A DNA stretch of 64,000 nt from Arenimonas maotaiensis (lineage in GTDB: Bacteria; Pseudomonadota; Gammaproteobacteria; Xanthomonadales; Xanthomonadaceae), in NCBI RefSeq assembly GCF_014638745.1, contig NZ_BMFO01000004.1:124001-188000 (forward strand), written 5' to 3'. The position numbers were made by a program, and so were the translations under genes. Below the pieces are notes generated by a model. It was not told the DNA's origin. It did no database searches and saw only the letters and a list, made by a program, of their open reading frames with translations. Positions 1 through 64,000 of this stretch are shown piece by piece; the stretch's first letter is position 1; each line of letters begins with the position of its first letter.

Positions 1-1
1 T

Positions 2-166
2 TTCGTGGCCAAGGACGACCCGGATACGCTCACGCCGGAGGAAGAGCGCCAATGCCGGGCCTGGTGGGATCTGATCGTATCGGCCAAGTCCCAGGCGGTC
101 TGGCGCCGCACGCGCGCGCTGTACGAGCAGGAGTGCCGCAAACCGCAGGCCGAAATCCGGCCATGA
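2..166 (+). CDS. C-terminal end of an unidentified protein (partial)
   Basis: An open frame runs in from the left edge and ends at TGA 164-166, giving 54 residues of the C-terminus. The segment is rich in Arg, Glu, Lys and Trp and looks soluble and alpha-helical. No domain is recognisable in so short a piece. A strong hairpin follows at once, which supports this being a real gene end. The frame starting with ATG at 52 in another phase runs on antisense to the two cytochrome genes and is a shadow. Confidence 0.6.
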   Translation, partial: FVAKDDPDTLTPEEERQCRAWWDLIVSAKSQAVWRRTRALYEQECRKPQAEIRP

Positions 167-193
167 AAAAAGCGGGCCGTAGCCCGCTTTTTA
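166..193. terminator. Bidirectional intrinsic terminator
   Basis: Perfect 11-base inverted repeat (167-177 and 182-192) around a 4-base loop, with A-run and T-run arms. It lies between the end of the left-edge gene (+) and the end of the cytochrome c gene (-), so it can stop transcription from both sides. Confidence 0.85.
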
Positions 194-210
194 AGATCAT
201 GCGAGTCGGT

Positions 211-546
211 TTATTTGACCACGCCCATCTGACCCGGCAAGGAACCGAAGTACACCGCGAGGTTGGCCATATCGGCTTCGCTCAGGGCTTGGACTTGGCC
301 GGCCATCACGGCATTGTTGCGCTTGCCGGACTTGTAGTCCTTCAGCACTTTCAGCAGGTAGTCCGGATACTGGCCGGCCAGCTTCGGGTAGGTGTTGTCG
401 AGGGTTTTGTTGCCGTCGGCGCCATGGCAGGCGGCGCAAACGACGGCCTTCTGCTTGCCGGCGGCGGCGTTGCCTTTGACGCCCATGGCGGAGGCTTGTC
501 CGGCGAGGACGAATGCGGCAAGCGCGAGAGCGAGTTGGGTCTTCAT
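211..546 (-). CDS. Monohaem cytochrome c, c4/c5-like, periplasmic
   Basis: Predicted class I c-type cytochrome of 111 residues that carries electrons in the periplasm. A Sec signal peptide covers about residues 1-20 and ends in AGQASA. The haem motif CAACH is at residues 37-41, and Met81 in the NAVMAG stretch is the likely sixth ligand. The YPKLAGQYPDYL segment is typical of the domains that make up dihaem cytochrome c4. The gene lies 13 bases downstream of a second monohaem cytochrome and is probably cotranscribed with it. The electron partners (bc1 complex or a terminal oxidase) are not in the window. Cytochrome identity is certain; the subclass is inferred. Confidence 0.92.
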   Translation of the reverse strand: MKTQLALALAAFVLAGQASAMGVKGNAAAGKQKAVVCAACHGADGNKTLDNTYPKLAGQYPDYLLKVLKDYKSGKRNNAVMAGQVQALSEADMANLAVYFGSLPGQMGVVK

Positions 547-559
547 CTGGTGGCTTCCC

Positions 560-886
560 TTATTTCTTCGCCGGCGTCTGCGCGGAGATGTAGGCGGCGA
601 TGTCGGCGATTTCCTGGGCGTTGAAGCTCATGGCCTGCGCTTTCATGGTCGGATGGCTGCGCTCGCCCTTGGCGTAGGCGGTCAACGCACTGACGAGATA
701 GGCTTCGTTCTGGCCGGCGATCTTCGGCACGTGGTAGCTCGGGTAGGCGTTCTTGTATTCTGCGATGCCATGGCAACCGGTGCAGGTATACGCCAGGGAC
801 TTGCCTTTCCGCGCATCGCCTTTGGCCAGGGCGTTACCGGCGGCAAGCGCCAGCACGAGGCCGAGAAGAAGGGGTGTTTTGCTCAT
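560..886 (-). CDS. Monohaem cytochrome c, c4-like, periplasmic
   Basis: Predicted class I cytochrome c of 108 residues. The signal peptide covers about residues 1-21. The haem motif CTGCH is at 35-39, and Met81 in the SHPTMKAQAM stretch is the probable axial ligand. The HVPKIAGQNEAYL stretch matches the same c4-type pattern seen in the neighbouring gene, so the two look like the separated halves of a dihaem c4. It is the first gene of the pair. A TATAAT-type -10 element lies about 32 bases upstream. The divergent RND operon starts 152 bases away. Confidence 0.92.
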   Translation of the reverse strand: MSKTPLLLGLVLALAAGNALAKGDARKGKSLAYTCTGCHGIAEYKNAYPSYHVPKIAGQNEAYLVSALTAYAKGERSHPTMKAQAMSFNAQEIADIAAYISAQTPAKK

Positions 887-917
887 ATCGGGGCCGGGAA
901 ATGGTTCGAGTGGGGCA

Positions 918-948
918 ATTATACCCAGAATTCACCGGTATCAGGCAA
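918..948 (-). promoter_or_regulatory. Candidate promoter of the cytochrome c pair
   Basis: On the minus strand a perfect TATAAT lies at 923-918. A TTGCCT element at 948-943 gives a long 19-base spacer. The -10 is convincing and the -35 is weak. It lies in the 152-base divergent gap before the RND operon. Confidence 0.4.
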
Positions 949-1038
949 GTATCCGTGACTTTAGGCAGATACACGGCGACCGGCGCAACGCTAGCATGGC
1001 CGGTAATTTCCCACCTTCGCGCAACCGGCAGGCACTCC

Positions 1039-2154
1039 ATGCAATCTTCTTCCAATAACGTCAAATCCGCTTTTCTGCTGATCGGCCTGAGTCTGGCGCT
1101 GGGCGCCTGCGGCGGCAAGCCCGATGCCAAGGCCGAAGGCGCACCCCAGGACGGCAAGCCGGGCGCCGGGCAGAAGGCGCCGGATCCGGTCACGGTGGAG
1201 GCGGTGCCGGTCAGCCGGCGCGCCATCGCCGCCAGCTACTCGGGCACCGCGCCGCTGGAGGCGCGCGGCGAGTCGCAGGTGGTCGCCAAGACCTCCGGCG
1301 TGGCGCTCGCGGTATCCGCCGAAATCGGCCAGCGCGTACATGCCGGCCAGGTCCTGGTCCGCCTGGACTCCGACCGTTCGCGCCTGCAGGCGGCGCAGAG
1401 CAACGCCCAGGTGCGCAAGCTGGAGGCCAACTACAACCGCGCGCTGGAGCTGTCGAAGCGGCAGCTGGTGTCGGCAAACGACGTCGACCAGCTGAAATAC
1501 GACTTGGAGAACGCGCGCGCGGTCAACCGCCTGGCCAATCTCGAGGTCTCCTACGCGAACGTGACCGCGCCGATTTCCGGCGTGATCGCCGAGCGTTCGA
1601 TCAAGCCGGGCAATTTCGTGCAGATCAACACCCCGATCTTCCGCATCGTCGACATCTCCCGCCTGGAGGCCACCTTGAACGTGCCGGAGCGCGAGTTGGC
1701 CACGCTGAAGGCCGGCCAACCGGTGGCGCTCACCGTCGATGCCCTGCCGGGCCAGCGCTTCGAAGGCCGCGTCGACCGCATCGCGCCGGTGATCGATTCC
1801 GGCAGCGGCACCTTCCGCGTGGTCTGCTCGTTCGACGCCGGCGAGCTGCTGCAGCCCGGCATGTTCGGGCGCCTGCGCATCGACTACGACCAACGCGCCG
1901 ACGCCCTGGTGGTGCCGCGTTCGGCGTTGTTGGACGACGAGAACAATCCGGCGGTGTTCGTGGTGCGCGACGGCAAAGCGGCCCGGGTCGGCATCCGCGC
2001 CGGCTATACCGAAGGCGAGTGGATCGAAATCCGCGGCGGCCTGAACGCCGGCGACCGCGTGGTCACCGCCGGCAAGGTCGCGCTGCGTGACGGCACCCCG
2101 GTGCAGGTCCTGGGCGACAAGCCCAAGGCGGCCGCCAAACCGGACGCCAAATGA
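1039..2154 (+). CDS. RND efflux adaptor (membrane fusion) lipoprotein
   Basis: Predicted periplasmic adaptor of an RND efflux pump, 371 residues. ATG 1039 is chosen because it puts a signal peptide and the lipobox LGAC (Cys24) at the N-terminus; the frame is open back to 874 but that stretch is not protein-like. The order is the usual one: lipoyl/biotinyl half (about residues 85-130), a short coiled-coil hairpin, the second lipoyl half with the VTAPISG turn, a beta-barrel (LEATLNVPERELATLKAG) and a membrane-proximal domain. It overlaps the next gene by ATGA, so translation is likely coupled. No outer-membrane channel gene accompanies it. Confidence 0.93.
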   Translation: MQSSSNNVKSAFLLIGLSLALGACGGKPDAKAEGAPQDGKPGAGQKAPDPVTVEAVPVSRRAIAASYSGTAPLEARGESQVVAKTSGVALAVSAEIGQRVHAGQVLVRLDSDRSRLQAAQSNAQVRKLEANYNRALELSKRQLVSANDVDQLKYDLENARAVNRLANLEVSYANVTAPISGVIAERSIKPGNFVQINTPIFRIVDISRLEATLNVPERELATLKAGQPVALTVDALPGQRFEGRVDRIAPVIDSGSGTFRVVCSFDAGELLQPGMFGRLRIDYDQRADALVVPRSALLDDENNPAVFVVRDGKAARVGIRAGYTEGEWIEIRGGLNAGDRVVTAGKVALRDGTPVQVLGDKPKAAAKPDAK

Positions 2155-5100
2155 TGGACGGCGCTCAACACGACCCGGCCGCACGTTCCGACGGCGGCTT
2201 CAGCCTGGTGGAGTTCTCCACCCGGCGGCGCGTCACCATCCTGATGGCGACGTTGACGTTCCTGCTGTTCGGCTTCCTGGCGCTGTCCAACCTGAAGGTC
2301 AACCTGCTGCCGGACCTGAGCTATCCGACGCTCACCGTGCGTACCGAATATACCGGTGCGGCGCCGGCGGAAGTGGAGACGCTGATCACCGAGCCCGCCG
2401 AAGAGGCGCTTGGCGTGGTCAAGGGCCTGCGCAAGCTGAAATCGGTCTCGCGCACCGGCCAGAGCGACGTGGTGCTGGAATTCGCCTGGGGCACCGACAT
2501 GGACCAGGCCAGCCTGGAGGTCCGCGACAAGATCGAGACCCTGCAACTGCCGCTGGAGGCCAAGGCCCCCGTGCTGCTGCGCTTCAATCCCACCACCGAG
2601 CCGATCACCCGTCTGGTGCTGACCGCCAAGGGCGGCAACCCCGACGACCTGCGCCGGCTCACCGAGCTGCGCCGTTTCGCCGACGACGACCTGAAAAAGA
2701 AGCTGGAGCCGGTCGAAGGCGTGGCCGCGGTCAAGGTCGGCGGCGGCCTGGAGGACGAAGTGCAGGTCGAGATCGACCAGCAGAAGCTGGCCCAGCTCAA
2801 CCTGCCGATCGACACCGTGATCCAGCGCCTGAAGCAGGAGAACATCAACGTCTCCGGCGGCCGCCTGGAGGAGGGCAACCAACGCTATCTGGTGCGCACG
2901 GTGAACCAGTTCGCCAGCGTCGAGGAGATGCGCGACATGCTGGTCACCACCCGGTCGGCCAGCGACAACGGTGCCGCCAGCGCCGCGCAGCAGATGATGG
3001 CGATCGCGGCGCGCACCGGCTCGGCCGAGGCCATCGCCGCCGCCAGCAACGTGCGCAGCAGTTCGGGCGGCTCCGGCAGCACGCCGGCGGCCGGCATGCC
3101 GGTGCGCCTGAAGGACGTGGCCGAGGTGCGCCAAGGCCACAAGGAGCGCGAATCGATCATCCGGCTCGGCGGCAAGGAGGCGGTGGAGCTCGCCATCTAC
3201 AAGGAAGGCGACGCCAATACCGTCTCGACCGCCGATGCGGTCTCTGCCAAACTCGAGCAGCTGCAACGCGAGATGCCGTCCGACATCGAACTGACCGTGG
3301 TCGACGACCAATCCAAGTTCATCCGCAGCGCCATCAGCGACGTCAAGTTCGACGCCGTGCTGGGCGGCCTGTTGGCGGTGCTGATCATCTTCCTGTTCCT
3401 GCGTGACGGCTGGAGCACGTTCGTGATCTCGCTGTCGCTGCCGGTGTCGATCATCACCACGTTCTTCTTCATGGACCAGTTCGACCTGACCCTGAACGTG
3501 ATGTCGCTCGGCGGCCTGGCGCTGGCCACCGGCTTGGTGGTGGACGACTCGATCGTGGTGCTGGAGAGCATCGCCAAGGCGCGTGAGCGCGGCTTGGGCG
3601 TGTTCCGCGCCGCCATCGAGGGCACCCGAGAGGTCAGTCTGGCGGTGGTGGCCTCGACCCTGACCACCATGGCGGTGTTCCTGCCGCTGGTGTTCGTGGA
3701 GGGCATCGCCGGCGAATTGTTCCGCGACCAGGCGTTGACCGTGGCGACCGCCATCGGCATCTCGCTGGTGGTTTCGATGACCCTGATCCCGATGTTGAGC
3801 GGCTGGCGCGATACCGCGCCGATGGCGTTCGCCGAGGAGCCCGCGCATCCGCGTTGGCAGCCGACGCGCGCCTGGCAGCGGCCCCTGGCCTGGCTCGCAT
3901 ACCGTTCCGGCACCGCCGTGCGCTGGCTGTACACCGGCCTCTTCTGGCTTGCCGTACGCGCCTGGCGTCTGGCATCGCGGATCGTCGGTCCGGTGATGGG
4001 CCGCTTGAGCGATCTGGCGATGTCGCCCTATCACCGGCTGGAGCAGGCTTACCTGCGGCAGCTGCCGCGCGCGCTCGAGCGGCGCGCGGGCGTGCTGGCG
4101 GTGGCCGGCGCGGCGTTTGCGCTGAGCCTGCTGGCGGTCCCGCTGCTGGGCACCGACCTGATCCCGCAGTTGGCGCAGGACCGCTTCGAAATGACGGTCA
4201 AGCTGCCGCCGGGCACGCCGCTGCGCGACACCGACCAGGTGGTGCGTTCGCTGCAGCAGACGCATGCCGGCGATCCTGGCATCAAGGCGCTGTACGGCGT
4301 CAGCGGTTCCGGCACCCGGCTGGACGCCAGCCCGACCGAGAGCGGCGAGAACATCGGCAAGCTCACGGTGGTGATGGCCGGCGGCGGCGAGAAGCAGGAA
4401 ACGGCCCTGACCGAAGCGTTGCGCCGCAGCGGCCAGGCGGTGGCCGGCGCGCAGATCGACTTCAGCCGCCCCGAACTGTTCAGTTTCTCGGCGCCGCTGG
4501 AAATCGAGCTGCGCGGCCAGGATCTGGCCGAAATCCAGGTCGCCGGCCGCAAGTTGGCCGACATGCTGCGCGCCAACCCGCATTACGCCGACGTCAAGTC
4601 GACCGTCGAGCAGGGCTTCCCGGAAGTGCAGATCCGCTTCGACCAGGAACGTGCCGGCGCGCTGGGCCTGACCACGCGCCAGATCGCCGACATGGTGGTG
4701 AAGAACGTGCGCGGCGACGTGGCCACGCGCTACAGCTTCCGCAGCCGCAAGATCGACGTGCTGGTGCGGGCGAGCCAGAACGACCGCGCCAGCGTGGACG
4801 ACATCCGCAACCTGATCGTCAATCCCGGCGCCGCCAATCCGGTGACCCTGTCCACCGTGGCCGACGTGGTCGCCACCACCGGCCCGAGCGAGATCCACCG
4901 CGCCGATCAGGTGCGCGTGGCGGTGGTGTCGGCCAACCTGCGCGACATCGATCTGGGCACCGCGGTCGCCGAGGTCGAGGATATGGTGCGTACCGATCCG
5001 CTCAGCGCGGGCATCCGGATGCACATCGGCGGGCAGGGCGAGGAGCTGGCCGAGTCGATCGGCTCCCTGCTGTTCGCCTTCGGGCTGGCGGTGTTCCTGG

Positions 5101-5627
5101 TCTATCTGGTGATGGCCTCGCAGTTCGAATCGCTGCTGCACCCGTTCGTCATCCTGTTCAGCATTCCGCTGGCGCTGGTCGGCGCGATCCTGGCCCTGCT
5201 GCTGACCGGCTCCACGGTGTCCGTGGTGGTGTTCATCGGCCTGATCCTGCTGGTCGGCCTGGTGGTGAAGAACGCCATCATCCTGGTCGACCGCGTCAAC
5301 CAGGCGCGCGAGGCCGGTCTGCCCAAACGCGAGGCGCTGATCGAAGGCGCGCGCTCGCGCCTGCGCCCGATCGTGATGACCACGCTGTGCACCCTGTTCG
5401 GCTTCCTGCCGCTGGCGGTGGCCACCGGTGACGGCGCCGAGGTGCGCGCGCCGATGGCCATCACGGTGATCGGCGGCCTGCTGGTCTCGACCTTGCTGAC
5501 CCTGCTGGTCATCCCGGTGGTGTACGACCTGCTCGACCGGAAATCGGATGATTTCTACGTGGCCCGCGGCCGCTTGGCCCGCGCCCGTTCCGAGGACGAG
5601 CTGGACGCGGAGGGCGGTGCGGCATGA
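2151..5627 (+). CDS. RND efflux pump permease (first of two)
   Basis: Inner-membrane proton-driven RND transporter of 1158 residues, longer than the usual 1020-1060. The N-terminal amphipathic start and first membrane helix (about 27-46) are typical, and the TM4 proton-relay pair is intact (VVDDSIVVLE, Asp464-Asp465). Two inserts explain the extra length: an Ala/Ser/Gly-rich stretch at about 263-320, and a Trp/Arg-rich stretch at about 553-627 in the central cytoplasmic connection. The second half repeats the fold and ends with the LVGLVVKNAI helix. Start and stop overlap both neighbours by ATGA. Substrate is not predictable. Confidence 0.93.
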   Translation: MMDGAQHDPAARSDGGFSLVEFSTRRRVTILMATLTFLLFGFLALSNLKVNLLPDLSYPTLTVRTEYTGAAPAEVETLITEPAEEALGVVKGLRKLKSVSRTGQSDVVLEFAWGTDMDQASLEVRDKIETLQLPLEAKAPVLLRFNPTTEPITRLVLTAKGGNPDDLRRLTELRRFADDDLKKKLEPVEGVAAVKVGGGLEDEVQVEIDQQKLAQLNLPIDTVIQRLKQENINVSGGRLEEGNQRYLVRTVNQFASVEEMRDMLVTTRSASDNGAASAAQQMMAIAARTGSAEAIAAASNVRSSSGGSGSTPAAGMPVRLKDVAEVRQGHKERESIIRLGGKEAVELAIYKEGDANTVSTADAVSAKLEQLQREMPSDIELTVVDDQSKFIRSAISDVKFDAVLGGLLAVLIIFLFLRDGWSTFVISLSLPVSIITTFFFMDQFDLTLNVMSLGGLALATGLVVDDSIVVLESIAKARERGLGVFRAAIEGTREVSLAVVASTLTTMAVFLPLVFVEGIAGELFRDQALTVATAIGISLVVSMTLIPMLSGWRDTAPMAFAEEPAHPRWQPTRAWQRPLAWLAYRSGTAVRWLYTGLFWLAVRAWRLASRIVGPVMGRLSDLAMSPYHRLEQAYLRQLPRALERRAGVLAVAGAAFALSLLAVPLLGTDLIPQLAQDRFEMTVKLPPGTPLRDTDQVVRSLQQTHAGDPGIKALYGVSGSGTRLDASPTESGENIGKLTVVMAGGGEKQETALTEALRRSGQAVAGAQIDFSRPELFSFSAPLEIELRGQDLAEIQVAGRKLADMLRANPHYADVKSTVEQGFPEVQIRFDQERAGALGLTTRQIADMVVKNVRGDVATRYSFRSRKIDVLVRASQNDRASVDDIRNLIVNPGAANPVTLSTVADVVATTGPSEIHRADQVRVAVVSANLRDIDLGTAVAEVEDMVRTDPLSAGIRMHIGGQGEELAESIGSLLFAFGLAVFLVYLVMASQFESLLHPFVILFSIPLALVGAILALLLTGSTVSVVVFIGLILLVGLVVKNAIILVDRVNQAREAGLPKREALIEGARSRLRPIVMTTLCTLFGFLPLAVATGDGAEVRAPMAITVIGGLLVSTLLTLLVIPVVYDLLDRKSDDFYVARGRLARARSEDELDAEGGAA

Positions 5628-8600
5628 GCGTCGCCGGATTCAGCATCAAGCGCCCCGTCACCACGGTGATGTTCTTCGTCTCGATGTTCGTGGTCGGGCT
5701 GATCGCGGCCGTGCGCCTGCCGCTGGAGGCCTTTCCGGCGGTGACCTTCCCGGGTATCTTCCTGCAGTTGCCGTACAGCGGCTCGACGCCCGAGGAAGTG
5801 GAGCGTACCGTGCTGCGCCCGGTCGAGGAGGCGGTGTCGACCATGACCGGCGTCAAGCGCATGGAGGGCAGCGCACGCGCCGACGGCGCCTCGATGTTCA
5901 TCCAGTTTTCGGACTGGGAGCGCGACGCCTCGATTGCCGCGTCGGAGGCGCGCGAGCGCATCGACGCCATCCGCGACGAGTTGCCGGACGACCTGCAACG
6001 CTACTTCGTGCTGAAGTTCTCGACCAGCGACGAACCGGTGCTGAAGGTGCGTCTGGCCAGCAACCGCGACCTGACCCGCGAATACGACATGATCGAACGC
6101 GAGTTCAAGCGCCGGCTGGAACGCATCAACGGCGTGGCCCGGGTCGAGGTCACCGGCGCGCCGCCGAACGAAGTCGAGATCGCCATCGCGCAGGACCGGC
6201 TCGACGCCCGCGGCATCAGCCTGAACCAGCTCAACAGCCGCCTGCGCGACGCCAACTTCTCGGTGTCGGCCGGTCAGATCGACGACGGCGGACGCCGGTT
6301 CCGGGTGCAGCCGGTCGGGGAGATCGACGACCTGCAGCAGTACCGTGACATCGTCATCGACGGCAAGGGCACGCGTCTGGCCGACGTCGCCGACGTGCAG
6401 CTCAAGCCGGCGCGCATGGATTACGGCCGCCGCCTGGACGGCCGACCGGCGGTCGGACTCGACATCTTCAAGGAGCGCAGCGCCAACCTGGTGCAGGTGG
6501 CGCGCGACGTGCTGGCCGAGGTCAACACCATCTCGCGCGATCCGGAAATGGACGGCGTGCAGGTGCTGGTGGTCGAGGACCAAGGCGAGGCGGTGACCGG
6601 CTCCTTGCTGGAACTGGCCGAGGCCGGCCTGGTCGGTCTGCTGCTGTCGATCATCGTGCTGTATTTCTTCCTGCGCCATTGGCCGTCGACGCTGATGGTC
6701 ACCACCGCCATTCCGATCTGCTTCGTGATGACCCTCGGCTTCATGTACTTCGCCGGCGTCACCCTCAACATCCTGACCATGATGGGCCTTCTGCTTGCGG
6801 TCGGCATGCTGGTCGACAACGCCGTGGTGGTGGTCGAGAGCATCTACCAGGAGCGCGAACGCATGCCCGGCCAGCCGGTGCGCGCTTCGCTGATCGGCAC
6901 CCGCAACGTCGCCATCGCGCTGTCGGCCGGCACGCTCTGCCACTGCATCGTGTTCGTGCCGAACCTGTTCGGCGAACGCAACATGCTCAGCATCTTCATG
7001 TCGCAGATCGCCATCACCATCTCGGTCTCGCTGCTGGCCTCCTGGCTGGTCGCGGTCAGCCTGATTCCGATGCTGTCGGCGCGCCTGAAGACGCCGCCGG
7101 CGGTGCGTAACGACGACGGCCTGATCCCGCGCCTGCAGCGCCGCTATGCGGCCTTCCTGCGCTGGACCCTGGAGCACCGCGGCAAGAGCGTGCTCGGCAT
7201 CCTGCTGATCGTCGCGGTCAGCCTGGTGCCGATGACGCAGATGAAGACCAACATGTTCGGCGGCGAGGACATCGGCGAAACCAGCGTGTTCTACCAGTGG
7301 AACGGGGCCTACACCAAGGAGCAGATGTCGGACGAAATCGCCCGCGTCGAGGCCTTCCTGGAGGCCAACCGCAAGGCCTACGGCATCACCCAGATCTATT
7401 CGTACTTCAGCGAGCAGGGCTGGGGCGGCACCAACATCAAGTTCGAATCCGACAGCGCCCAAGACAGCAAGAAGCTGGTCGACCGCATCCGCGAGGAACT
7501 GCCGAAATCCGCCCGGGCCAAGCTCGGCATCGGCAACCAGGGCGGCGGACCGGGCGGCGGCGGAGGCTTCGGCGGCAATACCGTGCAGGTCCAGCTGGTC
7601 GGCGACTCCTCGGAGACGCTGAAGGCGCTGGGTGCCGACATCGTACCGATGCTGGCCACGCTGCCGCAGCTGCGCGACGTGCGTGTCAACGTCGGCGACA
7701 AGAACAGCGAGCTGTCCGTGCGCGTCGACCGCGAGCGCGCGGCCGCGTTCGGCTTCAGCGCCGAGCAGGTCTCGCAGTACGTCGGCCTGGCCCTGCGCGG
7801 CGCGCCGCTGCGCGAGTTCCGCCGCGACGACACGGAAGTGCCGGTCTGGGTGCGTTTCGCCGGCGCCGAGGATTTCGGCACCGAGGACATCGCGGGCTTC
7901 ACCGTGCTGGCGCCGGACGGCAACAGCGTACCGCTGCTGGCCCTGGTCGACGTCGAGGTCAAGGCCGCGGCCACCGAGATCCAGCGCTCGAACCGCCAGA
8001 CCACGTTGGCCATCGAGGCCAACATGGCCGACAAGGTGACCCCGCCGGAAGCGCGCAAGGCCATGGAAGAGCGTCTCAAGCAGGTCGCGTTCCCGCCCGG
8101 CTACACCTTCAGCTTCGACGGTGGCGGCGGGCAGGACGACAACGAGGCGATGCAGCAGATGCTGTTCAATCTGTTGCTGGCGCTGGTGATGATCTATGTG
8201 GTGATGGCGGCCGTGTTCGAATCGCTGCTGTTCCCGTCGGCGATCATGAGCGGCGTGGTGTTCTCGGTGCTGGGGGTGTTCTGGCTGTTCTGGCTGACCG
8301 GCACCGAATTCAACGTCATGGCCTTCATCGGCATCCTGGTGCTGATGGGCGTGGTGGTCAACAACGGCATCGTGATGATCGAGCACATCAACAACCTGCG
8401 CCGCGGCGGCATGTCGCGCACCGATGCGCTGGTGGAGGGCAGCCGCGAGCGCCTGCGGCCGATCCTGATGACGATGGGCACCGCGATTTTGGCCATGGTG
8501 CCGATCTCGCTCGGCCAAACCCAGATGGCCGGCGACGGTCCGCCGTATTTCCCGATGGCGCGCGCCATCGCCGGCGGCCTGGCGTTCTCGACCGTGGTCA

Positions 8601-8692
8601 GTCTGCTGTTCCTGCCGACCATCTACGCGATCCTGGACGATCTGCGTACCGGCGCGGTGCGCGGATTGCGCGCCGCACGCGGGGTCGGTTGA
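5624..8692 (+). CDS. RND efflux pump permease (second of two)
   Basis: Second RND transporter, 1022 residues, of normal AcrB-like length and starting at the ATGA overlap with the first. The N-terminus (FSIKRPVTTVMFF) is classical. TM4 reads VGMLVDNAVVVVES, so the second relay Asp is Asn here, whereas the upstream paralogue has Asp-Asp. A Gly-rich run (GGGPGGGGGFGG) sits near residues 640-652 in the second periplasmic loop. One adaptor with two dissimilar RND proteins recalls heteromeric pumps of the MdtABC/MuxABC kind, but orthology to those is not claimed. The gene ends 7 bases from the convergent TraB-family gene. Confidence 0.92.
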   Translation: MSVAGFSIKRPVTTVMFFVSMFVVGLIAAVRLPLEAFPAVTFPGIFLQLPYSGSTPEEVERTVLRPVEEAVSTMTGVKRMEGSARADGASMFIQFSDWERDASIAASEARERIDAIRDELPDDLQRYFVLKFSTSDEPVLKVRLASNRDLTREYDMIEREFKRRLERINGVARVEVTGAPPNEVEIAIAQDRLDARGISLNQLNSRLRDANFSVSAGQIDDGGRRFRVQPVGEIDDLQQYRDIVIDGKGTRLADVADVQLKPARMDYGRRLDGRPAVGLDIFKERSANLVQVARDVLAEVNTISRDPEMDGVQVLVVEDQGEAVTGSLLELAEAGLVGLLLSIIVLYFFLRHWPSTLMVTTAIPICFVMTLGFMYFAGVTLNILTMMGLLLAVGMLVDNAVVVVESIYQERERMPGQPVRASLIGTRNVAIALSAGTLCHCIVFVPNLFGERNMLSIFMSQIAITISVSLLASWLVAVSLIPMLSARLKTPPAVRNDDGLIPRLQRRYAAFLRWTLEHRGKSVLGILLIVAVSLVPMTQMKTNMFGGEDIGETSVFYQWNGAYTKEQMSDEIARVEAFLEANRKAYGITQIYSYFSEQGWGGTNIKFESDSAQDSKKLVDRIREELPKSARAKLGIGNQGGGPGGGGGFGGNTVQVQLVGDSSETLKALGADIVPMLATLPQLRDVRVNVGDKNSELSVRVDRERAAAFGFSAEQVSQYVGLALRGAPLREFRRDDTEVPVWVRFAGAEDFGTEDIAGFTVLAPDGNSVPLLALVDVEVKAAATEIQRSNRQTTLAIEANMADKVTPPEARKAMEERLKQVAFPPGYTFSFDGGGGQDDNEAMQQMLFNLLLALVMIYVVMAAVFESLLFPSAIMSGVVFSVLGVFWLFWLTGTEFNVMAFIGILVLMGVVVNNGIVMIEHINNLRRGGMSRTDALVEGSRERLRPILMTMGTAILAMVPISLGQTQMAGDGPPYFPMARAIAGGLAFSTVVSLLFLPTIYAILDDLRTGAVRGLRAARGVG

Positions 8693-8699
8693 GCGCGAC

Positions 8700-9899
8700 T
8701 CAACCGACCTTGAGCAACAGGGCGGCTCCGGCCGCCCAGACCGCCAACGCGGTGCCGGTGTTGGTCAGGATGAAGTTGACCAAAATGCGCGCGAAGCGGT
8801 TCTTCCACCAGCCGGCGATTTCGGTGGTGTCGTCCTTCAGCCGCAGCAGGTCTTCGTAGGTCGGCTTGTGCATCTTGGCCTCGACATAGGCCGAGACCAT
8901 GCCGGAGCTCAGCGCCGGGTGCAGGGGCGTCAGCGGCGAGGCGACGAACGCCGCCAGGCAGCTCAGCCAGTGCCCGCGCGCGGCCAGGCAGCCGATCAGG
9001 CCGCCGGTGCCGGTGATCAGGATCCATTGCAGCAGCAAGGTGCCGGCCAAGGCCAGACCACCCTGTTGGAAGCCCCAGGCGAAGCCCAGGCCGAGAAAGG
9101 CAACGAGCAGCAGGGTGAACCACGGGATGTTCGAGCCGGCCGGTACCGCATCCAGTGCGGTCAGGATTTCCGGATTGCGGTTGTCCGCATCCTGCAGCGC
9201 CTGCGCCAGGCCGGCCAAGTGCCCGGCGCCGACCACCGCCAGCACCCGCCGCACCGACGACGCGCCCTGCAGGGTCAGCAGTTTGGCGGCCATGTAGCGG
9301 TCGCGTTCGGCGATGATGCTCTCGAACAGCTGCGGCGTCTGCTTGGCGAATTCGCCGAAGCTCGATTCCAGCAGGTCGCCCTGTTTCAGTTGCTCGATTT
9401 CGGCTTCGCCGATGTCATCCGAGCTGATCAAGCTGACGCCCAAGCCGGCCGCCAACTGCGCGCGCCGGAAAAAGCCGAGCTTGGCCCAGGTGCGTTTCAG
9501 GGTGATGCCGGCGTCGCGGTCGATCAGCTCCAGGCGCAGACCGCGCTCGACCGCCTCGGTCGAAGCCGCCTTCAGTTCGGCGCCGGGCTCGATGCCGAGC
9601 TGATCGGCCAGCCGGCGCTGGTAGGCGGCCAGCGACAGGTTGGCGGCGACCAGTCCGATCTTGTCGTCGCGGATGATCTGGAAGATGTCGAGCCGGTACA
9701 GCGCGTCCGGTTCGGTCAGCTGTCGGTGCCGGTTGGCGTCCAGTTCCACCGCCACGGTGTCGTATAGGCCGCTGTCGATGGCGGCCTTGACCGCCTCCAG
9801 GCTTTTCGGCGAGACGTGCGCGGTGCCGAGCAGGGTGTACTCGACGGCACCGACGGTGACCTGTTTGACCGGCTGGCCGGCGAAATCGGGCAGGCTCAT
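8700..9899 (-). CDS. TraB/PrgY-family membrane protein
   Basis: Member of the TraB/PrgY family (399 residues), named after enterococcal pheromone-shutdown proteins and also found in archaea and eukaryotes. The biochemical role is uncertain, and a metalloprotease-like activity has been proposed for the wider fold. The N-terminal domain holds the hallmark LLGTAHVS motif near residue 23 and a conserved Glu in VAVELDANR; RVLAVVGAGHLAGL lies near 230. Several hydrophobic segments follow about residue 255 and should be membrane helices. It starts 4 bases from the end of aguB on the same strand and is probably in the same operon, though a link to polyamines is only positional. Confidence 0.88.
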   Translation of the reverse strand: MSLPDFAGQPVKQVTVGAVEYTLLGTAHVSPKSLEAVKAAIDSGLYDTVAVELDANRHRQLTEPDALYRLDIFQIIRDDKIGLVAANLSLAAYQRRLADQLGIEPGAELKAASTEAVERGLRLELIDRDAGITLKRTWAKLGFFRRAQLAAGLGVSLISSDDIGEAEIEQLKQGDLLESSFGEFAKQTPQLFESIIAERDRYMAAKLLTLQGASSVRRVLAVVGAGHLAGLAQALQDADNRNPEILTALDAVPAGSNIPWFTLLLVAFLGLGFAWGFQQGGLALAGTLLLQWILITGTGGLIGCLAARGHWLSCLAAFVASPLTPLHPALSSGMVSAYVEAKMHKPTYEDLLRLKDDTTEIAGWWKNRFARILVNFILTNTGTALAVWAAGAALLLKVG

Positions 9900-9903
9900 C
9901 GGC

Positions 9904-10791
9904 TCAGTCGCGGTAGCGTTTGAGCAGGTCGGCGTAGGCGTCGATGCGGCGGTCGCGCAGGAACGGCCACATCCGGCGCACGCTTTCGCTGCGCGCCAGG
10001 TCGATGTCGGCGATCAGGATTTCCGGCGCGTCCAGGCCGGCCTCGGCCAGGTATTCGCCCTGCGGACCGAGCACGTGCGAGCTGCCCCAGAAACGGATGC
10101 CGCTGGCGCCGAGCGGCGAGGGCTCGAAGCCGGTGCGGTTGCAGCTCAACACGGGGATGCCGTTGGCCACGGCATGGCCGCGGTGGCTGAGCAGCCAGGC
10201 CTGGCGCTGGCGCGCCTTTTCCTCCTCGGTATCGTCCGGATCCCAGCCGATGGCGGTCGGGTACACCAGCAGTTCGGCACCGGCCAGCGCCATCAGGCGG
10301 GCGGCCTCCGGATACCACTGGTCCCAGCACACCAGCACGCCGAGGCGGCCGATGCTGGTGTCGATCGGTTCGAAGCCGAGGTCGCCGGGCGTGAAGTAGA
10401 ACTTCTCGTAGAAACCCGGATCGTCCGGGATGTGCATCTTGCGGTATTTGCCGAGCAGTCGGCCGTCGCGCTCGAACACCACCGCGGTGTTGTGGTACAG
10501 GCCGGCGGCGCGGCGTTCGAACAATGACGCCACCAGCACCACGCCGTGCTTGGCGGCCAGCGCCGACAGCCGTTCGGTGCTCGGGCCGGGAATCGGTTCG
10601 GCGCGGTCGAATTCGGCCGGCGATTCGTGCTGGCAGAAATAGGCGCCGTTGTGCAGTTCCTGCAACAGCACCAGACGGGCACCGCCGGCTGCGGCCTCGG
10701 CCACGCGCTGCTCGATCACGGTCAGGTTGGCCTCGGCGCTGCCGTGGTCGATTTCCTGGATCAGGGCCGCTTTCAGGGTTCGGGCGCTCAT
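9904..10791 (-). CDS. aguB: N-carbamoylputrescine amidase
   Basis: Nitrilase-superfamily amidohydrolase (295 residues) that converts N-carbamoylputrescine to putrescine, CO2 and ammonia, the last step of the agmatine route to putrescine. The Glu-Lys-Cys catalytic triad is visible: Glu45 in LLQELHNG, Lys118 in KYRKMHIPDDP and Cys155 in VLVCWDQWYPEAAR. The PDDPGFYEKFYFTPGD segment is characteristic of the AguB branch. The start overlaps the stop of aguA by 4 bases, so the two enzymes of the pathway are translationally coupled. Confidence 0.96.
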   Translation of the reverse strand: MSARTLKAALIQEIDHGSAEANLTVIEQRVAEAAAGGARLVLLQELHNGAYFCQHESPAEFDRAEPIPGPSTERLSALAAKHGVVLVASLFERRAAGLYHNTAVVFERDGRLLGKYRKMHIPDDPGFYEKFYFTPGDLGFEPIDTSIGRLGVLVCWDQWYPEAARLMALAGAELLVYPTAIGWDPDDTEEEKARQRQAWLLSHRGHAVANGIPVLSCNRTGFEPSPLGASGIRFWGSSHVLGPQGEYLAEAGLDAPEILIADIDLARSESVRRMWPFLRDRRIDAYADLLKRYRD

Positions 10792-11819
10792 GTCGACAAT
10801 CCTTCGGGGAGTTGCATGGTGCAGCAGTGCAGGCTGCCATTCTGCCAGATTAGGTCGCGGCAGGGGATGCCGACGATTTCGCGGCTGGGGAAGGCGCGCG
10901 CCATCACCGCCAGCGCCTCGGCGTCGGCGGCATCGCCGTACACCGGCATCAGCACGGCGCCGTTGACGATCAGGAAATTGGCATACGACGCGGCCAGGCG
11001 GCGGCCGCCGTCCAACACCGGTTGCGGCCAGGGCAGTTCGAACAGTTCGTAAGGCGTGCCGTCGGTGCGGCGCAGGGCACGCAGTTCGGCGGCCATGGCC
11101 TGCAGTTCGCCGTAATGGCTGTCGGCCGTGTCCTGGCAGCCCTGGTACACGATGCGCGACGGCGAGGCGAAGCGGGCCAGGGTATCGATGTGGGCGTCGG
11201 TGTCGTCGCCCTCCAGATGACCGTGCTCCAGCCAGAGTACCCGGTGCTGGTGCAGCGTTTCTTTCAGCACGGCCTCGATTTCCGCGCGGGATTTGTCCGG
11301 ATGGCGCTCGTGCAGGCAGTGCCAGGTCGACAGCAGGGTGCCGTCGCCGTCGGTCTCGATGCCGCCGCCTTCCAGGGCGAACTCGATGCGTTGGTGGCGG
11401 GCGGCGCCGAAATGGCCCTGTTCGGCCAGGCGCGCCACGATCTGGTCGTCCAGTCCGGCCTCGAACTTGCCGCCCCAGGCGGTGAAATGGAAGTCGAGCA
11501 GGCGGAAGCCCTCGCCCTCGCGCAGGGTGATCGGGCCGCTATCGCGTAGCCAAGTGTCGTCGTAGGGCATCCGAATCAGGCGCAGCCGGCTGAAATCGCA
11601 GCCGGCGGCGGTCAGCGCGGCGCGGGCATCGGCCTCCACGGATTCATCGGGCACCAACAGCAGCAGCGGCTCGAAGCGGGTGATGGCGCCGCACAGGGCG
11701 GCGAAGCAGACGGCGGTGGTTTCCAGACGCTCGGCCCAGTCGGTGCCGGCGTGCGGCCAGGCCATCAGGATGCCGGCTTGCGGCTCCCATTCGGCCGGAA
11801 AACGGAGAGGTTCGGACAT
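10788..11819 (-). CDS. aguA: Agmatine deiminase
   Basis: Guanidino-group-modifying enzyme (343 residues) that hydrolyses agmatine to N-carbamoylputrescine and ammonia. Family motifs are clear: FPAEWEPQAGILMAWPH at the N-terminus, DDTWLRDSGP near residue 87, LEGGGIETDGDGT, and WLEHGHLEGDDTDAHIDTLA. The nucleophile is Cys332 in NGSLHCCTMQLP near the C-terminus; the usual form of this motif is GGNIHCITQQ, so the flanking residues are somewhat divergent. First gene of aguA-aguB-traB-like. A source of agmatine (arginine decarboxylase) is not in the window. Confidence 0.96.
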   Translation of the reverse strand: MSEPLRFPAEWEPQAGILMAWPHAGTDWAERLETTAVCFAALCGAITRFEPLLLLVPDESVEADARAALTAAGCDFSRLRLIRMPYDDTWLRDSGPITLREGEGFRLLDFHFTAWGGKFEAGLDDQIVARLAEQGHFGAARHQRIEFALEGGGIETDGDGTLLSTWHCLHERHPDKSRAEIEAVLKETLHQHRVLWLEHGHLEGDDTDAHIDTLARFASPSRIVYQGCQDTADSHYGELQAMAAELRALRRTDGTPYELFELPWPQPVLDGGRRLAASYANFLIVNGAVLMPVYGDAADAEALAVMARAFPSREIVGIPCRDLIWQNGSLHCCTMQLPEGLST

Positions 11820-11853
11820 CGGCGGGCTCCGGGTTCGGGGTAGGGGCGGGGCA

Positions 11854-11883
11854 CGAAAAAGCCGGCGTCAGCCGGCTTTTTCG
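11854..11883. terminator. Intrinsic terminator downstream of rpmJ
   Basis: Perfect stem of 13 bases around a GTCA loop with A-rich and T-rich arms. It lies between the end of rpmJ and the start of aguA, both on the minus strand. It should end the rpmJ transcript and insulate aguA. Confidence 0.85.
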
Positions 11884-11904
11884 ATACCGCGGCAGGGCCG
11901 GCGA

Positions 11905-12030
11905 TTAACGCTGACGGGCCTTGAAGCGCGGATTGGACTTGCAGATCACGAAGACCTTGCCGCGCCGACGCACGACCTTGCAGTCACGATGGCGGGTCTT
12001 GGCCGACTTGAGGGACGACAGGACTTTCAT
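11905..12030 (-). CDS. rpmJ: Ribosomal protein L36, zinc-free type
   Basis: 41-residue large-subunit protein bL36. ATG 12028-12030 is chosen because it gives [16 protein letters not shown], the standard N-terminus of the family; the frame stays open further up without similarity. Only two Cys (in RDCKVV and VICKSN) remain of the four zinc ligands found in classical L36, so this is the zinc-independent (type B, YkgO-like) form. It stands alone, outside the spc operon, with its own promoter and terminator. In other bacteria such paralogues are induced by zinc limitation, but no Zur box was recognised here. Confidence 0.95.
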
Positions 12031-12067
12031 GGGGATTCCTAAGTGTTCGGGTGAAACGGGAGCGGGA

Positions 12068-12096
12068 ATTATAAGGCAAAACCCGAGCCCAGGCAA
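12068..12096 (-). promoter_or_regulatory. Predicted sigma-70 promoter of rpmJ
   Basis: Minus strand: TTGCCT at 12096-12091, a 17-base spacer and a perfect TATAAT at 12073-12068, about 38 bases before the start codon. The leader holds a TTAGGA ribosome-binding stretch. Confidence 0.65.
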
Positions 12097-12105
12097 TAAC
12101 TTGTT

Positions 12106-12125
12106 GAATAATTCCTTAATTATTC
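12106..12125. repeat. AT-rich perfect inverted repeat overlapping the tetR-like stop codon
   Basis: Two 8-base arms (12106-12113 and 12118-12125) around a 4-base loop, in an AT-rich patch that includes the TAA stop of the TetR-family gene. It may act as a weak terminator or as a protein site upstream of the rpmJ promoter. No long T-run follows on either strand. Confidence 0.4.
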
Positions 12126-12767
12126 GGCGTAGGCGGCCGACAGGGTATGCAGGTGCAGGCGTTCGCTGTCGCGCAGGAAGGGCGAAACCAGCATCATCAC
12201 CTGCACGATGCCCTGGCGGATGGCCTTCTGTTCGTCCTTTTCGCCGCGGACGCCCGCGTAATTCAGCCAGAACGTGGCCAACACCAGGATGTTGGTGGCC
12301 AGACCCTCGATTTCCCGGGCGCTGGCGCGCATCACCCCGGTCTCGTTCAGTCCCTGCATGATGCCGTGCGCATTGGCCGAGCCGCGCTTCAGGATGCGCG
12401 CGAAACGCAGGCGCAGGCTCCGGTTCCGGCTCAGGATGTTGATGATGTCACGGTACAGGAACCGGTAGTCCCAGATGCACTCGAACACCCGGTGCAGCTG
12501 CAGCCAGACGTCCTCGAGCGTGGCCGGCCGGCCCTCGGGTACCTGCAGGGCGGTATCCATGCGCTCCTCGAAGCGTTGGAACAGCTGCTCGATGATGTCG
12601 TCCTTGTTGCGGAAGTGGTAGTACAGGTTGCCGGGGCTGATTTCCAGCTCGTCTGCGATGTGGTTGGTCGATATGTTGGATTCGCCCTGTTCGTTGAACA
12701 GGCGCAGGGCGGCGTCCAGGATGCGCGTGCGGGTCTTGCCGGACACGTCAGGCCTGCAGGGATTCAA
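12120..12767 (-). CDS. TetR-family transcriptional regulator
   Basis: DNA-binding regulator of 215 residues. The TetR-type helix-turn-helix lies at about residues 32-53 ([21 protein letters not shown]). The C-terminal ligand/dimer domain begins with a [22 protein letters not shown] segment typical of a large proteobacterial TetR subgroup. Its 5' end overlaps the 3' end of the acyl-CoA-binding protein gene by 20 bases, so the two form an operon divergent from the fatty acyl-CoA reductase gene. A role in sensing an acyl-CoA or fatty acid is inferred from that context only. Confidence 0.9.
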
Positions 12768-13005
12768 TCAGGGCGATGTATTTCTTCATCGCCGATTCCG
12801 GGCTGGTGCCTTCCAGTTTCTGCCAGGCCTGGTACTTGGCCGAGGCCACGAAATCGAACATGCCCGGCGGCGGTCCGCTGACGTCGCCTTCCGAGCCTTG
12901 CTTGTACAGGGCGTACAGGCGCAGCAGGGTGTCGTTGTCGGGGCGCTTGCCCAGGTTCTTGGCGGCCAACGCCGCCTGCTCGAACTGCTCTTTCAAAGTG
13001 GCCAT
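12748..13005 (-). CDS. Acyl-CoA-binding protein (ACBP)
   Basis: Small four-helix acyl-CoA-binding protein, 85 residues, the usual size. ATG 13003-13005 (MATLKEQFEQA) is preferred over an upstream in-frame ATG at 13026. Family motifs are present: LRLYALYKQGSEGD, the Gly/Pro turn GPPPGMFDF, and AKYQAWQKLEGTSPESAMKKYI, which hold the Tyr and Lys residues that contact the CoA moiety. The protein should buffer and deliver long-chain acyl-CoA in the cytoplasm. Divergence from a fatty acyl-CoA reductase gene fits a role in feeding that enzyme. Confidence 0.95.
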   Translation of the reverse strand: MATLKEQFEQAALAAKNLGKRPDNDTLLRLYALYKQGSEGDVSGPPPGMFDFVASAKYQAWQKLEGTSPESAMKKYIALIESLQA

Positions 13006-13014
13006 GCGCGATGT

Positions 13015-13056
13015 CTTTGACGTCAAGTCGGATTCCAGTATTATGCATTAGAATGC
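13015..13056. promoter_or_regulatory. Paired inverted repeats in the ACBP/FAR divergent region
   Basis: Two short palindromes lie between the divergent genes: the perfect 10-mer TTGACGTCAA at 13017-13026, and GCATT-AG-AATGC at 13045-13056. AT-rich -10-like stretches lie around the second. They are candidate operator half-sites for the adjacent TetR-type regulator. No binding motif from a known family was matched. Confidence 0.35.
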
Positions 13057-13124
13057 GTTTTGCGGTAAAAAATCAAGCGCTTATTCCAATAATTTCGGGC
13101 ACATCCAAGGGATCGGGTATCGAC

Positions 13125-15113
13125 ATGGCTTATTTCGTCACCGGCGCCACCGGCTTCATCGGCCGCTTCCTGGTCGGCAATCTGCTCAAGCGCAAAGGCA
13201 CGGTGTACGTGCTGGTTCGCAAGGGCTCGCTCGGCAAGCTGCAGGACATCGGCGCGCGCATGGGTTGGGACATGAAGCGCGTAGTTCCGGTCACCGGCGA
13301 CCTGGGCAAGGCCAAGCTCGGCGTTTCGGCGGCGCAGCTCAAGATGCTGAAAGGCAAGATCCGGCACTTCTTCCATCTGGCCGCCGTGTACGACATGACC
13401 GCCGATGCCGAAAGCCAGAAGACCGCCAACATCGACGGTACGCGGCATGCGCTGGACCTGGCCACCGCGATCCAGGCCGGCTGCTTCCACCATGCCAGCT
13501 CGATCGCCGCCGCCGGCCTGTATCCGGGCGTATTCCGCGAAGACATGTTCGAGGAGGCCGAGGGTCTGAAGGATCCGTACCTGAAGACCAAGCACGAATC
13601 CGAAGGCCTGGTGCGCCGGCAGAACGCGGTGCCGTACCGCATCTACCGCCCGTCGATGGTGGTCGGCCACTCCAAGACCGGCGAGATCGACAAGATCGAT
13701 GGCCCGTACTACCTGTTCACCCTGATCAAAAAGATCCGCCAGACCCTGCCGCAGTGGATGCCCACCCTCGGCATCGAGGGCGGCCGCATCAACGTGGTGC
13801 CGGTCGATTTCGTGGCCGACGCGATGGACCACATCGCGCACAAGCGCGGGCTGGACGGCCATTGCTTCCATCTGGTCGATCCCGAGCCGATGCGCTTCGG
13901 CGAGCTGATGAACACCTTCGCCCGCGCCGCGCATGCCCCGGAGATGACCATGCGCCTGGACGCGCGCATGTTCGCGTTCATCCCGGCCCCGATGCGCATG
14001 GCGGTCGGCAGCCTGCCGCCGGTCAAGCGCCTGACCAACATGGTCCTGCGCGACCTCAAGATCCCGCAGTCGGTGCTGTCGTTCATTACCTATCCGACCC
14101 GTTTCGACAGCCGCGAGGCCGAGCGCGCGCTGAAAGGCAGCAAGATCGCCGTGCCGGCGCTGGACAGCTATGCCTGGCGCCTGTGGGATTACTGGGAACG
14201 CCACCTCGACCCGGATCTGTTCATCGACCGCTCGCTGCGCGGCAAGGTCGAGGGCAAGGTGGTGCTGATCACCGGCGGCTCGTCCGGCATCGGCAAGGCC
14301 GCCGCCATCAAGATCGCCGAAGCCGGCGCCAAGGTGGTCATCGCCGCCCGAGGCGAGGAGGAGCTGGAGGCGACCCGCCGCGAAATCACCGAGGCCGGGC
14401 ATCTGTGCTTCGCCTACCGGTCCGATCTGGCCGACTTGGAATCCTGCGACCGCCTGATCGAGCAGATCGAGAAGGAGCACGGCGGCATCGACATCCTGGT
14501 CAACAACGCCGGCCGTTCGATCCGCCGTTCGATCGAGCTCAGTTTCGACCGCTTCCACGATTTCGAGCGCACCATGCAGCTGAACTACTTCGGCGCGCTG
14601 CGGCTGATCATGCAGTCGCTGCCGGGCATGATCGCCAAGCGCAGCGGCCACATCATCAACATCTCCTCGATCGGCGTGCTGGCCAGCTCGCCGCGGTTCT
14701 CGGCCTACGTCGCCTCCAAGTCGGCGTTGGATGCTTTCAGCCATTGCGCCCAAGGCGAGCTGTCGGGCAAGGGCATCAACTTCACCACCATCAACATGCC
14801 GCTGGTGAAGACGCCGATGATCGCGCCGACCAAGATGTACGAGTCGGTGCCGACGCTGACGCCGGAGGAGGCCGCCGACCTGATCGTCAAGGCCATCATC
14901 GACAAGCCGCGCCGGATCGCCACGCGCCTGGGCGTGTTCGCCGGGGTCGCGCATGCGCTGTTCCCGAAAGCCTACGAAGTGGTGGTCAGTACCGCGTTCG
15001 AACTGTTCCCGGATTCGGCCGCCGCCAAGGGCATGGCCGGCCGGAGCGAAGCCGCGCAGCCGACCAACGAGCAGATCGCGTTTGCCTCGCTGATGCGCGG
15101 CGTGCACTGGTAG
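13125..15113 (+). CDS. Two-domain fatty acyl-CoA reductase (alcohol-forming)
   Basis: 662-residue fusion of two short-chain-dehydrogenase folds. The N-terminal extended-SDR domain starts at ATG 13125 with the nucleotide motif TGATGFIG (residues 6-13) and carries a YxxxK active site in DPYLKTKHE. The C-terminal classical SDR domain starts near residue 370 with TGGSSGIG and has YVASKSAL with the catalytic Tyr and Lys. Length, domain order and motifs such as HFFHLAAVYDMTADAE, SFDRFHDFERTMQLNYFG and the final MRGVHW agree closely with my memory of the Marinobacter enzymes that reduce fatty acyl-CoA through the aldehyde to the alcohol for wax esters. Cofactor preference is not read from the sequence. 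Confidence 0.9.
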   Translation: MAYFVTGATGFIGRFLVGNLLKRKGTVYVLVRKGSLGKLQDIGARMGWDMKRVVPVTGDLGKAKLGVSAAQLKMLKGKIRHFFHLAAVYDMTADAESQKTANIDGTRHALDLATAIQAGCFHHASSIAAAGLYPGVFREDMFEEAEGLKDPYLKTKHESEGLVRRQNAVPYRIYRPSMVVGHSKTGEIDKIDGPYYLFTLIKKIRQTLPQWMPTLGIEGGRINVVPVDFVADAMDHIAHKRGLDGHCFHLVDPEPMRFGELMNTFARAAHAPEMTMRLDARMFAFIPAPMRMAVGSLPPVKRLTNMVLRDLKIPQSVLSFITYPTRFDSREAERALKGSKIAVPALDSYAWRLWDYWERHLDPDLFIDRSLRGKVEGKVVLITGGSSGIGKAAAIKIAEAGAKVVIAARGEEELEATRREITEAGHLCFAYRSDLADLESCDRLIEQIEKEHGGIDILVNNAGRSIRRSIELSFDRFHDFERTMQLNYFGALRLIMQSLPGMIAKRSGHIINISSIGVLASSPRFSAYVASKSALDAFSHCAQGELSGKGINFTTINMPLVKTPMIAPTKMYESVPTLTPEEAADLIVKAIIDKPRRIATRLGVFAGVAHALFPKAYEVVVSTAFELFPDSAAAKGMAGRSEAAQPTNEQIAFASLMRGVHW

Positions 15114-15134
15114 TTCCGGCCTGTTGCCCGTAAC

Positions 15135-15163
15135 GAAAAAGCACCGCGATGCGGTGCTTTTTC
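15135..15163. terminator. Bidirectional terminator between FAR and phasin genes
   Basis: 13-base perfect stem (135-147 and 151-163 after 15,000) around a GAT loop, with A5 and T5 tails. It serves the convergent reductase (+) and phasin (-) genes. Confidence 0.9.
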
Positions 15164-15183
15164 ACGGGTACCGAAGCAGGGGG

Positions 15184-15789
15184 TCAGGCTTTCGGGTTGT
15201 GCGGCGTGGCGGCTTTCGGCAGGGCCACCTTGCCGGCTTTCTTCGCGACCTTGGCTTGCGCGCTGGCGCCCTTCGTCGGCGATTTCTTGGCAACGGGCTT
15301 CTTCGCCGGCGCCTTCGCCGCCGTCTTCGGCTTGGCGGCCGCCGGTTTGCCGTTCTGCTTGCGCAACTCGGCGGTCAGCGTCTCCACGCGTTTGCTGAGC
15401 GCACCCAGATCTTCGCGGGTCGGCACGCCCAGACGGGTCAGCGCGCGCTGCACGCGGTCTTCGAACACCTTCTCCATGCGGTCCCAGGTGTCGGCGGCCT
15501 TTTCGCGCACATCGTCGACCCGGTCTTCGACCGCATCGCGCACCACGCCGACCTTGCCGGTGGCGAGTTTGCGGGTCTGGGTTTCCAGGCTCATGCCCTT
15601 CTTGACCAAGGCTTCGAACAGGTCGGTGCCTTCGCCCTGGGCGCGGGCCAAGGCGCCGACGCCGGCGGCCCATATCTGCTGGGCGGTTTCGAGCAGGTTG
15701 CGCGAAGCAGACTCGGCGCGGGCCGAGGCGGCCTTGGCCGGTTTGCGGGCGGCGGTTTTCGTGCGGGCGGTCTTCTTGAGCGTGGCCAT
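15184..15789 (-). CDS. Phasin-family granule-associated protein
   Basis: 201 residues from ATG 15787-15789. The N-terminal half (about residues 30-135) is an amphipathic alpha-helical phasin domain with LLETAQQIWAAGVGALARAQ and TDLFEALVKKGMSLE, known from PhaI/PhaF proteins that coat polyhydroxyalkanoate granules. The C-terminal third is a Lys/Ala/Pro-rich tail with AAK and PAKKP repeats like histone H1, as in PhaF, which ties granules to the nucleoid. It lies in a group with two other granule- or lipid-linked genes. No PHA synthase is in the window, so the coated material could be polyester or neutral lipid. Confidence 0.88.
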   Translation of the reverse strand: MATLKKTARTKTAARKPAKAASARAESASRNLLETAQQIWAAGVGALARAQGEGTDLFEALVKKGMSLETQTRKLATGKVGVVRDAVEDRVDDVREKAADTWDRMEKVFEDRVQRALTRLGVPTREDLGALSKRVETLTAELRKQNGKPAAAKPKTAAKAPAKKPVAKKSPTKGASAQAKVAKKAGKVALPKAATPHNPKA

Positions 15790-15878
15790 GCGGACGTCCT
15801 CGGTGGTTGTCGGTTCGGAATGCGGGATGCACCCGAATGACGCCAGTCTCGGTGCTTTGTCTAGAGCAAACACACCAG

Positions 15879-15898
15879 AAAAAAGCGGCCCTGGCCGC
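15879..15898 (-). terminator. Intrinsic terminator of the patatin-like gene
   Basis: On the minus strand a GC-rich stem (GCGGC / GCCGC) is followed by six T, starting 6 bases after the stop codon of the patatin-like gene. Confidence 0.75.
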
Positions 15899-15904
15899 GC
15901 CGTG

Positions 15905-17131
15905 TCAGGCTTTCCGGCTGCGCAGGGCGTGCTCGATGTCGTCCAGGTCGTGCCAGAGCTGCGCGGTGGTCGCGGTTCGGCGCGAAACCGGTCCGATGTC
16001 GTCCAGCAACGTGATGGTCGGGTCGTCCAATACCGTCTTGTTCAGGCGCATGCCGTGCTTGGCCAGTACCGGCGCCAGGGTCTTGGCGTTCTTTTTGAGG
16101 TCGCGCAGGGTGCTCTGGAACGCGTGTTCGCAGACGCGGTGGCGCGAGGAGTAGCTGAACACGTTGGTGAAGAACATCTCGGCGTCGTCTTCGTTCGGCT
16201 CCAGCACCAGCTGGTCGGTTTCCGGGTACTGGCGCGCGTACTTCTCCAGACCGACCTGCATGCGCGATTGCAGCAAGGTGCGGAAGGTCTGCGACAGCAC
16301 CATCGGCAGGCCGCCGTCGGCCAGTTTGGTTTTCGGTTCCGGCGTGGTCGCGTCGCTCTTGGCGTTGAACGGGACGAAGGGGTTCAAGCCGATCATCAGG
16401 TCGATGCCGTGGTCGAGTATGACCGAGGCATGCATGGTGCGACGCAGCGCGCCGTCGACGAAATGGTGGCCGTTGATGTCGACCGGCGGATACAGGCCGG
16501 GCAGGGCGGAGCTGGCCTGCACCGCCTGCGAGATCGGCACGCCGTCCCAACCTTTACTGCCGAAGCGCACCGCTTTGCCGGCGTCCAGATCGACCGCCAC
16601 CACGTACAGCGGACGTTCGAGCGCGCGGAAGTCGTTGCTGCGCCCGGGGCCGCTGAACACGCCCTCGAGAAAGCGTGCGATCGGGGCGTTGTCGAACAGG
16701 CCGGTCGGCACCACGCCGGTCAGCCGCGGCATCATCTCGTTCATGCGCGCGCCGGCCGGATCGGTGATCAGGCTTTTGCACCAGTCGAAGGCCAGGCCAG
16801 GCAGTGCGGCCGCGCGCTTGCCGTATTCGGCGAACGCGGGCTTGAGGAACATGCGGGGCTTGAAACGGATGTCCGGGTGGTCGCCGGTGATGAAGATGCG
16901 GCACATCTCGGCCGTGCTCAGCCGGTTCACCAGGCCGGCGGCCAGGAACGCGCCGGAGCTGACGCCTACATAGACGTCCAGGCGGGTCAGGTCGAGTCCG
17001 TCGATGGCGCGCTCCAGCGCGCGCAGGGCGCCGAGTTCGTACATGCCGCCGATCGGCCCGCCGCCGGCGATGGCCAATCCGATGCGGCCTTGGTTGCGGA
17101 CGGGTTGGGTGGCGCGTTGCAGTACGAGCAT
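15905..17131 (-). CDS. Patatin-like phospholipase/lipid acyl hydrolase
   Basis: 408 residues from ATG 17129-17131; the frame is open to 17269 but similarity begins at this start. It has all the patatin elements: the oxyanion-hole GGGPIGGMYELGAL (from about residue 23), the nucleophile elbow GVSSG with Ser58, and the dyad Asp226 in FVDGALR. No signal peptide is present, so it should act in the cytoplasm or on inclusion surfaces. Patatin-like proteins hydrolyse acyl chains from phospholipids or act as depolymerases or lipases on storage granules. Its place between a phasin and a PHA-region gene favours a storage-lipid role, by inference. Confidence 0.9.
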   Translation of the reverse strand: MLVLQRATQPVRNQGRIGLAIAGGGPIGGMYELGALRALERAIDGLDLTRLDVYVGVSSGAFLAAGLVNRLSTAEMCRIFITGDHPDIRFKPRMFLKPAFAEYGKRAAALPGLAFDWCKSLITDPAGARMNEMMPRLTGVVPTGLFDNAPIARFLEGVFSGPGRSNDFRALERPLYVVAVDLDAGKAVRFGSKGWDGVPISQAVQASSALPGLYPPVDINGHHFVDGALRRTMHASVILDHGIDLMIGLNPFVPFNAKSDATTPEPKTKLADGGLPMVLSQTFRTLLQSRMQVGLEKYARQYPETDQLVLEPNEDDAEMFFTNVFSYSSRHRVCEHAFQSTLRDLKKNAKTLAPVLAKHGMRLNKTVLDDPTITLLDDIGPVSRRTATTAQLWHDLDDIEHALRSRKA

Positions 17132-17200
17132 GGAATGGCCAAGTAAACCGGTACTCCGGCATTGTACGGTTAAAATGAGCTCAATCCAACGCAATCCGGA

Positions 17201-17929
17201 ATGCCCATGGCGCTCAACGACTTGCAATCCCGGCTGGCCCGCCGCCTGCGCTGGCAGCAGGACGCGCACCGGCTGGAGCGCGACGATCCGCGGCTGGCGA
17301 ACAGCCTGTCGGCGCTACGCGCCTGGCAGGCCGAACGCCTGGCGAGCAGCTTTGCGGAATTCCTGGCCGATCCGGCGACGCGTCCGGCGGCGGCGTTCTT
17401 CCTGTCCGATCTGTACGGCGACGCCGATTTCCTGCAGCGCGACCTGGAAGCCGCGCGCATCCTGCCGAAAATGGCGCGCATCCTGCCGGAAAGCCTGTTG
17501 CAGGCGGCGGTCGATGCCATCGAGCTCTCGGTGCTCAGCCATGCCCTCGATTTGCGCATGGCGCGCACTTTGCTGAAAGCCGGGGTGAAGCCGAAGGCCT
17601 TGGATGGACGCCGTTATGGCGAGGTCTATCGCGCGGTCGGCCTGCCGCGCCTGCGCCGGCGGCAGATCGATCTGGTGCTCGAAGTCGGCCAGCGCCTGGA
17701 TGCCGTGGTCAAGCGCCATGGCGTCGGTAAGTTGTTGGCCAGCGCGCGCTTGCCGGCGCGCTTGCTCGGCTTGCAGCATCTTCAAGGATTTCTGGAGCGC
17801 GGCTTCACGGCCTTCAACCATCTGGGCGGCGCCGAGACGTTTTTGGCACGCATCCATCGGCAGGAGCATTGCATCGCGCGGCGTCTGGCGGCCGGTGCCG
17901 CCGAGCCGTTCGCGCCGCCGTTCAGCTGA
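17201..17929 (+). CDS. Uncharacterised all-alpha protein in the granule gene group
   Basis: 242 residues, no known domain recognised. It is rich in Leu, Arg and Ala, has no signal peptide or membrane helix, and is predicted to be almost wholly helical. Notable stretches are RPAAAFFLSDLYGDADFLQRD near residue 65 and ILPKMARILPESLLQA near residue 88, which look conserved rather than random. An alternative ATG lies two codons later. It is divergent from the patatin-like gene and overlaps the end of the convergent PHA-region gene by 8 bases. Function unknown. Confidence 0.8.
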   Translation: MPMALNDLQSRLARRLRWQQDAHRLERDDPRLANSLSALRAWQAERLASSFAEFLADPATRPAAAFFLSDLYGDADFLQRDLEAARILPKMARILPESLLQAAVDAIELSVLSHALDLRMARTLLKAGVKPKALDGRRYGEVYRAVGLPRLRRRQIDLVLEVGQRLDAVVKRHGVGKLLASARLPARLLGLQHLQGFLERGFTAFNHLGGAETFLARIHRQEHCIARRLAAGAAEPFAPPFS

Positions 17930-18197
17930 ATTCGTCGTCCAGATAGCGGCCGATCGCGTCTTCGATCGGTCCTTTCATCATCGACAGCATGAAGCCGAGT
18001 TCGGCGAACACGTGCACCGATTTGGCGTCGACCGTGATGTGGCCGTCGACGCCCGAGTGGCTGAAATTCAGCATGTCGCCGTCCCAGGCGCAATCGACGT
18101 CGAATTTGGCGGCGATCTGGTCGGCCACGTGCTGGACTTTGGTTTTCGCCTCGGCCAGAGGGAGGTTGTGCGGACGGGTAAGGTCGATGGCGGACAT
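17922..18197 (-). CDS. Polyhydroxyalkanoic acid system family protein (PHA granule region)
   Basis: 91 residues, matching the small family named after its occurrence near polyhydroxyalkanoate genes (PHA_gran_rgn). Conserved traits are the N-terminal RPHNLPLAEAKTKVQHVADQ helix, WDGDMLNFSHSGVDGHITV, and a C-terminal LGFMLSMMKGPIEDAIGRYL helix. The molecular role of the family is not established. Together with the phasin it supports a carbon-storage locus. It is convergent with the unknown 242-residue gene and divergent from the FHA gene. Confidence 0.88.
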   Translation of the reverse strand: MSAIDLTRPHNLPLAEAKTKVQHVADQIAAKFDVDCAWDGDMLNFSHSGVDGHITVDAKSVHVFAELGFMLSMMKGPIEDAIGRYLDDEFS

Positions 18198-18287
18198 GGC
18201 GCTTCTCGCAATGGAATCGCTAGAAAATACAATGAAACGTCCGCTTTGTCAGGACGCCTGTGGTAAATTCTCCGAAAAGGTTTCCGC

Positions 18288-19091
18288 ATGCACCACGTTT
18301 TCCACATCGCCGGCCATCCGCCGGTCGAACTCGACCGGCCACGGATGCGCATCGGCGCCGATCCGGGCTGTGAAATCTATCTGCCGCATCCGCAGCTGGC
18401 GCCGGTGCACGCCGTGTTGCATGCCGACGCGCAGACCCTGTGGCTGGAACCGGCCGCCGCCGAGGACGGCCATCCGGTGCATGTCAACGGCCGCCGCATC
18501 GCCGCCGCCGCCCTGCTGTCCGCCGGCGACGACATCCATCTCGGCACGCTGGCGCTGCGCCTGCAATCCGCCCTGAAACCGGGTGACGCACGCACCGACG
18601 CCGGGCGCCCGCTCAATTTCGCCGGTCGCGTGGTGCTGCGCGTGCTGTCCGGCGCCGAGACCGGCCGCGCCTATCCGTTGGTCAACAGCCTGTGCGTGGG
18701 CCGCTCGACGCTGTCCGAAATCCGCATCGACGACCCGGCCTTGGCCGAGCGCCACGTGCTTCTGCAGCGTCAAGGCAATGCCATTCTGGTCAAGAACCTC
18801 AGCCCGGTGCTGGAGATGCGGGTCGATGGCTGGGTCTGCACCGAAGCGCTGCTGCAACCGGGCTCGCAGCTGGGCATCGAGCAGCACCGGTTCCGCTTGG
18901 AAGCGCCGCAACCGGATCTTGCGCCGTCGCTCTCCGATGCGCCGGACGCGCAGGAACCGGCGCCGGATACGGCGCAACCCGCGCCGCCCGAAGCGCCGCC
19001 GCGCCTGTTCACCCGCGCCCAATGGCTGCTGTTGGCCAGCGCCGTCGCGGTCTCGGGCCTGCTGATCCTGTTATTAACGTACTCGCCCTGA
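18288..19091 (+). CDS. Membrane protein with two FHA domains
   Basis: 267 residues. Two forkhead-associated folds are visible: the first at about residues 1-85 with MRIGADPGCEIYLPHPQLAPVHAVL, and the second from about residue 125 with VGRSTLSEIRIDDPALAERHVLL and a later VDG loop. FHA domains bind phosphothreonine peptides. In the first copy the usual Arg and Ser contacts are only partly kept. A Pro/Ala linker follows, then one membrane helix at about 245-264 with a short outside tail, so the FHA domains face the cytoplasm. No kinase gene is nearby and the partner is unknown. Confidence 0.85.
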   Translation: MHHVFHIAGHPPVELDRPRMRIGADPGCEIYLPHPQLAPVHAVLHADAQTLWLEPAAAEDGHPVHVNGRRIAAAALLSAGDDIHLGTLALRLQSALKPGDARTDAGRPLNFAGRVVLRVLSGAETGRAYPLVNSLCVGRSTLSEIRIDDPALAERHVLLQRQGNAILVKNLSPVLEMRVDGWVCTEALLQPGSQLGIEQHRFRLEAPQPDLAPSLSDAPDAQEPAPDTAQPAPPEAPPRLFTRAQWLLLASAVAVSGLLILLLTYSP

Positions 19092-19176
19092 ACTATTAAA
19101 AAATATCGGGATTCCGGCTTTCGCGGCGATTGTCGCGCGTGCTAGGCTAGAAAACTCACCGCCAGGAGTTTTCAGT

Positions 19177-20262
19177 ATGTCACGCGCGTTCAATTTCAGT
19201 GCCGGTCCGGCCACGTTGCCCGAACCGGTTCTGCTTCAGGTCCAGCGCGAGTTGCTGGAGTGGCAGGGCGAGCGGGCGTCGGTCATGGAGGTCAGCCACC
19301 GCGGCAAGGCGTTCATCGCCTGCGCCGCCAAGGCCGAAGCCGACTTGCGCGAGCTGATGGGCGTGCCGGACGATTACGCCGTGCTGTTCCTGCAGGGCGG
19401 CGCCACCACCGTGTCTGCGCTGTTGGCGATGAATCTGGCCCGCGCCGGCCAGACCGCCGAATACCTGTTGACCGGCCATTGGGGCGAGAAGGCCCTGGAG
19501 AACGCCAAAGCCTCGGTGCGCACGCATGTGGTCGCCAGCGATGCCGACAACGCCTATCGCCGGATTCCCGACGCCGCCGCCTGGACGCGCGCCGCCGATT
19601 CGGCCTACTTCCATTACACCTCCAACGAAACCATCCACGGCGTCGAGTTCAGCAGCCTTCCCGACGTGACCGATGTGCCGCTGGTGGCTGATTTCTCCTC
19701 GAATTTCCTGGCCCGCCCGGTCGATGTCCGCCGTTTCGGCATGATCTATGCCGGCGCCCAGAAGAACATCGGGCCGGCCGGCATCACCGTGGCGGTGATC
19801 CGCAAGGACCTGCTCGGCCGTCACGGCCGCGAGCTGCCGCCCATCTTCGATTGGCAGAACCAGGTCAAGAACGATTCCATGTTCAACACCCCGCCGACCT
19901 TCCCCTGGTACGTGACCGGTCTGGTGCTGCAGTGGATGAGGGACGAGGGCGGAGTCGAGGTCTTCGCCCGCCGCAACGCCGAGAAGGCGGCCCTGCTGTA
20001 TTCGACCATCGACGGCTCCGGCGGCTTCTACCGCAATCCGGTCGACCCGGCCGCGCGTTCCACCATGAACGTGCCGTTCACCCTGCACGACGAGGCGCTC
20101 GACAAGACGTTCCTGGCCGAAACCGAAGCCGCCGGCCTGATGGGCCTGAAGGGCCACCGCGCCTTGGGCGGCATGCGCGCCTCGATCTACAACGCCATGC
20201 CGTTGGCCGGTGTGCAGGCGTTGGCCGATTTCATGCGCGATTTCGCGGTGCGGCATGGTTGA
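19177..20262 (+). CDS. serC: Phosphoserine aminotransferase
   Basis: PLP enzyme of 361 residues that makes 3-phosphoserine from 3-phosphohydroxypyruvate and glutamate, for serine and, in some bacteria, pyridoxal phosphate synthesis. The N-terminal FNFSAGPATLPEPVL is diagnostic. The PLP lysine is Lys196 in YAGAQKNIGPAG. GLKGHRALGGMRASIYNAMP closes the active site. A CCAGGAG ribosome-binding stretch precedes the ATG. It is the first gene of an amino-acid operon and overlaps pheA by 8 bases. Confidence 0.97.
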   Translation: MSRAFNFSAGPATLPEPVLLQVQRELLEWQGERASVMEVSHRGKAFIACAAKAEADLRELMGVPDDYAVLFLQGGATTVSALLAMNLARAGQTAEYLLTGHWGEKALENAKASVRTHVVASDADNAYRRIPDAAAWTRAADSAYFHYTSNETIHGVEFSSLPDVTDVPLVADFSSNFLARPVDVRRFGMIYAGAQKNIGPAGITVAVIRKDLLGRHGRELPPIFDWQNQVKNDSMFNTPPTFPWYVTGLVLQWMRDEGGVEVFARRNAEKAALLYSTIDGSGGFYRNPVDPAARSTMNVPFTLHDEALDKTFLAETEAAGLMGLKGHRALGGMRASIYNAMPLAGVQALADFMRDFAVRHG

Positions 20263-21424
20263 TAAGCGCAAGCGTCCGGCCAAGAAAGCCGCCGGCAAGG
20301 CCGTGCCCAAGACCGCCAAGCGCGCGCCGAATGCGGCCGCAGGCGATACCGGCCGGCTGCAGGAAGTACGCGCCGAGATCGACGGCATCGACCGCAGGAT
20401 CCAGGAGCTGATCACCCAACGCGCGCATTGGGCCGCGAAAGTGCGCAAGGCCAAAGGCGAGCTCAAGGCCGCGGTCGAGTATTACCGTCCCGAGCGCGAA
20501 TCGCAGATTTTGCGTCGTGTGCTCGACCGCAACCAAGGGCCGCTCAGCGACGAGGTGCTGCTGCGCCTGTTCCGCGAAATCATGTCGGCCTGTCTGGCCC
20601 AGCAGGAGCCGCTGAAAGTCGGCTTCCTCGGCCCGGAAGGCACGTTCTCGCAGCAGGCGCTGCACAAGCATTTCGGCCATTCCGCGCAGGCTTTGCCGCT
20701 GGCGAGCATCGAGGAAGTGTTCCAGGAGATCGAAAGCGGCAACGCCGACTTCGGCGTGGTGCCGGTCGAGAACTCGGGGCAGGGCACCATCCAGTCCACG
20801 CTCGACATGTTCCTGACCTCCAGGCTCAAGATCTGCGGCGAAGTCGAACTGCGCGTGCACCAGCATCTGCTGTCGCGCACCGGCCGGCTGGAGGACATCG
20901 AGCGCGTGTACTCGCATCCGCAGTCGCTGGCGCAATGCAAGGCTTGGTTGCGCGCCAACCTGCCGCACGCCGAGAAGGTGCCGGTGTCCAGCAACGCGGA
21001 AGCCGCGCGCCGCGCGCGCGTGGCCGACGACTGCGCCGCCATCGCCGGCGAAACCGCCGGCCAGGTGTACGGCCTGAAGGTGGTCGCCGGCCCGATCGAG
21101 GACCGGCAGGACAATACCACGCGCTTCCTGGTCATCGGCCGCGAGTTCTTCTCGCCGTCCGGGCACGACCGCACCTCGCTGCTGGTGTTCGTGCGCGACC
21201 AACCCGGCGCACTGTACAACGTGCTCAGCCCGTTCGCCCGTCACGGCGTCAGCATGAACCGCATCGAGTCGCGGCCGGCGCACAGCGGTCGCTGGCAGTA
21301 CGTGTTCTTCATCGACGTCAGCGGCCATGTCGAGGAAGGCAACGTCGCCCAGGCCATGTCCGAACTGGGCGAGTACGCCTCCGACGTGGTGGTGCTCGGT
21401 TCCTATCCGGTGGCGCTGCTGTAA
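20255..21424 (+). CDS. pheA: Bifunctional chorismate mutase/prephenate dehydratase (P-protein)
   Basis: 389 residues from ATG 20255, inside the end of serC. It makes phenylpyruvate from chorismate in two steps. A 30-residue Lys/Ala/Pro-rich extension precedes the AroQ-type mutase helix bundle (about 33-118). The dehydratase domain begins at KVGFLGPEGTFSQQAL (about 121) and contains DNTTRFLVIG with its Thr-Arg-Phe signature. The C-terminal ACT domain (about 305-389) has the GALY and ESRP motifs that bind phenylalanine, so feedback inhibition is expected. It is followed by hisC after 2 bases. Confidence 0.97.
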   Translation: MVDKRKRPAKKAAGKAVPKTAKRAPNAAAGDTGRLQEVRAEIDGIDRRIQELITQRAHWAAKVRKAKGELKAAVEYYRPERESQILRRVLDRNQGPLSDEVLLRLFREIMSACLAQQEPLKVGFLGPEGTFSQQALHKHFGHSAQALPLASIEEVFQEIESGNADFGVVPVENSGQGTIQSTLDMFLTSRLKICGEVELRVHQHLLSRTGRLEDIERVYSHPQSLAQCKAWLRANLPHAEKVPVSSNAEAARRARVADDCAAIAGETAGQVYGLKVVAGPIEDRQDNTTRFLVIGREFFSPSGHDRTSLLVFVRDQPGALYNVLSPFARHGVSMNRIESRPAHSGRWQYVFFIDVSGHVEEGNVAQAMSELGEYASDVVVLGSYPVALL

Positions 21425-21426
21425 CC

Positions 21427-22554
21427 ATGGCGGAAGCGTACGACTTCCGCGCGCGCGCGACGCCGGCCATCCGCGCGCTGACCGCCTACGATCCCGGACA
21501 CGACATTCCGGCGTTGCGTCTGCGTTTCGCCGGTCACGGCGGTCTGCTCGAACTGGGTTCGAACGAAAACGCCTATGGCCCGAGTCCGGCGGTGAGTGCC
21601 GTCGTGCAGTCCGTGTTGCCGGAGCTCCACCGCTATCCCGATCCGGCCGGTAAGGCGCTGAAGACCGCCATCGCGCGTCTGCACGGCGTGAGAGAAGACC
21701 AGATCCTGCTCGGCAACGGCTCGCACGAGCTGTTGATGCAGTTGGCGCAGGTGTTCAGCGCTCCCGGCGAGGGCATCGTGGTCAGCCGCTACTGCTTCGC
21801 GGTATATCCGATTGCGGCGCAGGCCGCCGGCGCGCGCCTGGTATCGGCCGATGCGTTCGGTGAACAGGCCGACATGCCGCTCGGCCATGATCTGGACGCT
21901 TTGGCCGCGGCCATCACCCCGGCCACCAAGCTGGTGTTCTTCGCCAACCCGAACAACCCCACCGGCACCTGGTTCGGCACCGAGGCGTTGGCCGCGTTCA
22001 TGGCGCAGGTTCCGCCCGATGTTCTGGTGGTGGCCGACGAGGCGTATATCGAATATGTCACCGATCCAGCCTTGCAATCGGCCATGGCCTTGCGCGCGCG
22101 CTTCCCGAATCTGGTGGTGGCGCGCACGTTCTCCAAAGCTTACGGTTTGGCCGGCCTGCGCGCCGGTTATCTGGTCGCCGACGCTTCGGTGGTGCGCGCC
22201 ATGGAACCGGTACGCGAATCCTTCAATCTGAATGCGATGGCCTTGGCTGCGGCCGAAGCGGCCTTGGCCGATGCCGCGCATCTGGAGTCGGTGCGGCGCG
22301 GCAACGCCGCCGAACGCGCCCGTCTGGCCGAGGGCCTAGCCGGTCTGGGCTTGACGGTGTTGCCGTCGCAGACCAATTTCCTGCTGGTGCGTTTCGGCCC
22401 CGACACCGCCGCCATCGAGCAGGCGTTGTTCGCGCGCGGCGTGATCCTGCGGCCGATGGCCGGCTATGGACTCCGCCAGTACCTCCGGGTCACCGTGGCC
22501 ACGCCGGCCGAGAACGACCGCCTGCTGGCCGCGCTATGCGAGGTGCTGGCGTGA
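21427..22554 (+). CDS. hisC: Histidinol-phosphate/aromatic aminotransferase
   Basis: Class I/II PLP aminotransferase of 375 residues. Motifs are LGSNENAYGPSP at the N-terminus, FFANPNNPTGTWF, VVADEAYIEY, and Lys237 in ARTFSKAYGLAGLRAGY for the Schiff base. The close fit to HisC and the position between pheA and aroA suggest it transaminates phenylpyruvate (and perhaps prephenate) as well as, or instead of, histidinol phosphate. A separate hisC in a his operon elsewhere in the genome would settle this. Start ATG 21427, with the next gene overlapping by GTGA. Confidence 0.92.
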   Translation: MAEAYDFRARATPAIRALTAYDPGHDIPALRLRFAGHGGLLELGSNENAYGPSPAVSAVVQSVLPELHRYPDPAGKALKTAIARLHGVREDQILLGNGSHELLMQLAQVFSAPGEGIVVSRYCFAVYPIAAQAAGARLVSADAFGEQADMPLGHDLDALAAAITPATKLVFFANPNNPTGTWFGTEALAAFMAQVPPDVLVVADEAYIEYVTDPALQSAMALRARFPNLVVARTFSKAYGLAGLRAGYLVADASVVRAMEPVRESFNLNAMALAAAEAALADAAHLESVRRGNAAERARLAEGLAGLGLTVLPSQTNFLLVRFGPDTAAIEQALFARGVILRPMAGYGLRQYLRVTVATPAENDRLLAALCEVLA

Positions 22555-23855
22555 CGCTCGATTGGTCGGCCGGTCCTTCGCACGGGCTGCAGGGCGTGTT
22601 GCAGGTGCCCGGCGACAAATCCATTTCGCACCGCGCCATCATGCTGGCGGCCTTGGCCGAGGGCGAAAGCCGCATCGAGGGCTTTCTGGAAGGCGAGGAC
22701 ACCCGCGCCACCGCGCGCATCTTCGGCCAGCTCGGCGTGCGCATCGACACCCCGAATCCGCAGACGCGCATCGTGCATGGCGTCGGCCTGCACGGCCTGA
22801 AGCCAAACCCCGAACCGCTCGATTGCGGCAATGCCGGCACCGGCATGCGCCTGCTCGCCGGTCTGCTCGGCGCGCAGGCCTTCGATAGCCTGCTGGTCGG
22901 CGACGAATCGCTGTCCAAGCGGCCGATGGCACGTGTGATCCGCCTGCTGGAACGCATGGGTGCCCGCATCGAAGCCCGCGACGGCGAGTTCGCGCCGCTG
23001 CGCATCCGGGGTGGGCAGCGCCTGCACGGCCAGGCCATCGACACCGCGGTGGCCAGCGCGCAGGTCAAATCGGCGCTGATCTTCGCGGCGTTGTACGCCG
23101 AGGGCGAAACCGTGATCACCGAGCCGCGACCGACCCGCGATTACACCGAAGCCATGCTCAAGGCGGCCGGCTGGCCGATCGAGTACGGGCCGGGCAGGGT
23201 GGCGGTGCGTGGCGGCGGCCGGCTGTCCGCGCAAACCTTCCGCATCCCCGGCGATCCCTCATCGGCGGCGTTCCCCTTGGTGGCGGCGCTGCTGGTGCCC
23301 GGTTCGGATGTCACCGTCACCGACGTCGGCGTCAATCCGCGCCGGACCGGTCTGTTCCAGGCCCTGTGTCTGATGGGCGCCGACCTGCGTTTCGAAAACG
23401 AGCGCCTGCAGAACGGCGAGCCGGTGGCCGACATCTGCGCGCGCAGCTCGCGCCTGCACGGCATCGACCTGCCGGACGCGTTGGTGCCGGACATGATCGA
23501 TGAATGCCCGATCTTCTTCATCGCGGCGGCGCTGGCCGAAGGCCGCACGCGCGCCACGGGGCTTGCCGAACTGCGGGTCAAGGAGTCGGACCGGCTCGGC
23601 GGCATGGCCCGCGGCCTGCGCGCCATGGGCGCGGCGGTTACGGAATCGGCGGATGCCGTCGAAATCACCGGCGGTCCGCTGCAGGCCGCCGACATCGACA
23701 GCTTGGGCGACCACCGCTTGGCGATGAGCTTTGCGGTGGCGGCGCAATGCGCGCAAGGCGTGACGCGCATCCGCGATTGCGCTAATGTGGCCACCTCGTT
23801 TCCCGGGTTCATCGCGCTGGCCCATGCCGCCGGCATGCGCTTGGACCCTGCCTGA
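22551..23855 (+). CDS. aroA: 3-phosphoshikimate 1-carboxyvinyltransferase (EPSP synthase)
   Basis: Catalyses shikimate-3-phosphate plus PEP to EPSP in the aromatic pathway, 434 residues. GTG 22551 is preferred because it overlaps the hisC stop by GTGA and gives a normal N-terminus; an ATG five codons upstream (22536) is possible. Motifs are LQVPGDKSISHRAIMLAAL, DCGNAGTGMRLLAGLL, and in the C-terminal half LPDALVPDMIDECPIFF and ELRVKESDRL. The GNAGT site reads GNAGTGMR with Gly-Thr-Gly, which resembles class II or hybrid EPSP synthases more than the E. coli form. Confidence 0.96.
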   Translation: MTLDWSAGPSHGLQGVLQVPGDKSISHRAIMLAALAEGESRIEGFLEGEDTRATARIFGQLGVRIDTPNPQTRIVHGVGLHGLKPNPEPLDCGNAGTGMRLLAGLLGAQAFDSLLVGDESLSKRPMARVIRLLERMGARIEARDGEFAPLRIRGGQRLHGQAIDTAVASAQVKSALIFAALYAEGETVITEPRPTRDYTEAMLKAAGWPIEYGPGRVAVRGGGRLSAQTFRIPGDPSSAAFPLVAALLVPGSDVTVTDVGVNPRRTGLFQALCLMGADLRFENERLQNGEPVADICARSSRLHGIDLPDALVPDMIDECPIFFIAAALAEGRTRATGLAELRVKESDRLGGMARGLRAMGAAVTESADAVEITGGPLQAADIDSLGDHRLAMSFAVAAQCAQGVTRIRDCANVATSFPGFIALAHAAGMRLDPA

Positions 23856-23872
23856 ACCCCACTGGAGCCTGA

Positions 23873-24559
23873 ATGAGCGAACATGCCGTCCCCGTTGTCA
23901 CCATCGATGGCCCGGCCGGCGCCGGCAAAGGCACGGTCAGCCGTCTGGTGGCGCAGGCCTTGGGCTGGGGCTATCTAGACTCCGGCGCCCTGTACCGGGC
24001 GGTCGGCATTGCGGCCTCGTGGGAGGGTATCGGCTTGGATGAGCCGGAAAATCTGGCGGCCTGCGCAGCTCGAACCGACATCAAGTTCGTCACGCAACAG
24101 CATGAAGAACCTAAGATTTTCGTGAATGAAAAAGAGGCGACGGCCGAAATCCGCTCGGAATTGGCCGGCTCGATGGCGTCGGCCTTGGCCGCCCAGCCCT
24201 TGGTCCGCCAGGCCTTGGTCGCCCTGCAACGGGGTTTCCGGCAACCGCCGGGGCTGGTGGCCGACGGCCGCGATATGGGTACGGTGATCTTTCCCGATGC
24301 GCCCTACAAGTTCTTCCTGACCGCCAGCCCGCTGGAACGTGCTCAGAGGCGGTATAAACAGTTGATGGAAAAAGGGGTTTCTGTTAAACTCGACGCCCTA
24401 TTGCATGAAATCGTGGCCCGCGACGAACGGGACGCCAACCGTGCGGTGGCGCCCTTGAAGCCGGCCGATGACGCCATCGTCATCGATTCGACCTCGATGC
24501 CCATCGACGCGGTGATCGGCCAGGTGCTTTCCGCCCTGCCGCCGCGCTTCCGCCGCTGA
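23873..24559 (+). CDS. cmk: Cytidylate kinase
   Basis: Phosphorylates CMP and dCMP with ATP, 228 residues. The P-loop is GPAGAGKGT near residue 15, followed by LGWGYLDSGALYRAVG. The NMP-binding insert typical of bacterial CMP kinases and the late VADGRDMGTVIFPDAPYKFFLTA stretch are present. The Cmk-RpsA pairing that follows is widely conserved in bacteria. Confidence 0.97.
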   Translation: MSEHAVPVVTIDGPAGAGKGTVSRLVAQALGWGYLDSGALYRAVGIAASWEGIGLDEPENLAACAARTDIKFVTQQHEEPKIFVNEKEATAEIRSELAGSMASALAAQPLVRQALVALQRGFRQPPGLVADGRDMGTVIFPDAPYKFFLTASPLERAQRRYKQLMEKGVSVKLDALLHEIVARDERDANRAVAPLKPADDAIVIDSTSMPIDAVIGQVLSALPPRFRR

Positions 24560-24589
24560 GCGGCCGCGCTTTCCGCGATAGGCCCCGGT

Positions 24590-24607
24590 CCCTGCGGCTT
24601 CGCAGGG
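24590..24607 (+). other. Hairpin in the cmk-rpsA leader
   Basis: 7-base perfect stem with a GCTT loop in the 125-base gap before rpsA, not followed by a T-run. It may be part of the rpsA leader, which in gammaproteobacteria is a target of S1 autoregulation. That role is inferred. Confidence 0.4.
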
Positions 24608-24684
24608 TTCATCCACGTGCATTCCGCACACAACAGGTGGGCACCCCTTCGCGGGTCGCCTGATCATCAACTCGAGAAAACATC

Positions 24685-26364
24685 ATGACTGAATCATTTG
24701 CCGAACTGTTTGAGCAAAGCCAAACATCCCTGAACAACCTGAAATCCGGCGCCATCGTCACCGGCACCGTGGAAGAAATCCGCGCCGACGTGGTCGTCGT
24801 CAACGTCGGCCTGAAATCGGAAGGCGTCATCGACATCAATCAGTTCCGCAACGAAGAAGGCGAAATCGAAGTCGCCGTCGGCGACATCGTCAAGGTGGCG
24901 CTGGAAGCGGTCGAAAACGGCTTCGGCGAAACCGTGCTGTCCCGCGACAAAGCCAAGAAAGCCCTGGTCTGGGACGAGCTGGAAACCGTCATGGACGCCG
25001 GCGAAATCGTCACCGGCCGCATCAGCGGCAAGGTCAAGGGCGGCTTCACCGTCGACATCCGCGAAGTGCGCGCCTTCCTGCCGGGTTCCCTGGTGGACGT
25101 GCGCCCCGTGCGCGACCCGGGCTACCTGGAAGGCAAAGAGCTGGAATTCAAGATCATCAAGCTCGACCGCAAGCGCAATAACGTGGTGGTCTCCCGCCGC
25201 GCCGTGGTCGAGAGCGAAAACAGCGTCGAGCGCGAGCAGATGCTGGAGCGCCTGACCGAAGGCACCATCATCACCGGCGTGGTCAAGAACCTGACAGATT
25301 ACGGCGCGTTCGTCGACCTCGGCGGCGTGGACGGCCTGCTGCACATCACCGACATGGCCTGGAAGCGCGTGCGCCATCCGTCCGAAGTGGTCAACGTCGG
25401 CGACGAACTGCAGGTCCGAGTGCTGAAGTACGACCGCGAACGCAACCGCGTCTCGCTGGGCCTCAAGCAGCTGGGCGAAGATCCGTGGGAAAACATCGCC
25501 CGCCGTTACCCGGCCAACACCCGTTGCTTCGGCAAGGTCTCCAACGTCACCGATTACGGCGCGTTCGTGGAAATCGAACCGGGCGTGGAAGGCCTGGTGC
25601 ACGTGTCGGAAATGGACTGGACCAACAAGAACGTCAACCCGAGCAAGGTCGTGCAGCTGGGCGACGAAGTCGAAGTCATGGTGCTCGACGTCGACGCCGA
25701 ACGCCGCCGCATCTCGCTGGGCATCAAGCAGTGCGTGTCCAATCCGTGGGAAGCCTTCGCCGCCATCCACAAGAAGGGCGACAAGGTCTCCGGCCAGATC
25801 AAATCGATCACCGATTTCGGCGTGTTCATCGGCCTGGACGGCGGCATCGACGGCCTGATCCACCTGTCCGACATCTCCTGGAACTCGACCGGCGAAGAAG
25901 CCGTGCGCAACCTGAAGAAGGGCGACACCTTGGAAGCCGTCGTGCTGGCCGTGGATCCGGAACGCGAGCGCATCTCGCTGGGCGTCAAACAGCTGGAACA
26001 GGATCCGATGGGCCAGTTCGCCGCGAACACCCAGAAAGGCGCCATCGTCAAGGCCACCGTCAAGGAAGTCGACGCCAAGGGCGCCGTGGTCGAGCTCGAA
26101 GGCGGCATCGAAGGCTACATCAAGGCCAACGACATCGCCAAGGAGCGCGTCGAGGACGCCACCCAGTACCTGAAGGTGGGCGACGTGGTCGAAGCCAAGT
26201 ACATCGGCAACGACCGCAAGGGCCGCGTCATGCAGCTGTCGATCCGCGCCAAGGACGAGGCCGAACTGGCCGAGACCCTGGCCGAGGTCAACAAGGCCGA
26301 CGCCTCCAGCGGCACCACCAAGCTGGGCGCGCTGCTGCGCGAACAGATGGGTAAAGGCGAGTAA
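24685..26364 (+). CDS. rpsA: Ribosomal protein S1
   Basis: Ribosomal protein bS1, 559 residues, with the six S1 RNA-binding repeats of proteobacteria. Repeats 3-6 are easiest to see, each with a DYGAFVD or DFGVFIGL type strand and a closing RISLG motif (for example [21 protein letters not shown]). The first two degenerate repeats bind the ribosome and the rest bind mRNA leaders during initiation. Codon use is strongly biased to C-ending codons, as expected of a highly expressed gene. Confidence 0.99.
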
Positions 26365-26375
26365 TCCAGCACCAT

Positions 26376-26400
26376 CCGGTCCGGCCTCGCGCCGGACCGG
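26376..26400 (+). other. GC-rich hairpin after rpsA
   Basis: Perfect 10-base stem with a 5-base loop starting 12 bases after the rpsA stop. Only a weak T-stretch follows, so partial read-through to ihfB 20 bases downstream is likely. It may act as an attenuator or mRNA end stabiliser. Confidence 0.55.
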
Positions 26401-26420
26401 ACTTTACCGGGTATCCCGAC

Positions 26421-26723
26421 ATGACCAAATCCGAACTCATTGAATTCCTGTCCAAGCAGCAACCGCAGCTGAAAGCCGATGACGTCGACCTCGCGGTCAA
26501 GACCATCCTGGAAATGATGAGCTCGTCGCTGGCCGACGGCAAGCGGATCGAAATCCGCGGCTTCGGCAGCTTCTCCCTGCATTACCGTCCGGCACGCACC
26601 GGGCGCAACCCCAAGACCGGCGAAGCGGTCCAGCTCAGCGGCAAACACGTGCCGCATTTCAAGCCGGGCAAGGAACTGCGCGACCGCGTCAACAACGTCA
26701 CCGAAATCCAGCCGCACTCCTGA
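26421..26723 (+). CDS. ihfB: Integration host factor beta subunit
   Basis: DNA-bending protein of the HU/IHF family, 100 residues, partner of Ihf[11 protein letters not shown] at the start, [21 protein letters not shown] in the beta arms with the intercalating Pro in GRNPKTGE, and [15 protein letters not shown] mark the beta subunit. It lies between rpsA and lapA, the conserved proteobacterial location. Confidence 0.98.
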
Positions 26724-26773
26724 TTCCGTTCCGTCTTTTCGGTTAAGCTGTAGGCATCGGATCGGAGACGGAA

Positions 26774-27028
26774 ATGCGCGTCCTCAAAGCCCTCATCGCC
26801 CTGCTGTTCGCCGTAGCCGGCCTGTTGATCGGCGCGTTGAACCGGCAGACGGTCGACATCGATCTGTTCTTCACCCGCATCCAGGCCCATCTCGGCCTGG
26901 TGCTGCTTTTGTGCGTGCTCGCCGGCGCGGTGGTCGGCGGCGCCTTGGCCAGCATCGGCCTGCTGCTCAACCGCCGAGCTGAAAACGCACCGAAACGCGG
27001 CACGGTAGACGGAGACGACGCCCCATGA
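26774..27028 (+). CDS. lapA: LapA-family inner-membrane protein
   Basis: 84 residues with two membrane helices (about 5-23 and 38-62) and a short cytoplasmic tail, matching the LapA (YciS, DUF1049) family. The NRQTVDIDLFF stretch between the helices is the conserved mark. In E. coli LapA works with LapB in control of LPS synthesis. It overlaps lapB by ATGA. Confidence 0.93.
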   Translation: MRVLKALIALLFAVAGLLIGALNRQTVDIDLFFTRIQAHLGLVLLLCVLAGAVVGGALASIGLLLNRRAENAPKRGTVDGDDAP

Positions 27029-28197
27029 TGACCCATGCCGCCTGGCTGCTGCTCATTCCGGCCGCCGTCGCCATCGGTTGGCTGCTCGGCCGCCGCGGCG
27101 GCGAAATCAAGGGCGGCGCCAAGATTTCGCGCCTGTCCAACACCTATTTCCGTGGCCTGAACTACCTGCTCAACGAGCAGCAGGACAAGGCGCTGGAGAT
27201 CTTCCTGCAGATCGCCGAAGTCGACAAGGACACGGTCGAGACCCAATTCGCGCTCGGCCACCTGTTCCGCCGGCGCGGCGAGGTCGACCGCGCCATCCGC
27301 CTGCACCAGAACCTGGTCGCGCGTACCGGGCTGAGCGAGGAGCAGAAGACCCGCGCCGCGCTCGAGCTCGGCGAGGACTATATGCGCGCCGGCCTGCTGG
27401 ACCGCGCCGAAACCCTGTTCAACGACCTGGTGCAGATGGGCGTGCACGCGCCGAAAGCGCTGCAGCAGCTGATATCCATCTATCAGGCCGAACGCGACTG
27501 GCCGCAGGCCATCGCGCACGCGCTGAAGTACGAGCAGATCTCCGGCGAGCCGATGGGCGAGAGCGTCGCGCATTATTACTGCGAGATGGCCGAGAAGCAC
27601 CTGCACGACGGCAACCCGAAGGCCGCCCGCGACCAGATCGCGTTGGCGTATTCGGCCGATTCGCAGTGCGTGCGCGCCGGCATGATCGAGGGCCGGCTGG
27701 ACCTCTTGGAAGGCAACGACACCGCCGCCATCCGCGCCTTCGAGCGCGTGGCCCGGCACGACGTCGATTTCCTGCCGGAGGTGCTGCCGCAACTGATGGA
27801 ATGCTACGAGCGCCGCGGCGAGCTGCTGCGCGCGCGCGGCTTCCTGCAGGAGGTGATCGAGCGCTACGCCGGCGTGACCCCGCTGCTGGCGCTGACCGAA
27901 CTGATCGAGCGTGACGACGGCCCGGCCGCGGCCCAGGAATTCCTGGCCCGGCAGCTGTTGCAGCGGCCGTCGGTGCGCGGCGAGGCGGCATTGCTGGAAA
28001 AGGCGGTGGCGCAGCCGGTCGGCGACGCCAACGAGACCTTGCGCACGCTCAAGCAGATCACCGACCAGCTGCTGGTGCGCTCCGCCAATTACCGCTGCGG
28101 CAATTGCGGTTTCGGCGCCCGCGCGCATCACTGGCAGTGTCCCAGCTGCAAGCACTGGGGCAGCGTGAAGCCGCTGCTGAACCTGCTCGGCTCATGA
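27025..28197 (+). CDS. lapB: LPS assembly regulator LapB (YciM)
   Basis: 390 residues. One N-terminal membrane anchor (about 5-22), then tandem TPR repeats (about 35-340; for example LEIFLQIAEVDKDTVETQFALGHLF), and a C-terminal rubredoxin-like zinc knuckle with CGNCGF and CPSCKHW. In E. coli LapB targets LpxC for FtsH proteolysis and so balances LPS against phospholipid. Both Cys pairs are intact here. It forms an operon with lapA. Confidence 0.95.
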   Translation: MMTHAAWLLLIPAAVAIGWLLGRRGGEIKGGAKISRLSNTYFRGLNYLLNEQQDKALEIFLQIAEVDKDTVETQFALGHLFRRRGEVDRAIRLHQNLVARTGLSEEQKTRAALELGEDYMRAGLLDRAETLFNDLVQMGVHAPKALQQLISIYQAERDWPQAIAHALKYEQISGEPMGESVAHYYCEMAEKHLHDGNPKAARDQIALAYSADSQCVRAGMIEGRLDLLEGNDTAAIRAFERVARHDVDFLPEVLPQLMECYERRGELLRARGFLQEVIERYAGVTPLLALTELIERDDGPAAAQEFLARQLLQRPSVRGEAALLEKAVAQPVGDANETLRTLKQITDQLLVRSANYRCGNCGFGARAHHWQCPSCKHWGSVKPLLNLLGS

Positions 28198-28234
28198 ATC
28201 CAACGCACCAAACCGCATAAACCAAGGACGATTT

Positions 28235-29116
28235 ATGGCATTCCGCGTGAAAAAAGCCGTGTTTCCGGTCGCCGGACTGGGTACCCGTTTCCTGCCGGCC
28301 ACCAAGACCGTGCCGAAGGAGATGCTGCCGGTGGTCGACCGGCCGCTGATCCAGTACGCGGTCGATGAGGCCATCGAGGCCGGCATCGACACGTTGGTGT
28401 TCGTCACCAACCGCTACAAGCACGCGGTGGCCGATTACTTCGACAAAGCCTACGAACTCGAGCAGAAGCTGGAGAAAGCTGGTAAGTCCGAGTTGCTGGC
28501 GATGATCCGCGACGTGCTGCCCAAGCACGTGCGTTGCGTATTCGTGACCCAGGCCGAGGCGCTTGGCCTGGGTCATGCCGTGCTGTGCGCCCGGCCGGTG
28601 GTCGGCGACGAGCCCTTTGCGGTGCTGTTGCCGGACGACCTGATCTGGAGCAAGGGCCGCGGTGCGCTCGGCCAGATGGTCGACCTGGCCGGCCAACAGA
28701 ACGCCAGCGTGGTCTCGGTGCAGCAGGTGCCGCGCGAGCAGACCTCCAGCTACGGCATCGTGGCCGCGCCGGATTTCACCGGACGCTTCGGCGAGATCCG
28801 CCGGATCGTCGAGAAGCCCAAGCCGGAAGCCGCGCCCAGCGATCTGGCGGTGGTCGGCCGCTACGTGCTCAGCGGCGACATCTTCCCGATCCTGGAGACC
28901 ACGCGCTCCGGCGCCGGCGGCGAGATCCAGCTGACCGACGCCATCGCCACGCTGTTGGAACGGCAACGCGTGCTGGCCTATCAGTTCGAGGGCCGCCGTT
29001 TCGACTGCGGCACCCGCATCGGGCTGATCGAGGCCACCATCCAGTACGCGCTCGACCACGATGACCTGGCCGACGAGGCCCGGGCCTACATGCAGGCCGC
29101 GTTGGCCGCCCGATAA
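28235..29116 (+). CDS. galU: UTP-glucose-1-phosphate uridylyltransferase
   Basis: Makes UDP-glucose from UTP and glucose-1-phosphate, 293 residues. The nucleotidyltransferase signature GLGTRFLPATKTVPKEMLPV starts near residue 11. VLLPDDLIW carries the metal-binding Asp, and YVLSGDIFPILE and RFDCGTRIGLIEA are diagnostic of GalU. The product feeds LPS and exopolysaccharide synthesis and trehalose. It is probably transcribed from the lapAB direction or its own promoter in the 37-base gap. Confidence 0.97.
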   Translation: MAFRVKKAVFPVAGLGTRFLPATKTVPKEMLPVVDRPLIQYAVDEAIEAGIDTLVFVTNRYKHAVADYFDKAYELEQKLEKAGKSELLAMIRDVLPKHVRCVFVTQAEALGLGHAVLCARPVVGDEPFAVLLPDDLIWSKGRGALGQMVDLAGQQNASVVSVQQVPREQTSSYGIVAAPDFTGRFGEIRRIVEKPKPEAAPSDLAVVGRYVLSGDIFPILETTRSGAGGEIQLTDAIATLLERQRVLAYQFEGRRFDCGTRIGLIEATIQYALDHDDLADEARAYMQAALAAR

Positions 29117-29179
29117 CCTGAACTGACGCCATGAACCGCGCCCCGGCGCGGTTTATAATGACGGACCAAGGAGAACGCC

Positions 29180-30694
29180 ATGGCCGTCATCAAACAAGCC
29201 GATTTCATCGAAAGCATCGCCGACGCGCTGCAGTACATCTCGTACTATCACCCGGTCGATTACATCACCAACCTCGCCGCCGCCTACGAGCGCGAGGAGT
29301 CGCCCGCGGCCAAGGACGCGATGGCGCAGATCCTGATCAACTCGCGCATGAGCGCCGAGGGCCACCGGCCGCTGTGCCAGGATACCGGCATCGTCACCGT
29401 GTTCCTGGAGATCGGCATGGACGTGCGCTGGGACGCCAGGATGTCGGTCGAGGACATGGTCAACGAAGGCGTGCGCCGCGCCTACAACCACCCGGACAAC
29501 AAGCTGCGCGCCTCGGTGCTGGCCGATCCGGCCGGCAAGCGCATCAACACCAAGGACAACACTCCGGCGGTGGTCAGCATGAAAGTGGTGCCGGGCGCCA
29601 CGGTCGACGTCATCGTCGCGGCCAAGGGCGGCGGCTCCGAGGCCAAATCGAAGTTCGCCATGCTCAATCCGTCCGACTCGATCGTCGACTGGGTGATCAA
29701 GACCGTGCCGACCATGGGCGCCGGCTGGTGCCCGCCGGGCATGCTCGGCATCGGCATCGGCGGCACCGCCGAGAAGGCCATGCTGCTCGCCAAGGAAGCG
29801 CTGATGGAGCCGATCGACATCAACGATCTGAAGGCGCGCGGCGCCTCCAACCGCGCCGAGGAGCTGCGTCTGGAACTGTACGAGAAGGTCAACGCGCTCG
29901 GCATCGGCGCGCAGGGACTGGGCGGCCTGACCACCGTGCTCGACGTCAAGGTCAAGGATTTCCCGACCCACGCCGCCAACCTGCCGGTGGCGCTGATTCC
30001 CAACTGCGCCGCCACCCGGCACGCGCACTTCACCCTCGACGGCAGCGGTCCGGTCAGCCTGGAACCGCCGTCGCTGGTGCATTGGCCGAAGCTGGCGCTG
30101 GAGTTCAAGCAGTCGCGCCCGGTCGACCTCGACACCCTGACGCCGGCCGAGACCGCGACCTGGAAGCCGGGCGAGACCCTGCTGCTGAGCGGCAAGATGT
30201 ATACCGGCCGCGACGCCGCGCACAAGCGCATGGTGGAGATGCTGAACCGCGGCGAGCCGCTGCCGGTCGATTTCCGCGGCAAGATGATCTACTACGTCGG
30301 TCCGGTCGATCCGGTGCGCGACGAAGTGGTCGGTCCGGCCGGCCCGACCACGGCCACGCGCATGGACAAGTTCACCGAACAGGTGCTGGCGCAGACCGGG
30401 ATGATCGGCATGATCGGCAAGTCCGAGCGCGGACCGGCCGCCATCGAGGCCATCAAGAAGCACAAATCGGTGTATCTGATGGCCGTCGGCGGCGCCGCCT
30501 ATCTGGTGTCGAAGGCGATCAAGGCCGCGAAGGTGGTCGGCTTCGAGGACCTGGGCATGGAAGCCATCTACGAATTCACCGTGAAGGACATGCCGGTCAC
30601 CGTCGCGGTCGACGCCCGCGGCGAATCGGTGCACGAGACCGGTCCGAAGCAGTGGCAGGCGCGCATCGGCAAGATTCCGGTGGTGCTCGAGTAG
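29180..30694 (+). CDS. Fumarate hydratase, class I (iron-sulfur type)
   Basis: Single-chain class I fumarase of 504 residues (alpha and beta parts fused), interconverting fumarate and malate. Likely 4Fe-4S ligands are the Cys residues in HRPLCQDTGIV (about residue 66), GAGWCPPGM (about 185) and IPNCAATRHAHF (about 275). The C-terminal beta half begins near residue 330 and has MYTGRDAAHKRM and YYVGPVDPVRDE. A strong AAGGAG ribosome-binding site is at 29168-29173. A TATAAT at 29154-29159 could be a -10 but lacks a clear -35. It is followed by alaA after 3 bases. Confidence 0.96.
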   Translation: MAVIKQADFIESIADALQYISYYHPVDYITNLAAAYEREESPAAKDAMAQILINSRMSAEGHRPLCQDTGIVTVFLEIGMDVRWDARMSVEDMVNEGVRRAYNHPDNKLRASVLADPAGKRINTKDNTPAVVSMKVVPGATVDVIVAAKGGGSEAKSKFAMLNPSDSIVDWVIKTVPTMGAGWCPPGMLGIGIGGTAEKAMLLAKEALMEPIDINDLKARGASNRAEELRLELYEKVNALGIGAQGLGGLTTVLDVKVKDFPTHAANLPVALIPNCAATRHAHFTLDGSGPVSLEPPSLVHWPKLALEFKQSRPVDLDTLTPAETATWKPGETLLLSGKMYTGRDAAHKRMVEMLNRGEPLPVDFRGKMIYYVGPVDPVRDEVVGPAGPTTATRMDKFTEQVLAQTGMIGMIGKSERGPAAIEAIKKHKSVYLMAVGGAAYLVSKAIKAAKVVGFEDLGMEAIYEFTVKDMPVTVAVDARGESVHETGPKQWQARIGKIPVVLE

Positions 30695-30697
30695 CCC

Positions 30698-31924
30698 ATG
30701 AAGATCCTGAAGAAATCCCGCAAGCTCGACGAGGTCTGCTACGAGATCCGCGGTCCGGCGCTGGAACGCGCCCGCCAGCTGGAAGAGGACGGCCACCGCA
30801 TCATCAAGCTCAACATCGGCAACCTGGCGGTGTTCGGCTTCGATCCGCCCGACGACATCGTGCGCGACGTCATCGGCAACCTGCCGCGCGCCGGCGGCTA
30901 CAGCGATTCCAAGGGCATCTATTCGGCGCGCAAGGCGGTGATGAACTACGCGCAGGAACGCGGCATCCGCGGCGTCGGCATGGAGGACATCTACATCGGC
31001 AACGGCGTCTCGGAGCTGATCCTGCTGGCGATGAACGCGCTGCTCGACGACGGCGACGAGGTGCTGGTGCCGGCGCCGGATTATCCGCTGTGGACCGCGG
31101 CGGTGTCGCTGTCCGGCGGCCGTCCGGTGCATTACCTGTGCGACGAATCGGCCGATTGGCAGCCGGATCTGGACGACCTGCGCGCCAAGATCACGCCCGC
31201 CACCAAGGCGCTGGTGGTGATCAACCCGAACAATCCGACCGGCGCGGTATATCCCGAGCCGATGCTGAAGGCGCTGCTGCGGATCGCGCGCGAGCACCAG
31301 CTGATCGTGTTCGCCGACGAGATCTACGACAAGACCCTGTTCGACGGCGAAAGCCATACCGCCATGGCCTCGTTGGCCGACGACGTGTTCTGCATCAGCT
31401 TCGGCGGCCTGTCGAAGAACTACCGGGCCTGCGGCTACCGCGCCGGCTGGATGATCCTGAGCGGTCCGCGCGCGCACGCCAAGGATTACATCGACGGCCT
31501 GAACATCGTGACCTCGATGCGCCTGTGCGCCAACGTGCCGGCGCAGTACGCCATCCAGACCGCGCTCGGCGGCACCCAGAGCATCGAGCGCCTGGTGGCC
31601 GCCGACGGCCGGTTGGCGCGCCAGCGCGACCTGGCCTGGCAGCGTCTGACCGCGATCCCCGGCGTCAGCTGCGTGAAGCCGAAAGGCGCGCTGTACCTGT
31701 TCCCGAAATTCGATCCGGCGGTGTATCCGATCGCCGACGACCAGGCGTTCATCACCGAACTGCTGGAGCGTGAGAAGGTGCTGTTGGTGCAGGGCACCGG
31801 CTTCAACTGGCCGAAGCCCGATCACGTGCGCGTGGTGTTCCTGCCCAACACCGACGAAATGACCGAGGCGCTCGACCGCATCGAACGCTTCCTCGCCGAT
31901 TACCGCGCCCGCCACGGCACCTGA
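30698..31924 (+). CDS. alaA: Glutamate-pyruvate (alanine) aminotransferase, AlaA type
   Basis: Class I PLP aminotransferase of 408 residues, closely resembling E. coli AlaA (YfbQ): KSRKLDEVCYEIRGPALE at the N-terminus, LNIGNLAVFGFDPPDDIV, VINPNNPTGAVY, FADEIYDKTLFDGE, and FGGLSKNYRACGYRAGW with the PLP Lys. It makes alanine from pyruvate and glutamate. The GST gene follows 12 bases on, so the three genes from the fumarase are likely one transcript. Confidence 0.94.
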   Translation: MKILKKSRKLDEVCYEIRGPALERARQLEEDGHRIIKLNIGNLAVFGFDPPDDIVRDVIGNLPRAGGYSDSKGIYSARKAVMNYAQERGIRGVGMEDIYIGNGVSELILLAMNALLDDGDEVLVPAPDYPLWTAAVSLSGGRPVHYLCDESADWQPDLDDLRAKITPATKALVVINPNNPTGAVYPEPMLKALLRIAREHQLIVFADEIYDKTLFDGESHTAMASLADDVFCISFGGLSKNYRACGYRAGWMILSGPRAHAKDYIDGLNIVTSMRLCANVPAQYAIQTALGGTQSIERLVAADGRLARQRDLAWQRLTAIPGVSCVKPKGALYLFPKFDPAVYPIADDQAFITELLEREKVLLVQGTGFNWPKPDHVRVVFLPNTDEMTEALDRIERFLADYRARHGT

Positions 31925-31936
31925 AGGAGTCCGCCT

Positions 31937-32569
31937 ATGTACACCCTGTATTACGCTCCCGGCGCCGCCAGTCTGGCGGTGCATTGGCTGTTGATCGATC
32001 TCGAGCTGCCGCACACGCTGGTCAAGCTCGACATCGCCGCCCGCGAACACAAGACCCCGGAATACCTGGCGCTGAATCCGAGCGGCGTGGTGCCCACGTT
32101 GTTGGTCGACGGCAAACCGATGTGCGAAGCCGCCGCGATGGCGGTGCTGCTGGCCGAGGCCAAGCCCGAGGCCGGTCTGATTCCGGCGCCCGGCAGCGCC
32201 CGCCGCGCCGAATTCCTGCAATGGATGTTCCATCTGGCCAACAGCCTGCAGCCGCCGTTCCGCCTGTGGTGGTATCCGCAGGAGGCCGCCGGCGAAGCCT
32301 ATGCCGAAGCCGGCAAGGCCACCGCCGAAGCGCGCATCCATGGCGTGTTCGCCAATCTGGACGCGCATTTGGGCAAGAACGGCCCTTATCTGCTGGGCGA
32401 TGCGCCGTGCGCGGCCGATTTCATGCTGGTGATGCTGATGCGCTGGTCGCGCAACATGCCGAAGACCGCGCTGGATTACCCGAATCTGGCGCGCCTCGCC
32501 GACCTGATGAAGGCTCGTCCGAGCTGGAAGGCGCTGTACGAATCGGAAGGCTTGAGCGAGTGGGCGTGA
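31937..32569 (+). CDS. Glutathione S-transferase family protein
   Basis: 210 residues with the N-terminal thioredoxin-like GST domain (MYTLYYAPGAASLAVHW, NPSGVVPTLLVDGKPMCEAAAM with the glutathione-binding Glu-Ala-Ala turn) and a C-terminal helical domain (GDAPCAADFMLVMLMRW). Ser13 in GAASLAV fits a beta-like or bacterial GST active site. Substrate unknown. It is the last gene of the fumarase-alaA run and convergent with the next gene. Confidence 0.93.
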   Translation: MYTLYYAPGAASLAVHWLLIDLELPHTLVKLDIAAREHKTPEYLALNPSGVVPTLLVDGKPMCEAAAMAVLLAEAKPEAGLIPAPGSARRAEFLQWMFHLANSLQPPFRLWWYPQEAAGEAYAEAGKATAEARIHGVFANLDAHLGKNGPYLLGDAPCAADFMLVMLMRWSRNMPKTALDYPNLARLADLMKARPSWKALYESEGLSEWA

Positions 32570-32602
32570 GCCCCGGTCGAGTCGAGGCTTGGCTGGGAAT
32601 GC

Positions 32603-33433
32603 TTAATTCTGGACTTCGAATCGCACCGGCACTTTCGCGATGCGCTTTTGCCTGCCGTCCTGCGGCATCGCGGTCATGTCGAGTTGCCATTCCAGCGCTT
32701 TGCGGAGCACGGCCCGGTCAAGGCTGCGGTGACCGGCGCTCTGCAGCAACCACGCGTCGCGCACATTGCCGCAGGTGTTGAACAACAGGCCGACGATCAC
32801 CGTGCCGCCTTTGCCTTCGCGCAGGGCATCCATCGGGTAGCGCGGGTGGGCCATGTCGGTCTGCCGTGTGGTGCAGGTTTCGGCGTATACCCGGTTACGC
32901 CACTGCCGAAGCGCCAGATCGCCGGCGGCCGCCGCCGGTTTCGGCGCGAGCAGATTCTGTTGTTTTGCCTGGAAAACGGCGCAGGTCTCCGGCAGATCGT
33001 AGCAATGCACGGTGGCGCGCACATGGTAGCCGTCGGGGCCGGACAGATCTTCCAGTTCGAGCGCCCGGGTGCTCATGCCGCCCTCCGGATTCGGCGCATC
33101 GAATACCCAGGCATGCGTGGCATCGCCCACTTTCCAGCGCCCCAGCATGGATAGGTTCTGCTTGACAGTCGCGTAGTCCGGGCTGCTCAGGTACTTCTCC
33201 TGCGTGCGCGGGCTGCGGCCGTTCAATCCGCGCAGCATGTTGTCCTGCCGCCACGTCGCTTCCTTAAAGCGCTCTCCGAGCCAGCTTTCGCTGCCGGCGC
33301 CGTCGCGGATTTCAAAACGGCCGCTGCCGCTGCCATCCAGCGCCTGCATCGCCGGCAGCGGTGCGGGCGGCGCCGGTAACACGGGCGGGCTCTGGTTGGC
33401 GACCAGCAGGCTGGTCAGCAGAATCGGAAGCAT
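32603..33433 (-). CDS. Exported protein with a TonB-C-like domain
   Basis: 276 residues with a short N-terminal signal sequence (about 1-13, possibly longer) and a Pro-rich start. The middle third is unrecognised. The last ~90 residues resemble the TonB C-terminal domain: AHPRYPMDALREGKGGTVIVGLLFNTCGNVRDAWLLQSAGHRSLDRAVLRKAL read in part, with the expected Y/P start, VxV strand and final LEW helix. No clear transmembrane anchor and Pro-Lys spacer of a true TonB exists, so it is more likely a periplasmic protein than an energy transducer. It is the third of three minus-strand genes that may be cotranscribed. Confidence 0.75.
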   Translation of the reverse strand: MLPILLTSLLVANQSPPVLPAPPAPLPAMQALDGSGSGRFEIRDGAGSESWLGERFKEATWRQDNMLRGLNGRSPRTQEKYLSSPDYATVKQNLSMLGRWKVGDATHAWVFDAPNPEGGMSTRALELEDLSGPDGYHVRATVHCYDLPETCAVFQAKQQNLLAPKPAAAAGDLALRQWRNRVYAETCTTRQTDMAHPRYPMDALREGKGGTVIVGLLFNTCGNVRDAWLLQSAGHRSLDRAVLRKALEWQLDMTAMPQDGRQKRIAKVPVRFEVQN

Positions 33434-33455
33434 ATGGAATTCCGGACGCGGCGCG

Positions 33456-33953
33456 TCAGAACCAGAGCGCGAACAGGAAGATGCCGAGCATGGCGAACGC
33501 CAGACCGATGTTCAGCACCATGCCCACCGTCATGCCGACCCAGGTGGCGACGCCGATCTTGCCGGCCTGCTTCAGCGGCTTGCCTTTGGCCAGCTCTACC
33601 GTCATCGCACCGATGAACGGGCCGATGATCAGACCGGGCAGGTTAAACAGCATCACGCCGACCACGCCGCCCAAGCCGGCCCCGAGCATGGCGGTTTTGC
33701 TGGCGCCCGCGCGTTTGGCGCCCCAAGCGCTGGCCAGCAAGTCGACGGCGAGGGACGCTGCGGTGAGCACGCCCAGCACGACCACGGTGAATACCGAGAT
33801 TTCGCGGAAACCGCCGACCCAGGCCGCCAACAGCATGCCCAGGAAGGCCAACGGCACGCCCGGCAGCATCGGCAGCACGGTGCCGAGCAGGCCGAACAGA
33901 ATCATCAGCCCCGACAGGACATACAGCACCAGCTGGGTGTCGACGCCGCTCAT
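33456..33953 (-). CDS. DUF456 family integral membrane protein
   Basis: 165 residues, almost entirely hydrophobic with about four to five helices. The GTVLPMLPGVPLAFLGMLLAAW start and the Gly-rich GAGLGGVVGVMLFNLPGLIIGPFIGA centre are the marks of the DUF456 family, which contains duplicated Gly-zipper helices. Function unknown. Its start overlaps the stop of the upstream cytochrome-like gene by 4 bases. Confidence 0.87.
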   Translation of the reverse strand: MSGVDTQLVLYVLSGLMILFGLLGTVLPMLPGVPLAFLGMLLAAWVGGFREISVFTVVVLGVLTAASLAVDLLASAWGAKRAGASKTAMLGAGLGGVVGVMLFNLPGLIIGPFIGAMTVELAKGKPLKQAGKIGVATWVGMTVGMVLNIGLAFAMLGIFLFALWF

Positions 33954-34348
33954 TGGTAATCCCGGTGGCAGTTCTCGCAGGCCTGCTTGACCGAGCTCAG
34001 GCCGGTGTTCAGGTCGGCGCAGTTGTCGATGCCTTTGGCCAGCTGCAGGTCGAGCACGCGGCGCAGGTCGGCGGCATAGCGCACGAACTGCGGGTCCTGC
34101 TCGGCCAGGGTCTTGAAGGCCGGTTCGACGTCGGCGGCCAGGATACGCATCGGCAACAGGTCTTTCTGGATTTCCGCGGCGCTGCAGCGGTTGTCCTTGG
34201 CCAATGTGTTCAAGGCGCTGAAATGCGCGGCCTGCACCGCCATCACGCCTTTCGGATACGCGCTGCCCGCGGCCAGGCTGCGCATCAGTATCGAGGTGAG
34301 CAGGGCGCCGGCCAACAGGCCGACCAGTAGGGCGATCAGAAAGCGCAT
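33950..34348 (-). CDS. Membrane-anchored cytochrome c'-like protein
   Basis: 132 residues. An uncleaved or signal helix (about 3-24) is followed by a helical domain whose haem motif CENCH stands at the extreme C-terminus (residues 125-129), as in class II (c'-type) four-helix cytochromes. Two further Cys lie in NRCSAAE and DNCADLN and may form a disulfide. It likely binds haem in the periplasm and may sense gases or carry electrons. Pairing with a DUF456 membrane protein is unexplained. Confidence 0.78.
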   Translation of the reverse strand: MRFLIALLVGLLAGALLTSILMRSLAAGSAYPKGVMAVQAAHFSALNTLAKDNRCSAAEIQKDLLPMRILAADVEPAFKTLAEQDPQFVRYAADLRRVLDLQLAKGIDNCADLNTGLSSVKQACENCHRDYQ

Positions 34349-34414
34349 GGCGTGGCGTCCGTTGGGGGGCAGGCCTTCATGTTAAAAGACCGGGGCAGGG
34401 CTTACAATAGCGGC

Positions 34415-35206
34415 ATGGAAACTACCCTGGAACGCTTCGCGGGCGTCGAGCGCCTGTACGGCAAGGGCGCGCTCGCCCGTTTGGCGCAGTGCCGGGTCGC
34501 GGTGATCGGCATCGGTGGCGTCGGCTCCTGGCTGGTCGAGGCCTTGGCGCGCTCGGGCGTCGGCCACCTGACCCTGCTCGACGCCGACGACATCTGCGTC
34601 TCCAACAGCAACCGGCAGTCGCACGCGATGGACGGCTTCTTCGGCCGCAACAAGGTCGACGTCATGCGTGAGCGTTGCCTGGCCATCAATCCGGCCATGC
34701 AGGTCGAGGCGGTGGCGTCGTTCGTCACACCCGTGAATATGGCCAAGCTGCTGGATCGCCCGTTCGATCTGGTCATCGACGCCTGCGACAGCTTCCGGGT
34801 CAAGGTCGAACTGATCGTCTGGTGCCGGCGCCGCAAGCAGAAGCTGGTGGTGGTCGGCGCCGCCGGCGGCCGCACTGACCCGACCCAGATCCGCATCCGC
34901 GATCTGGCCAAGACCGAGCACGACGCGCTGTTGGCCCTGATCCGCCGCAAGCTGCGCACCGAATTCAATTTCCCGAAGAACAAGAACCGCTATTTCAGCG
35001 TGCCGGCGGTGTATTCGCTGGAGAACGTGCAGTACCCGCAACCGGACGGTTCGGTCTGCGGCATCCGCCCGGCCATCGACCCCGAGGGCGGCTTCAAGCT
35101 CGATTGCGGTGATGGCCTGGGCGCCGCCACGCACGTGACCGGCGCGTTCGCGTTCGCGGCCGCGGCCAAGGCCGTGGAGCTGCTGCTAAGCCGCAAAGCC
35201 AAATAG
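34415..35206 (+). CDS. tcdA: tRNA threonylcarbamoyladenosine dehydratase
   Basis: ThiF/E1-like enzyme of 263 residues that dehydrates t6A37 in ANN-decoding tRNAs to the cyclic form. ATG 34415 is chosen from the start of similarity (FAGVERLYGKGALARL). The ATP-binding motif is VIGIGGVGSWLVEALARSG. The adenylation Arg/Asp set lies in LLDADDICVSNSNRQSHA. The C-terminal NVQYPQPDGS stretch is usual in TcdA. Its end overlaps the convergent TatD-like gene by 21 bases. Confidence 0.94.
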   Translation: METTLERFAGVERLYGKGALARLAQCRVAVIGIGGVGSWLVEALARSGVGHLTLLDADDICVSNSNRQSHAMDGFFGRNKVDVMRERCLAINPAMQVEAVASFVTPVNMAKLLDRPFDLVIDACDSFRVKVELIVWCRRRKQKLVVVGAAGGRTDPTQIRIRDLAKTEHDALLALIRRKLRTEFNFPKNKNRYFSVPAVYSLENVQYPQPDGSVCGIRPAIDPEGGFKLDCGDGLGAATHVTGAFAFAAAAKAVELLLSRKAK

Positions 35207-35953
35207 GCGTTCGGCATTGGCGGTGGTCGCCTCGGCGATGTCGGCCGGCGGCCGTCCGCGTAGCATGGCCACTGCCTGCAACACCTTCGCCAGTTTGGCT
35301 GGTTCGTTGCGCTGGCCTTGTTCGCCGCACATCGGCTGGTCCGGCGCGTCGGTTTCCAGTAATAGATGCGCGAGCGGGAGTTCCCGCACGATGGCTTGTA
35401 AGCGGGTGCTGCGCGGGTAGGTGATGGGGCCGCCGATGCCGAGCAGGAAGCCCATGTCAGCCAGTTGCCGTGCCTGCTCCAGACTGCCGGAATACGAATG
35501 CACCACGCCCGAGACCGGGCCATGCCGCCGCAGCAGCTGGATGACCCGCTCGGTGGCCTTGCGGGCGTGCATGATCAACGGTTTGCCGAAAGCTTTGGCC
35601 TGGCGGATGTGTTCGATGAACACCCGCTCCTGATGCGCCACGTCCAGCCCCGGCACGAAGAAATCCAGACCGCATTCGCCGACCGCCACGCACTCCGGAC
35701 GGGCCAGCCAATCGGGCAGGGCGTCGAGATGGGTCTGGGTGTGTTCGGCGATGAACATCGGATGCAGGCCGTAGGCCGGCTTGATGTCCGGCTCGGCGGT
35801 CGCCAGCGCGGCCAATCCCGGCCAGCCGGCGAACGCGATGGCCGGCACCGCGAACGCCGATATGCCGGCCTCGCGGCCGCGAGCCAACACCTGCGGCAGG
35901 TCATCGGTGAAGTCGGCCACATCCAGGTGGCAGTGGCTGTCAACCAGCCGCAT
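35186..35953 (-). CDS. TatD-family metal-dependent hydrolase/DNase
   Basis: 255 residues, TIM-barrel metal-dependent hydrolase. Metal ligands are visible in VDSHCHLDVADF (the HxH motif), AVGECGLDFF (the Glu), KPLIMHARKATE (His), GVVHSYSGS (His) and LLLETDAPDQP (Asp). The last motif is diagnostic of TatD nucleases. It resembles the YjjV/TatD branch and may act on DNA or D-aminoacyl substrates in repair. It overlaps the upstream small membrane gene by 14 bases. Confidence 0.93.
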   Translation of the reverse strand: MRLVDSHCHLDVADFTDDLPQVLARGREAGISAFAVPAIAFAGWPGLAALATAEPDIKPAYGLHPMFIAEHTQTHLDALPDWLARPECVAVGECGLDFFVPGLDVAHQERVFIEHIRQAKAFGKPLIMHARKATERVIQLLRRHGPVSGVVHSYSGSLEQARQLADMGFLLGIGGPITYPRSTRLQAIVRELPLAHLLLETDAPDQPMCGEQGQRNEPAKLAKVLQAVAMLRGRPPADIAEATTANAERLFGFAA

Positions 35954-36155
35954 CGTCCGGCGTGTCCGGGTTCCGGCGCGCTTTCCAGCTGGCCAGCAGC
36001 GCCGTGCCCAGACCCAGCAGGATCTCGTCGATGAACGGGATGAAATCGGGCACCAGCAGGTTCAGCGCGAACAGGATCGCGGTCAGTTTGAACAGGGTGG
36101 GAAAACGCAGTTTGGCGGCGTAGGCCAGAAAGCGGGTAACCAGTAACTTGATCAT
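35940..36155 (-). CDS. Small membrane protein (YkvA/DUF1232-like)
   Basis: 71 residues from ATG 36153-36155. There is one hydrophobic helix pair around TLFKLTAILFALNLLVPDFIPFIDEILLGLG. The Pro-Asp-x-Ile-Pro motif resembles the YkvA (DUF1232) type membrane proteins, but the match is to a short motif only. An Arg/Asn-rich cytoplasmic tail follows. It is coupled to the downstream TatD-like gene. Function unknown. Confidence 0.7.
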   Translation of the reverse strand: MIKLLVTRFLAYAAKLRFPTLFKLTAILFALNLLVPDFIPFIDEILLGLGTALLASWKARRNPDTPDDAAG

Positions 36156-36257
36156 GGCCGGGGCTCCGCGAGGGCAGGAATGCTTTCGCCATTTTGGCAC
36201 AATTCGGCCGCGGGATTTCGGTTAGAATGATGGGCTGAACCCGCAGAGGAACCCCGT

Positions 36258-37421
36258 ATGGCCCTGAACCCGAACGATTTGTACGACATCCGCTCGCTGC
36301 TCTCGGAAGAAGAGCGCATGATCCAGGACGCGGTGGCGCGCTTCACCGACGAGAAGGTCATTCCGATCATCGGCGAGGCGTTCGACCAAGGCCGTTTCCC
36401 GAAGGAGCTGGTGCCGGAAATCGCGGCCATGGGTCTGCTGGGCTCCTCTTTGCCGGAAGAATACGGTTGCGCCGGCCTGAACGGCGTCAGCTACGGCCTG
36501 ATCTGCCAGGAGCTGGAGCGCGGCGATTCCGGCATCCGCAGCTTCGTCTCGGTTCAGAGCTCGCTGTGCATGTACCCGATTTACGCCTACGGTTCGGAAG
36601 AGCAGCGCCGTAAATACCTGCCGGGCATGGCCCGCGGCGAGATCATCGGCTGCTTCGGCCTGACCGAACCGCACGGCGGCTCCGATCCGGCCAACATGAA
36701 GACCCACGCCAAGAAGGACGGCGGCGACTGGGTCATCAACGGCGCCAAGATGTGGATCACCAACGGCAATCTGGCCGACATCGCCATCGTCTGGGCGATG
36801 ACCGATGAAGGCATCCAGGGCTTCATCGTCGAGAAAGGCACCCCGGGCTTCGTGGCCCAGGAGATCAAGCACAAGATGAGCCTGCGCGCCTCGGTCACTT
36901 CCGGCCTGTTCTTCGACAACGTGCGCATCCCCGACAGCCAGCGCCTGCCGAACGTGAAGGGCCTGAAAGGTCCGCTCGGCTGCCTGACCCAGGCCCGTTA
37001 TGGCATCACTTGGGGCCCGATCGGCGCCGCCCAGGCCTGTTTGACCGAAGTGGTGAACTACACCAAAGACCGCATCCTGTTCGGCCGCCCGCTGGCCGCC
37101 AACCAGGCCATCCAGGTCAAGTTGGCCGACATGGCCCGCCGCATCACCTTGGCGCAGCTGCTCAGCCTGCAGCTCGGCCGCCTGAAGGACGCCGGCAACA
37201 TGCAGCCGACCCAGGTCTCGCTGGCCAAGTGGAACAACTGCCGCATGGCCATCGACATCGCCCGTGAAGCGCGCGACATCCTCGGCGGCGCCGGCATCAC
37301 CACCGAATACTGCCCGATCCGCCATGCGCTGAACCTGGAATCGGTCATCACCTACGAGGGCACCGAAACCGTGCACCAGCTGGTGGTCGGCCGCGAACTG
37401 ACCGGCATCAACGCATTCTGA
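36258..37421 (+). CDS. gcdH: Glutaryl-CoA dehydrogenase
   Basis: FAD acyl-CoA dehydrogenase of 387 residues that oxidises and decarboxylates glutaryl-CoA to crotonyl-CoA in lysine, tryptophan and glutarate breakdown. The catalytic base is Glu367 in TYEGTETVHQLVVG. Arg94 in SGIRSFVSVQSSL sits where human GCDH has the Arg that binds the distal carboxylate. GCFGLTEPHGGSDP and WITNG are the FAD/substrate loops. It lies 22 bases upstream of a fused E1 dehydrogenase gene. A TAGAAT about 30 bases upstream is a possible -10. Confidence 0.95.
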   Translation: MALNPNDLYDIRSLLSEEERMIQDAVARFTDEKVIPIIGEAFDQGRFPKELVPEIAAMGLLGSSLPEEYGCAGLNGVSYGLICQELERGDSGIRSFVSVQSSLCMYPIYAYGSEEQRRKYLPGMARGEIIGCFGLTEPHGGSDPANMKTHAKKDGGDWVINGAKMWITNGNLADIAIVWAMTDEGIQGFIVEKGTPGFVAQEIKHKMSLRASVTSGLFFDNVRIPDSQRLPNVKGLKGPLGCLTQARYGITWGPIGAAQACLTEVVNYTKDRILFGRPLAANQAIQVKLADMARRITLAQLLSLQLGRLKDAGNMQPTQVSLAKWNNCRMAIDIAREARDILGGAGITTEYCPIRHALNLESVITYEGTETVHQLVVGRELTGINAF

Positions 37422-37443
37422 CCGAACCACACAGGTACCGCAC

Positions 37444-39708
37444 ATGAGCGCTGTCACGCCGATTCCGGCCCGCCACAAGGACGTCAACCGGGCCAAGGTC
37501 TGCGACGACAACTTCATCGAATTCGTGCGTAACTGGCAGGGCGACGTCCTGCCCAAGCCGACGCCCGACGAGCCCATCCTCGACGGCAGCGCCTGCAGCG
37601 CCCGCGACTTCGACGAGCTGTTCCGCTCGCAGCTGATCTCACGCCATCTCGATCTGATGGCGCGCGTGCTGCGTGTGCAGCAGAAGGTGTTCTACACCAT
37701 CGGCTCCAGCGGCCACGAGGGCAATGCCATGGTGGCGCGCCTGACCCGCCACACCGATCCGGCCTTCCTGCACTACCGCAGCGGCGGCTTCATGGCCGAG
37801 CGCTTCCGCAAACTGCCGGGCATGGATCCGATCATGGACTCCGCGCTGAGCTTCGCCGCCAGCAAGGAAGACCCGATTTCCGGCGGCCGCCACAAAGTCT
37901 GGGGCAGCAAGCCGCTGTGGGTGCTGCCGCAGACCTCGACCATCGCCTCGCACCTGCCGAAGGCGCTCGGCACCGCCATCGCCGTCGAGCAGGCCAAGCG
38001 CATCGGCCACGCCTCGCCGATCCCCGACGACTCGATCGTGATCTGCTCGTTCGGCGACGCCTCCAGCAACCACGCCAGCGCCCAGACCGCGTTCAACACC
38101 GCGCAGTGGACGGCTTACCAGAAGCTGCCGGCGCCGGTACTGTACGTGTGCGAGGACAACGGCATCGGCATTTCGGTGAAGACGCCGACCGGTTGGGTCA
38201 ACAACGCCTTCCGCCACCGCGACGGCCTGGATTACTTCTATGCCGACGGCCTCGACATCGCCGAAGGCTACGGCCAGGTGCAAGCCGCGGTGGAGCATTG
38301 TCGCCGTACCCGCCGGCCGACTTTCCTGCATTTGCGCACCACGCGCATCATGGGCCACGCCGGTACCGACTTCGAGATCGAATGGCGCAGCTTCGAGGAG
38401 CTGATGGCGGTCGAAGCCACCGATCCGCTGCTGCGTTCGGCCGAAATCGCCCTGCAGTCGGGTTGGATGTCCAAGCAGGCGGTGCTCGATCTGTACGAGG
38501 CCACCCGCGCCAAGTGCTTCGCCGCCGCCGAGGAGGCCGATAAGCGTCCGAAGCTGGAGACGCTGGAAGAGGTCATCGCGCCGCTGGCGCCGTACACCCC
38601 GGACGCCGTGCGCGCCGAGGCCCGCCGCGCCGATTACGCCGAGCGCCGCCTGGCGGTGTTCGGTTCCGAGCAGAAACTGCCGGAGAAGCAGCCGCCGCGC
38701 CATCTGGCGATCCAGATCAACAACGCGTTGCACGATCTGTTCTGCAAATACCCAGAGAGCCTGCTGTTCGGCGAGGACGTGGCCCAGAAGGGCGGCGTAT
38801 ACACCGTGACCAAGGGGCTGCAGAAGGCGTTCAAGGGCGCCCGCGTGTTCAACACGCTGCTCGACGAGACCATGATCCTCGGTCTGGCCCAGGGCTTCGC
38901 CAACCTCGGCATGCTGCCGTTGCCGGAAATCCAGTATTTGGCCTACTTTCACAACGCCTGCGACCAGATCCGGGGCGAAGCCTGCTCGCTACAGTTCTTC
39001 AGCAACGGCCAATACCGCAATCCGATGGTGATGCGCGTGGCCTCGCTCGGCTACCAGCGCGGCTTCGGCGGCCACTTCCACAACGACAACTCGATCACCG
39101 CCCTGCGCGACATCCCCGGCTTGCTGGTCGGTTGCCCGTCGCGCGGCGACGACGCGGTGACCATGCTGCGCTCGATGATGGCGCTGGCCAAGGTCGACGG
39201 CCGGGTCTGCGCCTATCTGGAGCCGATCGCGCTGTACATGACCAAGGACCTGTACGAAGCCGGCGACGGCCTGTGGCAGACGGCCTATCCGGAACCGTCG
39301 GAGGCGATGGAAATCGGCGCAGAGCGCGTGTATTTCCCGGAGAACAGCGATGTCGTGGTGTTCACCTTCGGCAACGGCGTGCCGATGAGCCTGCGCGCCG
39401 CCCGCCAGATCGAGCAGACGTTGAACTGGAAGGTGCGCGTGGTCGACCTGCGCTGGTTGCAGCCGCTGAACGCGGACGCCATCGCCAAGCATGCCGGTGA
39501 ATGCAAACGCATTCTGGTGGTCGATGAAGGCCGCCGCAGCGCCGGCGTGGGCGAGGGCGTGATCACCGCCATCGTCGAGTCCGGCCACGGCGCCAAGCCC
39601 TTGCGCCGCGTGGTCGGCGCCGATACCTACACGCCGTTGGCGGGCGCCGCCTTCGCGGTCATCCCGGCCGACGCCGACATCGTCAGCGCCGCCATCGAGC
39701 TGGTGTAA
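37444..39708 (+). CDS. Fused E1 alpha/beta subunits of a 2-oxoacid dehydrogenase
   Basis: 754 residues. The first ~400 form an E1-alpha thiamine diphosphate domain with HYRSGGFMAERF, and GDASSNHASAQTAFNTAQW as the metal/ThDP motif. The rest, from about 415, is E1-beta with LLFGEDVAQKGGVYTVTKGLQ, FNTLLDETMILGLAQGFA, PEIQYLAYFHNA and the C-terminal transketolase domain RVVDLRWLQPL. Branched-chain-type E1 is normally two proteins; this is a natural fusion. No E2 or E3 gene is adjacent. Operon position with glutaryl-CoA dehydrogenase suggests 2-oxoadipate (giving glutaryl-CoA) as substrate, but branched-chain 2-oxoacids remain possible. Confidence 0.9.
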   Translation: MSAVTPIPARHKDVNRAKVCDDNFIEFVRNWQGDVLPKPTPDEPILDGSACSARDFDELFRSQLISRHLDLMARVLRVQQKVFYTIGSSGHEGNAMVARLTRHTDPAFLHYRSGGFMAERFRKLPGMDPIMDSALSFAASKEDPISGGRHKVWGSKPLWVLPQTSTIASHLPKALGTAIAVEQAKRIGHASPIPDDSIVICSFGDASSNHASAQTAFNTAQWTAYQKLPAPVLYVCEDNGIGISVKTPTGWVNNAFRHRDGLDYFYADGLDIAEGYGQVQAAVEHCRRTRRPTFLHLRTTRIMGHAGTDFEIEWRSFEELMAVEATDPLLRSAEIALQSGWMSKQAVLDLYEATRAKCFAAAEEADKRPKLETLEEVIAPLAPYTPDAVRAEARRADYAERRLAVFGSEQKLPEKQPPRHLAIQINNALHDLFCKYPESLLFGEDVAQKGGVYTVTKGLQKAFKGARVFNTLLDETMILGLAQGFANLGMLPLPEIQYLAYFHNACDQIRGEACSLQFFSNGQYRNPMVMRVASLGYQRGFGGHFHNDNSITALRDIPGLLVGCPSRGDDAVTMLRSMMALAKVDGRVCAYLEPIALYMTKDLYEAGDGLWQTAYPEPSEAMEIGAERVYFPENSDVVVFTFGNGVPMSLRAARQIEQTLNWKVRVVDLRWLQPLNADAIAKHAGECKRILVVDEGRRSAGVGEGVITAIVESGHGAKPLRRVVGADTYTPLAGAAFAVIPADADIVSAAIELV

Positions 39709-39711
39709 GGC

Positions 39712-40584
39712 TTATTTCTTGACGGCGGCCGCGGCCGCCGGTTTCGCGCTTGCCGCCGGTGCCGGCGCGGCGGCCGGTTTCGGCGTCGTTTTCGGATAAC
39801 CGAACACTCGGCGCAGCATGCGTTCGTTGCCGGCGATTTCCGCGGCCGAGGTCTTGACGAACTGCGTAGTGCCGATTTCGGTCAACACGTCGATCAGGTT
39901 CGGGTTCTCGTGCAGTTTCAGCATGGCGTCGGTCACCGCGGTGCGGACAGTGGCCGGCACTTTGCCCGAGGCGCTGAAGGATCGGCCCGGCAGGCTGCGC
40001 GACAGGTGCACCGATTCCAGGTTCGGATATTGCTGTGCGATGTAGATCGGCACCATGGCGGCCATGGCTTCCTGCGCGAACACCGCGTCGACGCCATCTT
40101 TCAGGGTCTGAGCCGAGGACGCGATTTCCGGCTGGGCGATCGGATTGGGATACAACTCGCCCAGGAACAGATAGCCCAGACTCGGCGACGGCATGCTGAT
40201 GATGGTGCCGGCCATCAGGCCCTGCGTGCCGCCGGCGGTGTTTTCCGGGCTCACCAGCAGCGAGAACTGGGTCGGTTCGGCGACGCGCACCAGCGGTATG
40301 AAACCTTGGCGCTGCGCGCGGAAGTCGGCGAAATGGGCTTCCTCGAACGAGAAATCGACCGGCGCGTTGGCCAGGATGTCGCGCCAGTAGCCATGGTAGT
40401 TGTTGGCGGTCTTCAGCGTGAACGTGTGTCCGGTGGCGCGGCCGAGGTAGGCCATCAGCGGCTTGTAGATTTCCTGCGCCTGGCTGGCGGGATAGTTGGG
40501 CTCGACGGTGACCGTGTAATTGGCGGCCGATGCGCTCAGGCTGAGCGCGGATAATCCGGCGAGGATCAGGGCTTTACGCAACAT
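39712..40584 (-). CDS. PhnD-like periplasmic substrate-binding protein (orphan)
   Basis: 290 residues from ATG 40582-40584. The signal peptide ends near SASA-ANYT (residue ~23). The mature part resembles PhnD-type binding proteins of phosphate/phosphonate ABC transporters: TVTVEPNYPASQAQEIYKPLMAYL, SFEEAHFADFRAQ, and GTIISMPSPSLGYLF. No permease or ATPase gene lies nearby, so it may serve a sensor or a remote transporter. The last ~25 residues are a Pro/Ala/Lys tail that is not part of the family. It is convergent with the E1 gene, only 3 bases apart. Confidence 0.82.
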   Translation of the reverse strand: MLRKALILAGLSALSLSASAANYTVTVEPNYPASQAQEIYKPLMAYLGRATGHTFTLKTANNYHGYWRDILANAPVDFSFEEAHFADFRAQRQGFIPLVRVAEPTQFSLLVSPENTAGGTQGLMAGTIISMPSPSLGYLFLGELYPNPIAQPEIASSAQTLKDGVDAVFAQEAMAAMVPIYIAQQYPNLESVHLSRSLPGRSFSASGKVPATVRTAVTDAMLKLHENPNLIDVLTEIGTTQFVKTSAAEIAGNERMLRRVFGYPKTTPKPAAAPAPAASAKPAAAAAVKK

Positions 40585-40621
40585 GCTGGGGCTCCGTAAC
40601 GGGACGTCACAAAACCAAAGC

Positions 40622-41491
40622 CTAGCATATTTCAATCGCCACGACGTCGACCCGGCCGGCCTGATTCGACAGTTCCGCAGCGGCTTCCATCGGCGCCGGC
40701 AGAACCGCCACGCCCCAGTCGCCGCCGGCAGCGGCATCGACCACCGTGCCGGCTTCCTGCGCACCTGCATGCAACAGCTGCCCGGCCCGCAGGCCCGTTC
40801 CGCGCACCGTAAACAGATCGCGTTTGCTCTTGCCGAGATAATGCGTGCGCGCGACGATTTCCTGGCCCGGATAGCAGCCTTTTTTCAGGCTGAACGCGGA
40901 TAGGCGCTGCAGACCCAGCATCTGCGGCGTCCAGCGGCCGAGTTGCTCGGCATGCAGCCACGGCCAGCCGATGGCCATGTCCAAGGCGTGCCAGACCTCG
41001 GCCGCGTCGGCGTCGGGCGCGAAACGCCGGGTTGAAACGTGCAGCGTCCGCTGCCAGCGTTGGCCGGGAATATTTAGGTGGTGGCGGTCGGCGTCCTCGC
41101 TCAGCACATCGGGCCGCGCTGTGCCGTCTCCGGCAATTTCGCCGCAGACGTGCCATTCCTCGATATGCTGCAGGCGTACTTTGGCGCGGAACACGAAGCG
41201 CCGCAAGCTGTCGATCAAGGCCGCCGGATCGCCGGCCGGCAGGATCATCAGATACGCGCCCGAAGCCAGCCTGGCGAGGTAGAACAGGGCCAGAACGCGG
41301 CCTTGTGGATTGAGCCAGCCGTTGTATTGCCAGGCGCCGGGCGTCAGCGCGTTCACGTCGTTCATGCATTGCGACTGCAAAAATACAGGCGCATCAAGGC
41401 CGTCGACGCCGATCACGGCATGGCCGGGCAGGGCGAACTCCCGTGCGGGACGCAAATTTAACTTGAACGGCATGGCAATGGGATTTAACAT
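40622..41491 (-). CDS. ygfZ: Folate-dependent Fe-S protein YgfZ (CAF17/GcvT-like)
   Basis: Tetrahydrofolate-binding protein of the YgfZ family that supports repair or assembly of certain Fe-S enzymes, 289 residues from ATG 41491 (an ATG 6 codons later, at 41473, is also possible). The hallmark KKGCYPGQEIVARTHYLGKSKR with its essential Cys is at about residues 204-225. FLQSQCMNDVN near the start matches the folate-fold region. It is divergent from the sdh locus with only 6 bases between the two start codons. Adjacency to succinate dehydrogenase, an Fe-S enzyme, makes functional sense. Confidence 0.93.
   Translation of the reverse strand: MLNPIAMPFKLNLRPAREFALPGHAVIGVDGLDAPVFLQSQCMNDVNALTPGAWQYNGWLNPQGRVLALFYLARLASGAYLMILPAGDPAALIDSLRRFVFRAKVRLQHIEEWHVCGEIAGDGTARPDVLSEDADRHHLNIPGQRWQRTLHVSTRRFAPDADAAEVWHALDMAIGWPWLHAEQLGRWTPQMLGLQRLSAFSLKKGCYPGQEIVARTHYLGKSKRDLFTVRGTGLRAGQLLHAGAQEAGTVVDAAAGGDWGVAVLPAPMEAAAELSNQAGRVDVVAIEIC
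41463..41491 (+). promoter_or_regulatory. Candidate promoter of the sdh operon, giving a leaderless start
   Basis: TTGAAC at 41463-41468, a 17-base spacer and TAACAT at 41486-41491. Each element matches consensus at 4 of 6. Transcription would begin about 41498, which is the A of the SdhAF4 ATG. Both elements lie within the 5' end of ygfZ. Spacing is ideal but the elements are imperfect. Confidence 0.4.
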
Positions 41492-41497
41492 AGTCGG

Positions 41498-41671
41498 ATG
41501 ATTGAAACGCCCCATTCTAGCGAGATTACCGCGGTGGCGCACAGCCCGGAGCCCGAGTCGGCGGCGCCGGCGCTCCATCCGGAACCGCCGCCGGAAATCG
41601 GCGGCCGCGAGGGCCCGGAACCGACCCGTTTCGGCGACTGGGAAAAGAACGGCCGCTGCATCGATTTTTAA
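41498..41671 (+). CDS. Succinate dehydrogenase assembly factor 4 homologue (DUF1674)
   Basis: 57 residues. The last 24 residues (GGREGPEPTRFGDWEKNGRC read in part, then IDF at the C-terminus) are the complete signature of the DUF1674/SDHAF4 family, whose mitochondrial members bind the flavinylated SDHA subunit and protect it before it joins SDHB. The first ~33 residues are a Pro/Ala/Glu-rich disordered arm. The gene lies 17 bases before sdhC, the right place for this role. A second frame over the same bases gives an Arg-rich shadow. No ribosome-binding site precedes the ATG, which fits a leaderless mRNA. Confidence 0.88.
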   Translation: MIETPHSSEITAVAHSPEPESAAPALHPEPPPEIGGREGPEPTRFGDWEKNGRCIDF

Positions 41672-41688
41672 CCTCTACGGGTAAGCCT

Positions 41689-42084
41689 ATGTCCGCGCAA
41701 AAACGCCCCTTGTCGCCGCATCTGTCGATCCATCCGCAACGGATGACCGGCGGGATGTCGATCCTCCACCGCATCACCGGCGTGATTTTGGCTGTCGGCA
41801 GCCTGGGCCTGCTGTGGGTGTTGGTCTCGGCCGGTATGGGCGAGCAGGCGTTCGCCGCCACGCAGGCCTGTTTGGCCTCGCCGTTGGGCCGCTTGGCGCT
41901 CGCCGCCTATTCCGCGGCGCTGATGTACCACCTGTTCAACGGCATCCGCCATTTGGCCTGGGACGCCGGCAAGGGCTTCGACCTGCCGTCGGTGTACCGT
42001 TCCGGCTATGCCGTGATCGCGCTCACCGTGTTGGCCACCGCCGGCATCTGGTGGCTGGCTCTGGGCACGGGAGGTGCTGCATGA
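41689..42084 (+). CDS. sdhC: Succinate dehydrogenase cytochrome b556 subunit
   Basis: 131 residues with three membrane helices. RPLSPHLSIHPQRMTGGMSILHRITGVIL at the N-terminus read in part holds the family Ser and Arg near the quinone site (SILHRITG). MYHLFNGIRHLAWDAG carries the haem b His ligand (in YHLFNGIRH). With SdhD it anchors SdhAB in the inner membrane and binds haem and ubiquinone. It overlaps sdhD by ATGA. Confidence 0.96.
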   Translation: MSAQKRPLSPHLSIHPQRMTGGMSILHRITGVILAVGSLGLLWVLVSAGMGEQAFAATQACLASPLGRLALAAYSAALMYHLFNGIRHLAWDAGKGFDLPSVYRSGYAVIALTVLATAGIWWLALGTGGAA

Positions 42085-42461
42085 AATACCGCAATCCGAT
42101 CGCGACCGCGCGCGGCCTCGGCTCGGCCAAGTCCGGCTTCGGCCACTGGTGGGCGCAGCGCCTGAGTGCCGTGGTGCTGGCGCTGTTCACCCCGTTCGTG
42201 GTGTATTGCCTGGCCAAATACGGCATCGCCGATTACGCCCTGTTGAAAGCCCTGTTCGCCAACCCGTTGTTCAGCGCGGCCTGCGCGCTGTACGTGTTGG
42301 CGCTGTTCTGGCACGCCCGTCTGGGCCTGCAGGTGGTGGTCGAGGACTACATCCATGCGCCGGGCCTGGAAGTCGCCTTGCAGATCGTCGTCAAGATCGT
42401 CTATTCCTTCGCCGCGGTGGCCGCCCTGGTCGCCATCGCCCGCCTCGCGCTGAGCGCCTGA
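42081..42461 (+). CDS. sdhD: Succinate dehydrogenase hydrophobic membrane anchor
   Basis: 126 residues, three membrane helices. ATG 42081 overlaps the sdhC stop. [22 protein letters not shown] and [20 protein letters not shown] are conserved; the His and the Asp-Tyr of the second stretch match the haem ligand and quinone-site residues of SdhD. It is followed by sdhA after 7 bases. Confidence 0.95.
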
Positions 42462-42468
42462 GACCGAT

Positions 42469-44262
42469 ATGAGCCAAGCCTACAAAATCATCGAACACAA
42501 ATACGACATGATCGTGGTCGGCGCCGGCGGCGCCGGCCTGCGCGCCACGTTCGGATTGGCCGCCAAGGGCCTGCAGACCGCCTGCATCTCCAAGGTGTTC
42601 CCGACCCGCTCGCATACCGTGGCGGCCCAGGGCGGCATTTCGGCGGCGCTGGCCAACATGGGCGAGGACGACTGGCGCTACCACTTCTTCGACACCGTCA
42701 AGGGTTCGGACTGGCTGGGCGACCAGGACGCCATCGAATACATGTGCCGCGAGGCCATTCCGGCCATCATCGAGCTCGAACACTACGGTGTGCCGTTCTC
42801 GCGCACCGAAGAGGGCAAGATCTACCAGCGCCCGTTCGGCGGCATGACCACCCGGTACGGCGAAGGCCCGCCGGCACAGCGCACCTGCGCCGCCGCCGAC
42901 CGCACTGGCCACGCCATCCTGCACACCCTGTACCAGCAGTCGCTGGCGCATGATGCCCGCTTCTTCATCGAATACTTCGCCCTCGACCTGATCATGGACG
43001 AGGAGGGCGTCTGCCGCGGCGTGATCGCGCTCGACATGGCCGAAGGCACGCTGCACGTGTTCCGCGCCCATGGCGTGGTGCTGGCCACCGGCGGCTACGG
43101 CCGCGCCTATTTCTCCGCGACCTCGGCGCACACCTGCACCGGCGACGGCGGCGGCATGGCGCTGCGCGCCGGCCTGCCGCTGCAGGACATGGAGTTCGTG
43201 CAGTTCCACCCGACCGGCATCTACGGCGCCGGTTGCCTGATCACCGAAGGCGTGCGCGGCGAAGGCGGCATCCTGCGCAACGCCTCCGGCGAGCGCTTCA
43301 TGGAACGTTACGCGCCGAGCGTGAAGGACCTCGCCCCGCGCGACATGGTCAGCCGCTCGATGACCATCGAGATTCGCGAAGGCCGCGGCGTGGGCGCCAA
43401 GGCCGACCACATCCACCTCGACCTGACCCACCTCGATCCGGCCGTGATCCACGAGAAGCTGCCGGGCATCGCCGAGACCGCGAAGATCTTCGCCGGCGTC
43501 GATGTCACCAAGCAGCCGATCCCGGTGCTGCCGACCGTGCACTACAACATGGGCGGCCTGCAGACCAACTACCACGGCGAAGTGGTCACCCTCAAGAACG
43601 GCAACCCGGACACCGTGGTGCCGGGCCTGTACTCGATCGGCGAGGCCGCCTGCGTCTCGGTGCACGGCGCCAACCGTCTGGGCTCGAACTCGCTGCTCGA
43701 CCTGGTGGTGTTCGGCCGCGCGGTGGCCAACCGCTGCGCCGAGACCATCAAGCCCGGTCAGCCGCACAAGGCGCTGCCGGCCTCGGCGCTCGACAAATCG
43801 CTGGCCAACCTCGACAAGCTGCGCTTCGCCAACGGCTCCACCCCGACCGCCGAGATCCGCGACAACATGCAGCGCATCATGCAGAACGACGCCGCCGTGT
43901 TCCGCACCGGCGAAACCCTGCAACAGGGCGTCAGCAAGATCCGCGAGGCGTTCAACAGCTTCGAGGACGTCAAGGTTTCCGACCGCTCGCTGGTCTGGAA
44001 CTCGGACCTGATCGAAACCCTGGAACTGCAGAACCTGCTGGGCCAGGCCGTGGTCACCATGGTGTCGGCCGAGAACCGCAAGGAATCCCGCGGCGCGCAC
44101 GCGCGCGAGGACTTCAAGACCCGTGACGACGAGAACTGGATGAAGCACACCCTGTGCTGGATCGACGACAAGGGCGAGACCACCATCGACTACCGTCCGG
44201 TGCATCTGAACACGCTGAGCTCGGACGTGGCCTTCATCCCGCCGAAAGAACGCAAATACTGA
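42469..44262 (+). CDS. sdhA: Succinate dehydrogenase flavoprotein subunit
   Basis: 597 residues, oxidises succinate to fumarate in the TCA cycle and complex [18 protein letters not shown] is the FAD-binding Rossmann motif (about residue 17). [14 protein letters not shown] contains the His that is covalently joined to [15 protein letters not shown] and [18 protein letters not shown] bind substrate and flavin; the active-site Arg lies in [10 protein letters not shown]. It needs the assembly factors SdhE and SdhAF4, both of which are encoded in this locus. Confidence 0.98.
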
Positions 44263-44276
44263 GGTGAGACGCAACC

Positions 44277-45065
44277 ATGGCTGAATTCACACTGCCGGCA
44301 AACTCGAAAATCACCAAGGGCAAGCACTTTCCGGCCGCATCGGGCGGCAAGAACCTGCGCACCTTCAAGATCTACCGCTGGAATCCGGACGACAGCGCCA
44401 ACCCGCGCGTCGACACCTACGAGGTCGATCTCGACCAGTGCGGCCCGATGGTGTTGGACGCGCTGATCAAGATCAAGAACGAGATCGATCCGACGCTGAC
44501 CTTCCGGCGCTCCTGCCGCGAGGGCATCTGCGGCTCCTGCGCGATGAACATCGACGGCGGCAACACGCTGGCCTGCACCAAGGCCATCGACGAGTGCGGC
44601 AAGAAAGAGGTGCCGATCTACCCGCTGCCGCACATGCCGGTGATCAAGGACCTGGTGCCGGATCTGTCGCACTTCTACGCGCAATACGCCTCGATCAAGC
44701 CTTGGCTGCGCACGCAGTCGGCGGCGCCGGCCTCCGGCGAGCGCCTGCAGTCGAAGGAAGACCGCGCCAAGCTCGACGGCCTGTACGAGTGCATTCTGTG
44801 CGCTTGCTGCAGCACGTCCTGCCCCAGCTACTGGTGGAACGGCGACCGCTATCTCGGCCCGGCCATCCTGCTGCAGGCCTACCGCTGGATCATCGATTCG
44901 CGCGACGAGGACACCGGCACCCGCCTGGATGAGCTGGAAGACCCGTTCAAGCTGTACCGCTGCCACACCATCATGAACTGCGCCCGTACCTGCCCGAAAG
45001 GCCTGAACCCGGCCAAAGCCATCGGCGAGATCAAGAAGCTGATCCTGCAACGTCAGGGAGCCTGA
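44277..45065 (+). CDS. sdhB: Succinate dehydrogenase iron-sulfur subunit
   Basis: 262 residues. The N-terminal 2Fe-2S ferredoxin domain has [16 protein letters not shown] and LACTKAI. The C-terminal part has [18 protein letters not shown] for the 4Fe-4S and 3Fe-4S clusters and [20 protein letters not shown] closing the set. It carries electrons from SdhA to the quinone site in SdhCD. A GTG-started MAPEG gene begins 1 base after the stop. Confidence 0.98.
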
Positions 45066-45066
45066 G

Positions 45067-45483
45067 GTGCCGAATCCGCTGGTCTGGCCGCTGGTCGCGA
45101 TGGTGTTGCTGACCCTGCTGGTCTGGCTGCGCCTGTACCAGACCCGCATCGGCGAGATGAAGCGCCGGCGCATCCACCCGCAGTCGGTGGCCACCAGCGC
45201 GCAGATGGCCGCCGGCGTGGAAGACAGCCGCGCCGCCGATAACTTCCGCAACCTGTTCGAGCTGCCGGTGCTGTTCTACGCCGGCGTGTTGCTGGCCATT
45301 CAGTCCGGAGCCGGTGGCGCTTGGCTGCTCGGTTTGGCCTGGGCTTTCGTGGCCCTACGCTATCTGCACAGCGTCATCCACTGCAGTTACAACCGGGTGC
45401 TGGACCGCTTCAAGGCCTATCTGCTCGGCGGCTTGGCGCTGTGGGCGTTCTGGGTGGTGTTGTTGGCGTCCTGGCTGGGCTGA
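45067..45483 (+). CDS. MAPEG-family membrane protein
   Basis: 138 residues, four membrane helices, GTG start immediately after sdhB. The family trace is [20 protein letters not shown] (a conserved Asn-Phe-x-Asn-Leu-x-Glu-x-Pro block) and [23 protein letters not shown] proteins include microsomal glutathione transferases and many bacterial proteins of unknown role. It lies between sdhB and sdhE and is surely cotranscribed, yet no link to succinate dehydrogenase is established. Confidence 0.9.
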
Positions 45484-45485
45484 TC

Positions 45486-45743
45486 ATGTCGGTCGAATCC
45501 GATTCGCCCGAAATCAAGCGCCTGCGCTGGCGCTGCCGGCGCGGCATGCGCGAACTCGACCAGCTGATGCTGCGGTATCTGGACCGTCGCTGGCCGACGG
45601 CCGATGAGTCCGAAAGAAACCTTTTCCTACGTCTGCTCGACACCGAAGACGATAAGCTGTGGCGATGGTTCATGGGGCGCGAACGCCCGGAGGACGCCAC
45701 GCTCGATGCCATCGTCACCCTCATCGCCGACCTGCCGGCTTGA
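45486..45743 (+). CDS. sdhE: FAD assembly factor SdhE
   Basis: 85-residue five-helix protein that promotes covalent attachment of FAD to SdhA. The essential RGxxE motif is Arg19-Gly-Met-Arg-Glu23 in [10 protein letters not shown], followed by [18 protein letters not shown] and [11 protein letters not shown]. It begins 2 bases after the MAPEG stop and overlaps the YgfX-like frame downstream, the usual sdhE-ygfX arrangement. Confidence 0.95.
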
Positions 45744-46176
45744 TTGCCCGCCGGGCAGGCCGCAGGCGTTAGTCATCCTTGCATTGCTGATTGCGGCGCT
45801 TTCAGCCGTGGCGCTGTGCGGATTGCCCACTGCCATCAAAGCCGGCATCGCTGTGGTCGTGTCGGGCTATGGCACGCGGAGTGCCGTCCTGCTTTGGCGC
45901 CGGCCGGTCATCGCCGTGGTCCGCGATGCCTGCGGCGTGTGCTGGCTGGCGCGCAACGACGACCGGCAGCGTCTGGAGCGCATGGCTTGGCGTGATTACG
46001 GCTATCTCGTGCGCTTGCAGGCACGCCTGCCGGATTCCGGACGGCGCCTGAGCCTGGTCTGGTGGACAGCCGCCATGCCGGCTACGCAGCGGCGTGCGTT
46101 GCGGCAGGCGATGAACGCCAATCGAACGCAACGCGCCCAGGCGTTGCCTGCAACCGTCGCAAACCCGCTACTATAA
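45706..46176 (+). CDS. YgfX/CptA-like membrane protein
   Basis: 156 residues if read from ATG 45706, which lies inside sdhE by 38 bases; the true start may be a later non-ATG codon near 45740. The layout matches Ygf[12 protein letters not shown], then two helices (about 21-58), a WLARNDD strand and a soluble [20 protein letters not shown] end. YgfX is coded next to sdhE in many gammaproteobacteria. In E. coli it was proposed as a toxin affecting MreB and FtsZ, but that role is debated. Family assignment rests on topology and location. Confidence 0.75.
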
Positions 46177-46181
46177 ACCGC

Positions 46182-47426
46182 ATGTTCCAGCCCCTTTCCG
46201 CCGCCATCGGTCTCCGTTATCTGCGCGCCAAGCGCCGCAACGGCTTCATCTCCTTCATCTCGCTGGCGTCGGTGCTCGGCATCTTCATCGGCGTGGTGGC
46301 GTTGATCACCACCGTGTCGGTGATGAACGGCTTCCAGGAGGAGTTGCGCAGCCGCATCCTCGGCACGGTGGCACACGCCAGCATTTCCGGCGCCGACGGC
46401 TCGTTGTCGGACTGGCGGGGTGCGGTGGCGCTGGCGCGTGAAGACGCGCGCGTGGTCGGCGCGGCACCGTATGTCGAGACCGAAACCCTGCTGCAGGCCG
46501 GTAAACGCCAGGGCGCGCTGTTGCGCGGCGTCGACCCGGCGCTGGAGGGCGACGTCTCGGTGTTGCCCGAGCGCATGGTGCAGGGCCGCATCGACAGCCT
46601 GAAGCCCGGCGAATTCAACATCGTGCTCGGCAGCGAGCTGGCGGCGGCGTTGCAGGTGCGCGTCGGCGACTCGGTCAACGCCTTCGTCTCGGAATCGGTC
46701 GCCACGCCGTTCGGTTCGGTGCCGCGCGCCAAGCGCTTCACCGTCACCGGCATCTTCTCGGTCGGCGCGCAGGAATACGACTACGGCCTGGCGCTGATCC
46801 ACATGCGCGACGGCCAGACGCTGCTGCGCATGGGCGACGACGTCAGCGGCGTGCGCCTGAAGCTGGCCGACATCTGGCAGGCCTGGGACGTGGCGCGCGA
46901 CCTGGCCAACCGCATGGAAGGCGTGTACCGGGTGCGCGACTGGACGCGCGACCACGCCAACTTCTTCCGCGCGCTGAAGATGGAAAAGACCGTGATGTTC
47001 ATCCTGCTGTCGCTGGTGGTGGCCATCGCGGCGTTCAATCTGGTGTCCTCGCAGGTCATGCTGGTGCAGGACAAACAGGCCGACATCGCCATCCTGCGCA
47101 CCCTCGGCATGGCGCCGGGCCAGATCATGCAGGTGTTCATGGTGCAGGGGCTGGTCATCGGCCTGCTCGGGGTCGCGCTCGGCACCGTCGCCGGCGTGCT
47201 GCTGTCGCTGAACCTCAGCGACCTGGTGCGCGTGGTCGAACGGCTGACCGGCACCGAACTGATGCCGGCCGACGTGTACTACATCAGCGGCGTGCCGACC
47301 GTGGTCGCGCCCGGCGACGTGTTGACCGTGGTCGTGGTCGCCATCGTCATGTGCCTGTCGGCCACCGTGTATCCGGCCTGGCGCGCCGCGCGCACCAATC
47401 CGGTGGAGGCGCTGCGCTATGAGTGA
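46182..47426 (+). CDS. lolC: Lipoprotein-releasing ABC transporter permease
   Basis: 414 residues from ATG 46182, 5 bases after the YgfX-like stop. Inner-membrane component of the Lol system, which pulls mature lipoproteins from the inner membrane to LolA. The N-terminal [26 protein letters not shown], a large periplasmic domain (about 50-265), and the three C-terminal helices with [18 protein letters not shown] are typical of LolC/LolE. Only one permease gene is present, so a homodimer (LolF-like) is likely. It overlaps lolD by 8 bases. Confidence 0.93.
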
Positions 47427-48105
47427 GGTCATTCTGTCCGGCCACGGCCTGGCCAAGACCTACCGCGAAGGCGACTTGGTCACCCCCGTGTTCTCCGGCA
47501 TCGAGCTCGCCGTGCGTGCCGGCGAATCGCTGGCGGTGGTCGGCGCCTCGGGCTCGGGCAAGAGCACGCTGTTGCATCTGCTGGCCGGGCTCGATCGGCC
47601 GACCGAGGGGCATGTACGCCTGCTCGGCGAGGACCTGTATCGGCATTCAGAGGCCGCGCTCGGCCGTCTGCGCAGCCGCCATCTCGGCTTCATCTACCAG
47701 TTCCACCATCTGTTGCCCGAATTCAGCGCATTGGAGAATGTGATGATGCCGCTGCTGATCGCGGGGCAGGGCAGCCGGCAGGCGGCCGGTCCGGCGCAGG
47801 CCCTGCTGGAGCAGGTCGGCTTGGGTCACCGACTGCGGCATAAGCCCGGGGAGCTATCCGGCGGCGAGCGCCAGCGGGTGGCGGTAGCGCGCGCCCTGGT
47901 CAACCGTCCGGCCTGCGTATTGGCCGACGAGCCGACCGGCAATCTGGATGAAAACACGGCCGATGCCGTGTTCGGCATGCTGATGGCGTTGAAAGACCAA
48001 CAGGAATCGGCTCTGGTGATCGTGACCCATGACGTCCGGCTGGCCTCGCGCTGTGACCGCGTGCTGGAACTGTCGCAGGGCCGCCTGCGGGAACGCGGCG
48101 GATGA
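47419..48105 (+). CDS. lolD: Lipoprotein-releasing system ATP-binding protein
   Basis: ABC ATPase of 228 residues. Walker A is [15 protein letters not shown] (about residue 37), the Q-loop lies in [20 protein letters not shown] (a LolD trait), the signature is [15 protein letters not shown], and Walker B is [13 protein letters not shown]. It powers the permease encoded just upstream. It overlaps comEC by ATGA. Confidence 0.96.
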
Positions 48106-50402
48106 CCGCCCGGGCGCACAGGCCGAGTCCCTGTCGCCCGACCGCATTGTTCGCCTTCGCCGCCGGCGTCGCGCTCTTACAGCTCTTGCCGGTTTTGCCG
48201 GACATCCCGTTCGGAATTTTCCTGTTGCCGGCTTTGGCCGGCCTGCTGCTTTTGCCGCGTCTGGCCGTGCCCGCCGCCCTGGTGTGCGGCCTGGCTTTCG
48301 CCGGCCTGAGCGCTCAGGATGCGCTGTCGCGCCGCCTGCCGTTGGAAGCCTCCGGCGAGCGCGGGCAGGCGCTGGTGCGCATCGTCGATTTGCCGCGGCA
48401 GGCCGAGGACGGCTGGCAGTTCGAGGCCGAAATCCTGGAGTCCGCCGATTTTCCGCGTCTTGCCGGCGAGCGCGTCAAGCTGGCCTGGTACCGCACACCG
48501 GAGCGTTTATCGGCCGGCGATGTATGGCGCTTCGAGCTGCTGTTGCGTACGCCGAACGGCGTCCGCAACCCCGGCGGCTTCGACGCCGAAATGCGCGCCC
48601 TGCAGAAAGGTTGGGCCGCGCAGGGCTATGTACGCGGGCAGGCCCGCCGCATCGGCAACGACGGCGGCATCGACGCCGTACGCGAACGGCTGTCGCGGCG
48701 GATCGCCTCGGCGATGCCGGGTCGCGATGCGCGTTTCGTGCGCGCGCTGGCCCTGGGGGATACGCGTTTTCTCACCGAAGACGACTGGGATGTGCTGCGC
48801 CGTACCGGCATCACGCACCTGATCGCCATCTCCGGCTTCCATGTCGGCATCGTGGCCTTGTTCGCGATGTATGGCCTGTCGGGGCTGTATCGGCTGTTTC
48901 CGGCGCTCGGTCTGCGCCTGCCGCGGCCGATGGCATCGGCCATGGTCGCCATCGCCGCCGCGGCCGGGTATGCCACGTTGGCCGGTTTCGCGGTGCCGAC
49001 GGTGCGCACGGCGCTGATGATCGCGGTGTTCATGGCGCATCGGCTGCTGCACCGGAGCGGAACGGTCGTCCAAGCGGTGGCCATGAGCATGGCCGCCATC
49101 CTGTTGTGGGATCCATTCGCGCTGTTGGCTTCCGGCTTCTGGCTCAGCTTCACTGGTGTGCTGGCCTTGGTCGCCTTCATGCCACGCGCCGAGTCCGGCC
49201 TGTTGGGCCCATTCCTGTGGGCGCAGTGGATCTGCACCTTGGTGCTGTTGCCGCTGACCTTGGCCTTCTTCGGGCAGACCAGTCTTGTCAGCCCCGCAGT
49301 CAATTTGCTGGCGATCCCGCTGATCAGCCTGGCGATCGTGCCTCTGGCCTTGATCGGCTGCGTATTCGCGTTTCTGCCGACGCTGGCGGCCGTGTTCTGG
49401 GGGCTTTCGGCCTGGCTGATGGCGCTGTTCTGGCAAGGCCTGCTGTGGCTGCAACAGTGGCCCGGCGCGGCGGTCTTCCTGCCGGAGGGCGGCTTGGTTG
49501 CGGTGCTGGCGGCGATGTTGGGCGCCGGTCTGTGTCTGTTGCCGGCCGGGGTGCCCGGGCGCTGGCTGGGCTTGCCGCTGATGCTGCCGTTGCTGTGGCC
49601 GACCATGCCGGACATTCCGCATCAGAACGTGCGCGTGGCGATGATCGACGTGGGGCAGGGGCTGTCGGTGCTGGTCAGGACCCGCAACCACGCGTTGCTG
49701 TACGACACCGGCGCCGGCCGCGAAAAGGGCTTCAACCGCGGCGAATCGACCGTGTTGCCGGCCTTGCGCGCGCTCGACGTCGGGCGTCTGGATAAAGTCG
49801 TGATCAGCCACGGCGACAACGACCATGCCGGCGGCCTGTCGGCCATCCGCAAAGGCATCGTCGTGCGGCGGGTGGACGCTTCCGGCGACACGGCTTCGCC
49901 TTGCCGTGCCGGTGCATCCTGGCAATGGGACGGCGTGCGTTTCAGTTATCTCTGGCCCGGGTCGGACGCCGTCGGCTCCGACAACGACGCCTCCTGCGTG
50001 TTGCGGATCGAAGCCGGCGCACGCACGCTGTTGCTGACCGGCGATATCGGCGAACACGCCGAAGCGGCGCTGGTCGCGCGTCATGGCGCCGGACTGCGCG
50101 CCGAGCTGATGACCGTGCCGCACCATGGCAGCGCCACCTCCTCCACGGCCGAATTTCTCGATGCCGTGCGGCCGAAGCAGGCGTTGGTCTCCAGCGGATT
50201 CCAGAACCGCTTCCGGCATCCGCGCGCCGAGGTCGTCGGCCGGTATCGAATGCGGGGCGCAACGGTATGGAACAGCGCGGCTGAGGGCTGGGTCGAACTG
50301 GCGGGCGATTCGGCCGGCTGGCAGCTGCAACGCCGGGAGCGCGAGCACGGCCGCCGGTATTGGTCGCGGCCGATTCCGCGGGAAGCGCACGATGGCCATT
50401 GA
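48102..50402 (+). CDS. comEC: DNA internalisation competence protein ComEC/Rec2
   Basis: 766 residues. An N-terminal periplasmic/OB region with helices, a central Competence domain (about 215-490; [22 protein letters not shown] carries the family motif), and a C-terminal metallo-beta-lactamase domain (about 505-766) with [13 protein letters not shown] and [14 protein letters not shown] metal ligands. It moves single-stranded DNA across the inner membrane during natural transformation. The placement between lolD and exbB is common in gammaproteobacteria. Whether this strain is competent depends on pilus genes outside the window. Confidence 0.93.
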
Positions 50403-50475
50403 ACCGCGGAAATCTCGCCGGACCCGCCCGTCTCAGGCTATGCTATGGCACAAGTAACCGGAAAATCGAGGGTTT

Positions 50476-51087
50476 ATGCTGGAGCTGCTGATCTCCGGGG
50501 GTTGGGTCATGCTGCCGTTGCTGGTGCTGGCCGTGGCCGCCACCGCCATCGCCTTGGAACGTGCCTGGACCCTGCGCGCATCGGAAGTGATTCCGCACGG
50601 CATGGTGCAGGAAATCGAACACTGGTCGCGCGGCAAGACCTTGGAGAGTTCGGAAATCCAGCGTCTGCGCCAGGATTCGCCCTTGGGCGAGCTGTTGGCC
50701 GCGGCCCTGCTGGTGCGGCACAAGCCGCGTGAGGTCATCAAGGAGCGCATCGAGGACGTCGGCCGCCATATCAGCCACGACCTGAACCGGTTCCTGCCGA
50801 CCTTGGGCACCATCGCCGCGGTCGCGCCGCTGCTGGGCCTGCTCGGCACCGTGATCGGCATGATCCAGATGTTCCTGACCATCCTCAGCACCGGCGTCGG
50901 TGACGCCAACCAGCTGGCCGGCGGCATCGGGCAGGCGCTGATCTCCACTGCGGCCGGCCTGTGCCTGGCGATTCCGGCGCTGCTTCTGCACCGCTATTTC
51001 CGCGGCAAGGTCGCCGGCTACGTGATCGCCATGGAGAAGGTGGCGATCAACCTGCTCGATGTGCTCGAAGCCCGCCAGAGCGCCTGA
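50476..51087 (+). CDS. exbB: ExbB/TolQ-family proton channel protein
   Basis: 203 residues, three membrane helices (about 8-28, 108-128 and 148-172). MLELLISGGWVMLPLLVL, LPTLGTIAAVAPLLGLLGTVIGMIQMF and GIGQALISTAAGLCLAIPALLL are the conserved core of the MotA/TolQ/ExbB family. It pairs with the ExbD gene 5 bases downstream to form a proton-driven motor; a TonB partner is not adjacent. Confidence 0.93.
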   Translation: MLELLISGGWVMLPLLVLAVAATAIALERAWTLRASEVIPHGMVQEIEHWSRGKTLESSEIQRLRQDSPLGELLAAALLVRHKPREVIKERIEDVGRHISHDLNRFLPTLGTIAAVAPLLGLLGTVIGMIQMFLTILSTGVGDANQLAGGIGQALISTAAGLCLAIPALLLHRYFRGKVAGYVIAMEKVAINLLDVLEARQSA

Positions 51088-51092
51088 TTGCG

Positions 51093-51518
51093 ATGCGACT
51101 GGATACCGCCAACGCCGACGACGAGGTCGAGATCAACCTCACCGCGCTGATCGACGTGGTGTTCACCCTGATCATCTTCTTCGTGGTCACCACCAGCTTC
51201 AACAACCGGTCGGCGCTGAAGATCAGCCTGCCCAGCAGCAGCGCCAACCAGACCGAAGCGGCACGCAAGCCCTTGACCGTACTCATCGACCGCTCCGGCA
51301 ATTACTACGTCGGCGACCATGCGTTGGCGCGCAAGGACTTGGCCAGCCTCAAGGATGCGCTCAGGCAGCAGGCCGGCAACGATACCGGGCGCACGCTGGT
51401 GATCCAGGCCGACGCCAAGGCCAGCCACCAGTCGGTGGTCACCGCCATGGACGCCGCCGGACAGTTGGGCTTCACCCGGCTGTCGATCGCCACCGCGCCG
51501 GAGGCCCGCGATGAGTGA
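51093..51518 (+). CDS. exbD: ExbD/TolR-family protein
   Basis: 141 residues: short cytoplasmic tail, one membrane helix (about 17-37) with the functional Asp21 in LTALIDVVFTLIIFFV, and a periplasmic domain ending in VIQADAKASHQSVVTAMDAA, the usual ExbD/TolR close. It works with ExbB. The end overlaps msbA by 8 bases. Confidence 0.93.
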   Translation: MRLDTANADDEVEINLTALIDVVFTLIIFFVVTTSFNNRSALKISLPSSSANQTEAARKPLTVLIDRSGNYYVGDHALARKDLASLKDALRQQAGNDTGRTLVIQADAKASHQSVVTAMDAAGQLGFTRLSIATAPEARDE

Positions 51519-53274
51519 CGCCGCGCCCCATGCCACGGCGGCATGGCCGATATACCGACGCCTGCTCGGTTACGCGCGGCCGTATGTGCCGTTCCTCGGC
51601 ATCGCCGTGCTCGGCATGCTGGTCGAGGCGGCGTCGGCCGGCGCCTTCACCTATCTGATGAAGCCGATGGTCGACCAGACCTTCGTGGCCAAGAATCCCG
51701 ACGTGCGCTGGGTGTTGCCGCTGTCAATCCTCGGCCTGTTCGTGCTGCGCGGCGTCGCCACCTTCGTCACCGATTACGGCATGGCGCGCACCGGCCGCAG
51801 CGTGGTGCTGGACCTGCGCCGGCAGGTGCTCGGCAAGTTCCTGCGCATGCCCAGCGACCGCTTCGACCGCGAGCCGATCCCGGCGCTGGTCAGCCGGCTC
51901 AACTACGACACCGAGCAGGTCTCCAGCGCCACCAGCGAAGCCATCAAGGTGTCGCTGACCGATACCCTGACCATCTTGGTGATGATCGGCGTGATGCTGA
52001 TGCAGAGCGTCAAGGTCACGCTGGCGGTATTGCTGGTGGCGCCGGTGATCGGCTACATCTCCAGCCGGGTCGGCCGCCGTTACCGCCGCATCAACCGCGG
52101 CATCCAGGAAGGCGTCGGGCATATGGCGCAGGCTGCCGAAGAGGCGCTGTCGGCACACCAGGAAGTGAAGATCTACGGCATGCGCGAGGCCGAGGAGGCG
52201 CGCTACGCCGGGCTCGCGGGCCACAACCTGCGCATGCACCTGAAGGTCGAGTCCACGCGCGCCAGCGCCTCGTCGATCGTGCAGCTGCTGGCCGCCGCCG
52301 CGCTGGCCATCATCCTGGTGGTGGCCGGGTTCGAGGCCATGAACGGCCGCATGACCGCCGGCGCGTTCGTGACCCTGATGACCTCGATGATGGTGCTGCT
52401 GCCCTCGCTGAAACGCATCACCAACGTGCAAAGCGTGATCCAGCGCGGCATCGCGGCCAGCGAGCGCCTGTTCGCGGTGCTCGACCAGCCCGATGAGCCG
52501 GATACCGGCACGCTCGATATCGCGCGGGTCAAGGGCGAGATCCGTTTCGAGGGCGTCAGCGTGCAGTATCGCGGCCAGTCCCGGCCGGCGCTCGACACCG
52601 TCGATTTCCTCGCGCGTCCCGGCACGGTCACCGCCATCGTCGGCCGTTCGGGCAGCGGCAAGTCGACCTTGATCCGGCTGTTGCCGCGCTTCTACGAGCC
52701 CAGCGCCGGCCGCTTGCTGATCGACGGCATCGACGTGCGCGAATTCACCTTGGCCTGCCTGCGCCGGCAGATCGCGCTGGTCGGCCAACAGGTGATGCTG
52801 TTCGACGATTCGGTGCTGGCCAACGTCCGCTATGGCCGCGCCGACGCCAGCGAAGCCGAGGTCTGGCAGGCATTGCGCGCCGCCAACGCCGAAGAGTTCG
52901 TGCAAAAGCTGCCCGAGGGCATCCACAGCACGGTCGGTGAACGCGGCGGCCGTTTGAGTGGCGGCCAGAAGCAACGCCTGGCCATCGCCCGCGCCATCCT
53001 CAAGGACGCACCGATCCTGATCCTGGACGAGGCCACCGCCGCGCTCGACAACGAATCCGAGCGCTTGGTGCAGGACGCGCTGTCGCATCTGATTCCCGAC
53101 CGCACCACCTTGATCATCGCGCACCGGCTGTCCACCGTGGAACACGCCGATCAGGTGCTGGTGCTCGATGAAGGGCGTTTGGCCGAGGTCGGTACCCATG
53201 AGCAGCTGCTGGCGCGCGGCGGGCTGTACAGCCATCTGCACCGGATGCAGTTCCGGGAACCGGATGCCGGTTGA
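51511..53274 (+). CDS. msbA: Lipid A flippase/export ATP-binding permease MsbA
   Basis: 587-residue ABC half-transporter that flips core-lipid A to the periplasmic leaflet. Six membrane helices (about 1-310) with the EALSAHQEVKIYGMREAE connecting stretch, then an ATPase domain: Walker [21 protein letters not shown], signature LSGGQKQRLAIARAIL, Walker B PILILDEATAALD and IAHRLSTVEHAD. It is followed immediately by lpxK, the usual pair. Confidence 0.97.
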   Translation: MSDAAPHATAAWPIYRRLLGYARPYVPFLGIAVLGMLVEAASAGAFTYLMKPMVDQTFVAKNPDVRWVLPLSILGLFVLRGVATFVTDYGMARTGRSVVLDLRRQVLGKFLRMPSDRFDREPIPALVSRLNYDTEQVSSATSEAIKVSLTDTLTILVMIGVMLMQSVKVTLAVLLVAPVIGYISSRVGRRYRRINRGIQEGVGHMAQAAEEALSAHQEVKIYGMREAEEARYAGLAGHNLRMHLKVESTRASASSIVQLLAAAALAIILVVAGFEAMNGRMTAGAFVTLMTSMMVLLPSLKRITNVQSVIQRGIAASERLFAVLDQPDEPDTGTLDIARVKGEIRFEGVSVQYRGQSRPALDTVDFLARPGTVTAIVGRSGSGKSTLIRLLPRFYEPSAGRLLIDGIDVREFTLACLRRQIALVGQQVMLFDDSVLANVRYGRADASEAEVWQALRAANAEEFVQKLPEGIHSTVGERGGRLSGGQKQRLAIARAILKDAPILILDEATAALDNESERLVQDALSHLIPDRTTLIIAHRLSTVEHADQVLVLDEGRLAEVGTHEQLLARGGLYSHLHRMQFREPDAG

Positions 53275-54233
53275 TGTCCGGCCTGGCATCGCGGCTTGAG
53301 GCGATCTGGTACGGCGATTCGACGCCGCCTTGGATTCTGCGCGTACTGGCCTCCCTGTATGCGGTTGCCCTCAATCGCCGCCGTCCGTTCAACGCCGAGC
53401 GCCTGCCGGCGCCGGTACTGGTGGTCGGCAATTTCACCGTCGGCGGCACCGGCAAGACGCCGCTGATCATCGCCTTGGCCGAGCATCTGCGCGAGCGCGG
53501 ATATCGGCCCGGCGTGGTCAGCCGCGGTTATGGCCGGCGACTGCGCTTGCCGCATTCGGTGGCGCCCAGCAGCACGCCGCAGCAGGCCGGCGACGAACCG
53601 CTGCTGATCGCGCGGCGCACCGGCGTGCCGGTGCGGGTCGATGCCGACCGTCTGGCCGCCGCCCGTTTCCTGGTCGCGCAGGGCTGCGACGTCATCATCG
53701 CCGACGACGGTCTGCAGCACCGCAATCTGCCGCGTATGCTCGAAATCGAAGTGCTCGATGCCGCGCGCGGCTACGGTAACGGCCGGCTGTTGCCGGCGGG
53801 CCCCTTGCGCGAGCCGGTGCGCGCCGTGGATTTGCGTGTGGCCAACGGCGCCGCCGCCGATGCGGACGATGCCTATGCGATGTCGATGCGGCCGGGCCTG
53901 TGCCGCAACCTGCGCGACGGCCGCGTATTACCGCTCGACCGATTCCGCGGCCAGACGGTGCAGGCCGTGGCCGGCATCGGCAATCCGGAGCGCTTCTTCA
54001 GCAGCCTGCGCCAGTCCGGATTGGCCGTCGACACGCATGTGTTTCCCGATCATCATGCTTTCCGCACGGATGATTTACCGGGCGGTACGGTGCTGCTGAC
54101 CGAAAAGGACGCGGTCAAATGCGCGCCGTTCGCGCATGCCGATGTCTGGGCGGTGCCGGTCGAAGCCCGCCTATCGGACGCTTTTTTCGAACGGCTGGCG
54201 GCCCTTTTGCCGGCGGCCAGGAGCATGCCATGA
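53274..54233 (+). CDS. lpxK: Tetraacyldisaccharide 4'-kinase
   Basis: 319 residues; adds the 4' phosphate to lipid A precursor. ATG 53274 overlaps the last base of the msbA stop; an in-frame TTG one codon earlier is less likely. It has an N-terminal membrane-associated helix, the P-loop [13 protein letters not shown] (about residue 51), and [10 protein letters not shown] or the like then [15 protein letters not shown] and [13 protein letters not shown] (the catalytic Asp-Asp-Gly). It overlaps kdsB by ATGA. Confidence 0.96.
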
Positions 54234-55000
54234 CCGATTTCATCGTCGCCATTCCGGCGCGTTACGCTTCGACCCGCCTGCCGGGCAAGCCGCTGCTGCC
54301 GATCGGCGGCAAGCCGATGCTGCAGCATGTGGCGGAGCGCGCTTTGGCCGCCGGCGCGCGCGAGGTGGTGGTCGCCACCGACGACGCCCGCATCGCCGAG
54401 GCCTTGCATCTGCCCGGCGTGCGGGTATGCATGACCTCGGCCGAGCACCCATCCGGCACCGATCGCCTGGCCGAATGCGCCCGCGCGCTCGGCTGGCCGA
54501 ACGACGCCGTCATCGTCAATCTGCAGGGCGACGAGCCGTTCGCGCCGGCCGAGGGTATCCGTCAGGTCGCCGAATTGCTGAAGCGCTCCGGGCTGGAGAT
54601 GGCGACCCTCGCGGCACCGATCCGCGATTGGGCGCAGTTCACCGATCCGAACGCGGTCAAGGTCGTGGCAGACGCCGGAGGCAGGGCGCTGTACTTCACC
54701 CGCGCGCCGGCGCCCTGGCCGCGCGATGCGGTCGGGCAGGTGCCCGAAGCCGCCCTGCGCCACATCGGCATCTACGCCTACCGCGCCGGCTTCCTGAAGC
54801 GGCTGAGCGCCTTGCCGGCCAGCCCGCTGGAGCGTTGCGAATCGTTGGAGCAGCTGCGCGTGCTGGAAAACGGTTTCGGCATCGCGGTGGCGCGCGCGCT
54901 TGCCGAATTCCCGCCCGGCGTGGATACTCAGGAAGACTTGGCGCGGGCGGAGCGTATCTGGCGGGCATCGGATTCCGCGCGCGCCGCCGGAGACGCCTGA
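54230..55000 (+). CDS. kdsB: 3-deoxy-manno-octulosonate cytidylyltransferase
   Basis: Activates Kdo as CMP-Kdo for lipid A-core synthesis, 256 residues. [20 protein letters not shown] at the N-terminus (the nucleotide-binding signature), [21 protein letters not shown], and [13 protein letters not shown] with [13 protein letters not shown] are diagnostic. It starts in the lpxK stop. The small Trm112-like gene sometimes found between lpxK and kdsB is absent. Confidence 0.97.
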
Positions 55001-55014
55001 AGCGAGGAGTGGCC

Positions 55015-56436
55015 ATGGGTCCGTCAGCCGCCTATGAGTTGAGCACGACGCTGGAATGGCTGAATGCCGAACCGCAGCGGCTTGCCGCGCACCGGGGACG
55101 GGTAGTGGCGCTGCTGTTCTGGAGCGCCTCGTCGGTGTACTGCCATAATCTGCTGCACGGATTCGCCGCCATCCAGCGCAAATATCCGGACGCCTTGTCG
55201 GTGCTGGCCATCCATCTGCCGAAATTCGACGCCGAGCGCGACGCCGCCACCCTGCAGGAGGCCCTGCGCCGTCTCGACGTCCATCTGCCGGTCGCCAACG
55301 ACCGCGACTGGGCGGTCTGGCAGCATTACGCGCTGCAATCCTGGCCGACCACGGTGTTGATCGACCACAATGGAATGCGTGCCGGCGATTTCGCCGGCGA
55401 CGACCAGCTGCCGGCGATCGAAATCCTGTTGCAGGAACTGATCGCCAAGGCCGGTGCGATTCCGCCCAAACCAGCCGGCCTGCATGTGCGGCCGGGTCAC
55501 AAGCAGTTCGCCGCATTGAACTGCCCCGGCGGCCTGGCCTTGGCCGACGGAAAACTGTATATCGCCGATACCGGCCATCACCGCGTGCTGGAGTGCGCGC
55601 CGGACGGCAGCGTGCAACGTGTGTTCGGCAACGGCATCCCCCTGTTCCTGGACGGCCCGGCCGGCGACGCCTGCTTCAACCGCCCATCCGGCATGGACGT
55701 CTATCGAGGCCATCTGTACGTGGCCGACACCGGCAATCACGCCGTACGCCGGATCGACCTGCGCCATGGCGGCGTCGATACCGTGCTGGGCGACGGCAAG
55801 CCGGGCGTTTCCCACGGGTACGGCGACGATTCCGCCGCGCCGCGGATCAACAACCCCACGGCGCTGTGCGTCCGCGACGACGCACTGGTGGTGGCGGATG
55901 CCGGCAACAACCGGCTTGCGCTGTACAACCTGGCCTCGCACGCGTTCAGCACGTTGGCCGGATCCGGCTCGCTGGGATTGCTCGATGGCGTCGGCGCACG
56001 CACCAAGCTGGCGCATCCCCTGGCGCTGGCCGGCGGCGGCAGCCAGCTGTATGTGGCCGAAGGCAGCACGTCGAGCGTACGCAGCGTGGCCGTTCCGGAG
56101 GGCCGCATCAATACCGTGCTCGGGCAGGGGCTGTACCAGTTCGGCGACGTCGACGGCCCGCGTCAGTCCGCGGCCCTGCAGCATCCGCGCGCGTTGGCGG
56201 TGGACGACAAACGCGGCGTGATCTGGATCGCGGACGCGTACAACGGAAAGATCCGCATGCTCGGCATGAACAACAACCAGCTGTCGACGCTTGCCCTGAT
56301 GCAGACGCTGCGCCAGCCCTCGGCGCTGGCGCTGGACGGCGAATCGCTGTGGATCGCCGACGGCGCCGGCGACCAGGTCTACCGGTATTTCTTCGAATCC
56401 GAGTTCCTGTCGCGGCTGAACATCCAGATGGCCTGA
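55015..56436 (+). CDS. Thioredoxin-like domain plus NHL-repeat protein (NHLRC2-like)
   Basis: 473 residues from ATG 55015, behind a GAGGAG ribosome-binding stretch. The first ~150 residues are a thioredoxin-like fold (VVALLFWSASSVYC near residue 30, WPTTVLIDHNG with cis-Pro) whose CxxC is reduced to SVYC, so classical redox cycling is unlikely. The rest (about 165-465) is a beta-propeller of NHL repeats, each with an LYIADTGHHRV or LYVADTGNHAVRRID type strand. Domain order and motifs resemble animal NHLRC2 and its bacterial relatives. It has no signal peptide. It stands between kdsB and uvrC in an envelope operon; role unknown. Confidence 0.88.
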   Translation: MGPSAAYELSTTLEWLNAEPQRLAAHRGRVVALLFWSASSVYCHNLLHGFAAIQRKYPDALSVLAIHLPKFDAERDAATLQEALRRLDVHLPVANDRDWAVWQHYALQSWPTTVLIDHNGMRAGDFAGDDQLPAIEILLQELIAKAGAIPPKPAGLHVRPGHKQFAALNCPGGLALADGKLYIADTGHHRVLECAPDGSVQRVFGNGIPLFLDGPAGDACFNRPSGMDVYRGHLYVADTGNHAVRRIDLRHGGVDTVLGDGKPGVSHGYGDDSAAPRINNPTALCVRDDALVVADAGNNRLALYNLASHAFSTLAGSGSLGLLDGVGARTKLAHPLALAGGGSQLYVAEGSTSSVRSVAVPEGRINTVLGQGLYQFGDVDGPRQSAALQHPRALAVDDKRGVIWIADAYNGKIRMLGMNNNQLSTLALMQTLRQPSALALDGESLWIADGAGDQVYRYFFESEFLSRLNIQMA

Positions 56437-56438
56437 AC

Positions 56439-58283
56439 ATGGACGCAGCGGAGCAGGAACGCACTTTCGACGGCAGGCTGTTCGCACAGGACCTGTCGAA
56501 CGCGCCCGGCGTGTACCGGATGTACGGCGCCGGCGACGCCGTGCTGTACGTCGGCAAGGCCGCCAACCTGCGCAAGCGGGTCGCCAGCTATTTCCGCGAC
56601 GACCTGCCGTCGCGCCGGATCGGCCACATGGTCAAGCAGATCGCGCGCATGGAGGTGACCGTCACGCGCACCGAAGCCGAGGCGCTGATCCTGGAGAACC
56701 AGCTGATCAAGTCGCTGAAGCCGCGCTACAACATCCTGCTGCGCGACGACAAGAGCTATCCCTATCTGGTGATCACCGACGAGACCTGGCCGCGCATCGC
56801 GTTCCACCGCGGCGCGCGTACCCTGGCCGGTACCTATTTCGGGCCGTACCCCAGCGTCAACGCCGTGCGCGCCACGCTCGACCTCATGCAGAAGATATTC
56901 CGCCTGCGCACTTGCGAAGACGCGGTGTTCCGCAACCGTTCGCGGCCCTGCCTGCAGCACCAGATCGGGCGCTGCAGCGCGCCCTGCGTCGGCCTGATCG
57001 GCACCCGCGATTACGACGCGGCGATCAAGCGCGCGGCGCTGTTCCTCAACGGCCGCAGCGGCGAGCTGGTCGACGACCTGACCCGCGCCATGGAAGAAGC
57101 CAGCCAGCGCCTGGAGTTCGAGCAGGCGGCCGGCCTGCGCGACACCGTCGCCGCCATCCGCACCGTGCAGGCCAAGCAATACGTCGAGGGCGAACAGGTC
57201 GACATGGACGTCTTGGCGGTCGCCATGGAGGCGGGTACGGCCTGCGTCATGGTTTTGAGCTTCCGCAACGGCATGAGCTTCGGCACGCGTTCGTATTTCC
57301 CGAAATGCAACGGCGCCGAAAGCCCGGAAGAGGTGCTGTCCGCCTTTCTCGCCCAACATTACCTGGAGCGTACGCCGCCGCGCGAGTTGGTGCTCAGCCA
57401 CGCCGTCGAGGACCTCGGGTTGTTCGAGAAGGTGCTTTCGGAGACCGGCGGCCGCAAGGTCGAGATCAAGCACCAGGTCCGTGGCGAACGCGCGCGCTAT
57501 CTGGCCATGGCGATGCAGAACGCGCAGATGGCGTTGGCCACCGAGCGCCACGGCAAGCAGGCCCAGCTCCACCGCCTGCAGGACCTGCAGCGGATGCTGG
57601 GCCTGGAGACGCCGCCGCAGCGCATCGAATGCTTCGACATCTCGCACACCCAGGGCGAGGCCACGGTCGCCTCCAACGTGGTGTTCGACGCCGAAGGCGC
57701 GGTGCCCGGCCAATACCGCCGCTTCAACATCGACGGCATCACCCCCGGCGACGATTACGCCGCCATGCAGCAGGCGCTGAGCCGGCGCTTCAAGCGCGCG
57801 CTGGAGCAGGGCGTGCTGCCGGACGTGCTGCTGATCGACGGCGGCGAAGGACAACTGGCACAGGCCCGCGGCGTCATGGCCGAACTCGGCATCGATGGCC
57901 GCGCGGTGCATCTTGTGGGGGTGGCCAAGGGCGTGGCGCGCAAGCCCGGCGACGAGACGCTGATCCTGCCGGACGGCCGCCAGCTCAAGCCCGGCGCGGC
58001 GTCCCCGGCGTTGCAGCTGATCCAGCAGGTCCGCGACGAAGCCCACCGGTTCGCCATCACCGGCCACCGCGGCCGGCGGCAAAAAGCGCGCGATACGAGT
58101 ACACTAGAGCGCATCGAAGGCATCGGCGCCAAACGCCGGGCCAAGCTGCTGAAGCATTTCGGCGGCCTGTCAGGCTTGAAAGGGGCTGGTGTGGAGGAAA
58201 TCGCGCGCGTCGACGGCATCAACCGGGCTCTGGCCGAGCGCATCTACGCGCAGCTGCACGGCATCGACCGGGTGTCCGGATGA
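56439..58283 (+). CDS. uvrC: Excinuclease ABC subunit C
   Basis: 614 residues, dual-incision nuclease of nucleotide excision repair. GVYRMYGAGDAVLYVGKAAN is the GIY-YIG domain (3' cut), a UVR motif lies near 205-235 (EEASQRLEFEQAAGLRD), IECFDISHTQGE and LLIDGGEGQLAQA form the RNase H-like 5' nuclease, and the C-terminal helix-hairpin-helix pair has IEGIGAKRRAKLLKHFGG. ATG 56439 follows the NHL gene by 2 bases. It overlaps pgsA by ATGA. Confidence 0.97.
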   Translation: MDAAEQERTFDGRLFAQDLSNAPGVYRMYGAGDAVLYVGKAANLRKRVASYFRDDLPSRRIGHMVKQIARMEVTVTRTEAEALILENQLIKSLKPRYNILLRDDKSYPYLVITDETWPRIAFHRGARTLAGTYFGPYPSVNAVRATLDLMQKIFRLRTCEDAVFRNRSRPCLQHQIGRCSAPCVGLIGTRDYDAAIKRAALFLNGRSGELVDDLTRAMEEASQRLEFEQAAGLRDTVAAIRTVQAKQYVEGEQVDMDVLAVAMEAGTACVMVLSFRNGMSFGTRSYFPKCNGAESPEEVLSAFLAQHYLERTPPRELVLSHAVEDLGLFEKVLSETGGRKVEIKHQVRGERARYLAMAMQNAQMALATERHGKQAQLHRLQDLQRMLGLETPPQRIECFDISHTQGEATVASNVVFDAEGAVPGQYRRFNIDGITPGDDYAAMQQALSRRFKRALEQGVLPDVLLIDGGEGQLAQARGVMAELGIDGRAVHLVGVAKGVARKPGDETLILPDGRQLKPGAASPALQLIQQVRDEAHRFAITGHRGRRQKARDTSTLERIEGIGAKRRAKLLKHFGGLSGLKGAGVEEIARVDGINRALAERIYAQLHGIDRVSG

Positions 58284-58834
58284 CGATCACCATCCCGACC
58301 TGGCTGACCCTGTTCCGCATCGTCACCATCCCGCTGATGGTGGCGGCGTTCTACTGGCAGCATCCGGCCAGCCACATCGTCACCACCGCGGTGTTCGTGC
58401 TCGGCGCGCTCTCGGACTGGCTGGACGGCTGGATCGCGCGCCGCTTCAACATGGGCTCGGATTTCGGCGCGTTCCTCGATCCGGTCGCCGACAAGCTCGC
58501 GGTCGCCATCACCCTGTTCATCGTGGTGCAGCGCCACAATACCGTGTACATGGCGATGCTGGCCGCGGTCATCGTCGGCCGCGAAATCACCATCTCGGCA
58601 TTGCGCGAATGGATGGCGCAGGTCGGCGCGCACGGCCTGGTCAAGGTCGCTTCGCTGGGCAAGCTCAAGACCATCTTCCAGATGGTCGCGTTGGGCTGTC
58701 TGCTTTACCAGCAGGACCTGTTCGGCCTGCCGATTTTCCTGATCGGACAGGTGTTGCTGTCGGTCGCGGCGTTCCTGACCCTGTGGTCCGGCTGGGATTA
58801 CCTGCGCGCCGCCTGGCCGCGCATGAGTAAATGA
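58280..58834 (+). CDS. pgsA: CDP-diacylglycerol-glycerol-3-phosphate phosphatidyltransferase
   Basis: 184 residues with four to six membrane helices; makes phosphatidylglycerophosphate for phosphatidylglycerol and cardiolipin. The CDP-alcohol phosphotransferase motif D-x2-D-G-x2-A-R-x8-G-x3-D-x3-D is complete in SDWLDGWIARRFNMGSDFGA and the following FLDPVADK. The uvrC-pgsA-tRNA order is common in gammaproteobacteria. It is the last gene before the tRNA promoter. Confidence 0.96.
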   Translation: MTITIPTWLTLFRIVTIPLMVAAFYWQHPASHIVTTAVFVLGALSDWLDGWIARRFNMGSDFGAFLDPVADKLAVAITLFIVVQRHNTVYMAMLAAVIVGREITISALREWMAQVGAHGLVKVASLGKLKTIFQMVALGCLLYQQDLFGLPIFLIGQVLLSVAAFLTLWSGWDYLRAAWPRMSK

Positions 58835-58853
58835 AAAATTTTCGCCCACGGGC

Positions 58854-58882
58854 TTGACAATAAATCCGCCAAAACCGATAAT
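58854..58882 (+). promoter_or_regulatory. Strong sigma-70 promoter of the tRNA cluster
   Basis: Perfect TTGACA at 58854-58859, a 17-base spacer and GATAAT (5 of 6) at 58877-58882. Transcription should start around 58889, about 4 bases before tRNA-Gly. Confidence 0.85.
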
Positions 58883-58892
58883 ATTCTTCTCC

Positions 58893-58968
<76 letters not shown>

Positions 58969-58974
58969 GTTTCG

Positions 58975-59000
58975 AAAAACCTCGGTCCGCCGGGGTTTTT
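58975..59000. terminator. Hairpin with T-run after tRNA-Gly
   Basis: A5 arm, CC(T)CGG / CCG(G)GG stem with slight mismatch, TCCG loop and T5 tail, immediately after tRNA-Gly. It may be a terminator or processing site before the next tRNA. Confidence 0.65.
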
Positions 59001-59053
59001 CATTTTCTAGCGTAGAACCCGCCCCGGTTTTCCGATAGAATCGCAAGTCCACC

Positions 59054-59127
59054 GGCCTGGTGGCAGAGTGGTCATGCAGCGGCCTGCAAAGCCGTGTACG
59101 CCGGTTCGATTCCGACCCAGGCCTCCA
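59054..59127 (+). tRNA. tRNA-Cys (GCA)
   Basis: 74 bases with encoded CCA. GGCCTGG pairs with CCAGGCC. The anticodon loop CCTGCAAA gives GCA. The T-loop GTTCGATTC is standard. The Gly-Cys-Leu order is seen after pgsA in related bacteria. Confidence 0.97.
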
Positions 59128-59144
59128 AATACAGCCAATCCACC

Positions 59145-59231
59145 GCCCCGGTGGCGAAATTGGTAGACGCATGGGACTTAAAATCCCCCGGCCTCGCGGC
59201 CGTGCCGGTTCGAGTCCGGCCCGGGGCACCA
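59145..59231 (+). tRNA. tRNA-Leu (TAA)
   Basis: 87 bases with the long variable arm of class II tRNAs. GCCCCGG pairs with CCGGGGC, and CACC-A completes the 3' end. The anticodon loop ACTTAAAA gives TAA, which reads TTA and TTG. An integrase gene follows at 59394, so the 3' end of this tRNA is the likely attachment site of the island. Confidence 0.97.
59204..59231. other. Probable attachment site (attL) in the 3' end of tRNA-Leu
   Basis: The T-arm and acceptor 3' strand of tRNA-Leu, the usual crossover region for P4-type integrases, ending 162 bases before the integrase start. The right-hand copy (attR) should lie outside the window, so this is inferred from position and the composition change. 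Confidence 0.45.
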
Positions 59232-59258
59232 TAATATAGTTTTGTAAAATTCAACGAT

Positions 59259-59319
59259 GTCCAAAGACCCGCGTAAATGCGGGTTTTTTATTGGTTTTAT
59301 ATCCCAAGACGTCCAAAGA
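59259..59319. repeat. Direct repeats near the integrase, possible arm-type sites
   Basis: The 9-mer GTCCAAAGA occurs at 59259-59267 and 59311-59319, 52 bases apart. CGGGGCAC of the tRNA end recurs at 59345-59352. Such spaced repeats between tRNA and int are often integrase or excisionase binding sites. The match is short. Confidence 0.35.
59267..59289 (+). terminator. Intrinsic terminator after tRNA-Leu
   Basis: Stem ACCCGC/GCGGGT with a 6-base loop and a T6 run. It ends the tRNA transcript and insulates the integrase gene. If attL is in the tRNA, this terminator was supplied by the island. Confidence 0.75.
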
Positions 59320-59393
59320 GATGCTATTGCAACCGAAACAACTACGGGGCACAATAGGGGGCATAAGACGATTCTCTTGGGGGCGCGGTCATC

Positions 59394-60602
59394 ATGGCAG
59401 GTCAAAATAAGCTAACCGAAGCCGCTATTAAGCAGGCAAAACCCAAGGACAAGCCTTACAAGCTCGCTGACGGCAACGGGATGTATCTGGAGCTGATGCC
59501 CACGGGTGCCAAATACTGGCGCTTTAAGTACCGCTATGGTGGCAAAGAGAAGCGTTTGGCCTTGGGGGTCTATCCGACCGTGACGCTCTCAGCAGCCCGA
59601 GAGAAGACGCGGATGGCCAAGCTTGAGCTGGCTTCGGGTGTCGATCCGAGCGCCCTGAAGAAGCATAACAAGCACTTGAAGCAAATATCTACCGCCAACA
59701 CCTTCGCCCTGGTGGCCGGTGAGTATGTTGAGAAATGCAGAAAAGAAGGTGCTGCGACTGTCACGCTTGCGAAGCTGGAATGGATACTGGGCAAGAAGCT
59801 TTGCCCGGTTATCGGCGGGTTTTCCGTTTCGGAGCTGAAGCCGATGCAACTGCTTTCGGCCTTTCGGTTGATTGAAGCCGATGGCCTGCATGAAACGGCG
59901 AATAGGGCCAAGCGGGTTGCCAGCCAGGTGTTGCGCTATGCCGTTGCGACGGGTCGTGCCGAGCGCGATGCGACCCAGGACCTGAAGGGGGCCTTGGTTA
60001 ATCTCAAGGTCAAGCACCGGGCGGCGATTACCGATCCTGCCGAACTGGGCAAGCTTCTGGTGGCGATTGATGCGTATAAGGGCACAAACGTGGTTAAGGC
60101 CGCAGCGCAGCTGACGCCTATGCTGTTTCAGCGTCCGGGCGAGATTCGCTTCATGGAATGGGCTGAAATTGACTGGGATCAGGCGTATTGGGACATCCCA
60201 GCCGACAAGATGAAGATGCGCCAGCCCCATATCGTGCCGCTGAGTACTCAGGCGCTCTCGATCCTGCGGGACTTGCAGCTTCAGACAGGTTATGGCCGCT
60301 ATGTCTTTCCCAGTGCCCGGCGGGGTGGGCGTCCGATGTCAGAAAATGCCGTTCGCATAGCACTGAGAACATTGGGCTACAGCAACGAACAGGTCACACC
60401 GCACGGCTTCCGTGCCACCGCCCGCACCATCCTGGATGAGGGGCTTGGGTTCCGGGTTGACTTCATCGAACAGCAATTGGCACATGCCGTTAAGGACGCC
60501 AATGGCCGCGCATACAACCGCACCAAGCACCTTCCTGAGCGCAAAATTATGATGCAGGCGTGGGCGGACTATCTGGACCAGTTAAAATCGGCAGTTGCCT
60601 AA
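59394..60602 (+). CDS. P4-type tyrosine integrase of a genomic island
   Basis: 402-residue site-specific recombinase. An N-terminal arm-binding domain (KLTEAAIKQAKPKDKPYKLADGNGMYLEL read in part), core-binding SAM-like domain (about 105-190) and catalytic domain with Arg247 (QRPGEIR), His337-x-x-Arg340 (PHGFRATAR), His364 (QLAHAV) and the nucleophile Tyr374 (GRAYNRT). All catalytic residues are intact, so it may be active. It uses fewer GC-ending codons than the chromosome to its left. Placed right after tRNA-Leu, it marks the left edge of an integrated element. Confidence 0.95.
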   Translation: MAGQNKLTEAAIKQAKPKDKPYKLADGNGMYLELMPTGAKYWRFKYRYGGKEKRLALGVYPTVTLSAAREKTRMAKLELASGVDPSALKKHNKHLKQISTANTFALVAGEYVEKCRKEGAATVTLAKLEWILGKKLCPVIGGFSVSELKPMQLLSAFRLIEADGLHETANRAKRVASQVLRYAVATGRAERDATQDLKGALVNLKVKHRAAITDPAELGKLLVAIDAYKGTNVVKAAAQLTPMLFQRPGEIRFMEWAEIDWDQAYWDIPADKMKMRQPHIVPLSTQALSILRDLQLQTGYGRYVFPSARRGGRPMSENAVRIALRTLGYSNEQVTPHGFRATARTILDEGLGFRVDFIEQQLAHAVKDANGRAYNRTKHLPERKIMMQAWADYLDQLKSAVA

Positions 60603-60789
60603 TTATTAAAGCTTTGAATGGGGCAATATTTAATGCAAATGGCGGGTCAAAATTAGATGCAAATATACAGACTGGGCTTTATAGCATTACGTAGATTTAC
60701 TATAGTAACTATTTTAAAATGTATAAATTGACAGATTTAAGTGGACTTTTGGAATTGTATAACATGACTTATAAATTCTAGAATATTAA
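60603..60789. other. AT-rich intergenic region between int and the metal genes
   Basis: 187 bases, visibly AT-rich, with no convincing gene. It should hold the promoter for the efflux genes. A TTGACA lies at 60728-60733 but the nearest good -10 (TATAAC at 60758) is 24 bases away, too far for a normal sigma-70 promoter. Confidence 0.6.
60697..60708. repeat. Perfect 12-base palindrome upstream of the metal genes
   Basis: TTACTATAGTAA, fully symmetric, about 80 bases before the start of the first island cargo gene. It could be an operator half for a metal-responsive regulator. No regulator gene is present in the window. Confidence 0.3.
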
Positions 60790-61173
60790 ATGCCTATTGC
60801 TTCACTACCCTTAATTGCTCGCCTCAGGACGGGACCACACATGTGGGCAATAGTTTTGTTGTTTGTGATGAAGCTAGGATTGGCAAGTACTTTCGATAAT
60901 TACGAACCTATCGAACATTTAACCAACAGCGAGCAGGTTAAGCATCTAGAAGGTGCTGAAACTAATTTTAGTTCTACTGCCGAAAGTGATGCCACTAATC
61001 CACAAAAACATGCGTCAGACGCCTGCCCTGATTACAACTGTCATAATATTACCGCCATGTTGCCATCAGCACAGGGCATAACCATTTATATATCGCAATC
61101 GAATTATTTCCCATCAGCGATTTATTTTAAACAAGCTGCCTTACAGCCTGATTTCAGACCGCCGATTATCTAA
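60790..61173 (+). CDS. Small exported Cys/His protein preceding czcCBA (CzcI-like position)
   Basis: 127 residues (or 110 from Met18). A hydrophobic stretch at about 18-33 looks like a signal peptide. The mature part has scattered His and a CPDYNCH cluster (Cys79, Cys84, His85), then ends in LQPDFRPP, close in type to the PDRP ends of small proteins found at the head of czc operons (CzcI-like). A metal-binding or regulatory role is inferred from this and from the operon position. Not recognised by overall sequence. Confidence 0.6.
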   Translation: MPIASLPLIARLRTGPHMWAIVLLFVMKLGLASTFDNYEPIEHLTNSEQVKHLEGAETNFSSTAESDATNPQKHASDACPDYNCHNITAMLPSAQGITIYISQSNYFPSAIYFKQAALQPDFRPPII

Positions 61174-61237
61174 ACAAGCTAAAAACAATTCCCCGACGAT
61201 ACACTCGCCGGCTTAGCTCCGTTTAGAGGATTTACTA

Positions 61238-62539
61238 ATGTCTGTGTTCCCCCATTTTCGATTCCCAGGAATCGAGGTGATGCTTGGCATGTGTTTGCTG
61301 GCCTTCGCCAGCTACAGCAAAGCCAATGTAGCGCCAGTTCTCACTACCACTGCACCTGCACCGATCAAACAAGCCCTGCAATCCGCTTGGAACAATCACC
61401 CCAACTCCCGTATTACCGAATCGCAATTGGCCGCAGCAAGAGCTAGAGCCGATGCGGCCAGCCGTCCGCTTTACAATCCTGAGCTGGAATTGGTTTCTGA
61501 TAAAGAAGGCACTGACCGCGCGTCCTCGGCCGAACTAAGTATGGCAATTGATATCAGTGGCAAACGCCGGGCTCGTCGCGATGCCGGTGCGGCCCAATTG
61601 CAGTTCGACGAAGCGCAGGCACAATTGCGCCGACGTGACTTCGCCGTCAACTGGCTAACTGCCTGGTCTTCGTTGCAAGGTGCACAGCAAGCCGTGCAGG
61701 TGGGCAATAAACGCTTGGATTTGATGATTCGGTTTGCTGACTTGGCGGAAAAGCAATTCAAGGTCGGCGACATTTCATCCTTGGAAAGAGACTTGGCATT
61801 GCTGGCACGCGATGAAGCCCAAAGCGAACAAGCCAATCTGCTGGCCGATCTGGCCGAGCAGGAAGAAAGCTTTCGTAATGTTGGTGGACAGCCCGACCAC
61901 AGCAGTATGAATTTGATGTCGGCCAACAACCTGCCAAGCATTAACACCGAGCATGCCATCAAGCTGGAATCACTTCCAGAATGGCAGCTGGTTAATGCCA
62001 ATGCATTAGCGGCGCAGCGCCTGATTGCCGTCGCCAAAAAGGATCGCATTGCCGATCCAACTCTCGGCTTTACCAGTGGGCGAATCGATTATGGCAATGT
62101 TACCGATAATATCGTTGGAATTAAGCTCAGCATTCCCTTGTATGTCCGCAATAGCTATCGTGCCGAAGTGGTGGCCGCACAAGCCGACTCGGATGCCGCC
62201 AACATCGATGTTGAACGGGTTAATACCGAGCTGCAATCACGGGCAACACGCGCCAGGACCACTTACGCAGCCATGCAAAAAGCGGCACAACTTTGGCGCA
62301 GCAGCAAAGGCACTAGCGTAGAGAGCCGATCAGAACTACTCGAAAAACTATGGCGCGCAGGCGAAATCTCGACTGCCGATTATTTATTGCAACTGAAACA
62401 AACGCTGGACACGGCATTAGCCGGTGCAGAACTTGAAAGCCGTTTATGGCGCAGTAGCACCGAATACCTTTCTGCCACCGGCCAGCTCGAAAGCTGGCTC
62501 GGCTTGGACACCCCATTTAACGGAGACACTTCCAAATGA
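61238..62539 (+). CDS. CzcC-like outer-membrane efflux channel (TolC family)
   Basis: 433 residues. N-terminal signal region (about 10-30), then two OEP repeats of long helices (about 45-235 and 245-425), seen in ASRPLYNPELELVSDKEG, AIDISGKRRARRDAG, and the C-terminal AGEISTADYLLQLKQTLDTA. It fits CzcC/CusC-type channels that pair with heavy-metal RND pumps. Codon use is less GC-rich than the chromosome. It overlaps the adaptor gene by ATGA. Confidence 0.9.
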   Translation: MSVFPHFRFPGIEVMLGMCLLAFASYSKANVAPVLTTTAPAPIKQALQSAWNNHPNSRITESQLAAARARADAASRPLYNPELELVSDKEGTDRASSAELSMAIDISGKRRARRDAGAAQLQFDEAQAQLRRRDFAVNWLTAWSSLQGAQQAVQVGNKRLDLMIRFADLAEKQFKVGDISSLERDLALLARDEAQSEQANLLADLAEQEESFRNVGGQPDHSSMNLMSANNLPSINTEHAIKLESLPEWQLVNANALAAQRLIAVAKKDRIADPTLGFTSGRIDYGNVTDNIVGIKLSIPLYVRNSYRAEVVAAQADSDAANIDVERVNTELQSRATRARTTYAAMQKAAQLWRSSKGTSVESRSELLEKLWRAGEISTADYLLQLKQTLDTALAGAELESRLWRSSTEYLSATGQLESWLGLDTPFNGDTSK

Positions 62540-63741
62540 ATTTGAATCGATATTTTGGCCTGACTGTGATGGTCGCCCTATTAATCACTCTGTCGGCGTG
62601 TTCATCAAAGACAGCTGAAACGGAAGCTGCAGCAAAAGAAAAAGCCACCGAACAACATGTCGGCGAAGCTAAAGAAGAACACGGCAAGGAAGAAGCGGCT
62701 GGCGAGCATGCCGAAGAAGAAGGTGGCGAGCATGGCGAAGAAGTAGCAAAGCCGATCAGTATGGACGCCAAAGCTATGGCAGCAGCCGGTATCCGTGTGG
62801 CCAAGCTGGAAAAAACATTGCTAAACGAAGAGTTGCGCACACCGGGTGAAGTCGTCGACAACGCCTATGGCACCACCTTAATTACCCCTCGCGTGGACTC
62901 CCTCGTCGTGCGTCGTCATGCCAAATTGGGCGATGAACTCAAAGCAGGCGCTCCCTTGGTGACCTTGTCGTCGGTTGAAGTCGCACAGACCCAAGGCGCG
63001 TTACTGATTGCCGAACAGGAATGGAAACGCATGCAGTCCCTGGGCCGCGATGCGGTTTCGGGTCGTCGTTATAGCGAAGCCCAAGTCGCTGTGGAGCAAG
63101 CCCGCGCCGCCGCCCGTGCTTATGGTTTGCCGGGTTCCGCCGTGGGGCGTGCCAATGGTGAATTCACCTTAACTGCACCGCATGCCGGACGTGTTACCGA
63201 AGATAATTTTGTGGTTGGTGAGCGCATTGAACCAGGTCGCACCTTATTTCGTTTAGTAGATGAATCCATTGTTTGGGTCGATGCCAAACTCCCCGCCGAA
63301 AACGCCCAGCGCGTTGCCGTCGGAAGCAAAGCCGACATTGTTCACGGAGACGTTCGCTTGACCGGGAAAGTCGTGCAACGCTCTCACCGGACTGCTGAAG
63401 GCACCCGTAATTCGTTGGTGCGCATTGAAGTCATGAATATAGACGATAGCTTGCACGGCGGCGATTATGTCGATGCCTACCTAGATGCCGGTGCCAGCAA
63501 AGACACCCAGCTCGCCGTGCCGACCGCAGCGGTGCTGCAACTGGAAGGCGATACCATTGTCTTTCGTCAAAATGCCGACAACACGCTTGATCCCGTTTCC
63601 GTTCGCACAGGCAGCGTGATTGGCAATCGCACTGTCATTACCGAAGGTTTAAAAGTGGGCGATGTGGTTGTGATTGAGGGTGCTTACACGCTCAAAGCGC
63701 AAATTCTTAAAGCACAAATGGGAGAAGGTCATGGGCACTAA
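62536..63741 (+). CDS. CzcB-like heavy-metal RND adaptor lipoprotein
   Basis: 401 residues. A signal peptide with lipobox LSAC (Cys22), then a His/Glu-rich arm at about 35-72 (HVGEAKEEHGKEEAAGEHAE read in part) that could bind Zn, Co or Cd, then the adaptor fold: lipoyl halves (SLVVRRHAKLGDELKAGAPLV; LTAPHAGRVTEDNFVVGERI), beta-barrel and a GHGH C-terminus. The His-rich arm and C-terminal His support a divalent-metal pump. It stands between the CzcC-like channel and the CzcA-like pump, the order of czcCBA. Confidence 0.92.
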   Translation: MNLNRYFGLTVMVALLITLSACSSKTAETEAAAKEKATEQHVGEAKEEHGKEEAAGEHAEEEGGEHGEEVAKPISMDAKAMAAAGIRVAKLEKTLLNEELRTPGEVVDNAYGTTLITPRVDSLVVRRHAKLGDELKAGAPLVTLSSVEVAQTQGALLIAEQEWKRMQSLGRDAVSGRRYSEAQVAVEQARAAARAYGLPGSAVGRANGEFTLTAPHAGRVTEDNFVVGERIEPGRTLFRLVDESIVWVDAKLPAENAQRVAVGSKADIVHGDVRLTGKVVQRSHRTAEGTRNSLVRIEVMNIDDSLHGGDYVDAYLDAGASKDTQLAVPTAAVLQLEGDTIVFRQNADNTLDPVSVRTGSVIGNRTVITEGLKVGDVVVIEGAYTLKAQILKAQMGEGHGH

Positions 63742-63774
63742 TCGTGCTATCCCCGATACGTTAGGAGGCCCGTC

Positions 63775-64000
63775 ATGCTGAATCGAATAGTTGAACTTTC
63801 CCTGCGCTATAAATTTTTGGTGTTGATTGTTTTTGCCGTGATTGCGTTTCTTGGCATCCAAGCCGTACGCAATGTGCCGATTGATGCGTTTCCCGATATC
63901 ACACCGGCACAGGTCAATATCTACACGGAATCGCCAGGCTTGGCGGCAGAAGACGTCGAGCAACTTTTGACTTTTCCAGTAGAGTCCGCGATGGCTGGCC
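63775..64000 (+). CDS. CzcA-like heavy-metal RND pump (5' part only)
   Basis: The first 75 codons of an RND transporter; the rest lies beyond the window. MLNRIVELSLRYKFLVLIVF, then AFLGIQAVRNVPIDAFPDI and the TESPGLAAEDVEQLLTFPVE stretch are the standard start of heavy-metal efflux (HME) RND proteins, where IDAFPDITPAQV separates them from drug pumps. An AGGAGG ribosome-binding site precedes the ATG. The TM4 charge pattern that would indicate the metal is not in view. Confidence 0.93.
   Translation, partial: MLNRIVELSLRYKFLVLIVFAVIAFLGIQAVRNVPIDAFPDITPAQVNIYTESPGLAAEDVEQLLTFPVESAMAG

Follow-up and report, generated by a model that had tools for sequence, protein, structure and literature searches.

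Gene Content of the Locus

The window analysed here is a stretch of 64,000 nucleotides from Arenimonas maotaiensis (contig NZ_BMFO01000004.1, positions 124,001 to 188,000). Its forward strand carries the gene for a two-domain fatty acyl-CoA reductase of the Maqu_2507/FCR1 type (13125-15113, 662 amino acids), as classified by NF005539/PRK07201. At its maximal extent, the open reading frame runs over 13011-15113 and encodes 700 amino acids. The ATG at 13125, which is residue 39 of this frame, is most likely the start of the gene, because the NF005539 family model begins there.

Divergent from the reductase, on the reverse strand, is the gene for an acyl-CoA-binding protein, or ACBP (12748-13005, 85 amino acids, with its ATG at 13005). 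It is followed on the same strand by a TetR-type regulator (12120-12746), for which either GTG 12746 or TTG 12767 can serve as the start. With the former, the frame touches the ACBP stop, and with the latter it overlaps it; co-transcription of the two genes is, therefore, likely. The sequence-only reading had described such a divergent pair, and the family matches bear it out (PF00887 at 100 bits for the ACBP; PF00440 and PF13972 for the regulator). The intergenic region at 13006-13124 presumably holds the promoters and the operator of both transcription units. When 7-base words were counted in 64 ACBP-reductase intergenic stretches, that of the window included, and inspected by eye, no shared palindrome was evident. 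The most frequent word on either strand, TCTGGCA, occurs in 36 of the 64 and is missing from the window's own stretch.

Three further genes lie downstream, all on the reverse strand. The first encodes a phasin (15184-15873, PF05597), which is convergent with the reductase and probably starts near 15789. The next is a patatin-like lipase (15905-17269, PF01734) with GVSSG and DGA motifs, a candidate lipase for wax or other lipid bodies. A PHA_gran_rgn protein (17922-18197, PF09650) is a neighbour as well, and is not specific to the module.

The Two-Domain Reductase

The NF005539/PRK07201 model covers the reductase over its full length (profile positions 1-657 of 657) and scores 989 bits against a cut-off of 549, while the second-ranked NCBIfam family reaches 312 bits and falls below its own cut-off. 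On this curated score, the protein is assigned to the two-domain fatty acyl-CoA reductases. NAD_binding_4 spans residues 43-272 of the 700-residue frame and adh_short, the classical SDR domain, residues 416-606; the two-domain make-up noted at first sight is confirmed.

Both the N-terminal and the C-terminal domain have a YxxxK site and glycine-rich nucleotide motifs. In an alignment of 94 reductases (out of 95 rows, the truncated L049 being excluded), the window's included, the tyrosine and lysine of both sites and an NNAG motif are invariant. The N-terminal glycines are kept in 92 of the 94, the remaining two showing one gap and one X. The tree of these 94 relatives, which holds no biochemically characterised enzyme, places the window's protein with Arenimonas, inside its family. 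Its closeness to the marine wax producers, also proposed earlier, is seen with Hahella sp. HN01: the Hahella reductase is 65% identical over 662 residues, the closest among the named marine relatives that were measured. The Hahella locus differs in that no ACBP or TetR match lies within 10 kb of the reductase.

The protein is a further member of a known enzyme kind, to which Maqu_2507 and FCR1 (Rv3391) of Mycobacterium tuberculosis belong. By the published descriptions, Maqu_2507 is a two-domain, alcohol-forming enzyme in a wax-ester setting (PMC7744569, PMC3522743), as is proposed for the window's enzyme. FCR1, by its own description, is of the same kind, uses NADPH and serves wax esters (PMC3522743). 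The report on FCR1 gives 40% identity to MAQU_2507, aligned over 639 amino acids; Maqu_2507 is, therefore, a full-length two-domain protein like that of the window. From oleoyl-CoA, FCR1 and FCR2 are described there as producing aldehyde and alcohol; both deletion mutants form less wax ester under nitric oxide (PMC3522743).

The published accounts of Maqu_2507 differ in the product that they assign to it. A review table lists fatty alcohol, made with NADPH from acyl-CoA or acyl-ACP (PMC7744569), whereas PMC5658922 treats the enzyme as aldehyde-forming only, turning acyl-CoA into an aldehyde on which host enzymes finish the reduction. It could thus be supposed that the window's reductase ends at the fatty aldehyde and leaves the alcohol to other reductases, or that it uses acyl-ACP; the wax pathway would then be unchanged, with this enzyme performing a single step of it. 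The C-terminal domain alone does resemble single-domain Acr1-like enzymes, as in G243, and the alignments published for FCR1 make Acr1 of Acinetobacter kin to this half; Acr1 forms only aldehyde (PMC3522743). However, Acr1 is a single domain of about 300 amino acids, while the window's enzyme adds a fused N-terminal NAD_binding_4 domain, and the catalytic motifs are kept in both domains. Marinobacter reductases, moreover, are stated to release no aldehyde (PMC3522743). A reductase confined to one step is, on this evidence, improbable.

The Probable Wax Ester Synthase Partner

The enzyme had been read as a wax-type reductase, and a search of the genome for a WS/DGAT wax-ester synthase had been proposed as a check. 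One such gene was found, with 436.8 bits against the TIGR02946 cut-off of 309.95, an intact HHxxxDG motif (HHCYADG) and NVPGP. It is encoded elsewhere in the genome, unlinked to the reductase. In 149 Lysobacteraceae genomes, which are mutually related and so do not give independent counts, WS/DGAT is present in 93, the reductase passes its cut-off in the identical 93, and the remaining 56 have neither. Three split or truncated reductase genes (G042, G073, G122) were scored positive here, and G043, where part of the C-terminal half alone matches (7.4e-72) below the cut-off, was scored negative. Of the 46 genera, 3 are mixed for presence and absence, and there too the two genes are matched. Fisher values computed on the family draw take no account of the relatedness of the genomes and do not stand for probabilities. 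The curated family score, the WS/DGAT in the genome and this exact co-occurrence together support the wax-type reading.

WS/DGAT enzymes are often bifunctional, and triacylglycerol is also a possible product. The reductase could, in that case, supply fatty alcohol for free alcohols or other lipids, with WS/DGAT mainly making triacylglycerol. Among 295 genomes drawn from across the class, 10 carry the reductase over its cut-off, and two of these (G157 and G333) are without WS/DGAT, as such a division of labour would allow; the other 8 have it. Full reductases are also missing from 7 of the 15 WS/DGAT genomes in this draw. The pairing is thus looser across the class than within the family. Against separate roles stand the exact joint presence and absence in the 149 family genomes and the location of WS/DGAT within the reductase locus itself in 11 of the 80 named loci. 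In one of them (L066), WS/DGAT, ACBP, phasin and reductase follow one another in 4.5 kb. Another destination for the alcohol is, therefore, considered unlikely, and wax-ester synthesis is retained as the preferred reading.

Conservation of the Neighbouring Genes

Of the 74 named loci with 1.3 kb or more of upstream sequence (80 named loci in total), 62 have the ACBP and TetR genes divergent from the reductase. Since this order recurs alongside full-length family scores, the arrangement is judged to be more than chance. An ACBP is encoded in all 93 reductase-bearing family genomes, and in 77 of them it is divergent and at most 600 bases from the reductase. It is not exclusive to these carriers, as 7 of the 56 reductase-free genomes retain it.

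As read from the gene neighbourhood, the module extends past these three genes to the phasin and the patatin-like lipase downstream. The phasin is convergent with the reductase and at most 5 kb away in 87 of the 93 genomes. A patatin ortholog is found at 37 of 41 reductase-bearing loci, compared with none of 55 loci from reductase-free genomes; this count read loci only, covered 41 of the 93 reductase-bearing genomes and omitted G137, which is without a PHA_gran_rgn match. PHA_gran_rgn itself was dropped as evidence for the module because 148 of the 149 family genomes carry it. Three reductase-free genomes (G017, G058, G084) still have the ACBP near the phasin-PHA_gran_rgn pair; the reductase and the patatin are gone.

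A phasin and a PHA_gran_rgn gene beside the reductase could also mean that the cluster is left over from a PHA granule system, or accessory to one, with the reductase a mere bystander, and a phasin does occur in 31 of 52 genomes that carry PhaC and lack the reductase. Yet neither PF07167 nor TIGR01836 has a match in the window's genome or in 5 further genomes of the genus (6 of 6). Since these searches found neither a class I/II nor a class III PHA synthase, the PHA-granule reading of these neighbours was rejected for the genus, which retains the phasin all the same. Across the family, PF07167 matches 31 of the 149 genomes at E 0.001, and the match is strong (E < 1e-40) only in G035, G097 and G104; the others are short, at 2.7e-5 or weaker, and most fall at the place of the class III synthase. 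With the reductase strictly paired with WS/DGAT in the family draw, a bystander role is very improbable indeed.

Proposed Pathway and Related Systems

The locus probably encodes that half of a wax-ester storage pathway in which the fatty alcohol is made. The pathway is based on gene identity, the conserved catalytic motifs of both enzymes and the exact co-occurrence in the family draw. Using NADPH, the reductase would convert long-chain acyl-CoA by way of the aldehyde to the alcohol, which the single WS/DGAT would couple to a second acyl-CoA to give the wax ester. The ACBP may act as an acyl-CoA buffer or carrier, and the TetR protein as a local repressor of the divergent promoters. The phasin would coat the wax bodies, and the patatin could be the lipase that mobilises them.

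A more tentative proposal, which we hold to be somewhat less than an even chance, concerns Arenimonas and Silanimonas, where no PHA synthase was detected. Here the phasin and the patatin-like lipase may have their function in a wax-ester organelle. The genes for TetR, ACBP, reductase, phasin and patatin, along with the unlinked WS/DGAT, would then be a wax-body module complete in itself, which would have been lost or acquired as a whole on several occasions within Lysobacteraceae.

A similar grouping is described on metagenomic scaffolds from Antarctic and Subantarctic sediments, mainly beta- and gammaproteobacterial, in which WS/DGAT adjoins an ACBP and a MAQU_2507-like reductase (49.5-61.9% identity to MAQU_2507), some with a phasin or a PHA-system gene (PMC10351704). 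The TetR gene, the patatin and the family-wide pairing are features of the window's module that the description of those scaffolds, as far as it was available, does not mention.

Significance

As the reductase and WS/DGAT are kept or lost together in the relatives examined, many members of a family that has little reputation for wax storage probably practise it. The named carriers of the reductase include Lysobacter, Pseudoxanthomonas, Luteimonas, Thermomonas, Silanimonas and Arenimonas, and one open-access library yielded hardly any account of wax-ester formation by the family. If the proposal is true, the patatin-like protein would be a candidate lipase for wax mobilisation, and the locus would offer a testable case for what a phasin coats in cells without a detected PHA synthase. 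Wax-ester storage would then be widespread in a large bacterial family whose members live in soil, water and wastewater.

A wax-ester synthase partner in the genome and family

The window's genome (G000; 2.16 Mb, rated 100% complete, with the window on contig C4) carries one WS/DGAT wax-ester synthase gene, at L001:877-2319 on the minus strand, with its catalytic domain at G000:C1:108067-108849. Both WS/DGAT domains are present, TIGR02946 scores 436.8 bits against a cut-off of 309.95, and the motifs read HHCYADG and NVPGP. The gene lies away from the reductase locus and is flanked by a photolyase-like and a bacterioferritin-like ORF, as judged from their translations.

In the family draw (149 genomes, at least 90% complete, from 46 genera, the same draw being searched for every family), WS/DGAT was found in 93 genomes and the reductase exceeded its cut-off in 93, and the two sets of genomes are identical. 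Both genes occur throughout 28 genera, neither occurs in 15, and three are mixed. As the genomes of a family are related, these counts are not independent trials. The strongest part of the co-occurrence evidence is the three mixed genera, with the genes in 2/6, 2/6 and 4/6 genomes, where reductase and WS/DGAT are matched genome by genome. Thus the fatty alcohol or wax-ester synthesis suggested by the sequence-only reading is well supported by the genome evidence, namely the WS/DGAT gene in the genome itself and the identical sets across 149 genomes.

Outside the family, the association is strong yet not exclusive: in the class draw of 295 genomes, window included, the reductase exceeded its cut-off in 10, WS/DGAT was matched (E 1e-10) in 15, and both were present in 8. 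The two reductase-bearing genomes lacking a WS/DGAT match are G157 and G333, whose loci (L107 and L103, respectively) hold a full two-domain reductase. WS/DGAT was also present in 7 genomes without a full reductase, among them G243, where a single domain matches the C-terminal half. ACBP occurs in 18 of the 295 genomes; 9 of the 10 with the reductase have it, the exception being G157. WS/DGAT lies within the reductase locus in 11 of 80 named loci, which are the top matches out of at least 578 relatives. The Burkholderiales locus L066 has the order WS/DGAT 7503-8981 (-), ACBP 9048-9323 (+), phasin 9342-9854 (-) and reductase 10001-11992 (+).

The reductase and its relatives

The reductase gene is located at 13125-15113 on the plus strand and encodes 662 amino acids. 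The ORF spans 13011-15113, and since the NF005539 family model begins at its residue 39 in the profile search, 13125 is the most likely start. The earlier assignment as a fatty acyl-CoA reductase with two SDR domains was right: besides the family model match, there is an N-terminal NAD_binding_4 and a C-terminal classical SDR domain. The N-terminal half is also matched by thioester-reductase models (TIGR01746, 125 bits, below the cut-off of 213) and by the solved MxaA chain.

Ninety-five reductases were taken for alignment, and one truncated row was left out. Across the 94 full-length sequences, window included, the Y and K of both YxxxK sites and NNAG are invariant, as are G, I and G at the end of the C-terminal GxxxGIG. 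The N-terminal GxxGxxG glycines are conserved in 92 of 94, the other two rows having one gap and one X. Judged from sequence, neither domain looks dead.

Among the 80 top-ranking of at least 578 relatives, the closest named one is that of Arenimonas sp. GDDSR-1 (89%), with which the window pairs in a quick maximum-likelihood tree of the 94 reductases (support 100). The window's clade holds 67 rows (support 99), both Lysobacterales and unclassified proteobacterial; Hahella, beta-proteobacterial and Chromatiales rows, together with some MAG rows labelled Lysobacterales, fall outside it. This tree, made of relatives only, fits mainly vertical descent and not recent import.

The divergent ACBP and regulator

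On the minus strand, divergent from the reductase, are ACBP (12748-13005) and a TetR-type gene (12120 to 12746 or 12767); the two touch or overlap, and the pair proposed earlier is thus present. ACBP was found in 100 of the 149 family genomes, that is, all 93 with the reductase and 7 without. It is divergent and less than 600 bases from the reductase in 77 of the 93, while in the remaining 16 it lies on a different contig (6) or at 2.3-272 kb (10). In 62 of the 74 named loci whose upstream flank reaches 1.3 kb or more (from the 80 best relatives out of at least 578), ACBP and TetR are both present and divergent. The other 12 include Hahella, Chiayiivirga flava and six beta-proteobacterial loci, where the gene order differs. 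Since ACBP and TetR remain together in the reductase-free loci L123 (G058) and L126 (G019), ACBP or further genes may also be under the regulator's control.

In 36 of 64 ACBP-reductase intergenic stretches (e.g. L025, L030 and L062), either strand counted, there is a word TCTGGCA, often in the form CTCTGGCAA; it lies mostly ahead of the reductase and is possibly a promoter element; the window's own stretch is without it. A second, weaker phasin-like protein lies beyond TetR, roughly 1.6-1.9 kb upstream from the reductase, in loci L064, L069, L075, L076, L050, L051 and L063, and similar weak PF05597 matches were seen near ACBP. Elsewhere in the window, genes for a PAD_porph-type deiminase and a carbon-nitrogen hydrolase stand in tandem at 9904-11819 (-), as in the agmatine-to-putrescine route.

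The downstream neighbourhood

Convergent to the reductase are a phasin (15184-15873), a patatin-like lipase with GVSSG and DGA motifs (15905-17269) and a PHA_gran_rgn protein (17922-18197). Between reductase and phasin, at 15113-15184, a GC-rich inverted repeat sits between A and T runs and, by eye, may be a two-way terminator. In 87 of the 93 reductase-bearing family genomes, a phasin matched at E 1e-30 or better faces the reductase convergently at a distance of up to 5 kb. The named loci (the 80 best of at least 578 relatives) include 60 with 5 kb or more of downstream flank, and 45 of those have a convergent phasin within 5 kb.

Patatin was found in 37 of 41 loci centred on the reductase but in none of 55 that are centred on PHA_gran_rgn in genomes without the reductase, a contrast weakened by the different centring and by the search being limited to the fetched stretches, where a copy elsewhere in those genomes would escape. 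The 41 loci come from 41 of the 93 reductase-bearing genomes, picked so that each of the 31 genera is represented (window excluded), and the 55 from 55 of 56 reductase-free genomes, G137 having no PHA_gran_rgn match.

Polyhydroxyalkanoate or wax bodies?

Class III PHA synthase (TIGR01836) occurs in 133 of the 149 family genomes. Neither the window's genus nor genus g9 has it in any of its 6 genomes, and it is also lacking in four genomes, from three genera, that have no reductase. Strong matches to class I/II (PF07167) are confined to G035, G097 and G104. Of the 16 genomes lacking the class III synthase, all 12 with the reductase have a phasin (E 1e-30 or better) and none of the 4 without the reductase do. 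With two genera set against three, this suggests, and only suggestively, that phasin here serves wax bodies, either alongside PHA or in its place. Against this, phasin is clearly not exclusive to wax genes: where the class III synthase is present, it occurs in 81/81 reductase-bearing and 31/52 reductase-free genomes. PHA_gran_rgn also speaks against it, occurring in 148 of 149 genomes with or without a PHA synthase found; its name may therefore mislead about function.

One mixed genus includes three genomes, G017, G058 and G084, that have no reductase but in which ACBP is still near phasin and PHA_gran_rgn. In the stretches read, neither a remnant of the reductase (best E 0.8) nor a match to patatin was found; TetR is retained in G058, and none was seen in those of G017 and G084. 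In their reductase-bearing congener G146, the order is PHA_gran_rgn, patatin, phasin, reductase, ACBP, TetR.

Relation to published systems

The enzyme itself is of an already known kind. According to PMC3522743, M. tuberculosis FCR1 and FCR2 use NADPH to reduce oleoyl-CoA to the aldehyde and the alcohol, FCR1 shares 40% identity with MAQU_2507 over 639 aa, and the Marinobacter reductases reach the alcohol without aldehyde release. Maqu_2507 is listed in PMC7744569 as NADPH-dependent, taking acyl-CoA/ACP to alcohol. PMC5658922 takes Maqu2507 only as far as the aldehyde, leaving the last step to reductases of the host, and this view disagrees with the other two.

A comparable arrangement appears in PMC10351704, where Burkholderiales-like and gammaproteobacterial scaffolds carry PHA-related genes and a reductase resembling MAQU_2507 together with WS/DGAT and ACBP, and one WS/DGAT cluster is affiliated with Chromatiales and Xanthomonadales. 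Beyond that paper, titles and abstract openings on wax ester in Lysobacter, Xanthomonadales and Pseudoxanthomonas held no apparent report of wax synthesis in this group, and a literature search on wax ester in Lysobacteraceae and wax ester synthase in Xanthomonadaceae found nothing. A literature search joining patatin with wax ester and fatty acyl-CoA reductase yielded plant work only. Two things go beyond the literature found: in the family draw, reductase and WS/DGAT are paired exactly, and a neighbourhood of phasin and patatin accompanies them.
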